A DNA stretch of 64,000 nt from Salinilacihabitans rarus (lineage in GTDB: Archaea > Halobacteriota > Halobacteria > Halobacteriales > Natrialbaceae). Of this stretch, positions 1-64,000 are shown piece after piece. The notes beneath the pieces are model-generated. The model was given only the letters and a program-made list of their open reading frames with translations, did no database searches and was not told the origin of the DNA. Location: NCBI RefSeq assembly GCF_024296665.1, contig NZ_CP100762.1, positions 2,108,001 through 2,172,000 of the forward strand, read 5' to 3'. Each line of letters opens with the position of its first letter. Position 1 is the first letter of the stretch. Both the position numbers and the translations under genes were made by a program.

Positions 1-1089
1 GTCCCACGGGTGTACGAGAAGATCTACGACGCCATCCGCGAGCAGGCCAGCGAGTCCGCGTTCAAAGAGCGCATCTTCGAGTGGGCGACCGAGGTGAGCA
101 AGGACTACTACCGCGCCGACCGGCCGGGGCCGGGGCTGAAACTGAAGATGAAACTCGCCGACGCGCTCGTCTTCTCGCAGGTCAAGGAGGCGCTCGGGGG
201 GAACGTCGAGGTGCTCGTCAGCGGCGGCGGCACCCTCTCGTCGGACCTCTGTACGCTCTACCACGGGATGGGGCTGCCCATCTACGAGGGTTACGGCCTC
301 ACCGAGACCGCGCCGGTCGTGACGACGAACCCGCCCGAGGACCCGAAGATCGGCACCATCGGCCCGGTCGTCCCCGGCTGCGAGGTGAAGATCGACCGGA
401 GCGTCGTCCCCGAGAGCGAGGTCTCCGACACCCTCGGCGACGTGGGCGAGTTGCTCGTGAAGGGGCCAAACGTCACCGACGGCTACTGGAACAAACCCGA
501 GGCGACCGAACGCGCGTTCACGGAGGACGTCCCCGCGAGCGACGCGAGCGAGGAGTCGGAAGACGCGTCTTCCGGAAGGTGGTTCCGTACCGGCGACATC
601 GTTCACCTGCGCCCCGACGGCTACCTCGTCTTCCGCGAGCGGGCGAAACAGATCCTCGTGCTCTCGACGGGGAAGAACGTCGCGCCCGCCCCCATCGAGG
701 ACGCCTTCGCCGCCAGCGAGGTCGTCGAGCAGGCGATGGTCGTCGGCGACGGCGAGAAGTTCGTCTCCGCCCTGCTCGTCCCGAACGTCAACGGCCTGCA
801 GTCGATCGCCGACGAATCGGGGATCGACCTGCCCGACGACCCCGAGGGACTCTGCGAGTCCGACCTCGCCCGCGAAATCGTCGCCCGCGAGGTCGGCCGG
901 ATCAACGAGCGCTTCGAGGCCCACGAGACGATCAAGGAGTTTCGCCTCGTCCCCGAGGAGTTCACCGAGGAAAACGAGATGCTCACCCCCACCATGAAGA
1001 AAAAGCGGCGGACGATCCGCGACTACTACGCCGAGGAGATCGAGGACATCTACGAGGAGCCCACCGCCGAGGGGATCGAGGCCAGTTGA
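1..1089 (+). CDS. Long-chain acyl-CoA synthetase, AMP-forming (5' end outside window)
   Basis: C-terminal 362 residues of an ANL-superfamily acyl-CoA ligase, which activates fatty acids through an acyl-adenylate and transfers them to CoA. The adenylation core motif YEGYGLTETAP is near residue 94 of the visible part, followed by the GELLVKGPNV and WFRTGDIVHLRPDGYL segments and a C-terminal subdomain ending in TPTMKKKR, which carries the usual catalytic lysine region. The reading frame is open to base 1, so the true start lies upstream; the GTG at base 10 is unlikely to be the start because the N-terminal half of the family is missing. About 105 bases separate it from the next gene. Family assignment is firm; the chain length of the substrate is not known. 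Confidence 0.9.
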   Translation, partial: VPRVYEKIYDAIREQASESAFKERIFEWATEVSKDYYRADRPGPGLKLKMKLADALVFSQVKEALGGNVEVLVSGGGTLSSDLCTLYHGMGLPIYEGYGLTETAPVVTTNPPEDPKIGTIGPVVPGCEVKIDRSVVPESEVSDTLGDVGELLVKGPNVTDGYWNKPEATERAFTEDVPASDASEESEDASSGRWFRTGDIVHLRPDGYLVFRERAKQILVLSTGKNVAPAPIEDAFAASEVVEQAMVVGDGEKFVSALLVPNVNGLQSIADESGIDLPDDPEGLCESDLAREIVAREVGRINERFEAHETIKEFRLVPEEFTEENEMLTPTMKKKRRTIRDYYAEEIEDIYEEPTAEGIEAS

Positions 1090-1194
1090 TCGCGGAGTTC
1101 GACCGAACGGCTCTTGCGGGTTCGGGCCCGAAAGGCGACCGAATGGGAGCCGTCGTCACCGTCGCGGCCGCCGACCGTCCCGGAGGTGAGCCCG

Positions 1195-2340
1195 GTGGGC
1201 ACTGACGACCCGGGCCGGAGCGTCGGCGGGGCCGTCGGCGCGGAGACCGTCGAGGCCGCCGATCCGGACGCGCCGGTCGCGCTCGAACTCGACGGGGTGA
1301 CGAAGCGATACGGCGGGACGGCCGCCGTCGAGGACGTCACGCTCGCGGTCCGCGAGGGGGAGTTTTTCACCCTCGTCGGGCCGTCGGGCTGTGGCAAGAC
1401 CACGACGCTGCGGCTGATCGCCGGCTTCGAGGAGCCGACCGCGGGAACGATCCGGTTTCGGGGGACCGACGTCGCGGGCGTCCCCCCGGAGGAGCGCGAC
1501 GTCGGCGTCGTCTTCCAGAACTACGCGCTGTTCCCGCACATGACCGTCGGCGAGAACGTCGCCTACGGCCTGCGCTTCTCGGCGCCGCCGGGCGGCGTCT
1601 CGACGGACGAGCGCGTCGCCGAGTTGCTGGAACTCGTCGACCTCGCGGGGATGGAAGACCGCGAGCCCGACAGCCTCTCGGGCGGCCAGCAACAGCGGGT
1701 CGCCATCGCCCGCGCGCTGGCACCCGGCCCGGACGTGCTGTTGCTCGACGAGCCGATGAGCGCGCTGGACGCCCGCCTGCGCGAGCGCCTCCGGGTGCAG
1801 GTGCGGGCCATCCAGTCGGAACTCGACATCACGACCGTCTACGTCACCCACGATCAGGAGGAGGCGCTTGCCATCTCCGACCGCGTCGCCGTGATGGCCG
1901 CGGGCGGCCTCGAACAGGTCGCGAGCCCGCGGACGGTCTACCGCCGGCCCGCGACGCGGTTCGTCGCGGAGTTCGTCGGGGACAACAACGTCTTCGAGGG
2001 CGAAGTCGTCGACGCCGGCGCCGACCGCGCGCGCGTCCGCGTCGGCGCGGAGACGTTCGCGGTGGCCGTCCCCGACCGGGAGGTCCGCGCCGGCGACCGG
2101 GTGGCGTTTTGCGTCCGCCCGGAGCGCCTCGCGGTCGCGCGCGAGGGCGACGGCGAGGCCGCGGTCGGGGAGAACGCGCTCGCGGCGACCGTCGCGAGCG
2201 CCGAGTTCCTCGGCGAGACGAGTCGCGTCCGCCTCGCGGCCGGCGACCGCGAACTGCTGGTCCGGGCGACGGAACCGCCGTCGGGGGAGGTCGTCGTCGG
2301 CTTCGACCCCGCGGACGCACACGTGATCGGGGTCGGATGA
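1195..2340 (+). CDS. ABC transporter ATP-binding protein, PotA/UgpC-like with TOBE domain
   Basis: ATPase subunit of an ABC importer, 381 residues. Walker A GPSGCGKTTT is near residue 62, the Q-loop in VFQNYALFPHM, the signature LSGGQQQRVAIARAL near residue 161 and Walker B VLLLDEPMSALDA near residue 182. The C-terminal third (about 290-381) looks like a TOBE/MalK-type regulatory domain. The GTG at 1195 was chosen because GGAGGTGA (1183-1189), a near-perfect match to the archaeal 16S anti-Shine-Dalgarno, ends five bases before it; the frame is open further upstream. No permease or binding protein lies beside it, so it is an orphan or serves a transporter encoded elsewhere. Substrates of this subfamily include polyamines, sugars, iron and thiamine; none can be chosen here. 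Confidence 0.85.
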   Translation: MGTDDPGRSVGGAVGAETVEAADPDAPVALELDGVTKRYGGTAAVEDVTLAVREGEFFTLVGPSGCGKTTTLRLIAGFEEPTAGTIRFRGTDVAGVPPEERDVGVVFQNYALFPHMTVGENVAYGLRFSAPPGGVSTDERVAELLELVDLAGMEDREPDSLSGGQQQRVAIARALAPGPDVLLLDEPMSALDARLRERLRVQVRAIQSELDITTVYVTHDQEEALAISDRVAVMAAGGLEQVASPRTVYRRPATRFVAEFVGDNNVFEGEVVDAGADRARVRVGAETFAVAVPDREVRAGDRVAFCVRPERLAVAREGDGEAAVGENALAATVASAEFLGETSRVRLAAGDRELLVRATEPPSGEVVVGFDPADAHVIGVG

Positions 2341-2392
2341 GAGTCGGGGTATCGAGGCACACATTCATACTGACCTGACACCAAGTGAGCCC

Positions 2393-3193
2393 ATGCCAGC
2401 CTCGCGTCTCTACCGACTGAACACCGCGGAGTGGACCCTCGACTACAGCGCCGCCGTCCAGTTGCAAAACCCCGGCGAGCCCTTCCCCGGCTGGTGCCCG
2501 TGTTACCTGATCGAGCACCCGGAGGGGCTCGTCCTCTTCGACACGGGCGTCAGCCGCGAGATGGCCGCCGACCCCGAGGGGTACGGGCCGACCGGCGCGC
2601 CCCACATGGCCGAGTTGCTCCAGACGCTCGACCTCTCGGTCGGCCGCTCGCCCGTCGAGTGGCTCGCCGAGTTGGGCTACGAGCCGTCGGACGTCGACCA
2701 CGTCGTGCTGTCGCACCTGCACGTCGACCACGCCGGGAACGTCGACGCGTTCCCCGACGCCGAGGTGATCGTCGGGAAGCGCGAACTCCGGTACGCGTTC
2801 TGGCCCGACGGCGTCCAGCGGCTCTTTTACCTCGACGGCGACTTCGCGCCGCTGCGCGCGCCCGGCCGCGAGGTGACCGCAGTGACGGGCGAACACGACG
2901 TCTTCGGCGACGGCAGCGTCGTCTCGTTCCCGACGCCGGGACACACCCCCGGCCACCGGTCGCTCGCGGTCGACCTCGGCTCGACGAGCGTGCTCCTCGC
3001 CGGCGACGTCGCCAACAGCCGCGCCGGCTACGAGGAGGGGCTGGTGGCGTCGTTCGCGTGGTCGCTCGAGGACTCTCTCGAGTCGATCCGCCGGGTGAAA
3101 GATCGCGCGCGGGCGGCCGACGCCGAGGTGATCGTCCACCACGACCCAGAGGACCAGTCGAAACTGCCCGACCCGCCCGAAGCGCTGGAGTGA
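2393..3193 (+). CDS. Metallo-beta-lactamase-fold hydrolase, N-acyl homoserine lactonase-like
   Basis: 266-residue MBL-fold metalloenzyme. The dinuclear metal site is visible: HLHVDHAGN (HxHxDH) near residue 108, GHTPGH near 183, LAGDVAN near 203 and a late histidine pair in VHHDPE near 249. Length and arrangement resemble the AttM/AiiA-type lactonase group, so a cyclic ester or lactone substrate is plausible, but many MBL-fold enzymes share these motifs and the real substrate is unknown. It follows the ABC ATPase gene by 52 bases and converges with the next operon, its stop lying two bases from the opposite gene. Confidence 0.8.
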   Translation: MPASRLYRLNTAEWTLDYSAAVQLQNPGEPFPGWCPCYLIEHPEGLVLFDTGVSREMAADPEGYGPTGAPHMAELLQTLDLSVGRSPVEWLAELGYEPSDVDHVVLSHLHVDHAGNVDAFPDAEVIVGKRELRYAFWPDGVQRLFYLDGDFAPLRAPGREVTAVTGEHDVFGDGSVVSFPTPGHTPGHRSLAVDLGSTSVLLAGDVANSRAGYEEGLVASFAWSLEDSLESIRRVKDRARAADAEVIVHHDPEDQSKLPDPPEALE

Positions 3194-3195
3194 CC

Positions 3196-3783
3196 TCAGG
3201 TGACGACCGAGACGACGCCGAAGAGGATGAGGACGCCGGTGACGTCACAGACGTTGGTGACGATCGGAATCGTCGTGTCGTCGGGGTCGTAGCCGAGGCG
3301 GTAGGAGACGTAGACCGAGGCGGAACTGACGATCACGACCCAGACGGCCAGCACCATCCCGGAGACGACCGTGATGACCATCAGGCGGGGGAGCCCGAGG
3401 GTGCCCCCGAGGACGCGGCCGATCGCCCACGAGGCGACGCCGAGCAGGACGAAGACCGTGGCGGCGAGGCCGAACACGGCGCCGACGGTCGCCCGCACGT
3501 AGGGGTTGTTCGGCGAGAACTCGAGCAGGCCGAGGTGCAGTTGCGTCGAGAGCCGCGCGGACATGATCGAGCCGAGGTTGCCCGCGGTGCCGATCATCAC
3601 GGGGACGAGCACGAGCAGCGAGGGCTGTTCGAGCAACTGCTCCTCGAAGGTTTCGAGGACGGTCCCCGACCCCATCTGGAGCACCGACAGCGCCGCCAGC
3701 AGGGGGACGAGCGTCCGGACCATCGCGCCGATCGACCACTCGTCGACGTAGCCGTCCTCGTACGACGAGAGGTCCGCGCTCAC
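3196..3783 (-). CDS. MgtE-type divalent cation transporter, half protein 2
   Basis: 195-residue membrane protein corresponding to one MgtE (SLC41) membrane domain, expected to move Mg2+ or another divalent cation. About five hydrophobic segments follow a short acidic N-terminus. The family hallmark MIGTAGNLGSIMSARLST is near residue 72. It has neither the N-terminal regulatory domain nor the CBS domains of bacterial MgtE. The GTG start at 3783 overlaps the TGA of the upstream partner by four bases (GTGA), so the two are translationally coupled and probably form a heterodimer. Substrate is inferred from the family. Confidence 0.85.
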   Translation of the reverse strand: MSADLSSYEDGYVDEWSIGAMVRTLVPLLAALSVLQMGSGTVLETFEEQLLEQPSLLVLVPVMIGTAGNLGSIMSARLSTQLHLGLLEFSPNNPYVRATVGAVFGLAATVFVLLGVASWAIGRVLGGTLGLPRLMVITVVSGMVLAVWVVIVSSASVYVSYRLGYDPDDTTIPIVTNVCDVTGVLILFGVVSVVT

Positions 3784-4352
3784 AGGATCACCCCGGCGAC
3801 GGCGATGCCCACGAGGAGGAACGCGACGCCGAAGACGTCGCCGACGGTCGTCACGACGGGGCCGATCACGTTGTCGGGGTCGAGCCCCCGGCGGTAGCCC
3901 TTGAAGATGACGGTGAGCAACACCCCGAGCATGGCGACCGCCGACAGCAGCGCCGCCACGAAGAGGATGATGACGAGTTCGAACAGGTTCGCCGACCGTC
4001 CGAGCGCGAGCGTGACCCCCCACGCGAGGACGGCGATGAACACCGAGACGAGGATGCCGTTGAGAAACGAGGCGATGATCGCGTTACGCAGGCGGCCGCT
4101 CCACTCGAAGCGGGGCTCGATCAGCCCCTGGTGGAGGGCACTCGAGAGGCGCGCGCCGAGCGAACCGTAGACGCCCCCGCGGGTCGCGAGAAACGCCGGG
4201 AGCAGGAGCAAGAGCCCGGGAACGCTCTCGATCCCGGCGCGCATCGCCTCCGTGCCGAGGATCGTCCCCGCGAACAGCCCGGCGACGAGACTCACGAGGA
4301 TCACCGGCAGCGACTGCCGGTAGACGTCGAGGGCGGTGTCGTGACGCGGCAT
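3780..4352 (-). CDS. MgtE-type divalent cation transporter, half protein 1
   Basis: 190-residue membrane protein, the upstream partner of the gene at 3196-3783. Hydrophobic segments begin at about residue 15 (LPVILVSLVAGLFAGTILG). The conserved LLPAFLATRGGVYGSLGARL segment, near residue 49, is the MgtE membrane-domain signature (P..l..rGg.gs.l.aRls). It also lacks CBS domains. Two single-domain MgtE proteins encoded with a four-base overlap is the arrangement expected for a two-subunit transporter. The ATG at 4352 gives the normal N-terminus. Confidence 0.85.
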   Translation of the reverse strand: MPRHDTALDVYRQSLPVILVSLVAGLFAGTILGTEAMRAGIESVPGLLLLLPAFLATRGGVYGSLGARLSSALHQGLIEPRFEWSGRLRNAIIASFLNGILVSVFIAVLAWGVTLALGRSANLFELVIILFVAALLSAVAMLGVLLTVIFKGYRRGLDPDNVIGPVVTTVGDVFGVAFLLVGIAVAGVIL

Positions 4353-4417
4353 CTGTCGATAGGTGATTCTCCGGGTCCATTAAGTGTTGGTACGCCGGCC
4401 GGGCCGCCGGCCGTCGA

Positions 4418-4987
4418 TCAGCCCTCCTCCGGCAGGAGGTCGCCGATGGAGCCGCCGACGGCCATCGCGGTCGCGACGACCGAGACGGAACAGAGGTCGA
4501 CCCACGGGTCGGCCCACGTCACCCGCCCCCACAGGGTCATCGTCGCGGCGGCCGTCGCGAACGCGATGCCGAGCACCCACACCGGCCGCCGGGGGACGAC
4601 GCCGAAGTACGGGTCGGTGACCCGCACCTCCCGGAAGTCGGCGACGTAGAGGATGCCGACCACCAGCGCGCCCGCGAGCGCGAGGGTCGCGAGCAGGAAC
4701 GCGGGCCGCGAGGCGAGGAAGGCCCCGATTTCGAGGACGCCGTCCTCGACCAGCAGCGGGATGCCGACGACGACGCTGCCGACGAACGCCTCCGCCTTGT
4801 CCTTGCGGGTGAACTCCGTGATCACCCGCCCGAGGACGCCGGTCGTCGACAGCCGGTCGGCGAGCCGCCGTGCCCGCCTGACCTCGCGTTGCTCGGACGG
4901 GGTGTCGACCGTCTCTTCGAGCGCGTCGAGCTGGTCGAGCAACTCGTCGACGGTGGCCTCCTCGGAACCCGACGCTCGCCGTGACAT
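4418..4987 (-). CDS. DUF2391 family integral membrane protein
   Basis: 189-residue protein. The first 75 residues are hydrophilic with a heptad-like, coiled-coil-prone stretch (VDELLDQLDALEETVD). They are followed by about four membrane segments (around 68-85, 88-110, 130-150 and 163-180) and the C-terminus IGDLLPEEG. The layout resembles the DUF2391 'putative integral membrane protein' family of haloarchaea and cyanobacteria, whose function is unknown. It is transcribed in the same direction as the MgtE pair, 65 bases upstream of it, and could share a transcript. No function is proposed. Confidence 0.65.
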   Translation of the reverse strand: MSRRASGSEEATVDELLDQLDALEETVDTPSEQREVRRARRLADRLSTTGVLGRVITEFTRKDKAEAFVGSVVVGIPLLVEDGVLEIGAFLASRPAFLLATLALAGALVVGILYVADFREVRVTDPYFGVVPRRPVWVLGIAFATAAATMTLWGRVTWADPWVDLCSVSVVATAMAVGGSIGDLLPEEG

Positions 4988-5038
4988 GGGTAGCTCACTC
5001 GTCCGGGGGGAAGAAAAGCCGTCGACTCCGGTGACCCG

Positions 5039-5341
5039 TTACTCGTCGTCGGGCCGGGCGTCCTCCGACCGGGACCCGTCGAGTCGCACGTCGTCCGCGC
5101 GCGAGGGGTGGACGGCGTAACCGCCGCCGGCGTACGGGTCCGTCTCGGGATCGTAGAACTGCTCGCTGCGCGCCAGCAGGTAGACGATGACGCCGAAGAC
5201 CGGCACGAACAGGACGACGGCGGCCCACCGCGCCGGGTCGGCCATCCCGACGTCCGCCGCGTCGAAGTAGGTGAACGCGGCCAGCGACGCGAGGACGAGG
5301 ACGGGGACGCCGACGAGGACGGCAAGCAGTGCGGTACTCAT
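5039..5341 (-). CDS. Small membrane protein, PLDc_N-like
   Basis: 100-residue protein with two membrane segments (about 4-24 and 39-58), then an acidic hydrophilic tail. The WAAVVLFVPVFGVIVYLLAR segment followed by a short polar tail resembles the PLDc_N/SHOCT-associated two-helix domain often found alone in small haloarchaeal proteins. The start is the ATG at 5341; a GTG immediately before it cannot be excluded. Function unknown. It lies between the DUF2391 gene and a zinc-ribbon gene, all on the minus strand. Confidence 0.65.
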   Translation of the reverse strand: MSTALLAVLVGVPVLVLASLAAFTYFDAADVGMADPARWAAVVLFVPVFGVIVYLLARSEQFYDPETDPYAGGGYAVHPSRADDVRLDGSRSEDARPDDE

Positions 5342-5408
5342 CACGCGAGCGAACGCGTTCGCTCGCCGTAAGTGGCTCGCCCGACCGCGGCGAGCGCGGG
5401 CGACGCCC

Positions 5409-5663
5409 TCACATCGAGCGCCGGTAGTGACAGTGCGGGCAGTACATCGTCCCCTCCCGGAGCAACAGGAGACTCTGCTCGCACCGATCACACGGGTGAC
5501 AGACCGAGATGCCGCCCGTCTCGCGCGCGAGCGCGTCGACGGTGTTGCGCAACTGCACCAGCGCACGCTCGTCCGCCTCCAGTCGCTCGGTGAGTCGATC
5601 GAGGCGAGCCAGCATCGTGCGCTCCCGCCGGCGGTCCGCGGGCAGCGGGGGAAGTGGGCTCAT
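5409..5663 (-). CDS. Small zinc-ribbon protein with N-terminal coiled coil
   Basis: 84-residue protein. Residues about 10-48 form an amphipathic, leucine-rich helix (LARLDRLTERLEADERALVQ), probably a coiled coil. The C-terminal 30 residues carry HPCDRCEQS and YCPHCHYRR, that is two CxxC knuckles, a zinc ribbon of the rubredoxin type. Small single-ribbon proteins of this kind are abundant in haloarchaea and are generally thought to bind proteins or nucleic acids. The specific role is unknown. The ATG at 5663 was chosen because the upstream extension of this frame is low-complexity antisense sequence. Confidence 0.65.
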   Translation of the reverse strand: MSPLPPLPADRRRERTMLARLDRLTERLEADERALVQLRNTVDALARETGGISVCHPCDRCEQSLLLLREGTMYCPHCHYRRSM

Positions 5664-5810
5664 CGGGGAGGCTAGGCTCTCAGCGGAGAAAAGCCGTGCT
5701 ACTGGCGTCAACGTGCCCGATAGTCCGACTTTCGGGCCTGGCCCCGGTCGGTTCGCCGCGGGCCGACGGTCGCGCCCGCGATAACGTCGTGTTAACCGAC
5801 AGGTCGTCCG

Positions 5811-5820
5811 ATTATACGGT
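5811..5820 (+). promoter_or_regulatory. TATA-like promoter element upstream of the Tat-exported propeller gene
   Basis: An A/T-rich box (ATTATACGGT) in an otherwise G+C-rich intergenic region. The expected start site would be near 5842, giving a leader of about 80 nt before the ATG at 5926, where GGAGA lies a few bases ahead of the start. Confidence 0.45.
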
Positions 5821-5925
5821 TCATTACCAATTACACTCACGCGCGAGTGAACCCGGCCGAGCGCCGGCCCGCCCGCGCTCGCGGCACGACCCGCCGGCGG
5901 GCTCCGGCGGTCGGCCGGAGAAACC

Positions 5926-7689
5926 ATGTCCACGGAAGACACGGAGCGAACGACTCGCGACGCGGACTCGAATCGGTGGTCGACGGGACGACGGGGGCTG
6001 TTGCGGACCGTCGGCGTCGGGCTGGGCGGACTGGCGCTGACCGGGACCGGCGTAACGGCCGCGACGACGGCGACGACCGACTGCGCGGCGGGACCCGAGA
6101 TCAGAACGTACGCCGGCGGGACGGTCAACTTCGGACGCATCCGCGCCGAGGAGGCCGGCGGGACGCCGCCGGCGGACGCGTTCGCGGCCTCGACGCCGCC
6201 GGGCGCGGACGAACGCGTGCCCGGCGCGGCCGAGAGCGCGCGACTGGCCGCCCGGGAGACCGACGACGGCGACGGGCCGCTCTCGGTCAGGACCGAGTAC
6301 GACGGCGTGACCGCCGAGGACACCCGCGGCGGCGTCCCCTCGGACTCGCAGGTCGCGGCGGGTACCGGGACGGTCGTCCACGCGCTCAACCAGCAGGTCG
6401 CCATCTACAGCGCCCAGTCCGGCGAGCGCGAGCAGATGGTTCGGCTGGAGCGCATCTGGGAGCCGGTGATCGACGAACCGGAGGGCGGGTTCGCCTTCGG
6501 GATTCCGTTCGTCTTCGACCCGCGGGCGCGCTACGACCGCGAGGCCGACCGGTACGTGATCTGTGCGACGCAGTTCGAACCCGGGTTGACGGCCGACGGC
6601 GAACTCGTCGGCCGCGAGGACCTCGAGGAGGAAGTCGAGGGCGACGGCGACTTCGAGGCGACGCTCGCGCGGCCGCCGCGGGGCTGGTTCGTCGTCGCGG
6701 TCTCGGCGACGAGCAACCCCAACGGCGAGTGGCACGTCTACCGGATCCCGCCGCTGGAAAACGAGGGGCTGGTCGACTACCCGACGCTGGGCCACGACCG
6801 GGACGCGGTCTACCTCACGCAGAACTTCTTCGGCCGGGAGTTCGAGGTGACGCTGCTGGCCCTCGACAAGGCCGCGATGTACGCCGGCGAGGACGTGACG
6901 GCGGCACACTTCAGACGCCTGCAAGACCCCGGCGAGGGTGCCCCGTTCACGTTCACCGTCCAGCCGGCCCAGCAGCCGTTCTCGGGCGGGGAGTCCGGGA
7001 CGTTCTACCTCGTCAACAGCGGCCTCCGCTCGGACGCGCTCACGCTCTGGGAGCTGACGGACCCGCTCTCGGACCCGACGCTGACGTGTCACACTCTCGA
7101 CGCCAACGTCGACCCCTACGCCTTCCCGCCGGCGGCCGAACAGCCGGGAACGGACGCGCTGATCGACACCATCGACACCCGGCTGATGAACGCCGACTAC
7201 GACGACGGCTCGCTCTGGACCGCCCACGCGATCCGGTACGATCCGGACGACGGCGACCCCGTCGCCGCGATCCGGTGGTACGAGATCGACGTCGAGAGCC
7301 GGTCGGTGGTCCAGCAGGGCACCTACGGCGAACCCGACAGGTCGTACTTCCTCCCCACCGTCGGCGCCGACGACGGCCGGACGGTGATCGTCCACAACGT
7401 GAGCGGCCCCCAGACGTTCGTCCGGATGGACGTCGCCGGCCGGCGCGTGGGCCACGAGCCGGGCGAACTCGAAGACGCGTTCGTCGTCGAGGAAGGGAAG
7501 TCGCCGTACGACTACGGCGAGGGGTTCGACGTGATGCGCTGGGGCGACTACAACGGCGTCTCGGTCGACCCCGCGTCGGGACGGTTCTGGACGGTCAGCC
7601 AGTACTCGCCCGACGTCGACGTCCCGCCGGAGGCCGACGAGCGCGACCCCTACTACACGCGGATCGCGGAAGTGGACTTCGAGGGGTGA
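5926..7689 (+). CDS. Tat-exported beta-propeller-like protein of unknown function
   Basis: 587 residues. The N-terminus has a twin-arginine signal (GRRGLLRTVGVGLGGLAL, residues 22-39) without a lipobox cysteine, so the protein should be released or bound outside the cell after folding. The mature part contains a series of motifs seen in a family of bacterial extracellular proteins: VHALNQQVAIYSAQSGE, FDPRARYDREADRYVI, NPNGEWHVYRIPP, DYPTLGHDRDAVYLTQNFF, IRWYEIDV and RWGDYNGVSVDPASGRFW. The repeated aromatic/aspartate pattern suggests a sialidase- or propeller-like fold. No catalytic residues are recognisable. It stands alone and converges with the thiolase gene. Confidence 0.7.
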   Translation: MSTEDTERTTRDADSNRWSTGRRGLLRTVGVGLGGLALTGTGVTAATTATTDCAAGPEIRTYAGGTVNFGRIRAEEAGGTPPADAFAASTPPGADERVPGAAESARLAARETDDGDGPLSVRTEYDGVTAEDTRGGVPSDSQVAAGTGTVVHALNQQVAIYSAQSGEREQMVRLERIWEPVIDEPEGGFAFGIPFVFDPRARYDREADRYVICATQFEPGLTADGELVGREDLEEEVEGDGDFEATLARPPRGWFVVAVSATSNPNGEWHVYRIPPLENEGLVDYPTLGHDRDAVYLTQNFFGREFEVTLLALDKAAMYAGEDVTAAHFRRLQDPGEGAPFTFTVQPAQQPFSGGESGTFYLVNSGLRSDALTLWELTDPLSDPTLTCHTLDANVDPYAFPPAAEQPGTDALIDTIDTRLMNADYDDGSLWTAHAIRYDPDDGDPVAAIRWYEIDVESRSVVQQGTYGEPDRSYFLPTVGADDGRTVIVHNVSGPQTFVRMDVAGRRVGHEPGELEDAFVVEEGKSPYDYGEGFDVMRWGDYNGVSVDPASGRFWTVSQYSPDVDVPPEADERDPYYTRIAEVDFEG

Positions 7690-7692
7690 GTC

Positions 7693-7728
7693 TCAGTCCA
7701 CCGTGAACTCGATCGCCGCGCCCTGCCA
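7693..7728 (-). pseudogene. Relic of a second thiolase C-terminus
   Basis: On the minus strand these 36 bases encode WQGAAIEFTVD followed by a stop, nearly the last eleven residues of the intact thiolase beside it (GQGAAIEFEVA, stop). Twenty-three consecutive bases (7705-7727) are identical to 7826-7848 inside the intact gene. Nothing upstream of the tryptophan resembles a thiolase, so this is a fragment left by a deletion or a short duplication, not a gene. Confidence 0.6.
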
Positions 7729-7735
7729 CGACCAC

Positions 7736-7786
7736 CTTTTGTCTCGGACGGATCGCTCGCTTCGCTCGCGACCGTCCTCACAAAAG
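7736..7786. terminator. Intergenic hairpin between convergent genes
   Basis: An interrupted inverted repeat. CTTTTGT (7736-7742) pairs with ACAAAAG (7780-7786), GGACGG (7746-7751) pairs with CCGTCC (7772-7777), and the centre is the haloarchaeal GCTCGCTTCGCTCGC-type motif. It lies between the stops of the propeller gene and the thiolase gene, so it can act on transcripts from both strands. Terminator function is inferred from position and structure. Confidence 0.45.
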
Positions 7787-7813
7787 CTGGACCAAAAGCC
7801 GTAGTCGAGGAGC

Positions 7814-8950
<1,137 letters not shown>

Positions 8951-9112
8951 ACGCCGGCAATCGTCCCTCACGAACATAAATGACTGTCAAACTCGCGGGG
9001 ACGCGGGGGAAGTTTACCGGACTGCGTCCGACCGAACCCGGCGACCGCGCTCGGTGAAAGGCGCGTTTCACCTTGGGGAGGGGCCTTATGACTGTACGCC
9101 GTCGGTGAACGT

Positions 9113-11062
9113 ATGCGCGGACGAACCACCACGATCGCAGTCGTCTTCTCGGCGCTGCTCGTCGGCGCGGCAGTCGGGGCCGCCGCCGGCGGGCTGTTCG
9201 CCGGCGACGGAACCGCCAGCGTGCCAAGCGGCGACGATCACACCCAAACCGAATCGACCGACTGGACCGAACGGACGGACGCCGCGACCCTCGAAACCTT
9301 CGAGTCCGCCGCGGCGTTCGAGGAGTACTTCGAGCGGAACGGCCCGTCGACCCACGTCCGCTTCCAGACCGGCGGCCCGGACGCCGCCGTCGAGGAGGAG
9401 GTCGCCGAGGACGCGGGCGACGCCAGCGGCGACGGCGCGAGCGTCACGACGAGCGCACTCGCCGGCGACGACGTCCGCAGTTCCGAGACGAACGTCCAGG
9501 TGGCGGCGCTCGACGAACCCGACGCGCTCAAAAACGACGGCGAGACGGCCTACTACGCCAACCACCGGTTCCACGCCCGCTCGGGCGAGACGGCCGTACT
9601 CGACCTCTCGGACCCCGCCGACCCGGAGGCCGTCGCGACCATCCCGGCGACCGGCCAACTGCTGCTCGCCGACGACGTCCTCGTCGTCCTCGACCACGAC
9701 CGGGCGTACGGCTACGACGTCAGCGACCCGAGCGACCCCGATCAGGTGTGGGCCGAGGACCTGGAGGCGCGCCTCGAAACCGCCCGCCTCCACGAGGACG
9801 GCTCGCTGTACCTCGTGCTGGTCGACCACCCGAGCGACGACCCGTGCCCGATCGAACCGTACGGCGACGCGGCGATCGAGTGCACCGACGTCCGCCGCCC
9901 CGCGGCCGACGCCGACGGCGACGCCGTCTACACGGCGGCCCGCGTGAACCCCGAGACCGGCGCCGTCGAGGACTCGACCAGCGTCGTCGGCACGGCCCGC
10001 CACTCCGCGACGTACGTCTCCGAGGGCGCCATCTACCTCTCGTACACGTGGTCGGCCTCCGACTACGAGGTGCTGTCGGGCTACCTCCTCGGACCCGGCT
10101 CCGACCACCTCGACGCGACGTCGCGCGAGCGCCTCGAAGCCCTCGACGACTACGACATCTCCGAGCGCGCCAAGGAGGTCGAGATGCGCCAGATCCTCGA
10201 CGACTGGCGTGCCGGCCTCGACGAGGACGAGCGCCGCGAGGTCGAACGCGAGTTCGAGGAGGGGCTGAAGGCGTACGCGAGCGAGCACCAGCGGGACCTC
10301 TCGCGGACCGGCGTCGTCCGCGTCTCGATCGACGGCGCCCTCGAACCGACCGCCTCGGGCGAGGTGCCGGGCGTCCCGCTGAACCAGTTCTCGATGGACG
10401 AACACGAGGACCACCTCCGGATCGCGACCACCATCCCGCGGACCCACGGCGCCGACTCCGTCAACGACGTCTACGTCCTCGACTCGAACCTGGAGGTCAC
10501 CGGCGAGGTGCAGGGCCTCGGCGAGGACGAGCGCATCTACTCGGTGCGCTTCGAGGGCGACGAGGGCCACGTCGTCACCTTCCGCGAGATCGACCCGTTC
10601 TACACGCTCGACCTCTCCGACCCGACCGACCCGCGCGTCGAGGGCGAGTTGAAACTGCCGGGCGTCTCGGAGTACCTCCACCCGCTGGAGGAGGACCTGA
10701 TCCTCGGGATCGGCCAGGAGGACCGCAAGGTGAAGGCGACGACGTTCGACGTGAGCGACCGCGAGAATCCGGTCGAACTCGAATCGGTGATCCTGGAGGA
10801 CGAGCACTTCTCCGAGATCGCGCGCAACCACCGCGCGTTCCTGCAGGACGGGCGCCACGAGGTGTTCTTCCTGCCCGGAACGGAGAACAGCTACGTGTTC
10901 GGCTACGCCGACGGCGACCTCGAAGAGGTCGCCCGCGTCGACGTCGGCGGCCCCGGCGTCCGGGCGATGTACGTCGGCGACTACCTCTACGTCGTCGGCG
11001 AGGAGCAGGTCGTCGTCCTCGACGAGACGACGTGGGAGGAAGAGACCCGCGTCGACCTGTAG
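9113..11062 (+). CDS. Secreted protein with C-terminal beta-propeller domain
   Basis: 649 residues. A single N-terminal hydrophobic segment (TTIAVVFSALLVGAAVGAAA, residues 5-24) acts as a signal peptide or membrane anchor, followed by a linker rich in Asp, Glu and Thr. The rest resembles the archaeal/bacterial family of secreted proteins with propeller repeats distantly related to WD-40: ETNVQVAALDEPDALKNDG near residue 124, then repeated LDLSDPxDPE blades (for example DLSDPADPEAVA and DLSDPTDPRVEG) and LNQFSMDEHEDHLRIATT. No catalytic motif is evident. It is likely to face the outside of the cell. Partners are unknown; it is transcribed in the same direction as the next gene, 65 bases away. 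Confidence 0.75.
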   Translation: MRGRTTTIAVVFSALLVGAAVGAAAGGLFAGDGTASVPSGDDHTQTESTDWTERTDAATLETFESAAAFEEYFERNGPSTHVRFQTGGPDAAVEEEVAEDAGDASGDGASVTTSALAGDDVRSSETNVQVAALDEPDALKNDGETAYYANHRFHARSGETAVLDLSDPADPEAVATIPATGQLLLADDVLVVLDHDRAYGYDVSDPSDPDQVWAEDLEARLETARLHEDGSLYLVLVDHPSDDPCPIEPYGDAAIECTDVRRPAADADGDAVYTAARVNPETGAVEDSTSVVGTARHSATYVSEGAIYLSYTWSASDYEVLSGYLLGPGSDHLDATSRERLEALDDYDISERAKEVEMRQILDDWRAGLDEDERREVEREFEEGLKAYASEHQRDLSRTGVVRVSIDGALEPTASGEVPGVPLNQFSMDEHEDHLRIATTIPRTHGADSVNDVYVLDSNLEVTGEVQGLGEDERIYSVRFEGDEGHVVTFREIDPFYTLDLSDPTDPRVEGELKLPGVSEYLHPLEEDLILGIGQEDRKVKATTFDVSDRENPVELESVILEDEHFSEIARNHRAFLQDGRHEVFFLPGTENSYVFGYADGDLEEVARVDVGGPGVRAMYVGDYLYVVGEEQVVVLDETTWEEETRVDL

Positions 11063-11127
11063 CGCGGCCGCCGCCTGCGATCCCGCGGGGAGCAACCCTT
11101 TTGCCGCCCCTGTGACAACGAGCGGGC

Positions 11128-11850
<723 letters not shown>

Positions 11851-11856
11851 CGGCGG

Positions 11857-12444
11857 TCACGCCGACTCGGGATCGTCCCCGGCGTCTTCCCCGTCCCCGA
11901 AGAACGAGTCGGGTTCCTCGTGGGAGAACGTGACCACGCGCCGGCGCGAGAGGGGGCGGACGTAGGCGTGGACGACCCCGCGCTGGGAGGCCAGCCGCCG
12001 CAGTCGCTCCGTGTCGGACGGTCGGTAGTGGAGCGGAACGAACACCGCTCGCTCGCTCGCTTCGTCGCGCTCGACGACGAGGACGAACGCCGCGCCGCCG
12101 CGCTCCGCGCGGAAGGTCTCGTACGACGACGCCGCGAACCCGTCGTCGAGGAGCGACTCGAGCGCGTCGAACTCGTCGTCGGGGACGAGGACGTCGAACC
12201 CGAGGCGGTCGACGTCCGGATCGGGCGCGGGATCCGCATCCGCCCCCGCGTCCGCGTCGCCGTCGCCCTCGTCGCCGCCGAGCGTCGGTCGGTCCAGCGG
12301 GCCGGGCTGTGGCGCCACGTCGCCGGGGTGCAGTTCGAGCACGTCCCAGCCGGATTCGCGGTACGCGTCGGCGGTCGCGGCGACGTCGTCGACGAACGCC
12401 TCCCAGAACTCGAGGACGGCGTCCGGCACTCCCTGGCCGTTCAT
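11857..12444 (-). CDS. Haloarchaeal hypothetical protein
   Basis: 195 residues, soluble. An N-terminal helical segment (PDAVLEFWEAFVDDVAATA) precedes the ESGWDVLELHPGDVAP motif, an acidic linker (GDADAGADADPAPDPD), and a C-terminal alpha/beta region with DRLGFDVLVPDDEFDALESL and RAVFVPLHYRPSDTERLRRL. This pattern recurs in haloarchaeal proteins of unknown function. The ATG at 12444 is preferred; an in-frame ATG at 12471 would add nine residues. It is divergent from the peptide-transporter operon. Confidence 0.55.
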   Translation of the reverse strand: MNGQGVPDAVLEFWEAFVDDVAATADAYRESGWDVLELHPGDVAPQPGPLDRPTLGGDEGDGDADAGADADPAPDPDVDRLGFDVLVPDDEFDALESLLDDGFAASSYETFRAERGGAAFVLVVERDEASERAVFVPLHYRPSDTERLRRLASQRGVVHAYVRPLSRRRVVTFSHEEPDSFFGDGEDAGDDPESA

Positions 12445-12490
12445 GTCGGTGTCGGGTGTCCCGACCGACAAAAGCCTTCGCTTCCGCGAT

Positions 12491-12510
12491 GAAAAATAAA
12501 GATATTAGTC
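12491..12510 (+). promoter_or_regulatory. TATA-like promoter of the peptide-importer ATPase gene
   Basis: A strongly A/T-rich patch (AAAATAAAGATATTAG) in a G+C-rich context. Its centre is roughly 27-30 bases before the GTG at 12533, as expected for a haloarchaeal TATA box with a leaderless or very short-leader transcript. Confidence 0.55.
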
Positions 12511-12532
12511 CACGCGTCAGCAACGAGGGGCA

Positions 12533-14992
12533 GTGACGTCGTTACTCTCTCTCGCCGACCTCCAAACTTACTTTCGAACGGACCGAGGAACGGTGAAGGC
12601 GGTCGACGGAGTCGACCTGACCGTCCGGGAGGGCGAAACCGTCGGACTGGTCGGCGAATCGGGCAGCGGGAAGAGCGTGACCGCGCTCTCGGCGATGCAA
12701 CTCGTCGAAGAGCCGGGGGAGGTCGTCGGCGGGGAGATCACGTTCCACGACGACGACCTCGCGGCCGAACTGACCGAGCGGTTCCCCAAGCGCGCCCCGG
12801 AGTTCGTCGACCGCGACGCGGGGACCGTCGACCTGACCCGGGCGCCGGAATCGGCGATGCGACGGATCCGCGGCGGGGAGATGAGCATGATCTTCCAGGA
12901 CCCGATGACCTCGCTCAACCCCGCCGTGACCGTCGGCGAACAGGTCGCGGAAAGCCTCCTGCTCCACCAGTACGACCGCCAGCGCGAGGACAACTGGTGG
13001 AACGCGGTCCGCGAGATCGCTCCGTCGCTCGGCCGCAACGAGACCGAAGAGCGGGCGCTCGCCGACGCTGTCGACATGCTGGAGCAAGTCGGCATCCCGG
13101 AGGCGGAGTCGCGGATCGACCAGTTCCCCCACGAGTTCTCCGGCGGGATGCGCCAGCGGGTACTCATCGCCATCGCGCTCGCCTGCCGGCCGGACCTGCT
13201 CATCGCCGACGAGCCGACGACCGCGCTCGACGTGACGATCCAGGCGCAGATCCTCGAACTTATCAACGAGTTGCAAGAGGAGTTCGGGATGTCCGTCCTC
13301 TTCATCACGCACGACCTCGGCGTCGTCGCCGAGACGTGCGACCGCGTCGCCGTGATGTACGCCGGCGAAATCGTCGAGGAGGGCCCCGTCGAGGAGATAT
13401 TCTACAACCCCTCGCACCCGTACACGTACGCGCTGCTCGAGTCGATCCCGACCGAGGACAAGGACCGACTCACGCCGATCGAGGGGAACGTTCCCGACCT
13501 GATCGATCTCCCCGAGGGGTGTCACTTCGCCGACCGGTGCCCGTGGGCCGAACCCGCCTGCCGCTCGGAGGTCCCCTACCTCCAACACGGCCCCGAGGAC
13601 GTCGATCACCGCGCGAAGTGTATCCTCGAGGACTTCGACGAGAGCGTCTACGCGGCGGACCTCGAGAGCGTCAGCGCCCGTACTGAAGCGACGTTCGACG
13701 AGACGCTGCTGTCCGTGTCGGATCTGAAAAAGCACTTCTCGAAGGCCGAGGGCCTGCTCGATCGCTGGCTGGCGGACGAGGTTCCGACGGTCAAGGCCGT
13801 CGACGGCGTCAGTTTCGACATCTACGAGGGCGAGACGCTGGGGCTCGTCGGCGAGTCCGGGTGCGGGAAGTCGACGACCGGACGGACCCTCCTCAGGTTG
13901 CTCGAACCGACCGACGGCACCGTCGTCTTCTCCGGGATCGACCTCGCGGACCTGGAGTCGACGGAACTCCGCGAGATGCGAAAGGACGTCCAGATGATCT
14001 TCCAGGATCCGATGTCCTCGCTCGACCCGCGGATGACCGTCGCGCAGATCGTCAGCGAGCCGCTGAAGATCCACGGCCTGCCGGAGGCGGACCCCGACGA
14101 CGACCGCCCGCAGAACGAGCGCCGCCAGGACCGCATCGACGAGTTGCTCGAGGCGGTCGGCCTGGACGTCTCCCAGCGCGATCGGTACCCCCACGAGATG
14201 AGCGGCGGCCAGCGCCAGCGGGTCGGCATCGCACGTGCACTGGCGGTCGATCCCGACTTCATCGTCGCCGACGAACCGGTGTCGGCGCTCGACGTCTCCG
14301 TGCAGGCCCAGATCATCAACCTGCTGGAGGACCTCCAGGAGGAGTTCGACCTGACCTACCTCTTTATCGCCCACGACCTCTCGGTCGTTCGCCACATCTC
14401 CGACCGGATCGCCGTAATGTATCTCGGCGAGATCGTCGAGGTCGGTCGGACGGACGAACTCTTCGAGGACCCGAAACACCCGTACACGCAGGCGCTGCTC
14501 TCGTCGGTGCCGGAGCCCGACCCGCGGGCCGACGCCGATCGCATCATCCTCGAAGGCGACGTGCCGAGTCCGATCGATCCGCCGTCGGGCTGTCGGTTCC
14601 GCACGCGCTGTCCGAAGGTCATCCCGCCGTCGGACCTGGACATCGAGCAGGCCGCCTACCGGGAGGTGATGAACTTCCGCGAGCGCGTCGAGTCCGAGTC
14701 CATCGCCGTCGACAGTTACCGCCCGGCGCCGGACGCCGAGGAACCGGTCGAGGCCGTCGCCGACGGCGGTCGAACGTCGGTTGAGCAGGCGATCCTCGAT
14801 CGGTTCTTCGACGAACCGTTGCCCGGGTCCGTCGAGTCGGTCGTTCGCGAGGCGATCGATCACGTCCTCGCGGATGAGTGGGAGCGAGCGGCGGCGGTGC
14901 TCCGCGAGCGGTTCGAGTCGGTCTGCGAGCGCGCACACCCCGATCTCGGCGACGACGCGCACCCGGCGGCGTGTCACCTGTACGAGAACTGA
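12533..14992 (+). CDS. Di/oligopeptide ABC transporter, fused DppD-DppF ATPase
   Basis: 819 residues, two complete ABC modules in one chain. Module 1: Walker A GESGSGKS near residue 41, signature FSGGMRQRV near 204, Walker [13 protein letters not shown], then the oligopeptide-type C-terminal extension with clustered cysteines ([14 protein letters not shown]). Module 2: Walker [10 protein letters not shown] near residue 440, signature [21 protein letters not shown], and a second extension (CRFRTRCP). Most bacteria encode these as DppD and DppF. About 75 extra residues follow (from [20 protein letters not shown]) and have no counterpart in the bacterial subunits. It drives uptake by the permeases at 16815-18799. 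The first gene of the cluster has its own promoter and a GTG start. Confidence 0.9.
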
Positions 14993-15030
14993 CCACGAAC
15001 GGGTTGCCGCCAAACCGAGGGTTTTTCGTT

Positions 15031-15039
15031 ACTATTATA
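15031..15039 (+). promoter_or_regulatory. TATA box for the peptide-binding lipoprotein gene
   Basis: ACTATTATA is centred 27-28 bases before the ATG at 15063, the spacing expected for a leaderless haloarchaeal transcript. It gives the binding protein its own promoter inside the transporter cluster. Confidence 0.6.
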
Positions 15040-15062
15040 GCATTCCTGCGGTACGGTATTGT

Positions 15063-16772
15063 ATGGCACGGGAGACAATGGTGGATCGACGACAGTTCCT
15101 CACTGCTACTGGAAGCGCCGCAGCCGCGGTGTCCTTCGCCGGGTGTATCGGCGGTAGCGACGATGGAGACGACGGTGACGACGGTGGCGACGGCGGAGAC
15201 GGCGGAGACAGCGGAGACGGCGGAGACGGTGCCGACGGGGAGAGCCTCCTCGTCTACGGGCGCGGCTCCGACTCGTCGACGCTCGACCCCCAGGCGACCA
15301 GTTCCGGCGAGGACGCCAAAGTCACCAACCAGGTGTACGACAAGCTCGTCCACTTCGAGCCCGGCGAGTCGACGCTCGTCGAAGGGCTGGCCTCGGAGTA
15401 CGGCCTCGAGGGAACGACGACGACGCTGACCCTCCGCGAGGGCGCCTCGTTCCACAACGGCGACGAGATGACCGCGGAGGACTTCGTCGCGACCTACCGA
15501 CGGTTCGTCGACGAGGAGTACGACTACTTCATCGGCGACGACCAGTCGTTCTACGGGCCGTACCTGTTCGGTCCGGTCGAGTCCGTCGAGGCGACCGGCG
15601 ACTACGAGATCCAGATCGAGCTGTCGAAGCGGTACGCGCCGTTCCTGCGCTCGCTCGCGGTGTTCGCGATGGCCGTGCTCCCGAAGAGCGAGATCGAGAA
15701 CGACCACGACTTCGGCGAGGAGCCGATCGGGACCGGCGCCTTCGAATTCGACGAGTGGGACACCGGCAACCAGCGCATTCGCCTCTCGGCCAACGGCGAC
15801 TACTGGGGCGAGACGCCGAAGGTCGACGAGGTCGTCTTCGAGGCCGTCGATCAGAACTCCACGCGCGCCCAGTCGCTCGACGCGGGCGAACTCGACATCA
15901 TCGACGGCATCGGCGCCGCGCAGGCCGACGTCATCGATGGCTCCGGAAACGCGTCCCTCGAGCGCACCTCCGGGATGACCGTCGGGTACATGGCGTTCAA
16001 CATGGCCCGCGTCGAGGAGTTCCGCGACAAGCGCGTGCGCCAGGCGATCAGCCACGCGATCAACACCGAGGCTATCGTCGAGAACATCTACCGCGGGCTG
16101 GCGATTCAGGCCAGCCACCCGCTGCCCCCGACGGTGATGGGGCACGACGATAGCATCGATCCCTACGAGTACGACCCCGAACAGGCGCAGGAACTGCTCG
16201 ACGAAGCCGGCGTCAGCGACCTGTCGTTCGAACTCGCGACGATGACCAACCCGCGTCCGTACTTCGCCTCGCCCGTTCAGACGGCCGAGACGGTTCGGTC
16301 GAACCTCGCCGAGGTCGGTATCGACGTGGAGATCAACGAGCAGTCGTCGTGGGACGGCTACCTCGAGTACACCGCCGAAGGCAAACACGACGCCTGTTTC
16401 CTCGGCTGGATCTCGGACAACGCGGACCCGGACAACTTCTACAGCCCGCTGCTCCACCCGGGCATCTCGGCCGACGAGGTGCCGGACGGTCAGGACTGGG
16501 TCAGCTTCGACACCGAGGGGTACAACGACGGGAACCGCTCGGGATGGGCGAACACGGAGTTCATGGAACTCGTCGACGAGGGACAGAAGACCTACGAGGA
16601 GGGCGAGCGCGAGGAGATGTACCTCGAAATCGCCCAGATCGCCCACGATGAGGCGCCCTGGGTCTACATCACCCACACCGAAGAGCTCCGCGGCATTCAC
16701 AACCGCGTCGACGGCTACGTGATCGAGGCCATCGGCGGTCCGTTCCTCGAACTCGTCGAACTCCAGAACTGA
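15063..16772 (+). CDS. Peptide ABC transporter substrate-binding lipoprotein (SBP family 5)
   Basis: 569 residues. The Tat motif DRRQFLTATG is followed by a hydrophobic stretch and the lipobox FAGC near residue 27, so the protein is exported folded and anchored by lipid. A low-complexity Gly/Asp linker (residues 32-58, encoded by a GGA-GAC-rich repeat) tethers the domain. The mature part has SBP_bac_5 signatures: LTLREGASFHNGDEMTAEDF, GTGAFEFDEWDTGNQRIRL, ISHAINTEAIVENIYRG and LGWISDNADPDNFYSPLLHP. The ATG at 15063 fits the TATA spacing; an in-frame ATG at 15078 is an alternative. The fused ATPase lies upstream and DppB/DppC downstream. Confidence 0.9.
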   Translation: MARETMVDRRQFLTATGSAAAAVSFAGCIGGSDDGDDGDDGGDGGDGGDSGDGGDGADGESLLVYGRGSDSSTLDPQATSSGEDAKVTNQVYDKLVHFEPGESTLVEGLASEYGLEGTTTTLTLREGASFHNGDEMTAEDFVATYRRFVDEEYDYFIGDDQSFYGPYLFGPVESVEATGDYEIQIELSKRYAPFLRSLAVFAMAVLPKSEIENDHDFGEEPIGTGAFEFDEWDTGNQRIRLSANGDYWGETPKVDEVVFEAVDQNSTRAQSLDAGELDIIDGIGAAQADVIDGSGNASLERTSGMTVGYMAFNMARVEEFRDKRVRQAISHAINTEAIVENIYRGLAIQASHPLPPTVMGHDDSIDPYEYDPEQAQELLDEAGVSDLSFELATMTNPRPYFASPVQTAETVRSNLAEVGIDVEINEQSSWDGYLEYTAEGKHDACFLGWISDNADPDNFYSPLLHPGISADEVPDGQDWVSFDTEGYNDGNRSGWANTEFMELVDEGQKTYEEGEREEMYLEIAQIAHDEAPWVYITHTEELRGIHNRVDGYVIEAIGGPFLELVELQN

Positions 16773-16814
16773 AAGCAAAAACGATCCACTTTTACGCTGG
16801 CGGCAAGCCAAATA

Positions 16815-17834
16815 ATGATAATGATTAGCAGGCGGTTCTTGCTCAAGCGTTTACTGCTCCTCATCCCGGTCCTGCTCGGCGTGGCGACGTTCGTCTTCGC
16901 CATCCTGCACCTCTCGCCGGGGAATCCGGCCCGGACGATCGCCGGGGAGCGAGCGTCGGAGGAGTTCGTGCGCCAGATCGAGAACGACCTCGGGCTGAAC
17001 GACCCGATCTACGTCCAGTACGGCCGGTTCCTGTTCGACGCCGTGCAGTTGGACTTCGGGGAGTCTTACACCATCCGCAGGGGGACGCCGGTGAGCGACG
17101 TGCTCAAGTCGCGGTTCCCCGTCACGCTGGAACTCGCCATTCTGGGTCAGATCGCCGGCATCTGCTTTGGCATTCCGCTGGGAATCCTCAGCGCCGTCAA
17201 GCAGGACTCGCTGACCGACCACCTCACGCGGATCGGCGCGCTGTCGGGGATCAGCGTCCCCATCTTCTGGAGCGGACCGCTGCTGATCCTGCTGTTCGCA
17301 CAGTGGCTGGACCTGTTACCGACGAACGGGCGGATCGCCAGCCAGTACTCCGTCGAGTCGGTGACGGGGCTGATCACGGTCGACACGCTCCTCGCCGGGG
17401 ACCTGGCGGCGTTCCAGTCCGCCGTCCACCACATGTTGTTGCCGTCGCTGGTCATCGGCATCTACTCGATGGCGCTGATCTCGCGGATGATGCGCTCGTC
17501 GATGCTCGAGGTGATCAGACAGGACTACATGCGAACCGCCCGCGCGAAGGGACAGGGGGCGAAGATCACCGTCATGAAACACGGCTTCCGGAACGCCCTG
17601 ATCCCCGTCGTCACCATCATCGGCATCCAGTTCGGTTCGCTGCTCGGCGGCGCCGTCCTCACCGAGACGGTGTTCAACATCACCGGCATCGGCCGGCTAC
17701 TCGTCGACGCGATCAGCGTCGGCGACTACCCGCTGGTACAGGGGACCGTCCTGCTGTTCGCGTTCCTGTTTACGCTGGTGAACCTGGGCGTCGACATCAC
17801 CTACTCGATGCTCGATCCGAGGATCGAACAATGA
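16815..17834 (+). CDS. Peptide ABC transporter permease, DppB type
   Basis: 339 residues with about six membrane segments, beginning RFLLKRLLLLIPVLLGVATF. The long periplasmic-type loop after the first helix (SPGNPARTIAGERASEEFVR) and the EAA loop (DYMRTARAKGQGAKITVMKH, near residue 237), which contacts the ATPase, are typical of DppB/OppB. Another ATG two codons downstream (16821) is possible. A/T-rich ACTTTTAC about 25 bases upstream may be a promoter. The stop overlaps the start of the next gene by four bases (ATGA), so translation is coupled. Confidence 0.9.
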   Translation: MIMISRRFLLKRLLLLIPVLLGVATFVFAILHLSPGNPARTIAGERASEEFVRQIENDLGLNDPIYVQYGRFLFDAVQLDFGESYTIRRGTPVSDVLKSRFPVTLELAILGQIAGICFGIPLGILSAVKQDSLTDHLTRIGALSGISVPIFWSGPLLILLFAQWLDLLPTNGRIASQYSVESVTGLITVDTLLAGDLAAFQSAVHHMLLPSLVIGIYSMALISRMMRSSMLEVIRQDYMRTARAKGQGAKITVMKHGFRNALIPVVTIIGIQFGSLLGGAVLTETVFNITGIGRLLVDAISVGDYPLVQGTVLLFAFLFTLVNLGVDITYSMLDPRIEQ

Positions 17835-18799
17835 GCTCCGAAACTACCTCTCAACACACGGACCGGGACCAGTACCGCCGGGGGTTCTTCGAGCGGCTTC
17901 GCCAGTCGCCGTTTCTCTCCGAACTGCTGTCGAACAGGCTCGCCCTGTTGGGACTCTCGATCATCCTCTTCGTCGCGCTGATCGCGATCCACGCGCGACT
18001 CACGCTCGACCTCGAGGCGATCAAGGCCACCCAACTCGGGACGAACCCGTCGATGGTGGGGCCCTGCGGCGAGTCGGGCGTCATCGACGCGATCCAGAGC
18101 GCCGGATCGTGCGCGCACCCGATGGGAACAGACCTGCAGGGTCGGGACATCTTCGACCGCGTCCGGTACGGCGCGTGGCTGGCGCTGAAGTACGGCACGA
18201 TCACGGTCGGCGCGTCGACGGTTCTCGGGGTCGGCCTCGGAATCATCGCCGCCTACTACGGCGGCTGGATCGACAACCTCGTCATGCGCACGATGGACGT
18301 GCTGCTGGCGTTTCCCAGCCTGCTGCTCGCGCTCGCGCTGGTGGCAATCTTCGGCGCCGGCCTCTGGAAGGCCGTCATCGCGCTCACGCTCGTCTACACG
18401 CCGCGGTTCGCCCGCGTCGTCCGTGGCGCCGCGCTGAAGGTCATGGAAGACGAGTACATCGACGCCACCGTCGCGCTCGGCGCTCGAGACGGACGGATCC
18501 TGCTCAGGCACGTCCTGCCGAACTCGATCGCGCCGATCACCGTCCAGAGTACGCTGAACTACGGGCTGGCGATCATCGACATCGCGGCGCTGTCATTTCT
18601 CGGCTTCGGGGCCAGCGCCGGAACGCCGTCGTGGGGGGCGATGCTCACGAACGGCGTCGAGCAGGGGTTGCTCTCGGGCCACTGGTGGTGGTCGTTCTTC
18701 CCCGGCTTGCTGCTCGCGCTGACGGTCCTCGGGTTCAACCTGCTGGGAGACGGGATGCGCGACGCGCTCGACCCGCGGATGCGCGAAGCCGTCGACTGA
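17831..18799 (+). CDS. Peptide ABC transporter permease, DppC type
   Basis: 322 residues, with the N-terminal cytoplasmic segment and first helix of the DppC/OppC N domain (LLSNRLALLGLSIILFVALI) and then about five more helices. HPMGTDLQGRDIFDRVRYGA near residue 96 is the conserved DppC sequence. The EAA loop is EDEYIDATVALGARDGRILL near residue 206. The ATG start overlaps the dppB-like stop. It pairs with the permease upstream to form the membrane channel for the fused DppD-DppF ATPase. Confidence 0.9.
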   Translation: MSSETTSQHTDRDQYRRGFFERLRQSPFLSELLSNRLALLGLSIILFVALIAIHARLTLDLEAIKATQLGTNPSMVGPCGESGVIDAIQSAGSCAHPMGTDLQGRDIFDRVRYGAWLALKYGTITVGASTVLGVGLGIIAAYYGGWIDNLVMRTMDVLLAFPSLLLALALVAIFGAGLWKAVIALTLVYTPRFARVVRGAALKVMEDEYIDATVALGARDGRILLRHVLPNSIAPITVQSTLNYGLAIIDIAALSFLGFGASAGTPSWGAMLTNGVEQGLLSGHWWWSFFPGLLLALTVLGFNLLGDGMRDALDPRMREAVD

Positions 18800-18803
18800 T
18801 CGC

Positions 18804-19166
18804 ATGGATCGGTCGCGCTCGACCGCGTCCGCGGAACCGACCCGCCCCCCGTGGGGCCGTCTGGGGGGCGTCTTCGTCGCCGGCGGCGCCGCCGGTGCCG
18901 CCATCGCGCTCGCGTTACTTCCGCAGCGCGGGCCGCAGGAAGCGACCAGCACGGCGTTCGCACTCGGCGCGCTGATCTTCGGCGCCGCGCTGCTGGGCTG
19001 GACGGCCGCCGTCGTCGGGGGTCGCGGTCTCGAGACGACGTACGAGTCCGTCGAGACGGAGAGCCAGTTCACCGAGGCGGGCGCCAGACGGGCCATGCTG
19101 TTGCTCTGCGCGCTCGGCCTCGGGGGAATGGTCGGCGCGTCGGTTATCTCCGCGGTACTTACCTAA
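18804..19166 (+). CDS. Small haloarchaeal membrane protein of unknown function
   Basis: 120 residues with three predicted membrane helices (about 20-38, 49-68 and 98-117), separated by a short loop containing GLETTYESVETESQFTEAGA. It starts four bases after the DppC stop, so it is probably co-transcribed with the peptide importer, though nothing shows that it is a functional subunit. No recognised domain; similar small three-helix proteins are common in haloarchaea. Confidence 0.6.
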   Translation: MDRSRSTASAEPTRPPWGRLGGVFVAGGAAGAAIALALLPQRGPQEATSTAFALGALIFGAALLGWTAAVVGGRGLETTYESVETESQFTEAGARRAMLLLCALGLGGMVGASVISAVLT

Positions 19167-19190
19167 CGCCGGCGAGTCGCGTTCGGGACC

Positions 19191-19904
19191 TCACTCGCCG
19201 CGCTCGCCCGCGAACGTGCCGACCCGTTCGACGACCGCCTCCCGGTCGCCGACGAGGGCCGCCTCGACCGCCTCGCGGACGCGGGCCGGGTCGGCCGGCC
19301 CGCCCGCGGCGGCGACGCTCCCCACGGTGTCGGGGTCGAACGGGACGTCGAGCGCGGCGTAGACCGTGTCGAGGACGGCCGCGAGTTCCTCGCGGGCGTC
19401 GACGAGCAAGACGCCGGAGGCGACCGCGGCGTCGGAGCGCACCCGCTGGGCGATGCCGACGACCTTCCCGCCGGCGGCGCCGCCCGCCGACAGCGAGTGC
19501 GCCCCGGGGCAGAACGAGTCGTCGGGTTCGCCGCGCTCGGGGGCGACGCCGAGGGCCCGGAGGGCGGCCTCGACGTCCGCCGACAGCCGCTCGTAGCGCT
19601 CGTCGGTCCCCCGCCGGAAGTCGGCGACGGGTTCGGCGCGGGCGAACGCCAGCGTCGTCTCGCCGTCGTAGGCGACCGCCCGGCCGCCGACGTCGCGCTC
19701 GACCGGCGTGAAGCCGCGCTCGGCGGCGGCCTCGCGGGCGCGGTCGTACCCCTCGCGGCGGGCGTCGCGCCGGCCGAAGGCCACCTGCCGGTGGGGCGCC
19801 CACACCCTGACCGCCCGCTCGCCGCCCGCCGCGACGTCGAGCAGTCGGGCGCTCGTCGCGCGGTCGGCTTCGATCGTCGCGCCGCGACCCCGGAAGACGC
19901 GCAT
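19191..19904 (-). CDS. Lipoate-protein ligase / biotinyl-transferase family protein
   Basis: 237 residues of the BPL_LplA_LipB fold. The start region has VRVWAPHRQVAFGRRDARRE (typical LplA strand), followed by ERDVGGRAVAYDGETTLAFA, which corresponds to the RRxSGGGxVyhd loop but with a shortened glycine stretch, and GGKVVGIAQRVRSDA, which supplies the lysine that contacts the acyl-adenylate. It may attach or transfer lipoate or octanoate to 2-oxoacid dehydrogenase or GCV-H proteins; a divergent protein with a different acyl donor cannot be excluded. It is divergent from the M23-like gene, 53 bases apart. Confidence 0.75.
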   Translation of the reverse strand: MRVFRGRGATIEADRATSARLLDVAAGGERAVRVWAPHRQVAFGRRDARREGYDRAREAAAERGFTPVERDVGGRAVAYDGETTLAFARAEPVADFRRGTDERYERLSADVEAALRALGVAPERGEPDDSFCPGAHSLSAGGAAGGKVVGIAQRVRSDAAVASGVLLVDAREELAAVLDTVYAALDVPFDPDTVGSVAAAGGPADPARVREAVEAALVGDREAVVERVGTFAGERGE

Positions 19905-19957
19905 GGCCGACGTTGGTCCCGACGCCCCTAAACCTCCCCGGCCCGGAGTGGCGGACG

Positions 19958-20815
19958 ATGGCCGTCACCCTCGACGAATCGGTTCTGGGACGGTACGAAC
20001 GGTTCTCGCTGTACAACTCGCCGTACGCCGCCCACGACCGCGGCTGCGCGATCGACCTCTATCCCGGCACCCTCCGGGACGGACGGACGACCGCGGCGCC
20101 GAGTCCGGTGTCGGGGACCGTCCGCGAGACGCTGACCGTCCGCGCGCCGCCAAAGCCCTACGCGCCGGAGCACGACCACCTGCTGCTCATCGAGTGTGAC
20201 GCGCCCGCGGCCGTCGAGGGGCGCATCGCGCGGGTGCTGCACGTCGAGCCGTCGGTCGAACCCGGCGCGTACGTGAGCGCCGGGGAGTCGCTCGGCCGCC
20301 TCGTCCGCGCGGGCTTTTTCGCCCCGTGGGTCGACAACCACCTCCACGTCGGCTTCCGCGACCCCGACCGGAACCTCCGGCGTGCGTCGGGGTCGCTCCC
20401 GATCGACCTCGGCGTCGACGTCCGGCCGCTCGCGTGGGACGGGACCGGGACGGTCGTCGAGACCGGCGAGACGTACGCCGTCCTCGACGCGCCGGCGCAC
20501 CCGAACCCCGGCCGGGAGTTCGTCGGCGTGTGCGCCGACGAGGGTGGCGTCCTCGACGGCGGCCTGCCGCACTACGACGGCGGCGGCCTGCTCGGCGGCC
20601 GGGACGGCCCCGTCCGGCTGAACGGCGACCGACTCGGGGTGGCAGACGGCCGGACCGTCGCGTGGGACGACGTCGTCGTGCGGGCGAACGGCGAGGCGAT
20701 CACCGGGCTGTCGTTCTTCTGTGCTCGCGACGCCGACTTCGGCGCGAAGCTGATCCGTCCCGAGGCGTCGTTCGCGGTCGGCGACGAACTCCGGGTGCGC
20801 GTCGAGCCGCGGTGA
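19958..20815 (+). CDS. M23/LytM-like fold protein, probably non-canonical
   Basis: 285 residues, no signal peptide. The N-terminal part has the order of motifs seen in M23 (LytM-type) metallopeptidases: HDRGCAIDLYPG, APSPVSGTVRETL, a strand pair with VLHVEPSVEPGAYVSAGESL, and NHLHVGFRDP, near residue 127, matching the family's HxH motif. The first metal histidine, normally four residues before the aspartate of the first motif, is absent here (glycine or cysteine instead), so peptidase activity is doubtful. The C-terminal half (from about 150) is unassigned. Haloarchaea have no murein, so the role is unclear. The ATG at 19958 gives a compact N-terminus; the frame is open upstream. Confidence 0.5.
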   Translation: MAVTLDESVLGRYERFSLYNSPYAAHDRGCAIDLYPGTLRDGRTTAAPSPVSGTVRETLTVRAPPKPYAPEHDHLLLIECDAPAAVEGRIARVLHVEPSVEPGAYVSAGESLGRLVRAGFFAPWVDNHLHVGFRDPDRNLRRASGSLPIDLGVDVRPLAWDGTGTVVETGETYAVLDAPAHPNPGREFVGVCADEGGVLDGGLPHYDGGGLLGGRDGPVRLNGDRLGVADGRTVAWDDVVVRANGEAITGLSFFCARDADFGAKLIRPEASFAVGDELRVRVEPR

Positions 20816-20910
20816 CGGCCCGAGCGCCCGGCGCCGGGCGCGACAAGAAAGCCAACGGGAAACCGCGGACAAACGCAGAGCACAAATCCGTGGCCCTCTC
20901 ACACGGTCGT

Positions 20911-21384
20911 ATGACCGACGAGGACGGAGACGAGTTGACAGCCCACCGCGACCTCCTGCAGGGGTACATCGACGAGAACCACGAGTTCCTCTCCTGGCTC
21001 GGAACGACCGTCGAGCACGTCGGCCCGGGGACGATGACGATGGCGATCCCCTACGACGACAAACTCACGAACTCGCGGCCGACCGGCCGCGACGGCCGCC
21101 CGGACATCCACGGCGGCGTCGCCGCGACGCTGATCGACACCGTCGGCGGCCTCGTGTTGCGGACCGCGTTCGACGACCCCTCCTCGGGGGGCGTCGCCAC
21201 GATCAACCTCAACGTCAACTACCTCCGGCCGGCGACGGGCGACCTCGAGGCGACCGCCGACGTGATCCGCGCGGGCACGAGCGTCGGCGTCAGCGAGATC
21301 ACCGTCGAGAGCACGACGCCCGACGGCGAGACCCGCGAGGTGGCGACCGGTCAGGGCGCCTATCGCCTGTTCCGCGAGGGGTGA
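20911..21384 (+). CDS. PaaI-type hotdog-fold thioesterase
   Basis: 157 residues, a single hotdog domain. The conserved RPDIHGGVAATLIDTVGG, near residue 65, corresponds to the catalytic and CoA-binding turn of PaaI/YdiI thioesterases (HGG followed by an acidic residue). INLNVNYLRPATGD matches the second conserved strand. It probably hydrolyses small aromatic or acyl-CoA thioesters. A/T-rich sequence before the ATG suggests its own promoter. It precedes the nos operon by 159 bases and shows no functional link to it. Confidence 0.85.
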   Translation: MTDEDGDELTAHRDLLQGYIDENHEFLSWLGTTVEHVGPGTMTMAIPYDDKLTNSRPTGRDGRPDIHGGVAATLIDTVGGLVLRTAFDDPSSGGVATINLNVNYLRPATGDLEATADVIRAGTSVGVSEITVESTTPDGETREVATGQGAYRLFREG

Positions 21385-21420
21385 CGGCCCGGCGATCGTC
21401 AGGGGTACTCCCGTTTTCGG

Positions 21421-21432
21421 CGAACGTGTTCG
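21421..21432 (+). promoter_or_regulatory. CGAA-N4-TTCG inverted repeat upstream of nosZ
   Basis: CGAACGTGTTCG is a near-perfect dyad 112 bases before the nosZ start, just upstream of a weak A/T-rich box (TACTTCTA, 21437-21444). Haloarchaeal denitrification genes are reported to carry CGAAC/GTTCG-type dyads for the regulator NarO. This site is the same kind of dyad, but the half-site spacing should be compared with the published motif. Confidence 0.45.
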
Positions 21433-21543
21433 TGGGTACTTCTACGCCGTAGGAATCGGAGATTCCCACTAAGGAGACGTCGGCCGGAGTCGGGCGTACG
21501 GTCCCAGCGGCCTCCGTGGACCAAGAGACCACACGTTCCGACC

Positions 21544-23421
21544 ATGACCGACGACCACACCACCGACGATCGGAGCCAGGACGAGAGAGAGCCACTGTTC
21601 GCGCGGATTCCGCGCCGCGACTTCGTGAAAGCCGGCGCCGCGACCGGCACGCTCACGTCGATGGCAGGGTGTACCGGCCTGCTCGACGGCGGCGACGGCG
21701 CCGCGACCGGCGGATCGGTAGACGCCGACGTGCCACCGGGCGAACACGACGAGTACTACGGAATCCTCTCGGGGGGGCACTCGGGTGAGATTCGCGTCTA
21801 CGGCATCCCGTCGATGCGCCAGTTGATGCGCATTCCGGTGTTCAACCGCGAGAGCGCCCGCGGCTACGGCTACGACGACGAGACCCGCGAGATGCTCGAG
21901 AACGCGGGCGGCTACACGTGGGGCGACACCCACCACCCGCGCGTGAGCCAGACGGACAACGACTACGACGGCCGGTGGGCGTTCGTCAACGACAAGGCCA
22001 ACGGCCGGATGGCCCGCATCGACCTCACGTACTTCGAGACGGACGCCATCGTCGACATCCCGAACCAGCAGGGGACCCACGGTGCCTGCTGTCTGCTGCC
22101 CGACACCAAGTACGTCTTCGGCGTCGGCGAGTTCCGCGTTCCGATGCGCAACGACGGCCGCGACCTCGACGACCCCGACAGCTACACGTCGGTCCTCGCC
22201 GCCATCGACCCCGAGACGATGGACGTCGCGTGGGAGGTCGAAGTCGACGGCAACATGGACAACGGCGACGGCGGCAAGGAGGGCCGCTGGTTCTTCGCGA
22301 CCGGCTACAACAGCGAGGGCGCCGTCACCGAGAGCGGGATGGCCGAGGCGGACACCGACTGGGTGAAAGCCTTCGACGTCCCCGCCATCGAGGAGGCCGT
22401 CGACGCCGGCGAGTACGAGGAGATCGGCGGCGTGCCCGTCGTCGACGGCACCCGCGACAGCCCGCTGAACGACGGCGACCGCCCCGTCGTCCGGTACGTC
22501 GACGTGCCGAAGAGCCCCCACGGCGTCAGCGTCACGCCCGACGGGCAGTACGCGATCGCCAGCGGCAAACTCGATCCGACGGCGTCGATCGTCGACGTCG
22601 AGACGCTCGCCGACGCCGACGACCCCAACGAGGCGGTCGTCGGCCGCCCGCGACTCGGGATGGGGCCGCTACACACCGCCTACGACGGCCGCGGGCACGC
22701 GTACACGACCCTGTTCATCGACTCGCAGGTCGTCAAGTGGGACATCGAGGCGGCCGTCGATGCCGAGGCGGAGTCCGAGGACCCGATCGTCGAGAAGATC
22801 GACGTCCACTACAACCCCGGTCACCTGATCGCCGCGGAGTCGTACACGGCCGATCCGCAGGGCGACTGGCTGATCTCGCTGAACAAGCTCTCGAAGGATC
22901 GGTTCCTCCCCGTCGGGCCGATGCACCCCGAGAACGACCAGCTGATCTACATCGGCGACGACGAGGAGGGGATGCAACTCGTCAAGGACACGCCGGCGTA
23001 CGCCGAACCCCACGACGCCTCGATCGTCCACAAGAGCAAGCTGGACCCGGCGAAGACCTACGACCCCGCGGACCTCGACCTCGACCCGATCGACTCGGGG
23101 AGCATGGACATCGAGCGCGACGACGGCGGGGTGCACGTGAAGATGACCGCCCAGCGCAACGAGTTCGGCTATCAGGACGTCACCGTCCAGGAGGGCGACG
23201 AGGTGACGTTCACGGTCACGAACGTCGAGACCTCCGCCGACCTGTTGCACTCGCTTGCGATCCCCGAACACGACATCAACGTCAAGGTCGCCCCACAGGA
23301 GACCCGCGAGGTGACGTTCACGGCCGACGAGCCGGGCGTCTACTGGATGTACTGCGGGTTCTTCTGTAGCGCGCTGCACCTCGAGATGCGCTCGCGGCTG
23401 CTCGTCGAACCCGCGGAGTGA
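21544..23421 (+). CDS. nosZ: Nitrous-oxide reductase
   Basis: 625 residues. Reduces N2O to N2 outside the membrane, the last step of denitrification. The N-terminus has a Tat motif (RIPRRDFVKAGA) and lipobox-like MAGC near residue 43. The CuZ-ligand histidines are visible in GDTHHPRVSQTDN, KSPHGVSVTPDG, NPGHLI and AEPHDASIV. The C-terminal cupredoxin domain carries the CuA site: the histidine in LLHSLAIPEHDI and YCGFFCSALHLEM near residue 600. All ligand groups are therefore present and the enzyme should be functional. It is the first gene of a six-gene operon; its TGA is followed directly by the next gene. Confidence 0.97.
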   Translation: MTDDHTTDDRSQDEREPLFARIPRRDFVKAGAATGTLTSMAGCTGLLDGGDGAATGGSVDADVPPGEHDEYYGILSGGHSGEIRVYGIPSMRQLMRIPVFNRESARGYGYDDETREMLENAGGYTWGDTHHPRVSQTDNDYDGRWAFVNDKANGRMARIDLTYFETDAIVDIPNQQGTHGACCLLPDTKYVFGVGEFRVPMRNDGRDLDDPDSYTSVLAAIDPETMDVAWEVEVDGNMDNGDGGKEGRWFFATGYNSEGAVTESGMAEADTDWVKAFDVPAIEEAVDAGEYEEIGGVPVVDGTRDSPLNDGDRPVVRYVDVPKSPHGVSVTPDGQYAIASGKLDPTASIVDVETLADADDPNEAVVGRPRLGMGPLHTAYDGRGHAYTTLFIDSQVVKWDIEAAVDAEAESEDPIVEKIDVHYNPGHLIAAESYTADPQGDWLISLNKLSKDRFLPVGPMHPENDQLIYIGDDEEGMQLVKDTPAYAEPHDASIVHKSKLDPAKTYDPADLDLDPIDSGSMDIERDDGGVHVKMTAQRNEFGYQDVTVQEGDEVTFTVTNVETSADLLHSLAIPEHDINVKVAPQETREVTFTADEPGVYWMYCGFFCSALHLEMRSRLLVEPAE

Positions 23422-23426
23422 TCCCG

Positions 23427-24224
23427 ATGTCGAGACTGGCGCGGTTCGGCGAACTCCGACGCGCGCTCCCGCTGACGGCGGCAGCGCTGCTGCTCGTATC
23501 GCTCGCCCTTCCGGTGTGGCGGATCACGTTGACCGCGCCGCAGTACGTGGAGACGCTCGTCGTCGAACTGTACGCCTACCCGCGGCTGGCCGGCGACTTC
23601 GTGGAGGTCCAGCGGCTCAACCACTACGTCGGGTTCTACTACCCCGACCCGGTGTACGTCGAGCCGAACTACGAGGTCAACGAGCGGGCCGTGGCGGTCC
23701 CCGAGTGGGTCCTCGGGCCCGTCCTCTTCGTCGCCCTCGCCGCCGGCGCCGTGGTCAGCGCGCTCGCGCCGAGCGCGCGGGCGCTCGCGCGGCGCCTGCG
23801 GTACCAGCTCGCCGGCACCGTCGCGTTGTTCGCGGCGACGGGTGCCATCATCCAGTACCGGCTCTACCAGACCGGCCACTCGCTCGACCCGGCCGCGCCC
23901 CTGTCCGGGGTCGACGGGTTCACGCCGCCGCTGGTCGGCACCTACGAGGTCGCCAACATCAGCGGCAACGCCTGGCTCGGGCCGGGCGGCTACCTGGCCG
24001 CGCTCGCCGTCGCGTTACTCGCCGTGGCGTACCTGCTGCGCGAGTCCGAGGCGACCGTCGGCGACCTCCCGGACCTGCTCCGGGCGGCTCCCGACCGCGT
24101 GCGGGAGCGGGTCGGCCGGAACCGGGACGAACGGGACGAGCGCGGCCGACGCGAGCGCCCCGGCGCCGACTCGCCCGACGCGACCGAGCGCGGCCGGGGC
24201 GGCGCGCGGGGTGGTCCCCCGTGA
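23427..24224 (+). CDS. Membrane protein of unknown function within the nos operon
   Basis: 265 residues. Predicted helices lie at about 12-30, 88-106, 122-142 and 182-204, with a tyrosine-rich extracytoplasmic loop between the first two (LNHYVGFYYPDPVYVEPNYE). The C-terminal 50 residues are rich in Arg, Glu and Asp and probably cytoplasmic. The ATG at 23427 is preferred because GGAG lies eight bases before it; a GTG at 23418 overlapping the nosZ stop is the alternative. The 3' end overlaps nosD by four bases. Its fixed place between nosZ and nosD suggests a role in assembly of, or electron delivery to, NosZ, but no cofactor motif is seen. Confidence 0.7.
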   Translation: MSRLARFGELRRALPLTAAALLLVSLALPVWRITLTAPQYVETLVVELYAYPRLAGDFVEVQRLNHYVGFYYPDPVYVEPNYEVNERAVAVPEWVLGPVLFVALAAGAVVSALAPSARALARRLRYQLAGTVALFAATGAIIQYRLYQTGHSLDPAAPLSGVDGFTPPLVGTYEVANISGNAWLGPGGYLAALAVALLAVAYLLRESEATVGDLPDLLRAAPDRVRERVGRNRDERDERGRRERPGADSPDATERGRGGARGGPP

Positions 24225-25597
24225 CCGAGGGGTGGTTCGCCGCGCTGGCCGCGGCGGCGCTCGTCTTCTCGCTCGCCGGTGCCGTGGTCGCCGCCGGCGA
24301 CGGCGGCACCGAGGACCGCGCCGTCGAGTGGCGGCCCGACGTGCCGGACGTCGACGACGCCGAGGCACCCGCGGAGGACGGCGTCGCGACGGTCGACGGC
24401 CGCGAGTTCGACTCCGCGCAGGCGGCCGTCGACGCCGCGGACGCGGGCGAGACGGTCGTTCTGGAGGGGCGGTTCGACGAGCGCGTGGTCGTCGAGACGC
24501 CCGGCCTGACCCTCGCCGCGGCCGCGGCCGACGGCGCGCTGCTCGACGGCGGCGGCGAGGGGACCGTCCTCGTCGTGCGCGCGGCGAACGTGACCGTCGA
24601 CGGCCTCTGGATCCGCAACTCCGGCTACGACCGCACCGAGGACGACGCCGGCGTCCGGGTGAACGGCTCGGACGCGACGCTCTCGAACCTCCGGCTGACG
24701 GAGGTCGCCTTCGGCGTCTGGATCGGCGACACGACCGGCGTCACCGTCGCGGAGTCGACGGTCGTCGGCCGCGAGGACGTCGACGTCGAGGAGCGGGGCA
24801 ACGGCATCCACCTCTGGGAGACCGAGGACGCCGAGTTGCGCGACAACTACGTCACGACGGTCCGCGACGGGATCTACTACTCGTGGGCGACGGACGTCTA
24901 CGCGACGGGGAACGTCCTCTGGGACCTGCGCTACGGCGTCCACTACATGTACTCGGACGGGAACCGCCTCGACGGCAACGTCGCCTTCGACAACGACGTC
25001 GGCTTCGCGCTGATGGTCTCGGAGAACCTCGTCCTCGAGGACAACGTCGCGGTGCGAAACGACGGCAGGAGCGCCCACGGCATCCTCGTCAAGGACGTCG
25101 AGGACAGCGAGATCCGCGACAACGCGGTCGTCGCCAACGGCGACGGCTTCTACGTCTACAACGCCCAGGACAACGTCGTCGCGGACAACCTCGTCCTCGA
25201 AAACGAGCGGGGGGTCCACGTGACCGCCGGCAGCCGGGGCGAACTCGTGACGGGCAACAGCTTCATCGCGAACGACGAGGCGGCGTACGCGACGACGACC
25301 GCGCAGGTCGCCTGGAACGACTCCGAGGGCGGCAACTACTGGTCCGACGCGCGCGCGGTCGACCTCGACGGCGACGGGACGAGCGAGATCCGACACCGCC
25401 CCGCCGGGACCGTCGAACGGCTGGTCTACGAGCAGCCGCGGGCGACGGCGTTCGCCGAGAGCCCGGCGTTCGACGCCGTCCGACTGGCCGAGAGTTCGTT
25501 CCCGGTCGTCGAGTCGCCGGGCGTCATCGACCACCGCCCGCTCGTCGAGCCACCCCACGAGGACTGGAGAGACTACTATGGAGATCACGATCACTGA
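24221..25597 (+). CDS. nosD: Nos copper-site assembly protein NosD (right-handed beta helix)
   Basis: 458 residues. An N-terminal hydrophobic signal (ALAAAALVFSLAGAVVAAG) precedes a right-handed parallel beta helix built of short N-and-D-rich repeats, for example LRDNYVTTVRDGIYYSWATD, LRYGVHYMYSDGN and IRDNAVVANGDGFYVYN. NosD delivers or processes copper (and sulfide) for the CuZ centre of NosZ, working with the NosFY ABC transporter. The GTG start overlaps the upstream stop (GTGA). The 3' end overlaps nosF by 20 bases, implying coupled translation. Confidence 0.9.
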   Translation: MTEGWFAALAAAALVFSLAGAVVAAGDGGTEDRAVEWRPDVPDVDDAEAPAEDGVATVDGREFDSAQAAVDAADAGETVVLEGRFDERVVVETPGLTLAAAAADGALLDGGGEGTVLVVRAANVTVDGLWIRNSGYDRTEDDAGVRVNGSDATLSNLRLTEVAFGVWIGDTTGVTVAESTVVGREDVDVEERGNGIHLWETEDAELRDNYVTTVRDGIYYSWATDVYATGNVLWDLRYGVHYMYSDGNRLDGNVAFDNDVGFALMVSENLVLEDNVAVRNDGRSAHGILVKDVEDSEIRDNAVVANGDGFYVYNAQDNVVADNLVLENERGVHVTAGSRGELVTGNSFIANDEAAYATTTAQVAWNDSEGGNYWSDARAVDLDGDGTSEIRHRPAGTVERLVYEQPRATAFAESPAFDAVRLAESSFPVVESPGVIDHRPLVEPPHEDWRDYYGDHDH

Positions 25598-26513
25598 CGT
25601 ACGCAAGCGGTACGGCGACGTCGTCGCCCTCGACGGCCCCTCCTTTACGGTGCCGTCCGGGTCGACGTTCGGCGTCCTCGGGACGAACGGCGCCGGCAAG
25701 ACCACCCTGTTCGAACTGCTCGTCGGCCACGACGCGCCCGACGAGGGCCGCATCGAGGTCGGCGGCCTCGACGTCGAGCGCGCGGGCCACCGCGTCCGCG
25801 AGCGCGTCGGCTTCCTGCCCGAACACGCGGGGTTCCCGGCGGCGATGACCGGCCGCGAGGTGCTGTCGGTCCACGCCCGCATCCGCGGGGTCGCCGGGCA
25901 CGAGGCGCGGATCGACGAGGTGCTCGACGTCGTCGGCCTGACGGAGGCGGCCGACCGGGCCGTCTCGGGCTACTCGAACGGGATGGGCCGCCGGCTGGGA
26001 CTGGCCGCGGCGCTGCTGTCGAACCCGCCGGTGCTCGTCCTCGACGAACCGACCGCGGGGCTCGACCCGCGCGGCGTCGCCGCCTTCCACGAGGTCGTCG
26101 AGCGCATCGACCGCGAGACCGACGCGACGGTCGTCCTCTCCTCGCACGCGCTCGGGGAGGTCGAGCGCCTCTGTGACGAGGTGGCGATCCTGCAGGACGG
26201 GCGCCTGCGGGCGCGGGGGACCGTCGACGACCTCGCCGCGGCCGCCGCCGACCGGGTCACCGTCCGCCTGCGCCCCGCGGGCGACCGCGCGGCGCTGCTC
26301 GACGCCGTCCGGGGCGGCGAGCGGCCGGTCGAGGTCGACGCCGGCGAGCGGACGATCGAGGTCGCCTGCGACCGCGAGGACGCGCTCGGCGTCGTCTCCT
26401 CGCTCGACGACGACCTCGTCGCCGGCTTCGAGGTCCGCGAGCCGGGGCTGGAAACGGCGTTCCACGAGGCGCTCGCCGGCGAGGGCGAGCGCGAGGAGGT
26501 GGTACGCGCGTGA
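25578..26513 (+). CDS. nosF: Nos ABC transporter ATP-binding protein
   Basis: 311 residues. Walker A is GTNGAGKTT near residue 34, with Thr where most ATPases have Pro. The signature region SGYSNGMGRRLGLAAALL deviates from LSGGQ as usual for NosF/CcmA-type ATPases, Walker B is VLVLDEPTAGLD, and the H-loop is in LSSHALGEVERLC. The C-terminal 90 residues are a small regulatory extension. It powers NosY. The gene starts inside the end of nosD and overlaps nosY by four bases. Confidence 0.92.
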   Translation: MEITITDVRKRYGDVVALDGPSFTVPSGSTFGVLGTNGAGKTTLFELLVGHDAPDEGRIEVGGLDVERAGHRVRERVGFLPEHAGFPAAMTGREVLSVHARIRGVAGHEARIDEVLDVVGLTEAADRAVSGYSNGMGRRLGLAAALLSNPPVLVLDEPTAGLDPRGVAAFHEVVERIDRETDATVVLSSHALGEVERLCDEVAILQDGRLRARGTVDDLAAAAADRVTVRLRPAGDRAALLDAVRGGERPVEVDAGERTIEVACDREDALGVVSSLDDDLVAGFEVREPGLETAFHEALAGEGEREEVVRA

Positions 26514-27415
26514 GCCGCGACGCCGACCCCGACGAGCGCGAGGCCCACCCCGACGGCGGCTACGGGACGACCGCCGGAGTCGCGACCGCCTCGACGACGG
26601 ACTCCTCGACCGGGCTGCGCGGGGCGCTTATCGTCGCCGAGTCCGAGTACCGGCTGGCGGTGCGCAACCGGTGGGCGGTCGCGCTGACCGGCATCTTCGC
26701 CGCGTTCGCGCTCGGGCTGACGACGTTCAGCGGGGCGGAGGTGAGCCCCGACGGCTTCGCGCGGACGGTCGCGAGCCTCGCGACGCTTGCGGTCTACCTC
26801 GTGCCGCTCGTGGCGCTGGCGTTCGGCTACGACGCCATCGTCGGCCGCGAGGAGAGCGGCTGGCTCGGGGCGCTGTTCGCGCTGCCGATCCCGCGGGCGG
26901 CGGTCGTCGTCGGCGCCTTCCTCGGCCGGGCGGTCGTCCTCGCGGGGGCGACCGTGCTCGGCTTCGGGATCGCCGGCGCGTTCCTCCTCCGGGAGTTCGG
27001 CCTCGCGGGGTTCGACGCCTACGTCGGCTTCCTGCTGGCCGCGGCCGGCCTCGGGCTGGCGTTTCTCGCGCTCGCCGTCCTCCTGTCGGCGGTCGCCCGC
27101 GAGAAGGCCCACGCGCTGGGGCTCTCGCTGCTCGCGTGGGCGTGGTTCGTCCTCGTCCACGACCTGCTCGCGCTGGGGCTGATCGCGGCGTTCTCGCTGC
27201 CCGACGCCGCGCTGTCGGCGATGCTGGTCGCCAACCCCGCGAGCGTCTTCCGGACGCTCGTCCTCGGCGGCCTCGGCGCCGCCGGCGACGCCGGCTTCGC
27301 CGCGGCGCTCGCCGAGGTCGGCCTCTCGACGGGCGCGCTCGCTGCCGCGTTGCTCGCGTGGATCGTCGCACCTATCGCCCTCGCCGCCGTAGCTGTCCGA
27401 AAGCGTAGCGTATGA
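26510..27415 (+). CDS. nosY: Nos ABC transporter permease
   Basis: 301 residues, an ABC-2-type membrane subunit with about six helices. The first is preceded by a 35-residue polar N-terminus and ESEYRLAVRNRWAVALTGIF, which is the start of the NosY family. VALAFGYDAIVGREESGWLG near residue 101 is a conserved cytoplasmic loop. Works with NosF, and is thought to supply a sulfur or copper species for CuZ assembly. The GTG start overlaps the nosF stop; the stop overlaps the nosL start (ATGA). Confidence 0.9.
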   Translation: MSRDADPDEREAHPDGGYGTTAGVATASTTDSSTGLRGALIVAESEYRLAVRNRWAVALTGIFAAFALGLTTFSGAEVSPDGFARTVASLATLAVYLVPLVALAFGYDAIVGREESGWLGALFALPIPRAAVVVGAFLGRAVVLAGATVLGFGIAGAFLLREFGLAGFDAYVGFLLAAAGLGLAFLALAVLLSAVAREKAHALGLSLLAWAWFVLVHDLLALGLIAAFSLPDAALSAMLVANPASVFRTLVLGGLGAAGDAGFAAALAEVGLSTGALAAALLAWIVAPIALAAVAVRKRSV

Positions 27416-28026
27416 CGGACCCCGATTCCCCGACACGACCCGGCCCGCCCGCTCACCGCCGAGCGACCGCGCCGTCCCGGCGCCGACTGTTGCTCGGGGC
27501 CGCGGTCCTCGCGGGCGCGACGGTCGCCGGCTGTCTCGGCGACGACGGTGGAGACGAACCGTCCGCCGAACCGATCGCCCTGACGGGCGGGCTGACCTGC
27601 GACGTCTGCGGGATGGTGATCGAGGAGACGTTCGGCCCCGCGGGACAGATCTTCTACGCCGACGGGAAACCCGAGGACCGCGACGGCCCCGCGCGGTTCG
27701 ACAGCGTCGCCGAACTCGTCGTCTCGCTGGCCGAACGCGAGCGAACCGGCTGGGAGCCCCGCGACGTCTTCGTCACCGACTACTCGCGCGTCGAGTACGA
27801 GGTGGTCGAGCAGGGCGGCGGGCAATACGTCGCGAACCCCGTCGGCGCGGACACCTTCGCGGACGCGACCGACTGCCACTACGTCGTCGACAGCGACGTC
27901 GAGGGCGCGATGGGGCCCGAACTCCACCCGTTCGGCGAGCGCGGCGACGCCGAGGAGTTCGCCGGCGAGTACGGCGGCGAGGTCAAAGCGTGGGACGAGC
28001 TATCGCCGGCCGACGGCGCCCGCTGA
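27412..28026 (+). CDS. nosL: Copper-binding lipoprotein NosL
   Basis: 204 residues. The Tat motif SRRRLLLGAAVLAG and lipobox VAGC (near residue 41) make it an exported lipoprotein. The family hallmark LTCDVCGMVIEETFG, near residue 61, provides the Cys/Met ligands for copper(I). The rest follows the NosL pattern (RFDSVAELV, VFVTDYSRVEYEV, GPELHPFG). NosL is a copper chaperone for NosZ maturation. It is the last gene of the operon and converges with the cysteine-hydrolase gene 14 bases away. Confidence 0.93.
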   Translation: MTDPDSPTRPGPPAHRRATAPSRRRLLLGAAVLAGATVAGCLGDDGGDEPSAEPIALTGGLTCDVCGMVIEETFGPAGQIFYADGKPEDRDGPARFDSVAELVVSLAERERTGWEPRDVFVTDYSRVEYEVVEQGGGQYVANPVGADTFADATDCHYVVDSDVEGAMGPELHPFGERGDAEEFAGEYGGEVKAWDELSPADGAR

Positions 28027-28040
28027 CCGCGCGGCGCGGC

Positions 28041-28613
28041 TCAGACGAACTCGACGTCGTCGCTCTCGATCACCTCGCCGAACAGCCAGTCGGCGTGGTC
28101 CAGAGCGTACTCCTTGTGGTCCTCCTCGATGTGGCCGATGCAGTCCTCGACGAGCAACGGGCGGAAGTCCCGCAGGCCCGCGCTGCCGGCGGTGTGGAGC
28201 ACGCAGACGTTCGCGAGCGTGCCGACGAAGAGGAGGTCCCTGATGCCGCGGGCGTTCAGCCACCCCTCGAACTCCGTCTTCTGGAAGGCGTCGTAGGTGT
28301 GCTTCTCGACGACGTGGTCCTCCTCGTGCACGTCGAGTTCCGCGACGATCTCGGCCTCCCACGACCCTTCGAGGACGTGCTCGCCCCAGCGCTCGAACTC
28401 GTCGTAGTAGTGGGCGTCCTCGAACTGCTCCGGCGGGTGGACGTCGCGGGTGAAGACGATCTGCACGCCGGCCTCGCGGGCCCGGGCGACGAACTCGGCG
28501 ATCGGTTCGATGGCGGCCTCGCTGCCCGGCGCGTGCAGCGAGCCGTCGGGGTGACAGAAGCCGTTTTGCATGTCGACGACGACGACCGCGGTGCTGTCTG
28601 GGTCGAGGTTCAT
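28041..28613 (-). CDS. Isochorismatase-family cysteine hydrolase, possible nicotinamidase
   Basis: 190 residues. The catalytic triad of the family is present: Asp in VVVVDMQNGF near residue 14, Lys in VVEKHTYDAF near 110, and the nucleophilic Cys in GTLANVCVLHTA near 140. A metal-binding pattern in RDVHPPEQFED fits nicotinamidase, which converts nicotinamide to nicotinate. A nicotinate phosphoribosyltransferase gene 3 kb away (31795-32949) supports that reading, but N-carbamoyl-amide hydrolases share the same motifs. The ATG at 28613 is supported by a TATA-like AGTATATTG (minus strand, 28637-28645) about 28 bases upstream, indicating a leaderless transcript. Confidence 0.8.
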   Translation of the reverse strand: MNLDPDSTAVVVVDMQNGFCHPDGSLHAPGSEAAIEPIAEFVARAREAGVQIVFTRDVHPPEQFEDAHYYDEFERWGEHVLEGSWEAEIVAELDVHEEDHVVEKHTYDAFQKTEFEGWLNARGIRDLLFVGTLANVCVLHTAGSAGLRDFRPLLVEDCIGHIEEDHKEYALDHADWLFGEVIESDDVEFV

Positions 28614-28715
28614 GTGCGATAGTAACGACGCAGCGACAATATACTGTTCGCCGTCGCGCCGGAGCCGTCGGGGCCGGGTTTTTCTACTCGCGGCCCCAAC
28701 GCCCTGCCATCGCAG

Positions 28716-30311
28716 ATGAGACGCGCACTCCTCTTGGCCCTCCTCGTCGTGATGTCGTCGCTGGCCGTCCCGCTCGCCGCGGGCGCCGGCACGGCCGGCG
28801 TCGACGCCGACCCGGCGCCGTCGCAGGACGACCGCGAGTCGAACCCGACGACCGAGGACACGATCGGCTACGTCGAAGGCTACTGGTACGACGACGAACT
28901 GCCCGTCGACGACCGCGAGGGCGGCACCGTCGAGGACGAGGAACTCGAGGCGGTGATCTACCGGTCGATGGCCCGCGTGGAGGTGATCCGCGAGCGGACG
29001 TTCGAGGAACCGGTCCCCGTCGAGGTCATCACGCGCGCGGAGTTCGAGAACGAGACCGGCGAACTGTTCGTCGACGTCGATGACGGCGACCGCCTCGTCG
29101 AGAACGTCCGCTACGAGGCGCTGTTCGCGGTCGACCGCGAGACCGACGTCGTCGACGAGTTCGAGACGCTGTACGGCGGCGCCGTCGCCGGCTACTACGA
29201 ACCGGCCGAGGACCGGATCGTGATCGTCTCCGACACCCCCGACGAGCCCGAACTCGACGAGGTCACCCTCGGCCACGAACTCCAGCACGCCCTCCAGGAC
29301 CAGCGGTTCGGCCTCGACGAGTTCGACGAGGCGACCGTCGACGACTACACCGCGGTACGGGGGCTCGTCGAGGGCGAGGCCACCCTGATCGACGTCGAGT
29401 ACGAGCGCCGCTGTGGGACCGAGTGGGAGTGTGTCGAACCGAGCGGCGACGGCGGGGCGCCGCCCGGCGACCTCAACTACGGGCTGTTCTTCGGCGTCTT
29501 CCACCCCTACAGCGACGGGCCAATCTACGTCGACGCGCTGCGCGAGGAGGGCGGCTGGGAGGCCGTCGACGCCGCCTTCGACGACCCGCCGGCCAGCAGC
29601 GCCGAGGTGATTCGGCCCGGCGAGGAGCGCGACCCGGCCGCGATCGACCTCGAGGACCGCTCGAACGACCGGTGGGAGCCCCTCGAAACGGCGGAGGGCG
29701 CCGACGCCGAGCGCTTCGGCGAGGCGACGATGGCTGCGATGTTCATGGGCGCGGCCGTCGAGAGCGGCGACGGGCCGGTCGCCCGCTCGGACGTCTTCGA
29801 CAGCGAGAGCGAGTTGAGCGTCTACAACTACGACCACGCGGTGACCGACGGCTGGGCCGGCGACGAACTCGTCGCGTACGGGACCGGCGCCGGGACCGAA
29901 TCGGAGACGGGCTTCGTCTGGCGCTCCGAGTGGGAATCGACGGCCGACGCCGAGGAGTTCGCCGAGGGCTACCTCGCGCTGATCGAGGCAAACGGCGGCG
30001 ACCCCGTCGAGGACCGCCGGAACACCTACGTGATCGACGACGAGTTCCCCGGCGCGTACGCCCTCGACGTCGACGGCGAGACGGTGACGATCGTCCGCGC
30101 GCCGTCGGTCGAGGAGCTATCGGGGATCTACGCGGGCGCCGCGCCCGAGGGCGCGGACACCATCGACGCCGAACCCGCCGCCGACGGGAGCGGGGACGGC
30201 GACGCGAACGCTACCGACAGCGAATCCGGCGACCGCCTCGCCGGCTTCGGCGCGGCGCTCGCGGCGCTCTCGATCCTCGCGATGGCGTTCGCGACGAGCC
30301 GCAGGGAGTGA
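28716..30311 (+). CDS. Hvo_1808-like surface protein with HExxH metallopeptidase motif
   Basis: 531 residues. An N-terminal signal peptide (LLLALLVVMSSLAVPLAAGA) and a C-terminal hydrophobic helix (GFGAALAALSILAMAFA) followed by SRRE suggest a surface protein anchored at its C-terminus. Near residue 188 LGHELQHALQDQRFGL contains HExxH, and LVEGEATLID follows about 35 residues later and may give the third zinc ligand, a pattern shared with bacterial HELxHALQDQ metallopeptidase-like proteins. A conserved cysteine pair occurs in RRCGTEWEC. The stop overlaps the start of a paralogue (TGATG). The substrate is unknown. Confidence 0.75.
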   Translation: MRRALLLALLVVMSSLAVPLAAGAGTAGVDADPAPSQDDRESNPTTEDTIGYVEGYWYDDELPVDDREGGTVEDEELEAVIYRSMARVEVIRERTFEEPVPVEVITRAEFENETGELFVDVDDGDRLVENVRYEALFAVDRETDVVDEFETLYGGAVAGYYEPAEDRIVIVSDTPDEPELDEVTLGHELQHALQDQRFGLDEFDEATVDDYTAVRGLVEGEATLIDVEYERRCGTEWECVEPSGDGGAPPGDLNYGLFFGVFHPYSDGPIYVDALREEGGWEAVDAAFDDPPASSAEVIRPGEERDPAAIDLEDRSNDRWEPLETAEGADAERFGEATMAAMFMGAAVESGDGPVARSDVFDSESELSVYNYDHAVTDGWAGDELVAYGTGAGTESETGFVWRSEWESTADAEEFAEGYLALIEANGGDPVEDRRNTYVIDDEFPGAYALDVDGETVTIVRAPSVEELSGIYAGAAPEGADTIDAEPAADGSGDGDANATDSESGDRLAGFGAALAALSILAMAFATSRRE

Positions 30312-31756
30312 TGGCGGGCGCGCGACCGGCCCGTCGGGTCGGCCCCGCGGCGCTCGCGCTCGCGGCGCTGCTCGTCCTCTCGGGCTGTGCCGCGCCCGTC
30401 GCCGGGCCGGACGCGCTCGCCGCGGACCGCGACCGCGGTCACGTGGGCGGCTACGCCCCCGACGACGACCTCGACGTCGACGCGAGCGACGGCCTCACCG
30501 CGGCCGAACTCGAAGCCGTGAAGTACCGCTCGATGGCCCGGATCGAGGTGCTCCGCGGGCTGAAGTTCGCGGAGGACGTCGAGATCGAAGTGATCACGCG
30601 CGAGGCGTACCGCGAGCGCCGCGGCGAGCGCGGGCCGGCGAGCCCCTTCACGAACGAACTCTGGCGCGGCGCGTTCGTCGTCGACGGCGAGACGGACGTC
30701 GACGCCGCCCTCGAGGAGGTCTACGGCGACGCCGTCGTCGGCTACTACCGGTCGGGCGAGATCGTGATCGTCGCCGACGACCCCGACGGGGTCGTCGTCG
30801 ACCGGCGGACGCTGGTCCACGAACTCGTCCACGCGCTCCAGGACCAGCGGTTCGGCCTCGACCGCCGGGGGTCGACGCTCGACGAACGTCGCGCCGAGAC
30901 CGGCGTGTTCGAGGGTGAGGCCGACTACGTGGCCCACCTGTACGACCGGCGCTGCGGGGACGAGTGGGAGTGTCTGCCCGAGGTCGAACCCGCGCCGCGA
31001 GACCCCGAGCGACGGCCGTTCAACGCGGGGCTGTTCCTCTCGATCTACGCGCCGTACGCCGAGGGGCCGTCGTTCGTCGCCCACCACCGCGAGCGGGGTG
31101 GCTGGGACGCCGTCGACGCCCTCCACGAGGACCGGCCACGGAGCACGAGCCAGGTGATCCACCCCGAGCGCTACCCCGACGACGGTCCCCGCGAGGTCGC
31201 CGTCGAGGACCGCTCGACGGACGCGTGGGAGCCGTTCGCCGACGGCGACGGCGGAGCGCGGACGGAGACGGTCGGCGAGGCGACGCTGTTCGCCGCGCTG
31301 TGGGTCAACGGCGCGGTCGACCGGCCGCTGACCGCGGGCGGGACGGCCCTCTCGCCGTACGACTACTCGGACCCGGCGACCGACGGCTGGGCCGGCGACT
31401 CGTTCGTCGCCTACCACGCGAGCGACGACGAGAACCGGACGGGGCACGTCTGGGCGCTGGAGTTCGAGACGGACGCGGACGCCGCCGAGTTCGCCGACGC
31501 CTACCGCGAGGTGGTCGAGAACGCCGGCGGCGAGGCGGTCGACGGCGACGCCTACCGGGTCGCCGACGGCCGGGCGTTCGAGGGGGCCTACCGCATCGAC
31601 GTCGACGGCGACCGGGTGACGGTCGTCGGCGCGCCGACGGTCGACGACCTCGGGGCGATCCGGCCGGAAGGGGCGGCCCCGGCGCTCGAAGGGCCCGCGG
31701 CGGCCGCTCCGACGGCGACGGCCCCCTCGTCGCCACCGTCGGCCGCGGCCCCGTAA
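30311..31756 (+). CDS. Hvo_1808-like lipoprotein paralogue with HExxH motif
   Basis: 481 residues, a tandem paralogue of the upstream gene. The N-terminus ends in a lipobox (LLVLSGC), so this copy is a lipoprotein and not a C-terminally anchored protein. It shares YRSMARIEVLR, VITREAY, LVHELVHALQDQRFGLD (HExxH near residue 170), FEGEADYVAHLYDRRCGDEWEC and ATDGWAGDSFVAYH with its neighbour. The acidic C-terminus ends in a Pro/Ala/Thr-rich run. The ATG overlaps the upstream TGA by one base, so the pair is translationally coupled and may work together, for example in surface protein processing. Confidence 0.75.
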   Translation: MAGARPARRVGPAALALAALLVLSGCAAPVAGPDALAADRDRGHVGGYAPDDDLDVDASDGLTAAELEAVKYRSMARIEVLRGLKFAEDVEIEVITREAYRERRGERGPASPFTNELWRGAFVVDGETDVDAALEEVYGDAVVGYYRSGEIVIVADDPDGVVVDRRTLVHELVHALQDQRFGLDRRGSTLDERRAETGVFEGEADYVAHLYDRRCGDEWECLPEVEPAPRDPERRPFNAGLFLSIYAPYAEGPSFVAHHRERGGWDAVDALHEDRPRSTSQVIHPERYPDDGPREVAVEDRSTDAWEPFADGDGGARTETVGEATLFAALWVNGAVDRPLTAGGTALSPYDYSDPATDGWAGDSFVAYHASDDENRTGHVWALEFETDADAAEFADAYREVVENAGGEAVDGDAYRVADGRAFEGAYRIDVDGDRVTVVGAPTVDDLGAIRPEGAAPALEGPAAAAPTATAPSSPPSAAAP

Positions 31757-31794
31757 TCGGGTAGCTTTTTCGCCCTCCGACGGAAAGCGGGGGT

Positions 31795-32949
31795 ATGTCG
31801 AATCCCTTCGGAACCGTGCCGGCCGAGGCGATCCTCGACGGTCGCGCGACCGACGCCTACTTCGAGCGCACGCGCGCGACCCTCGAACACGCCGGGAAGA
31901 ACCCTCGCGTCGTCGCCGAGGTGACCGCCGACCAGTTCCCCACCGGCGAGTTCGAGGTCCTCGCGGGCGTCGAGGACCTCGCGACGCTGCTCGAAGGTCG
32001 CGACGTCGACGTCGACGCGATCCCCGAGGGACGGCTGTTCGACGGCGGCCCCGTCGCCCGGATCGAGGGCCGGTACCTCGAGTTCGCCGAACTCGAGACG
32101 TCGCTTCTCGGCTTCCTCTCGCAGGCCAGCGGCTTCGCGACCGCCGCGCTGGAGGCGCGGCTTGCGGCGCCGGACTCGCTCGTGCTCTCGTTCGGCGCCC
32201 GCCACGTCCACCCGTCGATCGCGTCGGTCGTCGAGCGCTCGGCCCTGCTTGCCGGCCTCGACGGCTTCTCGCACGTCGCCGCGGGCGAGATCATCGGGCG
32301 CGAGGCCGGCGGGACGATGCCCCACGCCCTCCTGCTGTGTTTCGGCGAGGGCGAGCAGGCCGCGGCGTTCCGCGCGTTCGACGAGGCCGTCCCCGAGGAC
32401 ACCCCGCGGATCGCCCTCTGTGACACGTTCTGGGACGAGAAGTCGGAGACGCTGCTCGCGGCCGAGACCCTCGACGACCTCGACGGGGTGCGCCTCGATA
32501 CCACCGGCTCGCGCCGGGGCGACTTCCGGCACATCGTCCGGGAGGTGCGCTGGGAACTCGACGCGCGCGGCTACGAGGACGTGGACGTCTTCTGCTCGGG
32601 CGGGCTGGGTCCCGAGGAACTCCGCGAGTTGCGCGACGTCGCCGACGGCTTCGGCGTCGGGAGCGCCGTCACGGCCGCCGACCCGGTCGACTTCGCGCTC
32701 GACATCGTCGCGGTCGAGGGCGAACCGGTCGCCAAGCGGGGCAAGCTCTCGGGGACGAAGGAGGTCTACCGGACCGCCGACGGCGGCCACCACGTCGGCC
32801 TCGCCGGCCGGGACGGTCCCGCGGACGCCGAGACGCTGCTCGAACCGCTGATTCGCGACGGCGAGGTCGTCCGCGAGTTCGACCTCGAAGCGGCGAGCGA
32901 GCGCTGTCTCGCCGACGCGGAGGCGGTCGGGTTCGGCGGGGCGGACTGA
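31795..32949 (+). CDS. Nicotinate phosphoribosyltransferase
   Basis: 384 residues of the archaeal short form. Converts nicotinate and PRPP to nicotinate mononucleotide in the Preiss-Handler NAD salvage route. Recognisable segments are FLSQASGFATAALEARLA, LSFGARHVHPSI near residue 138, AGGTMPHALLLCFGEG near 174, VRLDTTGSRRGDF (phosphate-binding region), FCSGGLGPEEL and AKRGKLSGTKEVYR. A possible nicotinamidase lies upstream. It starts 38 bases after the surface-protein pair; a TAGCTTTTTCG box about 30 bases before the ATG may be its promoter. Confidence 0.88.
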   Translation: MSNPFGTVPAEAILDGRATDAYFERTRATLEHAGKNPRVVAEVTADQFPTGEFEVLAGVEDLATLLEGRDVDVDAIPEGRLFDGGPVARIEGRYLEFAELETSLLGFLSQASGFATAALEARLAAPDSLVLSFGARHVHPSIASVVERSALLAGLDGFSHVAAGEIIGREAGGTMPHALLLCFGEGEQAAAFRAFDEAVPEDTPRIALCDTFWDEKSETLLAAETLDDLDGVRLDTTGSRRGDFRHIVREVRWELDARGYEDVDVFCSGGLGPEELRELRDVADGFGVGSAVTAADPVDFALDIVAVEGEPVAKRGKLSGTKEVYRTADGGHHVGLAGRDGPADAETLLEPLIRDGEVVREFDLEAASERCLADAEAVGFGGAD

Positions 32950-33069
32950 CCGCTCGGCGGCCGATCGTCGGGGAAAAGCGGGGACGTGGGCGGTCCGCGG
33001 TGCTACGGTACGGGGCCGGCGGGGTCCGGCCTCGCGCTGGCGCTCGCGTGCCCGGAACCCGGGCCGCGG

Positions 33070-33672
33070 TTACAGCTGTTCGACGGAGCCGTCGGCCTCG
33101 CGCTCGCGGAAGACCTGGCCCTCGAAGAGCGTGACGACGACGTCGTCGTCCTGCCAGGCGTTCGGCTCGAGGCCGGCCTTCCGGCAGGTGCGATCGAGGT
33201 ACTCGCTCTCGGTCCAGCCGTGCTCGACGGGGACCGTCGGGTAGAGCCAGCCGCTCTCGCCGCGGCCGTCGATCGCGACGCCGTGGGTGCCGAGTTCGAG
33301 GTCCGCGATCGGGTCGTCGGTCAGCAACACGTTCCTGACGGTGCAGACCGAGACGGTGAGATTCGGCAGCTCAGAGGGGCTGATCTCGGAGCCACAGGAA
33401 TCGCCGCTGGCGGCCCGGATGGCCGAGTCGACGATGACGTGGCCGAGCTGTTCGCCGGACTGGTAGCCGCCGGCACAGCCGCGGAGGCTGCGCCGGCCGC
33501 GCGTGGACTCGAGGCGAACGAACGCGCCCGTGCGCTCGTAGAACGCCTCGCGCATACTCCCGGGGTGCTCTCGCTGTCCGTGACGTACGTAGGATTCGAC
33601 CGCCTCGCGCGCGAGTTCGACGGCTCGCGCACCGTCCTCGTAGGAGAGGTCGACGCCCTGTCGCTGGGACAT
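33070..33672 (-). CDS. AMMECR1 domain protein (TIGR00296 family)
   Basis: 200 residues, a single AMMECR1 domain, conserved from archaea to humans but of unproven biochemical role. Landmarks are RGRRSLRGCAGGYQSGEQ near residue 59 (the LRGCIG signature), PNLTVSVCTV, GVAIDGRGESGWLYPTVPVE near residue 135 and KAGLEPNAW. The ATG at 33672 matches the usual N-terminus (SQRQGVDLSYEDGARAVELA). It is transcribed toward nicotinate phosphoribosyltransferase and away from the RNase P RNA gene. Confidence 0.88.
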   Translation of the reverse strand: MSQRQGVDLSYEDGARAVELAREAVESYVRHGQREHPGSMREAFYERTGAFVRLESTRGRRSLRGCAGGYQSGEQLGHVIVDSAIRAASGDSCGSEISPSELPNLTVSVCTVRNVLLTDDPIADLELGTHGVAIDGRGESGWLYPTVPVEHGWTESEYLDRTCRKAGLEPNAWQDDDVVVTLFEGQVFREREADGSVEQL

Positions 33673-33757
33673 ACAGGCGTACGTGGAACGGACCGGCCTA
33701 AAACGCTTCCATTCGAACGGCCGGCAACAATTACCAGTCGATGGCACCGACCGGGGG

Positions 33758-33765
33758 ACTTATTC
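33758..33765 (+). promoter_or_regulatory. TATA-like box of the RNase P RNA gene
   Basis: ACTTATTC lies about 25 bases before the first base of helix P1 of the RNase P RNA, the position expected for a haloarchaeal TATA box. Confidence 0.5.
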
Positions 33766-33784
33766 GCCCGAGGCCCCTACGGTC

Positions 33785-34235
33785 GGTGGGAGAGAGAGCC
33801 CGGCTGCCGCGGCGGCCGCGCCGGCGACGGCGCGACCGCGTACCGTGGCCGTCCCTCCGGGACGCGTCACGCTCGCGAGGAAAGTCCCCCCACCGTTCGG
33901 GCGGGTGACCGGGCGCAAGTCCGGAGCGGGAGACCGCTGGCTCTGGAACAGAAACGACACGTCTCGGCCCGACCGATGAGGCGCGCGAACCCGACCGCGA
34001 GGAAGGGGAGTCGACCCGCCGAGGGACGGACGATCGCAAAGACGGCGGTTCGAGACCGCCGGTCACGCCCGGCGTGACCGATCGTCCACCGACGGCCGAG
34101 GACCGATGGAACGGCGAACCCTCACCGGTGCAAGTCCGCGCCGCTGGTAGCCCGAACGCCCCGCGGTTTCCGCGGACGGCGCGGACGCTCAGCCGAATGC
34201 CGGGCCGAACAGAAGGGGGCTTACTCCTCTCACCC
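33785..34235 (+). ncRNA. rnpB: RNase P RNA (archaeal type A)
   Basis: Catalytic RNA of RNase P, which removes 5' leaders from tRNA precursors. Conserved region CR-I is GAGGAAAGTCC at 33877-33887. The 3' conserved core is CCGAACAGAAGGGGGCTTAC, ending near 34224. P1 can form between GGTGGGAG (33785-33792) and CTCTCACC (34227-34234), and P2 between CCCGGC and GCCGGG next to it. Further core pieces, such as GGAACAGAAACGACA and GGTGCAAGTCC, are present in order. The length of about 450 nt fits haloarchaeal forms. A short T-run follows at 34238. Ends are estimated from P1. All open frames overlapping this stretch are spurious. Confidence 0.93.
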
Positions 34236-34541
34236 AGTTTTCGTCCGCCAGCGACGCCGCCGCGCGTGGCGCGGCCTCGTCGCGGTCACCGGCCCGCGGG
34301 GAGAGTCGCCGGCACGTGGCGACGGGAGGGTCGAGGGACCCGTCGAGCGTAATTCCGTGGACACGGCGCCCGTCCGACGAAATTCGGCCGGGCTACCGGC
34401 GTTCGGCGGCGCGAAACGGACCGGGTGGCGGGGGTCAGCGGACGATTTCGCCGCGAAACGGACGACACGGACGCCCGCAGTTGCGATTGCCATTTTGGTA
34501 CTCGCAAAAGGTATATGGTCGCGGCCCCCCTAGCGAACGCG
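34236..34541. other. Gene-free stretch between RNase P RNA and a regulator pair
   Basis: No credible coding frame. It contains a directly repeated CGCGAAACGGAC (two copies, about 34409-34465), related GACGAAATTCGGC/GACGATTTCGCC segments, and TTTTGGTACTCGCAAAA, a dyad directly before the GTATATGG box at 34511-34518. It is probably the control region of the winged-helix/DtxR pair downstream. Confidence 0.4.
34511..34518 (+). promoter_or_regulatory. TATA box of the winged-helix gene
   Basis: GTATATGG is centred about 28 bases before the ATG at 34542 and supports that start over an in-frame ATG at 34515, which lies inside the box itself. Confidence 0.5.
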
Positions 34542-34841
34542 ATGACATCCGGACGCGGACGGCACGGCCGGGGGAAGAAGCGCCGGCGTCGCGGACGTCG
34601 GAACCGAAAGCGCGACGAAGACGGGCAGTTCGTCCGGACGATCGAGTCCGACGACGTACTCGCCGTCTTCGAGGCCGTCGACGGACCGGTCGTGACGACG
34701 ACCGACGTCTCCGACGTCCTCGGGATCACGACGGAAGCCGCGCGCCAGAAGCTCAACCGGCTCGTCGCCGAGGGCGAGTTACGACGCCGGAAGACCGGGC
34801 GGACGGTCGTCTACTGGCGGGTGACCGACCGTGACGAGTAG
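34542..34841 (+). CDS. Small winged-helix DNA-binding protein
   Basis: 99 residues. The first 27 residues are very basic (GRGKKRRRRGRRNRKR), unusual in a proteome of acidic proteins and suitable for DNA or RNA contact. Residues 35-95 form a winged helix: VLAVFEAVDGPVVTTTDVSD, then GITTEAARQKLNRLVAEGEL and the wing RRRKTGRTVVYWRV. The start follows the TATA box. The last 11 bases overlap the DtxR-type gene, so the two are a coupled regulatory pair. Confidence 0.75.
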   Translation: MTSGRGRHGRGKKRRRRGRRNRKRDEDGQFVRTIESDDVLAVFEAVDGPVVTTTDVSDVLGITTEAARQKLNRLVAEGELRRRKTGRTVVYWRVTDRDE

Positions 34842-35304
34842 GCTCCCGGACGACGCGACGACGGCGCACGCGACCGACGACGGGAGCGCGGTCAGCCTCA
34901 GCGAGGGACGGTACCTCTGCGGGCTATTGCACCTGACGCTGACCGGCGACCCGCCGGTCGGCACCACCGAACTCGCCGGCCACCTCGGGGTCAGCGCGGC
35001 GAGCGTCACCGAAACGATCGACGCCTTCGAACGGCGCGGGCTGGTGACCCACGAGCCCTACTACGGGGCCGAACTGACGGCGCGTGGCGAACGCGTCGCC
35101 CGCGAATTCCGCTGGCGACAGTGTACCGTCCGGCGCTTTTTCGAGCGCACGTCGGGCGTCCGGTTACGCGACGAACAGGCCTATCGGATCGGATGGTCGC
35201 TCTCGCTGGAGGACGTGCGAGCGCTCCGTGAGGTCGCCGACCAGCCGTGTCGGGGCCGCTGCGAGGCGACGAGCGCGGACGGCTGTCACGTTTCGGTGAC
35301 GTGA
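34831..35304 (+). CDS. DtxR/MntR-family metal-dependent transcriptional regulator
   Basis: 157 residues. The N-terminal winged helix (LSEGRYLCGLLHLTL, TTELAGHLGVSAASVTETID, FERRGLVTHEPYYGAELTAR) is followed by the dimerisation and metal-binding region (FRWRQCTVRRFFERTSGVRL) and a cysteine-rich tail (PCRGRCEATSADGC). Members repress Fe/Mn uptake genes when metal is plentiful. The tail cysteines could add a metal or redox site. The GTG start lies inside the upstream winged-helix gene. No metal transporter is adjacent, so targets are probably elsewhere. Confidence 0.85.
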   Translation: MTSRLPDDATTAHATDDGSAVSLSEGRYLCGLLHLTLTGDPPVGTTELAGHLGVSAASVTETIDAFERRGLVTHEPYYGAELTARGERVAREFRWRQCTVRRFFERTSGVRLRDEQAYRIGWSLSLEDVRALREVADQPCRGRCEATSADGCHVSVT

Positions 35305-35307
35305 GAC

Positions 35308-35442
35308 GAAGCGCTCGCGAGGAGTGAGCGTCCTGACGGAGTCCAGCGCGAGCGAAGCGAGCGCTGGGCACGTCAGGACCGAACGCAACAGCGGGCGCTG
35401 AGCAATGCGAAGCGCCCGCGATAAGTGAGCGTCCTGACGGAG
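35308..35442. repeat. tRNA-Arg-derived repeat with two hairpins
   Basis: Two 34-base direct repeats (35308-35341 and 35409-35442, three mismatches) lie 101 bases apart. The second runs into the 3' end of the tRNA-Arg gene, and both share GTCCTGACGGAG of the acceptor/T-arm side. Between them are two hairpins: GTCCTGACG (35330-35338) with CGTCAGGAC (35371-35379) enclosing CCAGCGC/GCGCTGG, and GCGGGCGCT (35391-35399) with AGCGCCCGC (35411-35419). This is a partial duplication of the tRNA end, possibly an old attachment site or a 3' processing/termination region. Confidence 0.55.
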
Positions 35443-35502
35443 ATTTGAACTCCGGTCCCTGGCTCCGCAAGCCAAGAGGATAGTCCACTACCCTATCAGG
35501 AC
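35431..35502 (-). tRNA. tRNA-Arg (GCG)
   Basis: 72 nt on the minus strand. The acceptor stem GTCCTGA pairs with TCAGGAC; the anticodon loop TTGCGGA gives GCG, reading CGC. The T-arm contains GTTCAAATC. CCA is not encoded. A TATA-like GCTTTAACC lies about 27 bases upstream on the minus strand. The 3' end is duplicated just downstream (see repeat). Confidence 0.9.
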
Positions 35503-35691
35503 TCATCTTCAGGTAGTGCGGTTTCGGTTAAAGCCCTTTCGAAACGCGTGCCGGGTGTCGGCTGGTAGTCAATCACGTAATCGCGGACTGCAGCGGGTCG
35601 GACCGCCACGCGAGGCCGAGCCGTCGGGCCGACGGTTCCGAACCGGTTATCACCGTCCCGGGCGACGTCCCGGCGTAACGGGTCCCCGACG

Positions 35692-36450
35692 ATGACCGCC
35701 ATCGAAACGAGTTCACTGACGAAGCGGTACGGCGAGACCGTCGCCGTCGACGCCCTCGACCTGTGCGTCGAGGACGGGACGATCTACGGCTTTCTGGGGC
35801 CGAACGGCGCCGGGAAGACGACGACGATGCGGCTGCTGACGAGCCTCGCCCGGCCGACGAGCGGAACCGCGACGGTGGCCGGCGTCCCCGTGACCGACCG
35901 GGACGCGCTCCGGCCGCACGTGGGCTACCTCCCGGAGGAGCCGCCGCTGTACGAGCAGGCGACGGCGTTCGAGCAACTGGAGTACGTCGCCGGCCTGCGC
36001 GACCTGCCCGCTGTGGCGGCTCGCGACCGGATCGAGACGCTGCTTGCCGAACTGGACCTGCTCGACGACGCGTCGGGCCGGATCGGCGACTACTCGAAGG
36101 GGATGCGCCAGAAGACCGCGTACGTGCAGGCGGTCCTGCACGACCCCGACGTCGTCTTCCTCGACGAACCCACCTCGGGGCTCGATCCCCGCGCCGCGCG
36201 GACGCTCCGGACCATGATCCGGGAACTCGCCGACGGGGGGACGACGGTCTTCCTGTCGACGCACGTCCTGCCGGTGGTCGAGGACGTCGCCGACGAGGTC
36301 GGCATCCTGTACGACGGGCGACTGGTCGCGGAGGGGTCTCCCGACGCGCTCAAGCGGCGGGCCGAGAGCGGCGAGACGCGGACGCTCGAAGACGCGTTCC
36401 TCGAACTGACGACCGACTCCGGGCCGGAGGCCCCGCCAGCCGATGGCTGA
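35692..36450 (+). CDS. ABC transporter ATP-binding protein (ABC-2 exporter type)
   Basis: 252 residues. Walker A GPNGAGKTTTMRLL is near residue 38, the signature DYSKGMRQKTAYVQAVLHDP near 133, Walker B VVFLDEPTSGLDPR, and the H-loop in FLSTHVLPVVEDVADE. It belongs to the CcmA/DrrA-like group that drives ABC-2 exporters. It overlaps the following permease gene by eight bases, so the two form one exporter. Substrate unknown; drugs, lipids or surface precursors are possible. Confidence 0.88.
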   Translation: MTAIETSSLTKRYGETVAVDALDLCVEDGTIYGFLGPNGAGKTTTMRLLTSLARPTSGTATVAGVPVTDRDALRPHVGYLPEEPPLYEQATAFEQLEYVAGLRDLPAVAARDRIETLLAELDLLDDASGRIGDYSKGMRQKTAYVQAVLHDPDVVFLDEPTSGLDPRAARTLRTMIRELADGGTTVFLSTHVLPVVEDVADEVGILYDGRLVAEGSPDALKRRAESGETRTLEDAFLELTTDSGPEAPPADG

Positions 36451-38197
36451 ACCCGGCTGGCCGCGACACGCGGTCCGGATCGGCCGGTTCGAGTTCCGGC
36501 GAACCGTCCGCGCCGTCCGGGAGGACACGGCCCGGTTCGGTCTCATGGCACTCGGGGCGGTCGTGCCGTCGCTGCTGATCGCCGGGTTCGCGGTGCTGTT
36601 CGCGGACGTGATCCGCGACGCGGGGCCCGTGGCGCTGCCGACGCAGGTCCGCGGGATGGTCGCGACGGTCTGGCTCTTCGGCGCGTTCGTCGTCGCCCAG
36701 CGCGTCGCGACGGCCCGTCCGCGCGCCGAGGCCGAACCGCTCGTGTTGACGACGGTGTCGACCCGGACGGCCGCGGTCGGGCTGGCCATCGCGGAGGCCC
36801 TCCGCGCGCTCGCGTACGTCACGCCCCCGGCGCTCGCCCTGACCGCGGCGGCGGTCTACCTGTTCGGCTCCCCCCTCAGCCTCCTCGCGGTGCCGGCGGC
36901 GTGGCTCCTCCTCGTCGCGGGCGCCGTGGTCGCGGGGTCGCTGGCCGGCTACGCGGTCGCGTGGCTCGTCGCCACGGTCCCGTTCGTCTCCCGGCACCGG
37001 ACCGGCCTCGGCGGGGTCGCCGTGCTGGCCTTCTTCGGCGGCTACGCCGCGTTGCAGTCCGCCGGGGTGGGGTCGGTCGGGTACGACCTGCTCGCGTGGC
37101 TGCCGATCGGCTGGCTCGCCGACCTCGCGGTCGTCGGCACCCCGGTCGCGGGTTCGGGGCGCCGTGCGGCCGGCGCCATCGGCGCGACAGCCCTCGTCTG
37201 CGTCGGCGGCGGCGCCCTGATCGACCGGGCGACGGCGGCGCTCTGGTTTACCGATCCCGTGACCGTCGACGACGGATCGTCGGGGGCGGAGTCGGCGTCG
37301 ACGGCCGGCCGGCGGGACCGCGACGCCCTGTCGGCGTCGGTTCGGCCCCTCGCGATCCCCGCGGTCGTGGGCGCGCCGACGCGTCGGGTCGCCGAGTGGA
37401 CCCTGCTGCGGACGCGACGCGATCCGCGGCGGCTGACGTTCCTCCTCGTCCCCGTCGTCGGGGCCGGGAGCGCGCTGATGAACGTGGGGGTCCAGAGCGG
37501 CGCGCCCCGGCCGCTGCTCGCGCCGCTGTGTGCGGTCGTCCTCCCGTGGATCGCCGGCGCGGCGTTCGCGGTGAACCCCCTCGGCGACGAGGGCACCACC
37601 CTCCCCGCGACGCTGCTCGCGGTCGACGGCCGCCGGTACGTCCGCGGGGTCTCGCTGCCGGGCCTGCTGTTGGGCCTGCCGACGGTCGTCGTCGCGACGG
37701 CCGCGACGGGCGTCGCCGCCGCGTACTCGCCGTCGCAGGTGCTCGGACTGGTCCTGATCGGCGCGTACCTGACGCTCGTCGCCGTCGGCACCGCCCCGGC
37801 GGTCGGGATGCGCCTCCCGCGGTTCAGCCCGATCCGCGTCGGCCGGGGTCGCGCCGTCCTCCCGCCGCGGCTGGCCGCCGTCGTCCTCCACGCGGGGCTG
37901 ACGCTCGCTCCCGGCGCGCTCCTCGCGCTGCTGGTCGTCGCGCCGGAACTCGCCCGGGCGGTCGTCGCCGGCCTCGTCGGCTACCTGCCGGCGATCCACC
38001 TCGACCTGCTCGGCGCGGCCGAGACCCTCCCGGGGGCGGTCGACGCGTTCCGGGCGGTCGGCGACGGCCTGCTGGCGACGCCCGTCGGCCGGCTTCGAGC
38101 GGGCCTCGGCGGCGGCCTCCTCGCCGGCGGGGCCGCGGCGGCCGTCGGCTGCTACCGCCACGCGATCGGCTACTTCGACGCGTACGTCCCGGCGTGA
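36443..38197 (+). CDS. Large ABC-2-type membrane permease
   Basis: 584 residues with about twelve hydrophobic segments in two halves separated by a polar, Ser/Asp-rich loop near residues 273-300. The start (HAVRIGRFEFRRTVRAVRED) resembles ABC-2 permeases, whose N-terminal amphipathic helix contacts the ATPase. A polar cytoplasmic loop (ATARPRAEAEPLVLTTVSTR) occurs near residue 91. Length is about double the usual six-helix subunit, so it may form a whole transmembrane unit. Coupled to the ATPase by overlap. Confidence 0.75.
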   Translation: MAEPGWPRHAVRIGRFEFRRTVRAVREDTARFGLMALGAVVPSLLIAGFAVLFADVIRDAGPVALPTQVRGMVATVWLFGAFVVAQRVATARPRAEAEPLVLTTVSTRTAAVGLAIAEALRALAYVTPPALALTAAAVYLFGSPLSLLAVPAAWLLLVAGAVVAGSLAGYAVAWLVATVPFVSRHRTGLGGVAVLAFFGGYAALQSAGVGSVGYDLLAWLPIGWLADLAVVGTPVAGSGRRAAGAIGATALVCVGGGALIDRATAALWFTDPVTVDDGSSGAESASTAGRRDRDALSASVRPLAIPAVVGAPTRRVAEWTLLRTRRDPRRLTFLLVPVVGAGSALMNVGVQSGAPRPLLAPLCAVVLPWIAGAAFAVNPLGDEGTTLPATLLAVDGRRYVRGVSLPGLLLGLPTVVVATAATGVAAAYSPSQVLGLVLIGAYLTLVAVGTAPAVGMRLPRFSPIRVGRGRAVLPPRLAAVVLHAGLTLAPGALLALLVVAPELARAVVAGLVGYLPAIHLDLLGAAETLPGAVDAFRAVGDGLLATPVGRLRAGLGGGLLAGGAAAAVGCYRHAIGYFDAYVPA

Positions 38198-38248
38198 GCG
38201 GGGACGGGCGGCCGACCCTTTAGGTACGATGGCGCGGCGAAGCGAGGT

Positions 38249-38332
38249 ATGGATGTGCCGACGGTAGCGCCGCTGTACGCCGAATCGAGCAACGACAACG
38301 TTTATGCGCGGGCTACCCATGCACGAGCATAG
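38249..38332 (+). CDS. Possible 27-residue leader peptide before the RPA gene
   Basis: ATG at 38249 opens a 27-codon frame (starting MDVPTVAPLYAESSNDN) that ends with TAG one base before the start of the single-strand-binding protein gene. CTTTAGGTAC, centred about 28 bases upstream, could be its TATA box. The alternative is that TTTATGCG inside it (38301-38308) is the promoter of the RPA gene and the frame is chance. No homology is recognisable. Confidence 0.25.
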   Translation: MDVPTVAPLYAESSNDNVYARATHARA

Positions 38333-38333
38333 A

Positions 38334-39746
38334 ATGAGCGACATCGAGGGCGTCTACGAGGACCTCGAGGCCGACGTCTCCCTCGAGGAGTTTCGCGAGG
38401 CCGTCGAGGCGAAGGTCGAACAGATGGGGGGACTGGCCGACGAGGAGACGGCGGCGATGCTCGTCGCTCACGAACTCGGCGAGAGCGAGGTCGGCGGCGT
38501 CGCCGACATCGAACCCGGCATGGAGGAGGCGAAGTTCGTCGCGAAGGTGACGAGCATCGGCGAACTGCGGACGTTCGAACGCGACGGCGAGGACGAGGAC
38601 GGCCGGGTCGTCAACGTCGAGGTCGCCGACGAGACCGGCGCCGTCCGGGCGGCGTTCTGGGACGAACACGCCGAGGCGGCCGTCGAGGAACTCGAAGAGG
38701 GACAGGTACTGCGGATCAAGGGCCGTCCGAAGGAGGGGTTCTCGGGCGTCGAGGTGAGCGTCGACGAGGTCGAACCCGACGACGACACCGAGATCGACGT
38801 CCAGGTGTCTGACACGCACGCGATCGAGGACCTCTCGCTTGGCCTCTCGAACGTCAACCTCGTCGGCCTCGTGCTCGACACCGACGCCGTGCGAACGTTC
38901 GACCGCGACGACGGCTCCGAGGGCCGAGTGTCGAATCTCACCCTCGGCGATCCGACCGGCCGCGTGCGCGTCACGCTCTGGGACGAGAAGGCCGAGCGCG
39001 CCGACGAACTCTCGACCGGCGACACCGTCGAGGTGGTCGACGGCTACGTCCGCGAGCGCGACGGCGACCTCGAACTCCACGTCGGCAACCGCGGCGCCGT
39101 CGGGGCGGTCGACGAGGAGGTCGAGTACGTCCCCGAGAGCACGCCCATCGAGAGCCTCGAAATCGGCCAGACGGTCGACATCGCGGGCGTCGTTCGCTCG
39201 GCGGACCCGAAGCGGACCTTCGACCGCGACGACGGCTCCGAGGGGCAGGTCCGGAACGTCCGCGTGCAGGACGCCACCGGCGACATCCGCGTGGCGCTGT
39301 GGGGCGAGAAGGCCGACGTCGACGTCGGCCCCGGCGACGAGGTCGCCCTCGCGGACGTCGAGATTCAGGACGGCTGGCAGGACGACCTCGAAGCCTCCGC
39401 GGGGTGGCGCTCGACGATCACCGTGCTCGACGGCGACGGCGCGGGCGGCGAGGGGTCACACGACGACGGGGGGCAGTCGGCCGGCCTCGCGGCGTTCGCC
39501 GACGGCGAGGCCGCAGGCGGGGGCGAGGACGCGGACGCCGCCGACGAGGACGCGAGCGACGACCCCGAAGACGGCGAGGAGATCGAGTTCACGGGCGTGG
39601 TCGTGCAGGCGGGCGACCCCGTGGTACTCGACGACGGCGAGGCGACGATGAGCGTCGAGACCGACGCCGACGTCGGCCTCGGCGAGGAGGTGACCGCCCG
39701 GGGCGTCGTCCGGGACGGACGCCTCGACGCGAACGACGTGTTCTGA
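38334..39746 (+). CDS. RPA-family single-stranded DNA-binding protein, multi-OB-fold
   Basis: 470 residues. After a helical N-terminus (SLEEFREAVEAKVEQMGGLA) there are three clear OB-fold repeats at about 65-140, 165-245 and 265-345, each with the same core: RTFxRDxGxExxVxNVxVxDxTGxxRxxLWxEKA. An acidic, Gly-rich linker leads to a fourth, shorter OB-like segment at the C-terminus (about 415-470). It binds ssDNA in replication and repair. The ATG at 38334 is preferred to an upstream in-frame ATG at 38304 that lies inside a TATA-like sequence. Next comes the histone gene, then a deacetylase-family gene. Confidence 0.9.
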   Translation: MSDIEGVYEDLEADVSLEEFREAVEAKVEQMGGLADEETAAMLVAHELGESEVGGVADIEPGMEEAKFVAKVTSIGELRTFERDGEDEDGRVVNVEVADETGAVRAAFWDEHAEAAVEELEEGQVLRIKGRPKEGFSGVEVSVDEVEPDDDTEIDVQVSDTHAIEDLSLGLSNVNLVGLVLDTDAVRTFDRDDGSEGRVSNLTLGDPTGRVRVTLWDEKAERADELSTGDTVEVVDGYVRERDGDLELHVGNRGAVGAVDEEVEYVPESTPIESLEIGQTVDIAGVVRSADPKRTFDRDDGSEGQVRNVRVQDATGDIRVALWGEKADVDVGPGDEVALADVEIQDGWQDDLEASAGWRSTITVLDGDGAGGEGSHDDGGQSAGLAAFADGEAAGGGEDADAADEDASDDPEDGEEIEFTGVVVQAGDPVVLDDGEATMSVETDADVGLGEEVTARGVVRDGRLDANDVF

Positions 39747-39773
39747 GGCCACAAACGCCGCTGATGGCCGAGG

Positions 39774-39798
39774 AAAAGCGTTAAGGGAGTAAGCTCCC
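39774..39798 (+). promoter_or_regulatory. Histone promoter with hairpin between TATA box and start
   Basis: A TATA-like AAGCGTTAAG is centred about 29 bases before the histone ATG. Just after it lies GGGAG-TAAG-CTCCC (39785-39798), an inverted repeat in the position where a bound repressor would block transcription initiation. Confidence 0.4.
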
Positions 39799-39809
39799 GG
39801 TATCAGAGT

Positions 39810-40241
39810 ATGAACGTCGAACTCCCGTTCGCCCCGGTGGACACGATCATCCGGCGGAACGCGGGTGGCCTCCGGGTGAGCGCGGGCGCGGCGGAGGAAC
39901 TCGCAAAGCGGATCCAGGAGCACGGCGCCGACCTCGCGGCGGACGCCGCCGAACGGGCGACGGCGGACGGCCGGAAGACGCTGATGGCCGAGGACTTCGG
40001 CGTCGAGACCGTCGTCGACAAGGACGACCTCGAGTTACCGATCGCCCCGGTCGATCGGATCGCACGCATCGACATCGACGACCGCTACCGCGTCTCGATG
40101 GACGCCCGCATCGCGCTGGCGGACATTCTGGAGGACTACGCCGACAACGTCGCCCGCGCGGCCGCGACGCTGGCCCACCACGCCGACCGTCGGACGATCA
40201 CGGCCGACGACATCGAGACGTACTTCTCGTTGTTCGAGTGA
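39810..40241 (+). CDS. Archaeal histone, doublet (two histone folds in one chain)
   Basis: 143 residues. Two HMf-like histone folds lie head to tail: the first (LPFAPVDTIIRRNAGGLRVS to MAEDFGVETVVD) and the second (LPIAPVDRIARIDIDDRYRV to ITADDIETYFSLFE), joined by a short linker. Each begins with the LPxAPVxRI motif. This fused-dimer form is characteristic of haloarchaea and is strongly acidic overall, so DNA wrapping may be weak and a regulatory role is possible. Leaderless start at 39810. It is followed after four bases by a deacetylase-family gene, implying a shared transcript. Confidence 0.95.
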   Translation: MNVELPFAPVDTIIRRNAGGLRVSAGAAEELAKRIQEHGADLAADAAERATADGRKTLMAEDFGVETVVDKDDLELPIAPVDRIARIDIDDRYRVSMDARIALADILEDYADNVARAAATLAHHADRRTITADDIETYFSLFE

Positions 40242-40245
40242 GTCG

Positions 40246-41256
40246 ATGCAGTTCGGCTACAGCGACACCTGTCTGGCACACGACCCCGGCCCGCGGCACC
40301 CGGAGTCGCCGGACAGGCTACGGGCGATCCGGGAGGGATTGAAACGCAAACACGGCGTCGAGTACGTCGAGGCCGACCCGGCGAGCGTCGAGACGATCAC
40401 GGCCGTCCACGACGACGCGTACGTCGAGGACGTCCGGGAGTTCTGTGCCGAGGGCGGCGGTAGCTGGGACCCCGACACGACCGCCGTCGAGGAGACGTGG
40501 GACGCCGCCCTCCAGAGCGCCGGACTCGCTTGCTGGGCCGCCGACGCCGCGCTGTCGGGTGCCGACGGCCGCGAGACCCCCTTCTCCATCGGGCGGCCGC
40601 CGGGCCACCACGCCGTCGTCGACGACGCGATGGGCTTTTGTTTCGTCAACAACGTCGCGGTCGCCGCCCAGCACGCGCTGGACACCTCGGACGCCGAGCG
40701 CGTCGCGATCGTCGACTGGGACGTCCACCACGGCAACGGCACGCAGGACATCTTCTACGACCGCGGCAACGTCTTCGTCGTCTCGCTGCACGAACAGGGG
40801 CTGTACCCCGGCACCGGCGAGGCCGACGAGATCGGGGAAGGCGACGGCGAGGGGACGACGATGGACGTTCCCATGCCCGCCGGCGCGGACGACGTCGACT
40901 ACCTCGCGGCGCTGGACTCGCTCGTCGCGCCGGCGTTCGCCGACTTCGACCCCGACCTCGTGCTCGTCAGCGCCGGCTTCGACGCCCACCGCCACGACCC
41001 CATCTCGCGGGTCCGGCTCACGACCGAGGCGTACGCGCTCATGACCGACCGCGTCCGGGCGGTCGCCGCGGCGTCCGACGCCGCGCTCGCGTTCGTCCTC
41101 GAAGGGGGGTACGGGCTGGAGGTGCTCGCCGACACCGTCTCGCTCGTCCACGAGACGTTCGACGGCCGCGAACCGATCGAACCCGACGGCGACGTGAGCG
41201 ACGACGCCGAGGACGTGCTGGCGGCCGTCGCGGACGCACACGGGATCGAGCGGTGA
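40246..41256 (+). CDS. Histone deacetylase-family (AcuC-like) zinc hydrolase
   Basis: 336 residues. The class I/II deacetylase active site is complete: tandem histidines in RPPGHHAVVDDAMGFCF near residue 121, zinc ligands in DWDVHHGNGTQDIFY near 157 and SAGFDAHRHDP near 243, and the catalytic tyrosine in LEGGYGLEVL near 286. Such enzymes remove acetyl groups from lysines, polyamines or acetoin-related substrates. The gene follows the histone gene by only four bases. That does not prove that histone is the substrate, but co-expression is likely. Confidence 0.92.
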   Translation: MQFGYSDTCLAHDPGPRHPESPDRLRAIREGLKRKHGVEYVEADPASVETITAVHDDAYVEDVREFCAEGGGSWDPDTTAVEETWDAALQSAGLACWAADAALSGADGRETPFSIGRPPGHHAVVDDAMGFCFVNNVAVAAQHALDTSDAERVAIVDWDVHHGNGTQDIFYDRGNVFVVSLHEQGLYPGTGEADEIGEGDGEGTTMDVPMPAGADDVDYLAALDSLVAPAFADFDPDLVLVSAGFDAHRHDPISRVRLTTEAYALMTDRVRAVAAASDAALAFVLEGGYGLEVLADTVSLVHETFDGREPIEPDGDVSDDAEDVLAAVADAHGIER

Positions 41257-41305
41257 GACCGGCCGCCTGCGCTCCGTCCCGACGCGCCGTCTGGCGGCCG
41301 CGGGT

Positions 41306-42688
41306 TCAGGGCCGCGGGTCGACGTACCGGGCCAGTTCGACGCCGAACTCCTCGACCAGCGCCGTCACGGCCTCGCCGACGAGCACCTCGTAGCCGTCTT
41401 CGAGGGCCGTCTCGACGTGGGCACCGAGGCCGACGTCGAACAGGCGGTCGCTCTCGAGGAACGCGCGGGCGGTCGCGAACTCCCGCTCGCGCTCGACGAC
41501 GTAGCGGTCGCCGTCGACGAACGGGCCGTAGACGTCCGGATCGTCCGCGTAGGCGTCGTAGAACCCCTCGGCGTGGTCGCGGACGTGGACCGGCGGCCCC
41601 CCGTGGCGCTCGACCGCGGGGCGTTCGGCGACCGCGAGTTCGACGAAGACGACGGCCGTCTCGGCGGCGAACGCGTCCGCGCGGACGACGTCGAAGCCGC
41701 GGTCGTCGAGCCCCGAGACGATGCCGTCGAGGGACTTGCGAAGCTGGGGGTAAAGCTGGTCGTCGACGAGGTCGGGGGCGTCGAAGCGAACCGCGACGGG
41801 GGTCGTCCCGCGGCGGTCGAGGTGTGCGCGGAGGGCGTCCGCCGAGAGGGGGGCGGGCTCGTCGGGTTCGAAGAGGGCGACGCGGGGCTCGTCGAGCAGT
41901 TCGCGGGCGTAGTGCTGGAAGCGGGCGACGTTGGCCGCCGAGAGCACGGCGGCGACGTTGCGCTCGGGGTCGGTGGGGTCGACGACGACGAGGGGGTCGT
42001 CGAAACTCGCCTCGCCGTGGCCCTCGGGGTCGAGGCGGACCTGCGGGCGCCAGTCGGCGGCGGCGTCGAGCAGGGGCCGGAAGCCGGCGTACTCGCAGAC
42101 GAGCAGTTCGGTGAGGTAGCCGCTGAACCCACGGGTGCGGAGGTCCGAGCCGTAGACGCCGATCCCCTTGAGGAACTGCTTTGCCAGCCGGACGTCCGCG
42201 GCGAGGTCGGCGTCGAGGCGCTCGGACAGGTACCGGGAGTGAAACGGGGTGCGGTCGACCGCCGAGCGGATGTCGGTCGCCGATTCGAGGCGGAAACAGG
42301 GGACGACGTCGACCTCGAACCCGTCGTACTCGCCTTTGACGTAGGGGTGTTCGGCGTACTCCTCGTGGCCGTCGGGGAGGGTGGCGTGGCCGACCGCGAG
42401 GCCGTAGCGTTCGAGCGTCTCGCGGTCGAGGTCGGGCGGGAAGCGGACGAAGACGTCGACGTCGCGGTCGCCGCTGATCCACGTGTCGCGGGCCGTCGAA
42501 CCGACCTGCAGGGCATCGGCGTCGGGACACCGGTCTGTCGCGGCGGCCTCCGCGCGGGCGAGCAGGTCGTCGGCGACCTCGCGCAGGCGGGCACGCTCGT
42601 CCTCGTCGGGGTCGATCCGCTCGCGGACCCGCGCGACGACGCGCTCGAACTCGTCGTCCCCCGCTCCGTCGGCGTCCTCGTCGGTCAT
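41306..42688 (-). CDS. cca: CCA-adding enzyme, class I (archaeal)
   Basis: 460 residues. It adds or repairs the 3' CCA of tRNAs. The nucleotidyltransferase signature VGSTARDTWISGDRDVDVFV, near residue 46, supplies the metal-binding aspartates, and FEVDVVPCFRL gives the third. The central domain (AKQFLKGIGVYGSDLRTRGF, LTELLVCEYAGF) and C-terminal region follow the archaeal class I order. The ATG at 42688 removes five residues from a longer in-frame start. This matters here because the tRNA genes in the window do not encode CCA. Confidence 0.92.
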   Translation of the reverse strand: MTDEDADGAGDDEFERVVARVRERIDPDEDERARLREVADDLLARAEAAATDRCPDADALQVGSTARDTWISGDRDVDVFVRFPPDLDRETLERYGLAVGHATLPDGHEEYAEHPYVKGEYDGFEVDVVPCFRLESATDIRSAVDRTPFHSRYLSERLDADLAADVRLAKQFLKGIGVYGSDLRTRGFSGYLTELLVCEYAGFRPLLDAAADWRPQVRLDPEGHGEASFDDPLVVVDPTDPERNVAAVLSAANVARFQHYARELLDEPRVALFEPDEPAPLSADALRAHLDRRGTTPVAVRFDAPDLVDDQLYPQLRKSLDGIVSGLDDRGFDVVRADAFAAETAVVFVELAVAERPAVERHGGPPVHVRDHAEGFYDAYADDPDVYGPFVDGDRYVVEREREFATARAFLESDRLFDVGLGAHVETALEDGYEVLVGEAVTALVEEFGVELARYVDPRP

Positions 42689-42827
42689 CGCCCGACCGTA
42701 CACGAGCGGCGCGGGAAAGCGTATCGAACGCGCGACGCGGAGTTCGGGCCGAGAATGCGAGACGTGAGCACGGTCGGGCGGGGGAAAACGAAAGCCCTAT
42801 CAAACCGTCCCGACAATGCCCGAACGA

Positions 42828-42900
42828 GCCGAAGTAGCTCAGTTGGTAGAGCGCCTCGCTGTTAACGAGGCGGTCCCAGGTTCGAGTCCTGGCTTCGGCG
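42828..42900 (+). tRNA. tRNA-Asn (GTT)
   Basis: 73 nt. The acceptor stem GCCGAAG pairs with CTTCGGC, with discriminator G. The D-arm is TAGCTCAGTTGGTAGAGC, the anticodon loop CTGTTAA gives GTT, and the T-arm has GTTCGAGTCC. No intron and no encoded CCA. Confidence 0.96.
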
Positions 42901-43007
42901 CTTCTCCTCGAACGCTACTCCTCGGGAGCTTCGATCGTCTCGATTCGACGGCCGCTCCGGCCCCGCCGGGGCGAGGCTATTTCGCCCTCCGGACACGAGA
43001 GGGGTAC

Positions 43008-43598
43008 ATGGCCGCAGACGACAGACGCACGACCGACGAGGACGGCCACGACGTCATCGACCCGCTGCACGCGGCGGTCGTGACGGTTTCGAGTTCGCGA
43101 GCGCACGCGACGGCGGAGGGCGGCGACCCCGACGACCCCGGCGGCGACGTGATTGAGGAGTGTTTCGAGGCCGAGGGCCACGAGGTGGTCGTCCGCGAAC
43201 TGGTGCGGGACGACTACGCCGCGATCCGGACGGCCGTCCGACGCCTCGCCGCCCGCCGGGACGTCGACGTGGTGGTCACGACCGGCGGCACCGGCGTGAC
43301 GGTCGACGACGTCTCGCCCGAGGCGACCGCGTCCCTGTTCGAGCGGGAGTTGCCGGGCTTTGGCGAGTTGTTCCGATCGCTCTCCTGGGAGGAGGTCGGC
43401 ACGCGGGCGATGGCCTCGCGCGCGACGGCGGGAATCGCCATCGACACGCCCGTCTTCTGCCTGCCGGGGAGCAAGAACGCCTGCCGGACCGCCTGCGAAC
43501 GGCTGATCGTCCCCGAGGCGCCCCACCTCGCTGGCCTGGCGACGAGCCACCGCGTGGGGACCGAAGAGCAGACGCTGGCGGACTACGACGGCGAGTAG
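43008..43598 (+). CDS. moaB: Molybdenum cofactor biosynthesis protein MoaB/Mog
   Basis: 196 residues of the molybdopterin adenylyltransferase fold. VVTTGGTGVTVDDVSPEAT, near residue 86, and FCLPGSKNACRTA, near 150, are the conserved MPT-binding loops. HAAVVTVSSSRAHATAEGGD is the N-terminal strand-loop. It prepares adenylylated molybdopterin for Mo/W enzymes. The ATG at 43008 was chosen; the frame upstream runs through tRNA-Asn. GGCTATTTCG about 30 bases upstream may be its TATA box. Confidence 0.88.
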   Translation: MAADDRRTTDEDGHDVIDPLHAAVVTVSSSRAHATAEGGDPDDPGGDVIEECFEAEGHEVVVRELVRDDYAAIRTAVRRLAARRDVDVVVTTGGTGVTVDDVSPEATASLFERELPGFGELFRSLSWEEVGTRAMASRATAGIAIDTPVFCLPGSKNACRTACERLIVPEAPHLAGLATSHRVGTEEQTLADYDGE

Positions 43599-43702
43599 CC
43601 CGGCGTTCGGCCCCGCGATCCGCGGGGGCGGGAGTCGACCGGCGACCCGTGAAATCGCCTGCAGTGTGCTTTATTGACTCCCGTAACCAACGTTCGAGTG
43701 CT

Positions 43703-43831
43703 ATGTGTCACCACTTCGAAGACGTGCGCGAACTCGACGCCGAGGAGCGCGAGGAGGTACTCGAGTTCCACGACGAGGAGGAACTCGAAGAGGAACTGAC
43801 CGAGGAGGAACGCGAGGCGCTGACGGCGTAG
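43703..43831 (+). CDS. Small acidic protein, 42 residues
   Basis: A 42-residue protein starting MCHHFEDVRELDAEEREEVL and ending EEEREALTA, too short for most gene finders. It is almost entirely charged with one Cys and two adjacent His at the N-terminus, which could bind a metal. CTTTATTG centred about 29 bases upstream fits a leaderless promoter, and the coding bias (G or C at almost every third position) supports it. Similar very short acidic proteins occur in haloarchaea; function unknown. Confidence 0.6.
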   Translation: MCHHFEDVRELDAEEREEVLEFHDEEELEEELTEEEREALTA

Positions 43832-43903
43832 GCGGACGTCGTTTTTCCGCCGGGCGAATCGGACAGCAAACGTTAACTACAGTCGTCGTTTTCTCCCGGT
43901 TGA

Positions 43904-44011
43904 GGGCCCTTAGCTCAGTCCGGTTAGAGCGCTCGGCTCATATCGGACGCCGATCGGCGATCGGATCCGTGGGACACCGAGTGGTCGATGGTTCGAATCC
44001 GTCAGGGCCCA
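43904..44011 (+). tRNA. tRNA-Met (CAT, elongator) with intron
   Basis: The acceptor stem GGGCCCT pairs with AGGGCCC (44004-44010), with discriminator A at 44011. CAT is at 43939-43941. An intron of about 33 nt (approximately 43943-43975) interrupts the anticodon loop after position 37; removing it restores CTCGG/CCGAG and a seven-base loop. Intron in the elongator tRNA-Met is normal for haloarchaea; this one is short. CGTTAACTAC about 28 bases upstream is the likely promoter. The mature length is 75 nt. Confidence 0.9.
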
Positions 44012-44084
44012 TCCGGAAACTGCACGGTTCAGAGCCAACGGAATCGTAGGATACAGGTTTCGTATCCCTTATTTTCGAAATCCC

Positions 44085-44126
44085 GTGGCAGGATTCCCGC
44101 GTCTTCAGGTGCGGGAGGGGGTCAAC
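44085..44126 (+). mobile_element. Orphan right end of an IS605/IS1341-type (TnpB) element
   Basis: Starts with TGGCAGGATTCCCGC, then a hairpin TCCCGC (44095-44100) with GCGGGA (44111-44116) around a CTTCAG loop, and ends GGGGGTCAAC. This is the form of the right ends of haloarchaeal IS1341-type elements, whose transcribed end gives the guide-like RNA of TnpB. No tnpB frame is present; the tRNA-Met lies where it would be expected. It is a relic. Confidence 0.55.
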
Positions 44127-44145
44127 CGGCAGACAGTATGACCGT

Positions 44146-44559
44146 TCATGCGTCGTCAGGACGGGGCGCGTTCTCGTACTTGACCATCTTCGCAGGTTTG
44201 TCAGAGATGGTTTCGTAGATCCGCTGGAGGGTCTCCTCGGCGGCGAGCAAGTTGTGTTCCTCGAGGAAGGCTCGGCCCTCGTCCGTAAGGCCGTAGAATT
44301 TCCAGGGATATCCCTGCCGGCGCTGATCGTCGTCCAGCGCGACTTCCTCGACGATGCCGGCGTCGATCAGCTTCTGAACGTGCTTGTAGACGGTGGCGTC
44401 ACTCACGCTGGGATTGAGCTCCTCGAGTTCGTACATCGAGGGACGTTGCTCGGGATGCTGGAGGATGTTGTTGATGAGCGCGAACCGCGTCTGTTGGGTG
44501 ACGAAGTGGACGAGCTCGCGGGTTTCCATCCCCTCGACAGTCCCCAGATCAGTGCTCAT
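44146..44559 (-). CDS. Winged-helix transcriptional regulator (PadR/ArsR-like)
   Basis: 137 residues. HTH core: ELVHFVTQQTRFALINNILQ, PSMYELEELNPSVSDATVYK, HVQKLIDAGIVEEVALDDDQ, then the wing and a helical tail (YGLTDEGRAFLEEHNLL, EETLQRIYETISDKPAK). Typical of haloarchaeal winged-helix regulators. It starts at 44559; a perfect 22-base dyad lies 29-50 bases upstream and overlaps the expected TATA position, so autoregulation is likely. It is divergent from the gene at 44689. Confidence 0.8.
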   Translation of the reverse strand: MSTDLGTVEGMETRELVHFVTQQTRFALINNILQHPEQRPSMYELEELNPSVSDATVYKHVQKLIDAGIVEEVALDDDQRRQGYPWKFYGLTDEGRAFLEEHNLLAAEETLQRIYETISDKPAKMVKYENAPRPDDA

Positions 44560-44587
44560 ACGGCACGATACACGCCCCGACGACAAG

Positions 44588-44646
44588 TAGTTTACCCTCG
44601 GGTAAACTACCCCGGAGTAAACCGTTCTATACTCGATCGGGTAAAG
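44588..44646. promoter_or_regulatory. Palindromic operator with additional half sites
   Basis: TAGTTTACCC (44588-44597) and GGGTAAACTA (44600-44609) form a perfect dyad with a two-base centre. Related half sites follow: GGAGTAAAC (44614-44622) and GGGTAAAG (44639-44646). The dyad covers the TATA position of the minus-strand regulator, and the last half site lies just upstream of the TATA-like CCATATTTCG of the plus-strand gene, whose ATG (44689) is about 27 bases further on. Confidence 0.65.
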
Positions 44647-44688
44647 TACTTCACAAACCATATTTCGCGGCTTCGAGAAAGACTGGGT

Positions 44689-45237
44689 ATGCCTGACGAG
44701 GGGTCGCCCGTCCCGGAGGAGGTCCTCACGAGCGCCAAAGAGCAACTCGATGCGGAGGACATCTCGCTTGCGGACAACGAGGAAATCCTTCACGCGCTGA
44801 GCGAGTTGACGCCGGTCTACCGGAACGACCGGTCGTACTTCGTGCTCGGGAACTACGACCGGGAACCGATCCGGCGGCTGAATCTGGTGGTGGATCGTCT
44901 CAACCGACGTACCGACGTGTACGCCTTCCGGATGGTCGACATTCGGGGCGAATGGGACAATAGCATCCAGAAGTTCTGTCTGATCGCGGATATCGTGACG
45001 TACCTCGTCGGGGTCGCCGAGAAGGAACCGAGCGACTTCCTCGTCGAACAGGGGCTCCTCGTCGGCACGACCGAGTACTTCTCGAAAAGCCACGTCCTCA
45101 AGCGAGAGTACGAGGACGAGGAGTATCCCTTCGGTTGGATGCAGGATGGTGTCTTCGAACTATTCGACCGGGAGGGACGACTGCACTGCTGGCGGACCGA
45201 GGAGGACCTCGTCGACGTAACTGGGGACCTTCCGTGA
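44689..45237 (+). CDS. Conserved haloarchaeal protein of unknown function, divergent from regulator
   Basis: 182 residues, soluble, acidic. Notable segments are NEEILHALSELTPVYRNDRS, FVLGNYDREPIRRLNLVVDR, LNRRTDVYAFRMVDIRGEWD and KFCLIADIVTYLVGVAEKEP. The alternating hydrophobic strands and helices suggest an alpha/beta fold, but no family is recognised. The leaderless ATG at 44689 is 27 bases after a TATA-like box. It shares the control region with the winged-helix regulator, so it is the obvious candidate target of that regulator. Confidence 0.6.
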   Translation: MPDEGSPVPEEVLTSAKEQLDAEDISLADNEEILHALSELTPVYRNDRSYFVLGNYDREPIRRLNLVVDRLNRRTDVYAFRMVDIRGEWDNSIQKFCLIADIVTYLVGVAEKEPSDFLVEQGLLVGTTEYFSKSHVLKREYEDEEYPFGWMQDGVFELFDREGRLHCWRTEEDLVDVTGDLP

Positions 45238-45285
45238 CGGCGAGTGGGAGACCGATCTGTCTCACGACGTCAAGTGCGACGATCC

Positions 45286-45537
45286 TCGGCGTTCTCACTG
45301 GGCGCGTTCCGGGACGAACACGGAACCGGGTTCGACCTCGTGAGCGATATGAGCCGAGATTCGATCCGGGAATACGACCTCGAGATCGACATCCCGGAAC
45401 TGGGCCTGCACGGCATTGCCAACCGCGCGGTGTTCGTCGTCGACGAGGACGGGACCGTCACCTACCGCTGGGTCGCCGACGACCCGACCAGCGAACCCGA
45501 CTACGAGGAGATACTCGACGCGGTAGAGACAGCAGGA
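45286..45537 (+). pseudogene. Truncated peroxiredoxin (AhpC/TSA family), C-terminal part only
   Basis: In one frame this encodes FSLGAFRDEHGTGFDLVSDM, REYDLEIDIPELGLHGIANR, AVFVVDEDGTVTYRWVADDP and DYEEILDAVE, the C-terminal half of a haloarchaeal Bcp/AhpC-type peroxiredoxin. The N-terminal half, with the thioredoxin-fold start and the peroxidatic cysteine, is missing. Upstream the frame turns into unrelated Arg/Ser-rich sequence, and downstream it does not stop at the normal place. It cannot make an active enzyme. Sequence after it (45546-45791) has no gene and is A/T-richer, consistent with rearrangement. Confidence 0.7.
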
Positions 45538-45791
45538 GCTGTTTTGAGGCGAAAGCAAACGCGAGTTTGCGATAGTCACGCAAAACGCTATCGTGTTCGT
45601 AATCGTAATCATCGATGGTGTTGTTATGGGTCGAACGACGTCCACGAAAAATCAGGATGCCCTGCCACAGGAACTCACCACACTCGACCGACGTCGTGTT
45701 ACGGAACCAACGGTGCTGACCAACTTGAGAGACGACGGGAGCAACGTGGTGGCCGGCCGCTGTGACGTCACCTGCCAAGGGAGGGGACGGC

Positions 45792-46658
45792 GTGACAACC
45801 GATGAGTCGAAAACGGACACCGCCTACGAGGCGGCCCTGAACGAACACTACGGAGCGACGGACCTCGGCGACGAAATTCTCGACGCCCTCGAAGCCGCCG
45901 GGAAAGACGTCGACACACTCACTCGGGAGGATATTGCGTCGTTCGACGAGTTCCACATCCGCGGTCTCGAGGCGACCCGAGAAGTCGCCAACCTCGCGGA
46001 GGTGGAAGACCACGCTCGCATCCTCGACGTCGGATGCGGGATCGGTGGGCCTGCCCGCACCCTCGCTTCCGAGTTCGGTTGCGATGTCGTCGGAATCGAT
46101 GTAGTCGAGGAGTACTGTCGGGCAGCGACCCTCTTTACTGATCGAGTAGGGTTGACCGACAACGTCCGCTTCCAGCACGGGAACGCCCTCGACCTGCCGT
46201 TCGCGGACGAGGAGTTCGATGTCGTCTGGTTCGAGCATACGCTGCTGAACATCGAGGCCAAGGGAGTGGCGATCGAGGAAGCGGGTCGTGTCCTCAGGCC
46301 GGGAGGTACACTTACACTGTACGAAATTTGTGCCGGACCTGGGGACGAACCGGTATTCCCGGTCCCCTGGGCATCGGATGGGTCTCTCAGCTACCTCGAT
46401 CCACCTGAGAAACTCCGGGAGATCGTCCTCGATCGTGGCTTCGATGAGGCCGCCTGGAGGGACGTCACAGGGCCGAGCCTCGAGTGGTTTCGGAACGTGG
46501 TGGAGTCGATGCAATCGCGACCAGCGGATGCACCGCCGCCGCTCGGACTCAACCTTCTGATGGGAGCGGAAACGCCGATCAAAGCGGCGAACGTCGTCCG
46601 GAACCTCGAAGAAGAACGGATCGTCGTCGTCCAAGGCGTGTACGAGCGTATCGGTTAG
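45792..46658 (+). CDS. Class I SAM-dependent methyltransferase
   Basis: 288 residues. Motif I ILDVGCGIGGPARTLASEFG, near residue 83, binds SAM; VVGIDVVEEYCRAA carries the acidic residue for the ribose; NALDLPFADEEFDVVWFEHT and RVLRPGGTLTLYEI are motifs II and III. The N-terminal helical cap (EAALNEHYGATDLGDEILDA) and the C-terminal region resemble small-molecule methyltransferases such as sarcosine/dimethylglycine or tocopherol-type enzymes. The substrate is not known. The GTG at 45792 was chosen because GGGAGG lies seven bases before it; an ATG at 45762 is possible. Codon bias is weaker than in flanking genes. Confidence 0.82.
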   Translation: MTTDESKTDTAYEAALNEHYGATDLGDEILDALEAAGKDVDTLTREDIASFDEFHIRGLEATREVANLAEVEDHARILDVGCGIGGPARTLASEFGCDVVGIDVVEEYCRAATLFTDRVGLTDNVRFQHGNALDLPFADEEFDVVWFEHTLLNIEAKGVAIEEAGRVLRPGGTLTLYEICAGPGDEPVFPVPWASDGSLSYLDPPEKLREIVLDRGFDEAAWRDVTGPSLEWFRNVVESMQSRPADAPPPLGLNLLMGAETPIKAANVVRNLEEERIVVVQGVYERIG

Positions 46659-46774
46659 GGCCGCAGGACCGCTACTAGCGCGTGTTCCAACCGCGCGTAT
46701 CGATATTGGTCGAGAAATTCCAACATCCGCTGGGCTCGATCCGGATCGAGCATCGTCTTCGGTCGTGGTCGGGA

Positions 46775-47008
46775 TCACTCGTCGGATTCGAGTTCGAGTC
46801 GTTGCAGACTATTGGCCACGACCGAGAGGAGGTAGACCACGGCGAATGCCGTCCCGGCCCAGAATCCAGATCGAATAGTTCCCACGTCGTTCGTATTCGC
46901 CACGGCGATGTAAACGGAGACGAGCGTGAACGCGACGATGATCATCATCGCAGCCCGTCCGTAGTGGGCGGACGAACGAGTGCGATAGTCATCCTGCTCG
47001 GCGGCCAT
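46775..47008 (-). CDS. Small two-helix membrane protein
   Basis: 77 residues with two membrane helices (about 20-38 and 48-66) and polar ends. A/T-rich sequence (ACAAAAACATTC on the minus strand) lies about 27 bases upstream of the ATG at 47008. No family recognised. It sits between the methyltransferase gene and the large MMPL gene and shows no clear functional link. Confidence 0.5.
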   Translation of the reverse strand: MAAEQDDYRTRSSAHYGRAAMMIIVAFTLVSVYIAVANTNDVGTIRSGFWAGTAFAVVYLLSVVANSLQRLELESDE

Positions 47009-47139
47009 ATTTTTAAAACCGGCATCGAATGTTTTTGTTCTAACGGTTTACACTCTGCAAGTTCGGCACCGAACGATCGCTACAGCCTGACACCGAGCGC
47101 GAGAGTGGTGGACGTCGACGGCGAGCGAGGCTGCTGGGT

Positions 47140-50100
47140 TCAGTCTCCCTCGAGCCAGGCACGGCGAAGCCGGTCGACTTCTGCGGGGGTGACGTCGTCA
47201 CGCTCGACTGCGGCTTCGATGTCCGCGTGCGTGACCGTGCCGCGTTCGAGAGCCCGCTGGAAGACGTTCTCGACGACGTCGACCGTCTCGTCGCCGTCGA
47301 TCGGTCGCTGGCCGTTCCCGGTTTCGACGGTGCCCTCGAACGTGAATACGTCCCGATCCGTTTCCCCCTCGGGGAGTTCGACCGTGTACTCGAAGGTCGC
47401 CTCGGACGGTGACTCGCCGACGTCCCAGAACACCGTGACGCTCCCGTCGCACCGATCCACGGCGACCGGTTCGGGGGCGACATCGACGTCAGCAATCCCG
47501 CCGGGGACCGTCTCCCGGAGAGATACCCGATTCTGGACGTTCCGAAGCGAGACCGTTACCGGAACGGACTGGTCGGGCAAGACGTAGGTGCGGTGGATCG
47601 TGCGCGTCGCGTCGGGGCCGGCCTCGGCGGCGGTACCGTGTGATCCCTCGGCAGTGACCGCGTCGGCTCCCTCGGTGGCCGTGTCACGGTCCACGAACCG
47701 CGTCCAGACGACCAGCAGGCTCGGGAGGACGAACACGCTGGCGAGGAACGCGAAGACGATCGTGACGGCGGTGATGAGCCCGAACGACTGGAGGAACGGG
47801 AGGATGGCGACGAGCAACACGGCGAACCCGCTTGCGGTCGTCGCCGCGCTCGACAGGAGCGCGCCGCCAGTGCCGGTCACGGTCTCGTGCAGCGCCGCTG
47901 GGACCGTCTCCGCCTCCGTGAGTTCTTGGTTGAACCGCTCGCTGACGTGGAGACTGTAGTCGACGCCGAGTCCGATGGTGAGCCCGGTTATCATGCCGGT
48001 GACGATGTTGAACGGGACGTCCAGCAGCGCCATCGTGCCGAGTACCCACGTCAGGGTGAACGCGACGGGGACGATCGTGACGACGCCGAGCGAAGCGCTT
48101 CCGTCGGTGACACGGTAGGCCGTCGCGAGGACGACGAGCACCGACAGCAACGCGACGACCAGGCTCAGAAGCGCCGTCTCCGCGAGTTGGTCGGCCGTGA
48201 TCTGGTTGACGATGACGTCGCCGGTCGCGATCGCCGAGACAGCCTCGCCGTCGGCGTCGGCTGCGACCCACTCCATCTGATCGCGGACGGTCTCGTCGTC
48301 GACGCCACCGTCGACGGTGACGACCATCCGGACGGCCCGGTACTCGCCGTCCTCGCGGTGGACGACGTCGGCGGCCGCCTCGGGTGCGACCCGGTAGAGT
48401 TCGTCGTAGACGGCAGTCACGTTCTCGTCGGGGACGCCGTCGCCGTCGGTGTCGGCGGCCGACAGCGTCCGGTCGAACGATTCGTCGTCCGCCGCGACGC
48501 GATCCATCACCGTGATCGGGTCGGTCACCGCGGCCTCACCGTCGGCGTACGTCTCCGTCGCCGACATGTCGCTCGCGTTCGCACGCGCCGTATCGAGCCG
48601 GTCGAGTGCCGCGGGATCGGTCACGTCGCCCCTGACGAGTATCGTGGCCGTGGTGTCCTGTCTGACGAAGTTCCGGTCCAGCGTGTCGATCGCCGTCTCC
48701 GCCGTATACGTCCCCGGCGCGATCGGATCGGGGAGGTCTTTCAGCCAGTCGGCGGGGTCCTCCGCGAGGAAGTCCGACTGTTCGAAGCTCGCGTCGATGT
48801 CCGTCGCCGCGTAGGCGCCCGTCGCGCTGACGAGGAGCGCAACGGCGATGACGACGTACGGGGCCTTCGCGGCGAGTGTCGCGCCGACGTTCAGGAGGCG
48901 GGTGACTGATCCGCCCCCGGTTCCGACGGCGGGTTTCATCCGGTCGATCCCCCACCCTTCGAGCAGTTCGTCGAGTTCGATTTTGAGGGCGGGGACGAGG
49001 AGACCGAAGACGAGCAGCGTGGCGACGATCCCGATCGCGCTGACGATACCGAGTTCCCGAAAGACCGCGAGCGGGCTCGTGAGGTTCGAGAGGAACCCGA
49101 TGACGGTCGTCGTGGTGACGTAGACGAGCGCGACCCCGACGCTGCCGAGCGCGACGGCCATCGCGCGACTGGGGGGCGTCTCGCCGGCCTCACGCTCCTC
49201 GCGGTAGCGCATCACGACGTGGAGTCCGTAGTCGATGGAGAGTCCGATGAGCAAGACGAGCACGACGATGAACGGCTGGCTGAACGCGATGTCGAACCAC
49301 CCCATCGCGCCGAACGTCCACACGAGAACGAGCGCGATCCCGAGGAGACCGAGCAGGACGTCGAGCGGGTCCCTGTAGACCACCACGAGCACGAGCAAGA
49401 CGAATGCGACGGCAAGCGGGCCGACCAGCAGAACGCTGTCGACCATCGAGTCCACGATTTCCGTGGACACGATCCCATCACCGTAGACCAGAACGGACAT
49501 CGAGTCGTCGTCCGTCGCCAGCGCCGTCATGGCGGCCTGTGAGTCTTCGATCGCATCCGGCGCGTCGCCCGGCGCAAACGATCCGCCCGGCGTTTCCTGG
49601 GTCACGACGAGCAGCGTCGCGTTGGTTTCGGTCGACCCCGGCTCGTAGTAGTCGGGCATGAAGGCGAGTGCCCGCGTCGACTGGCTCGAATCTTCGGCGA
49701 GTACGTCCGCAGCGAGCGTTTCGACCTCCGAGTCGTTCAGCGACTGCAGTCCCTCGATCTGGGTCTCGATATCGGGGTCGAGGTCGGCTAGCTCTCGCCT
49801 GTCCTCGGAGAGATTCGCGTACTCCTCGGCAAGTATCCGCTTCGTGACGGGTTCCGTACCGTCTCTCGTCCCGTTTTGGGCCGCACCCGTCGCGTTTCCC
49901 TCGGTCGTCGCGTCTCCACGGGTCGGTGCGTTTTCGTCAGTCGCGCCGCGTCGTTCCTCGACGGCGTCCGCGAACAGCGCGTACTCCTCCGCAGTGAGGT
50001 TCACGGACGTGTTCGCGTCGACGGCCGCGAAAGCGGGGCGGACGCTAGCGTTTGGGTTACGGCCGAGCGAATCGAGGGCATCCGCGAGGGCCGCCTCCGT

Positions 50101-50517
50101 GCTGGCGAGTTCGCGCTCGCGGGTACGAAGCTCACCGGCCCGTTCGTCGCGAATCGCTGCGGTCGCGACGAGGTTCGCGACGCTGCGGATAGAGTCGTTC
50201 TCGACGAGCGTCCCGTCGACCGTCTCGTTCGTCCGGAGCGCTCGCTCGTATTCGAGCATCGAAACGAGCGTCCCCTTATCGAGGACGTCGTCGTCTCGGA
50301 CGAGGACCTGTGCGGACGTCGTATTCGCCGTTTCGCTGGAGAAGTTTTCGTCGGCGTAGTCGAGGGCGTCAGCCTCCGCGGCGTCAGTCTGGAACTGGTC
50401 GAGCGAGGTCGAGCGTTCGACCATCGGAACGCCGGCAGCGACGGCCGCGGACACGACGACCATGACCGCAACGACGAGTCGCGCGTTGGCGGAGATCCAC
50501 CCGCTCGTATCGGACAT
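47140..50517 (-). CDS. RND/MMPL-superfamily membrane exporter
   Basis: 1125 residues in two similar halves, each with one helix, a large extracytoplasmic domain (about 35-385 and 585-790) and then a block of five helices. Landmarks are LIGLSIDYGLHVVMRYREER near residue 440 and ITGLTIGLGVDYSLHVSERF near 850, the two copies of the proton-relay helix 4 region of MMPL proteins (G...DYxLH). The C-terminal 190 residues form an extra soluble domain (RTIHRTYVLPDQSVPVTVSL and a helical end). Exports lipids, hydrophobic compounds or surface precursors using ion gradients. It is divergent from a bat-type regulator. Confidence 0.85.
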   Translation of the reverse strand: MSDTSGWISANARLVVAVMVVVSAAVAAGVPMVERSTSLDQFQTDAAEADALDYADENFSSETANTTSAQVLVRDDDVLDKGTLVSMLEYERALRTNETVDGTLVENDSIRSVANLVATAAIRDERAGELRTRERELASTEAALADALDSLGRNPNASVRPAFAAVDANTSVNLTAEEYALFADAVEERRGATDENAPTRGDATTEGNATGAAQNGTRDGTEPVTKRILAEEYANLSEDRRELADLDPDIETQIEGLQSLNDSEVETLAADVLAEDSSQSTRALAFMPDYYEPGSTETNATLLVVTQETPGGSFAPGDAPDAIEDSQAAMTALATDDDSMSVLVYGDGIVSTEIVDSMVDSVLLVGPLAVAFVLLVLVVVYRDPLDVLLGLLGIALVLVWTFGAMGWFDIAFSQPFIVVLVLLIGLSIDYGLHVVMRYREEREAGETPPSRAMAVALGSVGVALVYVTTTTVIGFLSNLTSPLAVFRELGIVSAIGIVATLLVFGLLVPALKIELDELLEGWGIDRMKPAVGTGGGSVTRLLNVGATLAAKAPYVVIAVALLVSATGAYAATDIDASFEQSDFLAEDPADWLKDLPDPIAPGTYTAETAIDTLDRNFVRQDTTATILVRGDVTDPAALDRLDTARANASDMSATETYADGEAAVTDPITVMDRVAADDESFDRTLSAADTDGDGVPDENVTAVYDELYRVAPEAAADVVHREDGEYRAVRMVVTVDGGVDDETVRDQMEWVAADADGEAVSAIATGDVIVNQITADQLAETALLSLVVALLSVLVVLATAYRVTDGSASLGVVTIVPVAFTLTWVLGTMALLDVPFNIVTGMITGLTIGLGVDYSLHVSERFNQELTEAETVPAALHETVTGTGGALLSSAATTASGFAVLLVAILPFLQSFGLITAVTIVFAFLASVFVLPSLLVVWTRFVDRDTATEGADAVTAEGSHGTAAEAGPDATRTIHRTYVLPDQSVPVTVSLRNVQNRVSLRETVPGGIADVDVAPEPVAVDRCDGSVTVFWDVGESPSEATFEYTVELPEGETDRDVFTFEGTVETGNGQRPIDGDETVDVVENVFQRALERGTVTHADIEAAVERDDVTPAEVDRLRRAWLEGD

Positions 50518-50706
50518 TACCGCGGACTCACCCCCGGGTCCGCGGACGTGGGCGGGAACCGGGACACAGCAGTCACTCCACCGTGATCGACGCACGTTCG
50601 CCTCTCGAAAACGTAACTACGGACGACGTGAGAACGCGAGTTCGGTCCGTCTATCGCCACGTATTCCCGGGGTACCGACATTACGTGGCTGTATACGCCT
50701 CGGCTG

Positions 50707-50755
50707 GTTAGTGTCCAGTACGAATATTCGAGGGACCAGCTAACATATTCGTACT
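50707..50755. promoter_or_regulatory. Overlapping inverted repeats between the exporter and its regulator
   Basis: AGTACGAATA (50717-50726) and TATTCGTACT (50746-50755) are perfect complements. GTTAG (50707-50711) and CTAAC (50740-50744) form a second, interleaved pair, and CGAATATTCG (50721-50730) is itself a palindrome. The cluster lies in the divergent intergenic region, about 42 bases before the regulator gene, and is a likely operator. Confidence 0.55.
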
Positions 50756-50796
50756 CGGCGCTATCGTACGCGTCCCGTTACGGAGACCTACCGACG

Positions 50797-51438
50797 ATGC
50801 CACAGGCGAAACTCACGATCGACATGCCGGACGATACCTGGATCGGGGACATCTCGACCGCCCATCCGGACGTCGTCTTCCAGGTCGTCACGAGTATCCC
50901 CGGCGACGGAACCGGGATCGGGCTCGTTCGACTCGTCGCGGCCGATCCACTGCCCATCATTACCGACATCCAGACCCGCGACGACGTCGAGGACCTCGAA
51001 TTACTCTGGAAACACGACGACGAAGCGCTTCTCCAGATCCAGACGGTGAATCCGCTTCCGCTCCTCCCGGTCTGGCGGGCCGGCGTGCCGCTCAAGATGC
51101 CCTTCGACATCCGGGATGGGGACGCCACGTGGGAGGTGACGACGTCGACGAGTCGGCTCTCGAGCCTCCGCGACCACCTCGACGACCTGGGGATCAGCTT
51201 CTCTATCGAGTACGTTCGCGAGATCGATGCGAGTCAGGCAGACCAGTTGTTGACCGACCGCCAGCAAGAGGTGTTGATGGCTGCGGTCGAAGCCGGCTAC
51301 TATCGCGCGCCACGGGACTCGACGTTAGGCGACGTAGCCGAGGCGCTCGACATCGCGAACGCCACGTGTAGCGACGTGCTCCATCGTGCCGAGGGCCACA
51401 TCATCCACTGGTTCGTCGAGGAACACGTGGAAGCGTGA
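50797..51438 (+). CDS. Bat-type helix-turn-helix regulator
   Basis: 213 residues. The N-terminal 150 residues form a sensory or effector region typical of haloarchaeal Bat-like proteins (AKLTIDMPDDTWIGDISTAH, FQVVTSIPGDGTGIGLVRLV). The C-terminal HTH_10 domain is recognisable from LLTDRQQEVLMAAVEAGYYR, STLGDVAEALDIANATCSDV and LHRAEGHIIHWFVEEH. It probably regulates the divergent MMPL exporter, given the inverted-repeat cluster between them. The signal is unknown. Confidence 0.82.
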   Translation: MPQAKLTIDMPDDTWIGDISTAHPDVVFQVVTSIPGDGTGIGLVRLVAADPLPIITDIQTRDDVEDLELLWKHDDEALLQIQTVNPLPLLPVWRAGVPLKMPFDIRDGDATWEVTTSTSRLSSLRDHLDDLGISFSIEYVREIDASQADQLLTDRQQEVLMAAVEAGYYRAPRDSTLGDVAEALDIANATCSDVLHRAEGHIIHWFVEEHVEA

Positions 51439-51551
51439 TCTGCCGAGTACGCGTCGACGGGTGCGTCACGCTACGGTCGTTGCCGCCGCGTTACGGCGTT
51501 CGTCGTCGACCGGGCGGACCCGAGACGTACCACGGACGTTCACGTTGCCGG

Positions 51552-51770
51552 TTACTTCTCTCGGAGGTCCTCCGGCGCGAGTTGGTCCCGGAACCGGGCG
51601 GTGGGGACGGACTCGATTCCGTCGGCTTCGAGCCTGCGATTTTCCTGTTCGACCCGGACGGCGAGAAGCCGCTGAATTTCTCGCATCCGAAACGCGATCG
51701 TACGGAGTTCGTCGCGTTCGGAGGTAGCCGAACTCGGGCCGCTACCGGATGGATCTGATGGGTCGCCCAT
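51552..51770 (-). CDS. Small haloarchaeal helical protein
   Basis: 72 residues. A Ser/Pro/Asp-rich N-terminus (GDPSDPSGSGPSSATSE) is followed by one long amphipathic helix (RDELRTIAFRMREIQRLLAV, then RVEQENRRLEADGI) that may form a coiled coil. CTAAATAATA on the minus strand (51791-51800) is centred about 27 bases upstream of the ATG at 51770, a good leaderless promoter that supports the gene. No family recognised. Confidence 0.5.
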   Translation of the reverse strand: MGDPSDPSGSGPSSATSERDELRTIAFRMREIQRLLAVRVEQENRRLEADGIESVPTARFRDQLAPEDLREK

Positions 51771-52643
51771 GGCGTTACCAGTCCACAGGCTATTATTTAG
51801 TACCCGGGTCGAAACGGGGCGGTGCTCGGTCTACGCAGCTAGTCGTCCGTTCTTCGCCGCCGCTGCCCGCTCTTTCGGGTCGTCGTGTCGGTGGCGCGGG
51901 CGACCGTCTCCCGTCCGCTGTATTCGTCCCCGGTTTCGAGATCCCTCGTCTTCAGGGTGTCACGTGCGCGGTGTGTTTTCCCGTCGATCACGAATCCCCG
52001 TCGCCGGAAACGAGCCACGGGGCGACTGTCGCGTCGCCGTTCCGCGTCGACGGGAGCCATCGCCCGTCCTTGCCCGACGATTCGATGTCCACCCGGACGA
52101 CTGGACCGCGACGTGATCGTTCGCGTCGGGTCCGTCGAAGCCCGGATTTCTGCGGACGAACCGCCGGATTCGCCGATCGGAGGGGCAACGGTATCGGGCA
52201 GGACGGCAAACGGCGTTCCATCCAGCCAGTGCGATACGAAAGAACTGACTTCGACGGGCGTCACCACCGCATCGAACGTCAGAATCGACGGCAGTGTTCC
52301 CAACTAGCAAAAAGATACTTGTCGATCGGTGGTGGGGATTCTTCTGGAAGTTCCAATGGAGAAACACGTCGAAGACGCCCTCTGTACGTCGAGTCCGTTA
52401 TGAGCGATCCGCGTCCGGAGGAACCGCACGCGCAGTCACGAACCCGGTTCCGGATGGCCACGATCATCGCCCCGTCGAGCGTGTTTCTCGGCGTGCCCGG
52501 CTACCTCTCGGCGAAGACGGAAGGCTCGCTGGACGGCTCTCGGTAGCCGAGTGAACGCACTGTAGTTCACAATGACACACGATGGATCGGGTACGCGAAT
52601 GGAACGCCTCGACGGCGAAAGCGAATCACGGTGAGTTCCAGCC
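51771..52643. other. Stretch without a convincing gene
   Basis: About 870 bases between a small gene and the GAP-family gene. Frames on both strands are open in places, but they have poor third-position bias and Arg/Ser/Thr-rich translations, and none resembles a family. The A/T-rich GCAAAAAGATACTT (52307-52320) looks like a promoter. A 15-codon frame (52356-52403) and a 48-codon frame (52400-52546), linked by an ATGA overlap, follow it. They may be remnants or micro-genes. Confidence 0.4.
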
Positions 52644-53279
52644 ATGAGCCTCCTACAGGTTCTCCCACTGGCCATCGTAATGATCACGGGTCCACAGATA
52701 CTCTCGCCCATCTTCCTCGCCACGAGCGAACAGTGGCGGAAGAACTCCGTGGCATACGTCTTCGGTGCGTCTCTCTCGATCAGTCTCGTCGTCGTCGTCG
52801 CATATCTCCTCGGGAACGGCCTCGGCGGCGGAGGTGGTGGACTGTTAGGGGCGAGTGCAAAGCAACTGCTCTACCTCGTCGTCCTCGTCCTCCTCCTCTA
52901 CGCGGCGGCGGACACCTACCGAAAGCGGAACGTGTCCAAGCCGCCGGAGTGGATGGGCAAGTTGACCAGCGCGTCACCGCGGTTCTCGTTTCGACTGGGG
53001 TTTCTCCTGCTGGGGTTTTTTCCGACCGATATCGTCACCTCAGTTAGCGTCGGAACCTTCCTTGCGGCGAACGACGCCCCGGTCACGGACGCGACCGGGT
53101 TCGTCGTGCTCACGCTCTTCATCCTGGCGCTTCCGTCCCTCGGCGTGCTCGTCCTGGGCAAGCGGGCGGAAGCCGCACTCCCGAAGATCCGCGACTGGAT
53201 GAACGACAACTCGTGGATCATCTCGGAGGTGGTGATCGCGTTGTTCGTCGTCCTGACGCTCCAGAACCTCCTCGGGTAA
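52644..53279 (+). CDS. GAP-family membrane protein (Sap, sulfolipid-1-addressing type)
   Basis: 211 residues with six predicted helices: about 5-21, 34-55, 72-90, 112-132, 146-168 and 191-208. The N-terminal LPLAIVMITGPQILSPIFLA, the YVFGASLSISL segment and the polar central loop (DTYRKRNVSKPPEWMGKL) fit the LysE-like GAP/Sap family, which is thought to move lipids or small solutes. GGTGA about nine bases before the ATG acts as a ribosome-binding site. No partner is adjacent. Confidence 0.7.
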   Translation: MSLLQVLPLAIVMITGPQILSPIFLATSEQWRKNSVAYVFGASLSISLVVVVAYLLGNGLGGGGGGLLGASAKQLLYLVVLVLLLYAAADTYRKRNVSKPPEWMGKLTSASPRFSFRLGFLLLGFFPTDIVTSVSVGTFLAANDAPVTDATGFVVLTLFILALPSLGVLVLGKRAEAALPKIRDWMNDNSWIISEVVIALFVVLTLQNLLG

Positions 53280-53392
53280 GACATCCGTCTACAGGGTACT
53301 CGTGGGCGTGGCCGTCGTGGTCGAGGAAGCCAACGAGTGTGAGAATCCGGCCTGTTCGTTTAATTTTACAATCCGAATTTTCTGAAACGAGG

Positions 53393-53402
53393 TTTATAGC
53401 CG
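53393..53402 (+). promoter_or_regulatory. TATA box of the DUF5518-like gene
   Basis: TTTATAGCC is centred about 29 bases before the ATG at 53427, consistent with a leaderless or near-leaderless transcript. Confidence 0.5.
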
Positions 53403-53426
53403 TTGACAGCATAGTGACGATCGATC

Positions 53427-53831
53427 ATGAATGTCAACTGGACGGCAGTCGTAACTGGATTCGCCGTGACCCTCGCGTTAGGGTTCATCAGCGGCCTCGT
53501 CTACGTCGGATCGGAGGCCTCCATCGTGCTCCTGTACTGGGGCGGAATCGGACTATTCGGCGGCCTCGCAGCCGGATACCTCGCTGGCGGGACGATCGGG
53601 TCCGGTGCAACCCACGGCGGTCTCGCCACCGTCGTCGGGTCGCTGGTCCTGTTGGCCCTTGCGACGTTCACGACCCTGCTCTTCGGGGGCCTCGTCGCAT
53701 CGTTCAGCGTGCTCGTACTCGGCCTGCTGATGCTCGCGTTCTACGCCATCCCCGGTGCCCTGGGCGGCGCGATCGGGTCGTGGGCGAAGCACCGCCGGGC
53801 CGCTCCGGAACCGACGGGCACCCGGGCCTGA
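53427..53831 (+). CDS. DUF5518-like four-helix membrane protein
   Basis: 134 residues with four membrane helices (about 5-28, 33-55, 65-87 and 90-118) rich in Gly and Ala: AVVTGFAVTLALGFISGLVY, LFGGLAAGYLAGGTIGSGAT and FYAIPGALGGAIGSW. Haloarchaeal DUF5518 proteins show this pattern of a glycine-rich four-helix bundle; the function is unknown. A short charged tail follows. Confidence 0.6.
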   Translation: MNVNWTAVVTGFAVTLALGFISGLVYVGSEASIVLLYWGGIGLFGGLAAGYLAGGTIGSGATHGGLATVVGSLVLLALATFTTLLFGGLVASFSVLVLGLLMLAFYAIPGALGGAIGSWAKHRRAAPEPTGTRA

Positions 53832-54022
53832 TTCGGTCACTGGCGACCCGTACCGAGTTTTTGTAGACTACGATCGGTAGATGAGTTTCATCGACGTCAC
53901 GAATCGCTTCTTAATAGCCTTCGAGGAGTAAGTGGGTTCGTCGCGTCACTCCACAGGATCGGTAACGACCGGAAAGGGCTGTAGAACGGGTGTGGCCACT
54001 ACCTGAAACGTTTCGGAGACAG

Positions 54023-55054
54023 ATGAGTGCGGAATCGAAGCGGTCGAAACGGTTTCTCGTTCTGATCGGTATTCTGGTCGGACTGCTATCCGTACTGATC
54101 GTCCTGCCGTTTCTCACGTGGATTCTGATCGCCGTGATCCTGGCGTACGCGCTCGCCCCCATCAACGATCGGCTTTCACAGCGGTTCGGGGCGGGACTGT
54201 CCGCCGGCCTGTCGATTCTCGTCGGACTCTTTCTGATCGTCCTCCCGGTCGTCGTCATCCTCGGCGTCGCGGCGAATCAGGCCCGGGGACTCTTCGCGAA
54301 GTTCGAGCCCGGAGACGTCTCCCGGTTAGACGACGTCATCGCGGAACGGTTCGGCGTTCAGGTGGATATCGCGGCCCTCCAGGAGTCGTTCGGCGGCGTC
54401 GTCAGAACGGGTGCGCGAGGCCTCGCCGGCAATCTCTTCAGTATCATCGGGGGGCTTCCCGAGATTTTTATCGGATTTACGGTACTGTTTTTCGTCCTGT
54501 TCTATTTGCTCAAAGACGGCGACCAGGCCCTTGCATGGTTTCGGACGGTCTTACCACTCGAACCCGAGGTCCGAGAGGAACTGTTCGACGAGACGGATCT
54601 GTTGATCCACAATTCACTGGTCGGTACTGCCGCTGTCGCCGCAGCGCAAGCGGTCCTGCTCGGCGTTGCGTTCCTCGTTCTCGGCCTCGGGAACGTCATC
54701 TTCTGGACCGTGACGACGTTCGTCGCGGCGATGATTCCGCTCGTCGGTGCGTCGATCATCTGGTTGCCTGCATCGATCTATCTGTTCGTCGTCGGCCGCC
54801 CCCTCCCTGCGATCGTGTTGCTGGCGTTCGGAGCGGTCGTTATCAGTACCGTCGACAACGTCCTTCGTCCGATCGTCATGCGACGAGGAACGCAGCTCAG
54901 TCCCGTCGTCACAATCGTCGGTATCTTCGGTGGCATCGCACTCTTCGGCTTCGTCGGCCTCTTTATCGGTCCGATCGTCCTCGGAATGACGAAACTGATC
55001 GTCGACATACTGGTACGAGAGTATCCCGAATCGACACCGACCCGGGAGGGGTGA
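54023..55054 (+). CDS. AI-2E family transporter (PerM/TqsA type)
   Basis: 343 residues. The family layout is clear: three N-terminal helices (FLVLIGILVGLLSVLIVLPF, WILIAVILAYALAPINDRLS), a central cytoplasmic loop with DVSRLDDVIAERFGVQVDIA, then five helices including the conserved VLFFVLFYLLKDGD, AAMIPLVGASIIWLPASIYL and NVLRPIVMRRGTQLSPVVTI. Members are putative exporters or Na+/H+ antiporters and not specifically quorum-signal carriers. The ATG at 54023 is preceded by GGAG with a four-base spacing. Confidence 0.9.
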   Translation: MSAESKRSKRFLVLIGILVGLLSVLIVLPFLTWILIAVILAYALAPINDRLSQRFGAGLSAGLSILVGLFLIVLPVVVILGVAANQARGLFAKFEPGDVSRLDDVIAERFGVQVDIAALQESFGGVVRTGARGLAGNLFSIIGGLPEIFIGFTVLFFVLFYLLKDGDQALAWFRTVLPLEPEVREELFDETDLLIHNSLVGTAAVAAAQAVLLGVAFLVLGLGNVIFWTVTTFVAAMIPLVGASIIWLPASIYLFVVGRPLPAIVLLAFGAVVISTVDNVLRPIVMRRGTQLSPVVTIVGIFGGIALFGFVGLFIGPIVLGMTKLIVDILVREYPESTPTREG

Positions 55055-55348
55055 GCGTAGTAATCGAGGACCTCGATTCCGATATCAGACGCCGAGAATT
55101 GTCGATTCCAGTCGTCGCGAACACCCCGTGGAACGCGATCGCGACCCTCGTGTCGGGGTTCCTCTCTCGTGATCGTCACGGACATGTGTGCCCGTCGAAC
55201 GACGCGTTCAGAGACGCTCCCGAGGAGATATCGTGAGAAGCCGTCCCGCAAGCTTACCGGACCGACCTCTGGACCCGCCGGTTCTCGTGGTTCGGTCGAC
55301 CGTCGGTGTGGCGGGTCGCGGCCGCCCGAATGGGGCGGAGCCACGGCG

Positions 55349-56359
55349 TTACTCCTCGCTCTCGTATGGCTCGCCGACGGCGTCGGGCATTCGGGTCTTG
55401 CCCCACGCCGTGAGTACGACGATCACGGCCACGTACGGCAGCAGGTTGACCAACCGCGCCGAGACGTCGATGCCGACCGTCTGGAACTGGACGTTCAACA
55501 TGTCGAGTCCGCCGAACAGCAGCGCCGCGACGGCCGCCCCGATCGGGTTGTAGTTGCCGAAGAGGTAGGCGACGATCGCGATCCAGCCGCGGCCGTCGAC
55601 CATCGTGTCGCCGGTTCCGACGAAGTTGCCGGCGTGGGCGAGTAACACGGCGCCGCCGAGGCCGGCCATCGCGCCGGAGAACAGCACCGTCGCGTACCGA
55701 ATACGGTTGACGTCGACGCCGGCAGTGTCCAGCGCCTCCGGGTTCTCGCCGGCGGCCTGGATCCAGTAGCCGTACCGCGTCCGGTAGAGGATCACCCACG
55801 CGGCCGCGACGACGAGGCCGGCCAGCGGGATCAGCGGCGATTGTCCGAACGCGATCGGATCGATGCTCGCCAGGCCGGGACTCGACCGGCTACCCCAGAG
55901 GACGGCCGCGGTGAACGGCGCGAACCCGAGCCCGAGGAACCAGACGGCCAGACCGGCGACGATCTGGTCGGCCTCGTACCGGATCACCAGCACGGCGAAC
56001 GCGGCGGTAAGCAGCGTCGTGACGGCGACCGCGGCGACCATCGCGATCCAGACGTGGCCCTGCGTCGGCGTCTCCCCGCCCAGCAGGTACATCGTCGCCG
56101 CCGCGGAGAACGCGCCGAAGATCATGAACCCCTCGAGACCGATGTTGAACACGCCGCTCTTTTCGGCGTAGAGGCCGCCGACCGCCGCGAGCGCGATCGG
56201 GGTCGCCATCTCCAGCGACCGCGAGAGGAACCCGGCCGTAAAGAGGCGATCGAGCGGCACGTCGAACTCGACCGCCAGAACGGTAAACGCGACCGCGACG
56301 GCGAGCGCGAGGCCGCCGAGGCGGACCTCCGTCCGGGAGGCGTACTCGCCGACGCTCAT
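55349..56359 (-). CDS. BMP-type nucleoside ABC transporter permease 2
   Basis: 336 residues, a BPD_transp_2 permease with about eight to nine helices. ALAAVGGLYAEKSGVFNIGL near residue 56 is the family signature, and WIQAAGENPEALDTAGVDVN near 195 is the ATPase-contact loop. Resembles NupQ/YufQ-type subunits that import nucleosides or related compounds. It overlaps the permease-1 gene by four bases and is last in a four-gene operon (lipoprotein, ATPase, permease 1, permease 2). Confidence 0.88.
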   Translation of the reverse strand: MSVGEYASRTEVRLGGLALAVAVAFTVLAVEFDVPLDRLFTAGFLSRSLEMATPIALAAVGGLYAEKSGVFNIGLEGFMIFGAFSAAATMYLLGGETPTQGHVWIAMVAAVAVTTLLTAAFAVLVIRYEADQIVAGLAVWFLGLGFAPFTAAVLWGSRSSPGLASIDPIAFGQSPLIPLAGLVVAAAWVILYRTRYGYWIQAAGENPEALDTAGVDVNRIRYATVLFSGAMAGLGGAVLLAHAGNFVGTGDTMVDGRGWIAIVAYLFGNYNPIGAAVAALLFGGLDMLNVQFQTVGIDVSARLVNLLPYVAVIVVLTAWGKTRMPDAVGEPYESEE

Positions 56360-57486
56360 CGGTCCGCACCTCCGAGTCCGGTCCGGCGGGCGAGCATCCG
56401 GAACAGCTCCGGCGCGGCGACGAACAGGACGACGAGCCCGACGACGCCGTCGATGAGCTGGACCGGAACGTCGCTGTTGATCTGGACGTGCGAGCCGGCC
56501 GACTCGAGCCCGCCGAACAGCAGGCCGGCGGGGACGACCCCGACCGGGTGGTTCGCGGCGAGCAGGCTGACGGCGATGGCGTCGAAGCCGTAGTTGCCGA
56601 CGCCGGAGGGGTCGGTGTAGTAACCCTGAATCATGATGGCGAACACGGCGCCCGCCAGACCGGCGACGACCCCGGAGAAGGTCATCGTCGAGACGATCAT
56701 CCGCCCGGCGTCGACGCCGGAATAGCTCGCGGCCGACTCCTGGTAGCCGCTGGTGACCATGTCGTAGCCGAACCGCGTCCGGGCCGTGACGAAGGCGACC
56801 CCGGCGACGACGCCGACCATCACGAGGAGGCCGACGATCGAGAGGTTCGGATCGTCGAACAGCGGCGACGGGAGGCCGACGTAGTCCGGGAGCCGCTCGG
56901 TGCGGGTCGCGGTCGCCTCCGGGTCGCCGAAGCGGCCGGCGACGAGCCAGCCGACGAACCCGATCGCGATGAAGTTCAGCATGATCGTCGTGATGATCTC
57001 GTTGGCGCCGCCGTAGGCCTTCAGGACGCCGGGCAGGGCGGCGTAGAGGCCGCCCGCGACGACGGCCGCGAGAGTGCCGGCGAGCAACAGGACGACGTTG
57101 CCGAGACCCCCGTCGGGCAGGACGGGCGCGAGGGAGACGATGGTGACGACGGTCGCGAACCCGCCGACGACGAACTGCCCCTGGACGCCGATGTTGAAGA
57201 CGCCAGCGCGGAACGCGACCGCGACCGCGACGCCGGTGAGGACGAACATCGTCGAGTACCGCAGCGTCCGTGCGATCGCCCGTTCGCTACCGACCGATCC
57301 GACGACGAGGTGACTCGCGAATCGGAGCGGATCGTGGCCGGCCGCGGCCACGATCACCAGCCCGATCGCGAGCGCCAGCGCCGTCGACGCCATCGCGATG
57401 CCGATCCGCTCGAGCACCGACGCCTCGAGCACCCGATCGGCGGCGGCGTCGAGAGCGTCGCGAGCGCGGCCGGACGCGCCGCTCAC
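56356..57486 (-). CDS. BMP-type nucleoside ABC transporter permease 1
   Basis: 376 residues with about nine helices. AVAVAFRAGVFNIGVQGQFV near residue 80 and LPGVLKAYGGANEIITTIML near 150 match the NupP/YufP family. FGYDMVTSGYQESAASYSGV near 230 is the cytoplasmic coupling loop. It forms the channel with permease 2. The gene overlaps both neighbours by four bases, indicating strict co-translation with the ATPase upstream. Confidence 0.88.
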   Translation of the reverse strand: MSGASGRARDALDAAADRVLEASVLERIGIAMASTALALAIGLVIVAAAGHDPLRFASHLVVGSVGSERAIARTLRYSTMFVLTGVAVAVAFRAGVFNIGVQGQFVVGGFATVVTIVSLAPVLPDGGLGNVVLLLAGTLAAVVAGGLYAALPGVLKAYGGANEIITTIMLNFIAIGFVGWLVAGRFGDPEATATRTERLPDYVGLPSPLFDDPNLSIVGLLVMVGVVAGVAFVTARTRFGYDMVTSGYQESAASYSGVDAGRMIVSTMTFSGVVAGLAGAVFAIMIQGYYTDPSGVGNYGFDAIAVSLLAANHPVGVVPAGLLFGGLESAGSHVQINSDVPVQLIDGVVGLVVLFVAAPELFRMLARRTGLGGADR

Positions 57487-59069
57487 GGCTGGACACCTCG
57501 GTACCGCCCCGCGTCCTCGGGTCCCGCGGCGTCCTCGCCGTCGGGGCGCCGGCCGGCCATCAAGAGCCCGAGGTCCTCCTCGGTGACCGCGTCGGGATCG
57601 ACGACGTCGATGAACTCGCCCTCGTACATCACCGCGATGCGGTCCGAGAGCTTGCGGATCTCCTCGAGTTTCGAGGAGACGACGAGGATCGCCAACCCCG
57701 CGTCGCGGAGTTCGATCAGCCGGTTGTGGATGAACTCGATCGAGCCGATGTCGACCCCCCGGGTCGGGTGCGCGGCGACGAGCACGTCGGGATCGTGGCC
57801 GATCTCGCGGCCGACGATGAACTTCTGCTGGTTCCCGCCCGAGAGCGACCCGGCGGTCGTCTCGGTGTCGGGCGGCTGGACGTCGAACTCCTCGACGATC
57901 GCTTCGGCGTGCTCGTTCACCTCGGTCCAGTCGACGAACCCGTTCGAAACGTAGGGTTCGATCGTCTGGTTACCCAGCAGCGCGTTCCGGACCAGCGAGT
58001 ACTCCTGGACGAGCCCCTCGGCCTGGCGGTCCTCCGGGATGTAGGCGATGCCGTCCTCGATGCGACGGCGTCGACTTCGGTCGGTGACGTCCTCGTCGTC
58101 GAACCGGATCGACCCCGCCACAACGGGGCGCAGGCCGGTGAGAGCCTCGACGAGTTCGCTCTGGCCGTTCCCCTGGACGCCGGCGACGCCAAGGATCTCG
58201 CCGGTTCGAAGGGTCAGGTCGACGCCGTCGACCTGCTCGCGGCCGCGGTCGCCGTCCACGCGAAGGTCCGCGACCTCGATGATCGGCCGTCCGTCGGTCG
58301 GTTCCCTCGAGAGCCGGTCGAACAGGACCTCGCGCCCGACCATCATGCGGGCCAGGTCCTGTTCGGTCGTCTCGGCGGCGTCGACGGTGCCGACGGCCGC
58401 TCCGTCACGTAAGACGGTGATGTCGTCGGCGATCTCCAGGGCCTCGTCGAGTTTGTGCGAGATGAAGATCAGCGACCGGCCGTCCTCCCGGAGATCGTTC
58501 ATGACGTCCATCAGCCGCTCGACCTCCTGGGGCGTGAGTACTGCCGTCGGCTCGTCGAGGACGAGCACCTCGGCGCCCCGATAGAGGCTCTTGACGATCT
58601 CGACGCGCTGTTGTGCGCCGAGATCGAGCTCCTCGACCGGCGTGTCCAGGTACTGATCCACGTCGAACTCGTAGCGCGAGCAGATCGCCTCGATCCGCTC
58701 CCGAGCGGCCGCCTCGTCGACCAGGCCGCGGTCGGTCGGTTCGTGGCCCAGGATGACGTTCTGGAGGACCGTCATCGGCTCGACGAGCTGGAAGTGCTGG
58801 TGGATCATGCCGATCCCCGCCGCCATCGCGTCCCGCGGGGACTCGAACTCGCGAGGGTCGCCGTCGACGGAAATCGAACCCGCGTCTCGATCGTACAGGC
58901 CGTACAGGATGCTCATCAGCGTCGTCTTCCCCGACCCGTTCTCGCCGAGGAGCGCGTGGATCGATCCCCGCTCGACGGTCAGATCGACGTCGTCGTTTGC
59001 CACGACGTCGCCGAACCGCTTCGTGATCCCCGTAAGCCGGACTGCAGGCGGCCTGTCACTCGTAGTCAT
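57483..59069 (-). CDS. BMP-type nucleoside ABC transporter ATPase (two domains)
   Basis: 528 residues, tandem ABC domains as in NupO/RbsA. Domain 1: Walker A GENGSGKTTL near residue 37, ELDLGAQQRVEIVKSLYRGA, VLVLDEPTAVLTPQE. Domain 2: degenerate Walker A GVQGNGQSELV near 296, SLSGGNQQKFIVGREIG, VLVAAHPTRGVDIG, where the Walker B acidic pair is altered as is usual in this subfamily. Hydrolysis is expected mainly at one site. The gene starts 52 bases after the lipoprotein gene. Confidence 0.9.
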   Translation of the reverse strand: MTTSDRPPAVRLTGITKRFGDVVANDDVDLTVERGSIHALLGENGSGKTTLMSILYGLYDRDAGSISVDGDPREFESPRDAMAAGIGMIHQHFQLVEPMTVLQNVILGHEPTDRGLVDEAAARERIEAICSRYEFDVDQYLDTPVEELDLGAQQRVEIVKSLYRGAEVLVLDEPTAVLTPQEVERLMDVMNDLREDGRSLIFISHKLDEALEIADDITVLRDGAAVGTVDAAETTEQDLARMMVGREVLFDRLSREPTDGRPIIEVADLRVDGDRGREQVDGVDLTLRTGEILGVAGVQGNGQSELVEALTGLRPVVAGSIRFDDEDVTDRSRRRRIEDGIAYIPEDRQAEGLVQEYSLVRNALLGNQTIEPYVSNGFVDWTEVNEHAEAIVEEFDVQPPDTETTAGSLSGGNQQKFIVGREIGHDPDVLVAAHPTRGVDIGSIEFIHNRLIELRDAGLAILVVSSKLEEIRKLSDRIAVMYEGEFIDVVDPDAVTEEDLGLLMAGRRPDGEDAAGPEDAGRYRGVQP

Positions 59070-59121
59070 AATACGTCGGTAAACTCGTGGACATAAACTG
59101 GATAGAGGAGGTGTCCCCTCG

Positions 59122-60219
59122 TTAGCAGCTGGTCGGCCCGCAGGTCAGGTCGATCTCGTCGTTTTCGAACGCCGTGACGGCCTCGTCGAGATTCTCCTGG
59201 ACGGCGTCGGGAAGCTCGCCCTCGAAGGCCTGGCCGACGACGAAGTCGATCCCGCCCTGCTCGATGCTGAGGTTCTGCTCACCGACGACGCGCTCGAAGT
59301 CGTCCTCGACGACCGCCTCGGCCACCAGATACGTGGCCTCGTCGAGGGCCTTGACGGCCGACCCGAGGATGACGTCCTGGTACTGGTCTTCGGTGACCGA
59401 CTGGTCGACGTCGACCCCGAGCGCGAACCGGTCGTTGTCCTGTGCCGCCGAGAAGACGCCGCCGCCCGCGGCCGAGGCCGCGTGCCAGATGACGTCGGCA
59501 CCGTCATCGATCTGGGACTCGGCGACGTCGTTCGCTACGCCCGTGTCCGAGAAACTGCCGCCGTAGCCGGTCAACACCTCGACGTCGTCGTTGACCCACT
59601 CGGCGCCTTCGATGTAGGACTGCTCGAACGCGTTGATGAGCGGGATGTCTTCCCCGCCGACGAACCCGATGATCGATTCGTCCGGATCGGTGGCGCTGTC
59701 CCCGTGTTCGAACTCCTGTCCGGTCATCACGCCGGCGACGACGCCAGCCAGGAACGACATCTCGTTGTTCATCTCGATCCAGCCCGAGACGTTGTCCGCG
59801 CCGTCGATCATGTTGTTGATGAGCATCCAGTTCTGGTCGGGATACTCGGCGGCGTTCGTCTCGAGCGGGTCCGTGTGGTTGTCGCCGACACAGACAATGA
59901 GGTCGTAGCCGCTCTCGGCGGTGTCGGCTTGCGTCGACTCGTACTGCGCCTCCTCGGTTTCCTCGACCGTCGTGTACTCGAGGTCGAAGTCGTTCGAGGC
60001 TTCCTCGAGGCCCTCGACGGCGTTGTCGTTGAAGGCGTTGTCGTCGAAACCAGCCGGACTCGAGATGATCGCGACTTGCGTCTCGGCGCCCTCCTCTTCG
60101 CCGCCGAGACAGCCTGCGACGGCACCGGTAACGACGGCCGCACCCGACGCAAGAACGGTCCGCCTCTCGACGTTCGTTGCTCCCGTAGACTGCCCCATCC
60201 GATCGTTGTCCCCTTCCAT
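59122..60219 (-). CDS. BMP-family substrate-binding lipoprotein
   Basis: 365 residues. The Tat-type signal VERRTVLASGAAVVTGAVAG is followed by the lipobox cysteine near residue 37. The mature protein shows the BMP (TmpC/PnrA) pattern: SPAGFDDNAFNDNAVEGLEE, DLIVCVGDNHTDPLETNA, EMSFLAGVVAGVMT, GFVGGEDIPLINAFEQSY, VIWHAASAAGGGVFSAAQ and FALGVDVDQS. Ligands of this family are purine nucleosides. The TATA box 27 bases upstream indicates a leaderless transcript. It ends unusually with two cysteines (CGPTSC). Confidence 0.9.
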   Translation of the reverse strand: MEGDNDRMGQSTGATNVERRTVLASGAAVVTGAVAGCLGGEEEGAETQVAIISSPAGFDDNAFNDNAVEGLEEASNDFDLEYTTVEETEEAQYESTQADTAESGYDLIVCVGDNHTDPLETNAAEYPDQNWMLINNMIDGADNVSGWIEMNNEMSFLAGVVAGVMTGQEFEHGDSATDPDESIIGFVGGEDIPLINAFEQSYIEGAEWVNDDVEVLTGYGGSFSDTGVANDVAESQIDDGADVIWHAASAAGGGVFSAAQDNDRFALGVDVDQSVTEDQYQDVILGSAVKALDEATYLVAEAVVEDDFERVVGEQNLSIEQGGIDFVVGQAFEGELPDAVQENLDEAVTAFENDEIDLTCGPTSC

Positions 60220-60595
60220 ATATCACCAACTTTACCCAACCACCATATATTTACTCATGTCTATGTAGCTGTTTCACTACCCCTTCTTCGTCCCCCGACG
60301 TGGCGTTAGTGTTTCTCCGCCAACAACACCCACAGCGGCCTTCATCGCGTTTTGGCGTCGGCACAGTCGACGATCGCTACTCTCCCGGGGAAGGTCCCCT
60401 CAGTCCGGTCCCGAGTACGACAGTTACGACGATCGTGTCTGATATTTTTACTTTGATCCCATCCATGCCGTTCGTATCATTTTCAGTTCATGTAGGCTCA
60501 CGGGTCACTCGATCCGGCGGACGACTCGGGGCCTCGTCGACCGCCGCGTGTTTCGGCTTCGTTACGGCAAGTGGCCCACACGAGACGGGCGAAGT
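60220..60595. other. Intergenic region without a gene
   Basis: Contains the importer promoter at its left end. The rest is A/T-richer than the genes (for example GATATTTTTACTTTG near 60440) and has only short frames with poor codon bias. No repeat, RNA gene or coding sequence could be identified. Confidence 0.4.
60245..60253 (-). promoter_or_regulatory. TATA box of the BMP-type importer operon
   Basis: Minus-strand AAATATATG is centred about 29 bases before the ATG at 60219, the leaderless spacing. Confidence 0.6.
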
Positions 60596-60874
60596 CTACT
60601 CGTGGGTCCGATAGTCCGCCCAGAGTCCCCACACGACGAGAGCGAGTCCGAGCAGAGTCACGACCCAGAGGAGCACCCGCGTCCCGAAAAACAGATGCAC
60701 GGCCTCCGGCGCGGCCCCGTACGGGCCGGGGTGGAACTCCCCTGCACCCGCCAGGCTCATCCCTCTCGCAATATGATACTGGGTGAAAAAGAAATGCCGG
60801 GCCCACGAACTCGCGACGACCGCGAGCGTTCCGAAGCCGGTCAGAATGCTCCCCGAGATGAGTTTCGAGTTCAT
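60596..60874 (-). CDS. Small membrane protein of unknown function
   Basis: 92 residues with two membrane helices: about 6-26 (ISGSILTGFGTLAVVASSWA) and 65-85 (TRVLLWVVTLLGLALVVWGL). The loop between contains HFFFTQYHIARGMSLAGAGE, rich in aromatic residues and histidine. No family was recognised. It is transcribed in the same direction as the potassium-channel gene, 153 bases downstream of it. Confidence 0.55.
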   Translation of the reverse strand: MNSKLISGSILTGFGTLAVVASSWARHFFFTQYHIARGMSLAGAGEFHPGPYGAAPEAVHLFFGTRVLLWVVTLLGLALVVWGLWADYRTHE

Positions 60875-61027
60875 GCGTTCCGGCGGTTCCGGTGGAGTTT
60901 TTATCTGTCGATTGGACCCGCCCGGTGGTTCACCTCGGCCCGTTCGCCGATCGACGATGGCCGGTACTGGTGGGCCGCCGGAGCGGCTACCGCCGGCCGG
61001 GACGGCGCGACGGCGTGGCGTCGGCGC

Positions 61028-62029
61028 TCACTCGGTTCCTCGTGTCGGCCACTGCCGCGCGTCGGATTCGGTGAACCCGAGCAGCGTCCGCCGGCGCGTC
61101 TCCAGATCGTCGAGGGAGGCCTCGAACGTCTCCTCGGAGACGGTCGGGACGTCCGCCTCGCGGAGGGCGCGGAGGTCCGGCGAGGGCGGGGGGCTGTCCG
61201 CGGGATCGACGAACGCCTCGTGTAGCGTTTCGAGGTAGTTCTCGACGCTTCTGCGGGCGTTCCGGACGACGACCTCGTTCGGCCGGTGTTCCGCCGGGAC
61301 GCCGAACCGGATGAGCGTCAGGGCCTCGTCGAGGGCCGCGATTTCGACGGCCGGGGAGCGGTCGGGTCGGGCGCTGTGGAAGTAGTGGAGGACGGGATAG
61401 GCCAGGTGGTTCTCCGTGAGGACGGTGAGTTGCGTGACGACGGTGTTAAGCGGCAGGTCGAGTCCCCGAAACTCCTCGCCGTCCCAGGCCGTCCGGACGA
61501 TCTCCTCGCTGCGCGTTCCGAACCCGCTGACGTTGTTGGCGAACGCGCGTTTCTGGGTGACCGCGTCGAGCACCGAGAGCGTGTACGTGACGGTCAGCGT
61601 CACGAACAGCAGTCCGCTGCCGGTCGCGAGGACGGTGACGACCTGCCAGATCCCCTCCCGGGGAGCGAAATCGCCGATGCCCAGCGTGAAGAGCGTGTAG
61701 CCGGCGAAGTAGATCCGGTCGGACCACGAGATGGGCCCGCGGTCGAGCGTGTCGACGAGGGCGCTCTCGGCCCCGGCGAAGATCAGCGTCCACCCGCTCC
61801 AGAGCAGCACGATCCACACCGTAAGACCCAGAACGAAGATCAACGGTCCCGAGAGGCTGAGCAGCCGCGAGTTCGGGGCGCCGAGCCGCCGCAGCGAGCG
61901 CCACGTCCCCGCCATCAGCCGTGACGTGAGGGGACCGGCACCCCCCTCGACCCAGAGCGTCGTCCAGAGGAGGTCGACGACGGTACCGACGAGGAGGACG
62001 ACGCCGAGGGTGAGATAGCCGAGGTTCAT
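61028..62029 (-). CDS. Potassium channel-family membrane protein
   Basis: 333 residues. The N-terminal half has four hydrophobic segments. The pore loop and selectivity filter TLFTLGIGDFAPREG, near residue 112, match the Ion_trans_2 two-helix channel pattern (TxGxGDF), followed by the inner helix VVTVLATGSGLLFVTLTVTY. The C-terminal 190 residues are soluble and lack an obvious RCK/TrkA_N nucleotide-binding motif, so gating is not predicted. It starts 35 bases downstream of the P1B-ATPase gene and could share its transcript. Confidence 0.8.
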   Translation of the reverse strand: MNLGYLTLGVVLLVGTVVDLLWTTLWVEGGAGPLTSRLMAGTWRSLRRLGAPNSRLLSLSGPLIFVLGLTVWIVLLWSGWTLIFAGAESALVDTLDRGPISWSDRIYFAGYTLFTLGIGDFAPREGIWQVVTVLATGSGLLFVTLTVTYTLSVLDAVTQKRAFANNVSGFGTRSEEIVRTAWDGEEFRGLDLPLNTVVTQLTVLTENHLAYPVLHYFHSARPDRSPAVEIAALDEALTLIRFGVPAEHRPNEVVVRNARRSVENYLETLHEAFVDPADSPPPSPDLRALREADVPTVSEETFEASLDDLETRRRTLLGFTESDARQWPTRGTE

Positions 62030-62064
62030 GTCTCGCCGTTGTGGTGAGTTCCGAAGCCGTCGCG

Positions 62065-64000
62065 TCAGATAGAGAGGTCCGCACGACGTAGCAGTTGGGC
62101 GTTGATCGCGACGATGACCGTACTCGCGGACATGAGAAGCGCGCCCACGGCCGGCGTGAGGAGGACGCCAAGCGGCGCGAGGATGCCGGCAGCGAGCGGC
62201 AGCGCGAACACGTTGTAGCCGGCCGCCCAGACGAGGTTCTCCTGCATCTTCCGGTAGCTCTTCCGGCTCAGGCGGACCAGATGGACGACGTCGCGCGGAT
62301 CGTTCTCCACGAGGACGACGTCGGCCGACTCCACGGCGACGTCGGTCCCCGACCCGATGGCGATGCCGACGTCCGCCCGCGTCAGGGCGGGCGCGTCGTT
62401 CACGCCGTCGCCGACCATCGCCACCAGCCGCCCCCGGTCCTGTAGCTCGACGATTTTCTCGTCTTTGTCCTCCGGGAGCACTTCGGCGAAGTAGGTGTCG
62501 ATGTCGAGTTCCTCGGCGACGGCCCGGGCGACGTCCTCGGAGTCGCCGGTCAGCATCGCGACCTCGACGTCCACGTCGTGGAGCGCTTCGATCGCTTCGT
62601 GGCTCGCGTCGCGGATCACGTCCGCGAGCGCGACCGCGCCCCGGACCGCCCCGTTCCGGACCAGGTAGACGACGCCCTGCCCGCGGGCCCCCGCCTCGTC
62701 CGCGAACGCGTCGATGTCGTCGTCGGGGTCGACGTCGAGGTACCGGAGCAGGTTCGGCCCGCCCACGTGGACCGTCTCGCCGTCCCGAACGTGATCGCCG
62801 GCCACGCCGGGGGTCGCGGCGGCTTCCGCCTCGACGGTCGCCCGGACGCCCCGCCCTTCGAGGGCCTCGAACTCCCGGACGCCGGGGACGGAGAGGCCCC
62901 GCTCGCGGGCCGCCTCGCGGATCGCCGCCGCGATCACGTGCTCGGAGTCGCCCTCGGCGGCGGCCATCACCGCCAGCAGTTCGTCCTCGTCCCACTCGCC
63001 CGTCGTGGCGACGTCGACGACGCCCTGCTCGCCTTCCGTGAGAGTTCCCGTCTTGTCGAAGACGATCGTATCCAGATTGCGCGCTTCCTCCATGGCGATC
63101 CGGTCCCGGACGAGCATGCCGTTGTTCGCCGCCATCGTGGTGTTGATCGCGACCACCAGCGGGACCGCGAGGCCGAGCGCGTGCGGGCACGCGATGACCA
63201 GTACCGTCACGACGCGCTCGACCGTCGTCAGCCCGAACCCCGCCGCTGCCGTCCACGCGAGGCCCGTGACGATCGCGACCGAGATCGCGACGTAGAACAG
63301 CCAGCCGGCGGCTTTGTCGGCCAGCACCTGCGTCCGCGACCGGCTCTGCTGGGCCTCCTCGACCAGCCGCACGATGCCCGACAGCGTCGTCTCGTCGCCG
63401 GTCGCGGTGACGCGAACGCGGAGGCTCCCCTCGCGGTTGGTCGTGCCGCCGATGACCTCGTCGCCCGGTTCTTTCTTGACCGGCCGCGACTCGCCGGTGA
63501 TCAGCGCCTCGCTGACGTTCGACGCGCCCTCCTCGACGACGCCGTCGGCCGGGACGTTCGACCCCGGGCGAACGAGCACGAGGTCGTCGGTTTCGAGGTC
63601 GTCGACGCGAACCTCCTCGGTCTCGCCGTCGTCGGTGATGCGCTCGGCCGTCTCGGGCATCAGCGCCGCCAACTCGTCGAGCGCGCCCGACGCCCGCCTG
63701 ACCGAGCGCATCTCGATCCAGTGGCCCAGCAGGAAGATGACGATCAGCGTGACCAGTTCCCAGAAGAACGTCTCGCCGACGTCGAAGAGGACCGCGAGGA
63801 CGCTGTAGACGAAGGCGACGGTGATCGCCAGCGAAATCAACATCATCATCCCCGGCTCCCGGCGGCGCGCCTCGACCGTCGCCATCCGGAGGAAGGGGAC
63901 GCCGCCGTACAGGAAGACCGCGACCCCGAGGACGGGGACGACGAACTCGCTCCCCGGGAACGGCGGCGCGTCGAACCCGACCCACGCCTGAATCGAGGGG
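62065..64000 (-). CDS. copB: P1B-type copper-transporting ATPase, CopB-like (5' end outside window)
   Basis: The frame is open to the window edge, giving about 645 visible residues. Motifs: TGES in [13 protein letters not shown] in [14 protein letters not shown], phosphorylation site [17 protein letters not shown], and TNREGSL. CPH in the sixth helix places it in the P1B-3 group, associated with copper(II/I) export. The first visible residues are an upstream membrane segment, so the start and any N-terminal metal-binding domain lie outside. In the nucleotide-binding domain, the near-invariant SEHP is SEHV here. Confidence 0.9.

Follow-up and report, generated by a model that had tools for sequence, protein, structure and literature searches.

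A widespread haloarchaeal gene pair with a fixed-register operator and a product of predicted NDT/TIR-like fold

INTRODUCTION

Members of the NDT/TIR superfamily cut nucleotides and NAD in immunity and in nucleotide salvage. In DNPH1, the catalytic glutamate is E104 and the general acid is D80 (PMC10603095). DUF4062 proteins, which show distant sequence similarity only, were reported in a 2026 preprint as TIR-like NADases (PMC13174449). On the regulatory side, autoregulated PadR/MarR-type proteins combine a small winged helix with a palindromic operator between divergent genes.

Here, we describe a haloarchaeal gene pair that touches on all of these systems. It was analyzed in a window, by which we mean the whole 64-kb stretch of DNA studied, taken from a single 3.62-Mb contig, and it comprises a winged-helix regulator and a divergently oriented gene for a 182-residue protein. 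Residues 46-182 of this protein are predicted to share the fold of DNPH1/Rcl and the NDT superfamily, including a glutamate on the helix that follows strand three and the Glu-x-Gly pattern seen in VGYELGRA and LVEQGLL. Unlike DNPH1/Rcl and NDT proteins, it has no GSIRGG phosphate loop and no detectable sequence homology to them, and it has extra N-terminal helices and a regulator partner. TIR and TIR-like NADases, DUF4062 included, have the same broad predicted fold (TIR-STING, SPARTA, and SARM1 align with Z scores of about 10 to 11), and a conserved glutamate and a mobile context are also common to both; however, the 182-residue protein has no TIR Pfam match and no credible PADLOC match, and it stands alone, without a sensor or effector partner domain. 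The regulator, its palindromic operator, and its probable autorepression recall the PadR/MarR type, whereas the two dyads at a strict 15-bp spacing, the lack of a regulon, and a PadR score just below the cut-off set this system apart. We found no paper describing the pair, nor any earlier description of its fixed operator architecture, its plasmid habit, or its fold assignment.

RESULTS AND DISCUSSION

Organization of the locus

The features of the locus and its immediate context are the following.

43904-44011, plus strand: tRNA-Met(CAU) gene with a 33-nt intron (context, outside the module)
44146-44559, minus strand: winged-helix (PadR/MarR/HTH_20-like) regulator, 137 aa, assigned by profile matches and its relative 3u1d
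44584-44591, minus strand: TATA-like ACTACTTG of the regulator gene, -25 to -32 of the ATG, a putative promoter element by its position
44588-44609, no strand: perfect palindrome TAGTTTACCC-TC-GGGTAAACTA, 22 bases
44591-44606: core dyad 1, 31 bp from the regulator ATG
44606-44621, no strand: dyad 2, ACTACCCCGGAGTAAA, imperfect, 15 bp from dyad 1
44614-44621: half site GGAGTAAA, the right arm of dyad 2
44639-44645: third half site, GGGTAAA, upstream of the putative promoter of the 182-residue protein gene
44660-44665, plus strand: TATA-like ATATTT of the 182-residue protein gene, -29 to -24 of the ATG, likewise putative and judged by position
44689-45237, plus strand: 182-residue protein; an NDT/TIR-like fold is predicted for the part that starts at residue 46

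In the window, a 129-bp gap separates the two divergent genes. The initial annotation had placed in this gap a perfect 22-base palindrome and two further half sites, overlapping both promoters. The palindrome is exact and the half sites are present, but the region is better described as a pair of dyads offset by 15 bp than as a single dyad with half sites. The overlap with both promoters is plausible by position: the dyad borders directly on the TATA-like element of the regulator gene, and on the other side the third half site precedes the ATATTT of the 182-residue protein gene by about 14 bp. Haloarchaeal genes are often leaderless, and the positions of both TATA-like elements fit such transcripts.

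The operator is unusually clean, with one site pair in this genome. At up to 3 mismatches, the 18-bp palindrome core has 1 match in the window, against 0.07 expected from shuffles. In the whole 3.62-Mb genome, the perfect 18-bp core occurs at this locus alone, accompanied by 2 further matches with 3 mismatches each, and a looser dyad pattern (up to 2 mismatches) recovered dyads 1 and 2 plus 3 scattered weak sites; the reversed control of the looser pattern gave 2 genome matches. A genome scan for the dyad had been expected to reveal a regulon. Neither the strict nor the looser pattern yielded regulon sites beyond the locus in the whole-genome scan, and the idea of a regulon was therefore rejected. 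With no further perfect site in the genome, control by this operator looks local. Each of the two genes is single copy, and no second copy of either was found in the genome.

The operator in related pairs

The comparison drew on the gaps between the genes of 112 divergent pairs, with some of these loci being duplicates. In the main clade, defined by an identity of the 182-residue protein of at least 64%, TTTACYC-N2-GRGTAAA starts exactly 31 bp from the regulator start codon in essentially all loci, and this register of dyad 1 is kept in gaps as different in length as 121 and 235 bp. A weaker dyad 2 usually starts 15 bp after dyad 1: this spacing was observed 100 times between successive dyads, and any other spacing was seen at most once. 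Overall, 206 dyad matches were observed versus 14.8 in shuffled gaps. Among 77 distinct sequences, the TTTAC/GTAAA arms pair in 89-97%, their center is the best of all centers tested, and the mean information is 1.37 bits per column in the dyads versus 0.79 in the regulator-side leader. The TATA-like element of the regulator gene, beside the dyad, is among the most conserved columns. Because the register of the dyad is fixed with respect to the regulator and not to the 182-residue protein gene, the site would seem to be first of all the regulator's own.

The initial reading of the locus depended on the dyad being present before homologous pairs. This is the case for every close pair, in the fixed register, and thus for the main clade; the operators of distant pairs, however, have another sequence. 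In a second clade (about 47% identity), AAAGCGTTTCGCTCAAATACGAATC is found at the place of dyad 1, which suggests that operator and regulator changed together. Relatives at 27-35% identity keep the partner regulator and have a different operator sequence, and no common dyad was found among pairs more distant than the 47% clade. In the plasmid-type clade, the region of the third half site reads GGTAATTTACTCCATAAACCATATC. In a chromosomal Natrialbaceae clade (L050-L064), the promoter of the 182-residue protein gene contains repeated CGGAAAC-like motifs and the extra GTAAA half site is missing, which suggests a different input.

The regulator and its association with the 182-residue protein

Of 28 members of the regulator family searched against Pfam (E value of 0.01), 26 matched PF12840 and 15 matched PadR. 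The window regulator itself scores 25.7 bits against the PadR model, below the cut-off of 27. Together with these Pfam matches, a solved relative, PDB 3u1d, identifies the domain as a winged helix. This structure, which the initial annotation had missed, is an uncharacterized haloarchaeal winged-helix protein of the same regulator family; it corresponds almost letter for letter to the regulator of a distant pair (L075), which is about 29% identical to the window regulator and whose intergenic sequence differs from that of the window. In the literature, 3u1d was found only within a salt-bridge survey. The operator is clean and fixed in its spacing, it varies naturally across dozens of species, and the regulator has a relative of solved structure; the pair thus lends itself to studying how archaeal repressors and operators evolve together, and it might also serve haloarchaeal genetics as a small switch. 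In three distant pairs, the regulator (L110:2772-3887, L113:3811-4932, and L123:928-2040) is extended at its C terminus by about 230 residues, among which conserved stretches resemble ADGAGRTIRSIL.

The regulator and the 182-residue protein behave as one unit. Their protein distances correlate with r = 0.97 across 89 pairs and with r = 0.80 within the main clade, and 0 of 999 permutations reach either value. All 14 distant pairs (27-48% identity), which were fetched through the 182-residue homologue alone, have an adjoining regulator of the family, 13 of them divergent and 1 in tandem. Next to the 182-residue homologue, a regulator is present and not visibly broken in 93 of the 101 loci examined, and most of the exceptions are fragments or contig ends. 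A broken 182-residue protein gene with an intact regulator was seen in L026, L069, and L122, and the reverse in L047; the use of this loss asymmetry as a test for a toxin was dropped, because the numbers of broken copies are too small.

Predicted fold of the 182-residue protein

The 182-residue protein has no match in Pfam, NCBIfam, PHROG, or PADLOC; the one weak PADLOC match, to a methyltransferase and in just one distant member, lacks credibility. Pfam TIR matches 0 of 33 members, PF05014 matches none of the family members, and searches of solved structures by sequence, using either the protein or its profile, returned nothing credible. The family is common in the family of the window organism and yet has no Pfam or NCBIfam name. 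The initial statement that the protein belongs to no known family holds for its sequence, but its predicted fold is DNPH1/NDT/TIR-like.

Residues G54, E111, E120, and G122 are invariant across 33 diverse members, and the two glutamates, which are located within the motif VAEKEPSDFLVEQG, are kept down to about 30% identity. Distant members read DGGHEWEAGYL, similar to the NDT motif, and several of them have E-x-x-D-G-G-x-x-x-E-x-G, as in NDT motifs. The AlphaFold model of the window protein (pLDDT 80, pTM 0.74) alternates beta-alpha from residue 46, with modest pLDDT near the proposed active site (blocks of 63-65). Structure prediction had been proposed at the outset as a way to characterize this protein, and the model was compared using VIA-align with chains pre-ranked by Foldseek. 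The best match is human DNPH1 (Z 13.2, 2.9 Å, 123 residues), followed by MilB, TIR-APAZ, TIR-STING, the retron-Eco1 effector, and SARM1. When the L075 homologue (30% identical to the window protein) was used as the lead sequence, the resulting second model also has DNPH1 first (Z 12.1, 2.4 Å, 130 residues), and with both models NDT, MilB, and TIR proteins rank after DNPH1; much the same alignment underlies both models, which are therefore not fully independent. Foldseek alone gave weak matches, with a best E value of 7e-4.

A comparison with ten haloarchaeal DNPH1-like proteins by hhalign gave no signal (probability of 0.3%), which makes the link to DNPH1 one of fold only. In the model, E120 falls on the helix that follows core strand three, as E104 does in DNPH1, and by eye, from the sequence, there is no obvious acidic counterpart of DNPH1 D80. 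In view of the null profile comparison and of the missing match to D80, our claim does not extend to NDT/TIR membership: the models predict an NDT/TIR-like fold, and the protein is probably an N-glycosidase. The precedent of DUF4062 makes the N-glycosidase reading reasonable, though it is no proof. If the fold prediction holds, the family would add an archaeal branch to the NDT/TIR superfamily.

Proposed mechanism

We lean, if only slightly, toward viewing the pair as a mobile, self-contained, autorepressed two-gene module whose product has an NDT/TIR-like N-glycosidase fold. The regulator, probably a dimer, would bind the two TTTACYC-N2-GRGTAAA dyads 15 bp apart. Dyad 1 overlaps the expected BRE and lies right next to the TATA-like element of the regulator gene, so binding should block the loading of transcription factors, resulting in steric autorepression of the regulator at its own promoter; the same dyads and the extra half site would hold down the divergent gene. 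Some signal would then lift the repression, and the 182-residue protein would be made. Its C-terminal part of about 135 residues is predicted to form an NDT/TIR-like Rossmann domain, in which the invariant glutamate would belong to the motif that provides the nucleophile of DNPH1, and the protein may cleave the N-glycosidic bond of a small nucleotide, either (d)NMP or NAD+. As for the self-contained two-gene switch put forward in the initial annotation, the sequences support the divergent module and its conserved operators, whereas the switching itself is what we infer from them. It is conceivable, although we are doubtful, that the pair represents an as yet undescribed archaeal TIR/NDT-like enzyme family with a dedicated repressor on haloarchaeal plasmids, which depletes or edits NAD+ or a modified dNMP in plasmid-host or virus-host conflict, with its control being transcriptional rather than allosteric.

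Alternatively, the 182-residue protein might be a catalytically dead ligand sensor or co-regulator of NDT/TIR fold that would bind a nucleotide and modulate the regulator, so that the pair would be a switch acting on itself. The tight co-divergence of the two proteins, the absence of any other operator in the genome, the lack of an obvious acidic match to D80, and a regulator that has no ligand-binding domain apart from the winged helix are all in line with this idea; nevertheless, invariance of E111 and E120 to such low identity exceeds what a bare sensor needs, and we consider it unlikely.

Distribution and genomic context

Returning to the autorepressed module, its distribution is a further aspect that the initial annotation had missed: the pair is widespread and often located on plasmids beside replication genes. 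Homologues (E value of 0.001 or better) were found in 95 of 125 genomes of the family of the window organism, and 64 plasmid records hold homologues. Among 13 plasmids read with wide flanks, 7 have an orc1/cdc6-type gene within 8 kb of the pair, and on another the genes close by include replication factor A and an AAA ATPase. An ArdC-like gene, polymerase B, and a family-less 108-aa gene recur near the pair on plasmids; no ArdC-like gene was found elsewhere in the genome of the window organism. Carriage beside replication genes would fit a role in plasmid-host conflict, such as defense, maintenance, or control of the nucleotide pool.

Such neighbors could also mean that the pair serves plasmid maintenance or copy control together with an orc1/cdc6 origin, with the tandem dyads controlling replication and not a promoter. 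Of 71 loci, 16 have an orc1/cdc6 gene at a distance of up to about 3 kb, and in 19 the pair adjoins a 107- to 108-aa protein without a Pfam match (L106:13043-13366 and its homologues). Cdc6 domains were confirmed for two neighbor genes (one of them in L107), and neighbors of this kind are also retained in a more distant clade. On the other hand, orc1 is not a constant neighbor, as many loci, including the window, have no orc1 nearby; in a Natrialbaceae clade (64-80% identity) the pair has a set position on the chromosome, next to an aldo/keto reductase and DUF555; and the dyads are in register with the regulator start codon. A role in copy control is thus quite improbable in our estimation. 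Distant pairs sit among unrelated genes. The 107- to 108-aa neighbor often sits between the pair and orc1/cdc6, and in L121, from the 47% clade, a protein similar to it is found on both sides of the pair.

In the window, the pair lies directly downstream of the intron-bearing tRNA-Met gene, which the default tRNA scan missed. This tRNA gene is found behind a moaB-like gene in 10 of 16 relatives sharing the latter, and the pair follows the moaB-like gene in 0 of 15 relatives, for each of which about 1.5 kb downstream was read. Present after tRNA-Met here and absent there in relatives, the pair would seem to have been inserted, or to be what remains of an insertion, at a place where integration is likely, a possibility not raised in the earlier reading. 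The ends of an inserted element were not found in the window, and neither was a repeat (at least 12 bp) of the tRNA-Met 3' end; with no attachment-site repeat there, insertion by an integrase is at most a possibility for this locus. In two relatives, 22- to 23-nt copies of the 3' end of tRNA-Met occur at a point downstream of the resident tRNA gene, and tRNA-Met therefore looks like an integration hot spot. Comparison of the downstream flanks by tblastx gave noise. A viral origin was considered and rejected, as no homologue was found in phage records or viral contigs; the viral protein scan was made with one pattern.

A toxin-antitoxin-like pair, in which the regulator restrains a putative toxic glycosidase, would agree with a mobile two-gene unit and with the use of the NDT/TIR fold by the retron-Eco1 effector and TIR NADases (both among the fold matches), but its genes are divergent rather than operonic and its broken copies, which occur on both sides, are too few for an asymmetry, so that we give this explanation just as little credence as copy control.

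On its other side, the pair is adjoined in the window by a gene for a SAM-dependent methyltransferase (Methyltransf_11; 45762-46658), which is not a conserved neighbor of the pair elsewhere. Directly behind the pair, the stretch at 45244-45600 resembles, by eye, the C-terminal end of a peroxiredoxin without a start and is probably a gene remnant.
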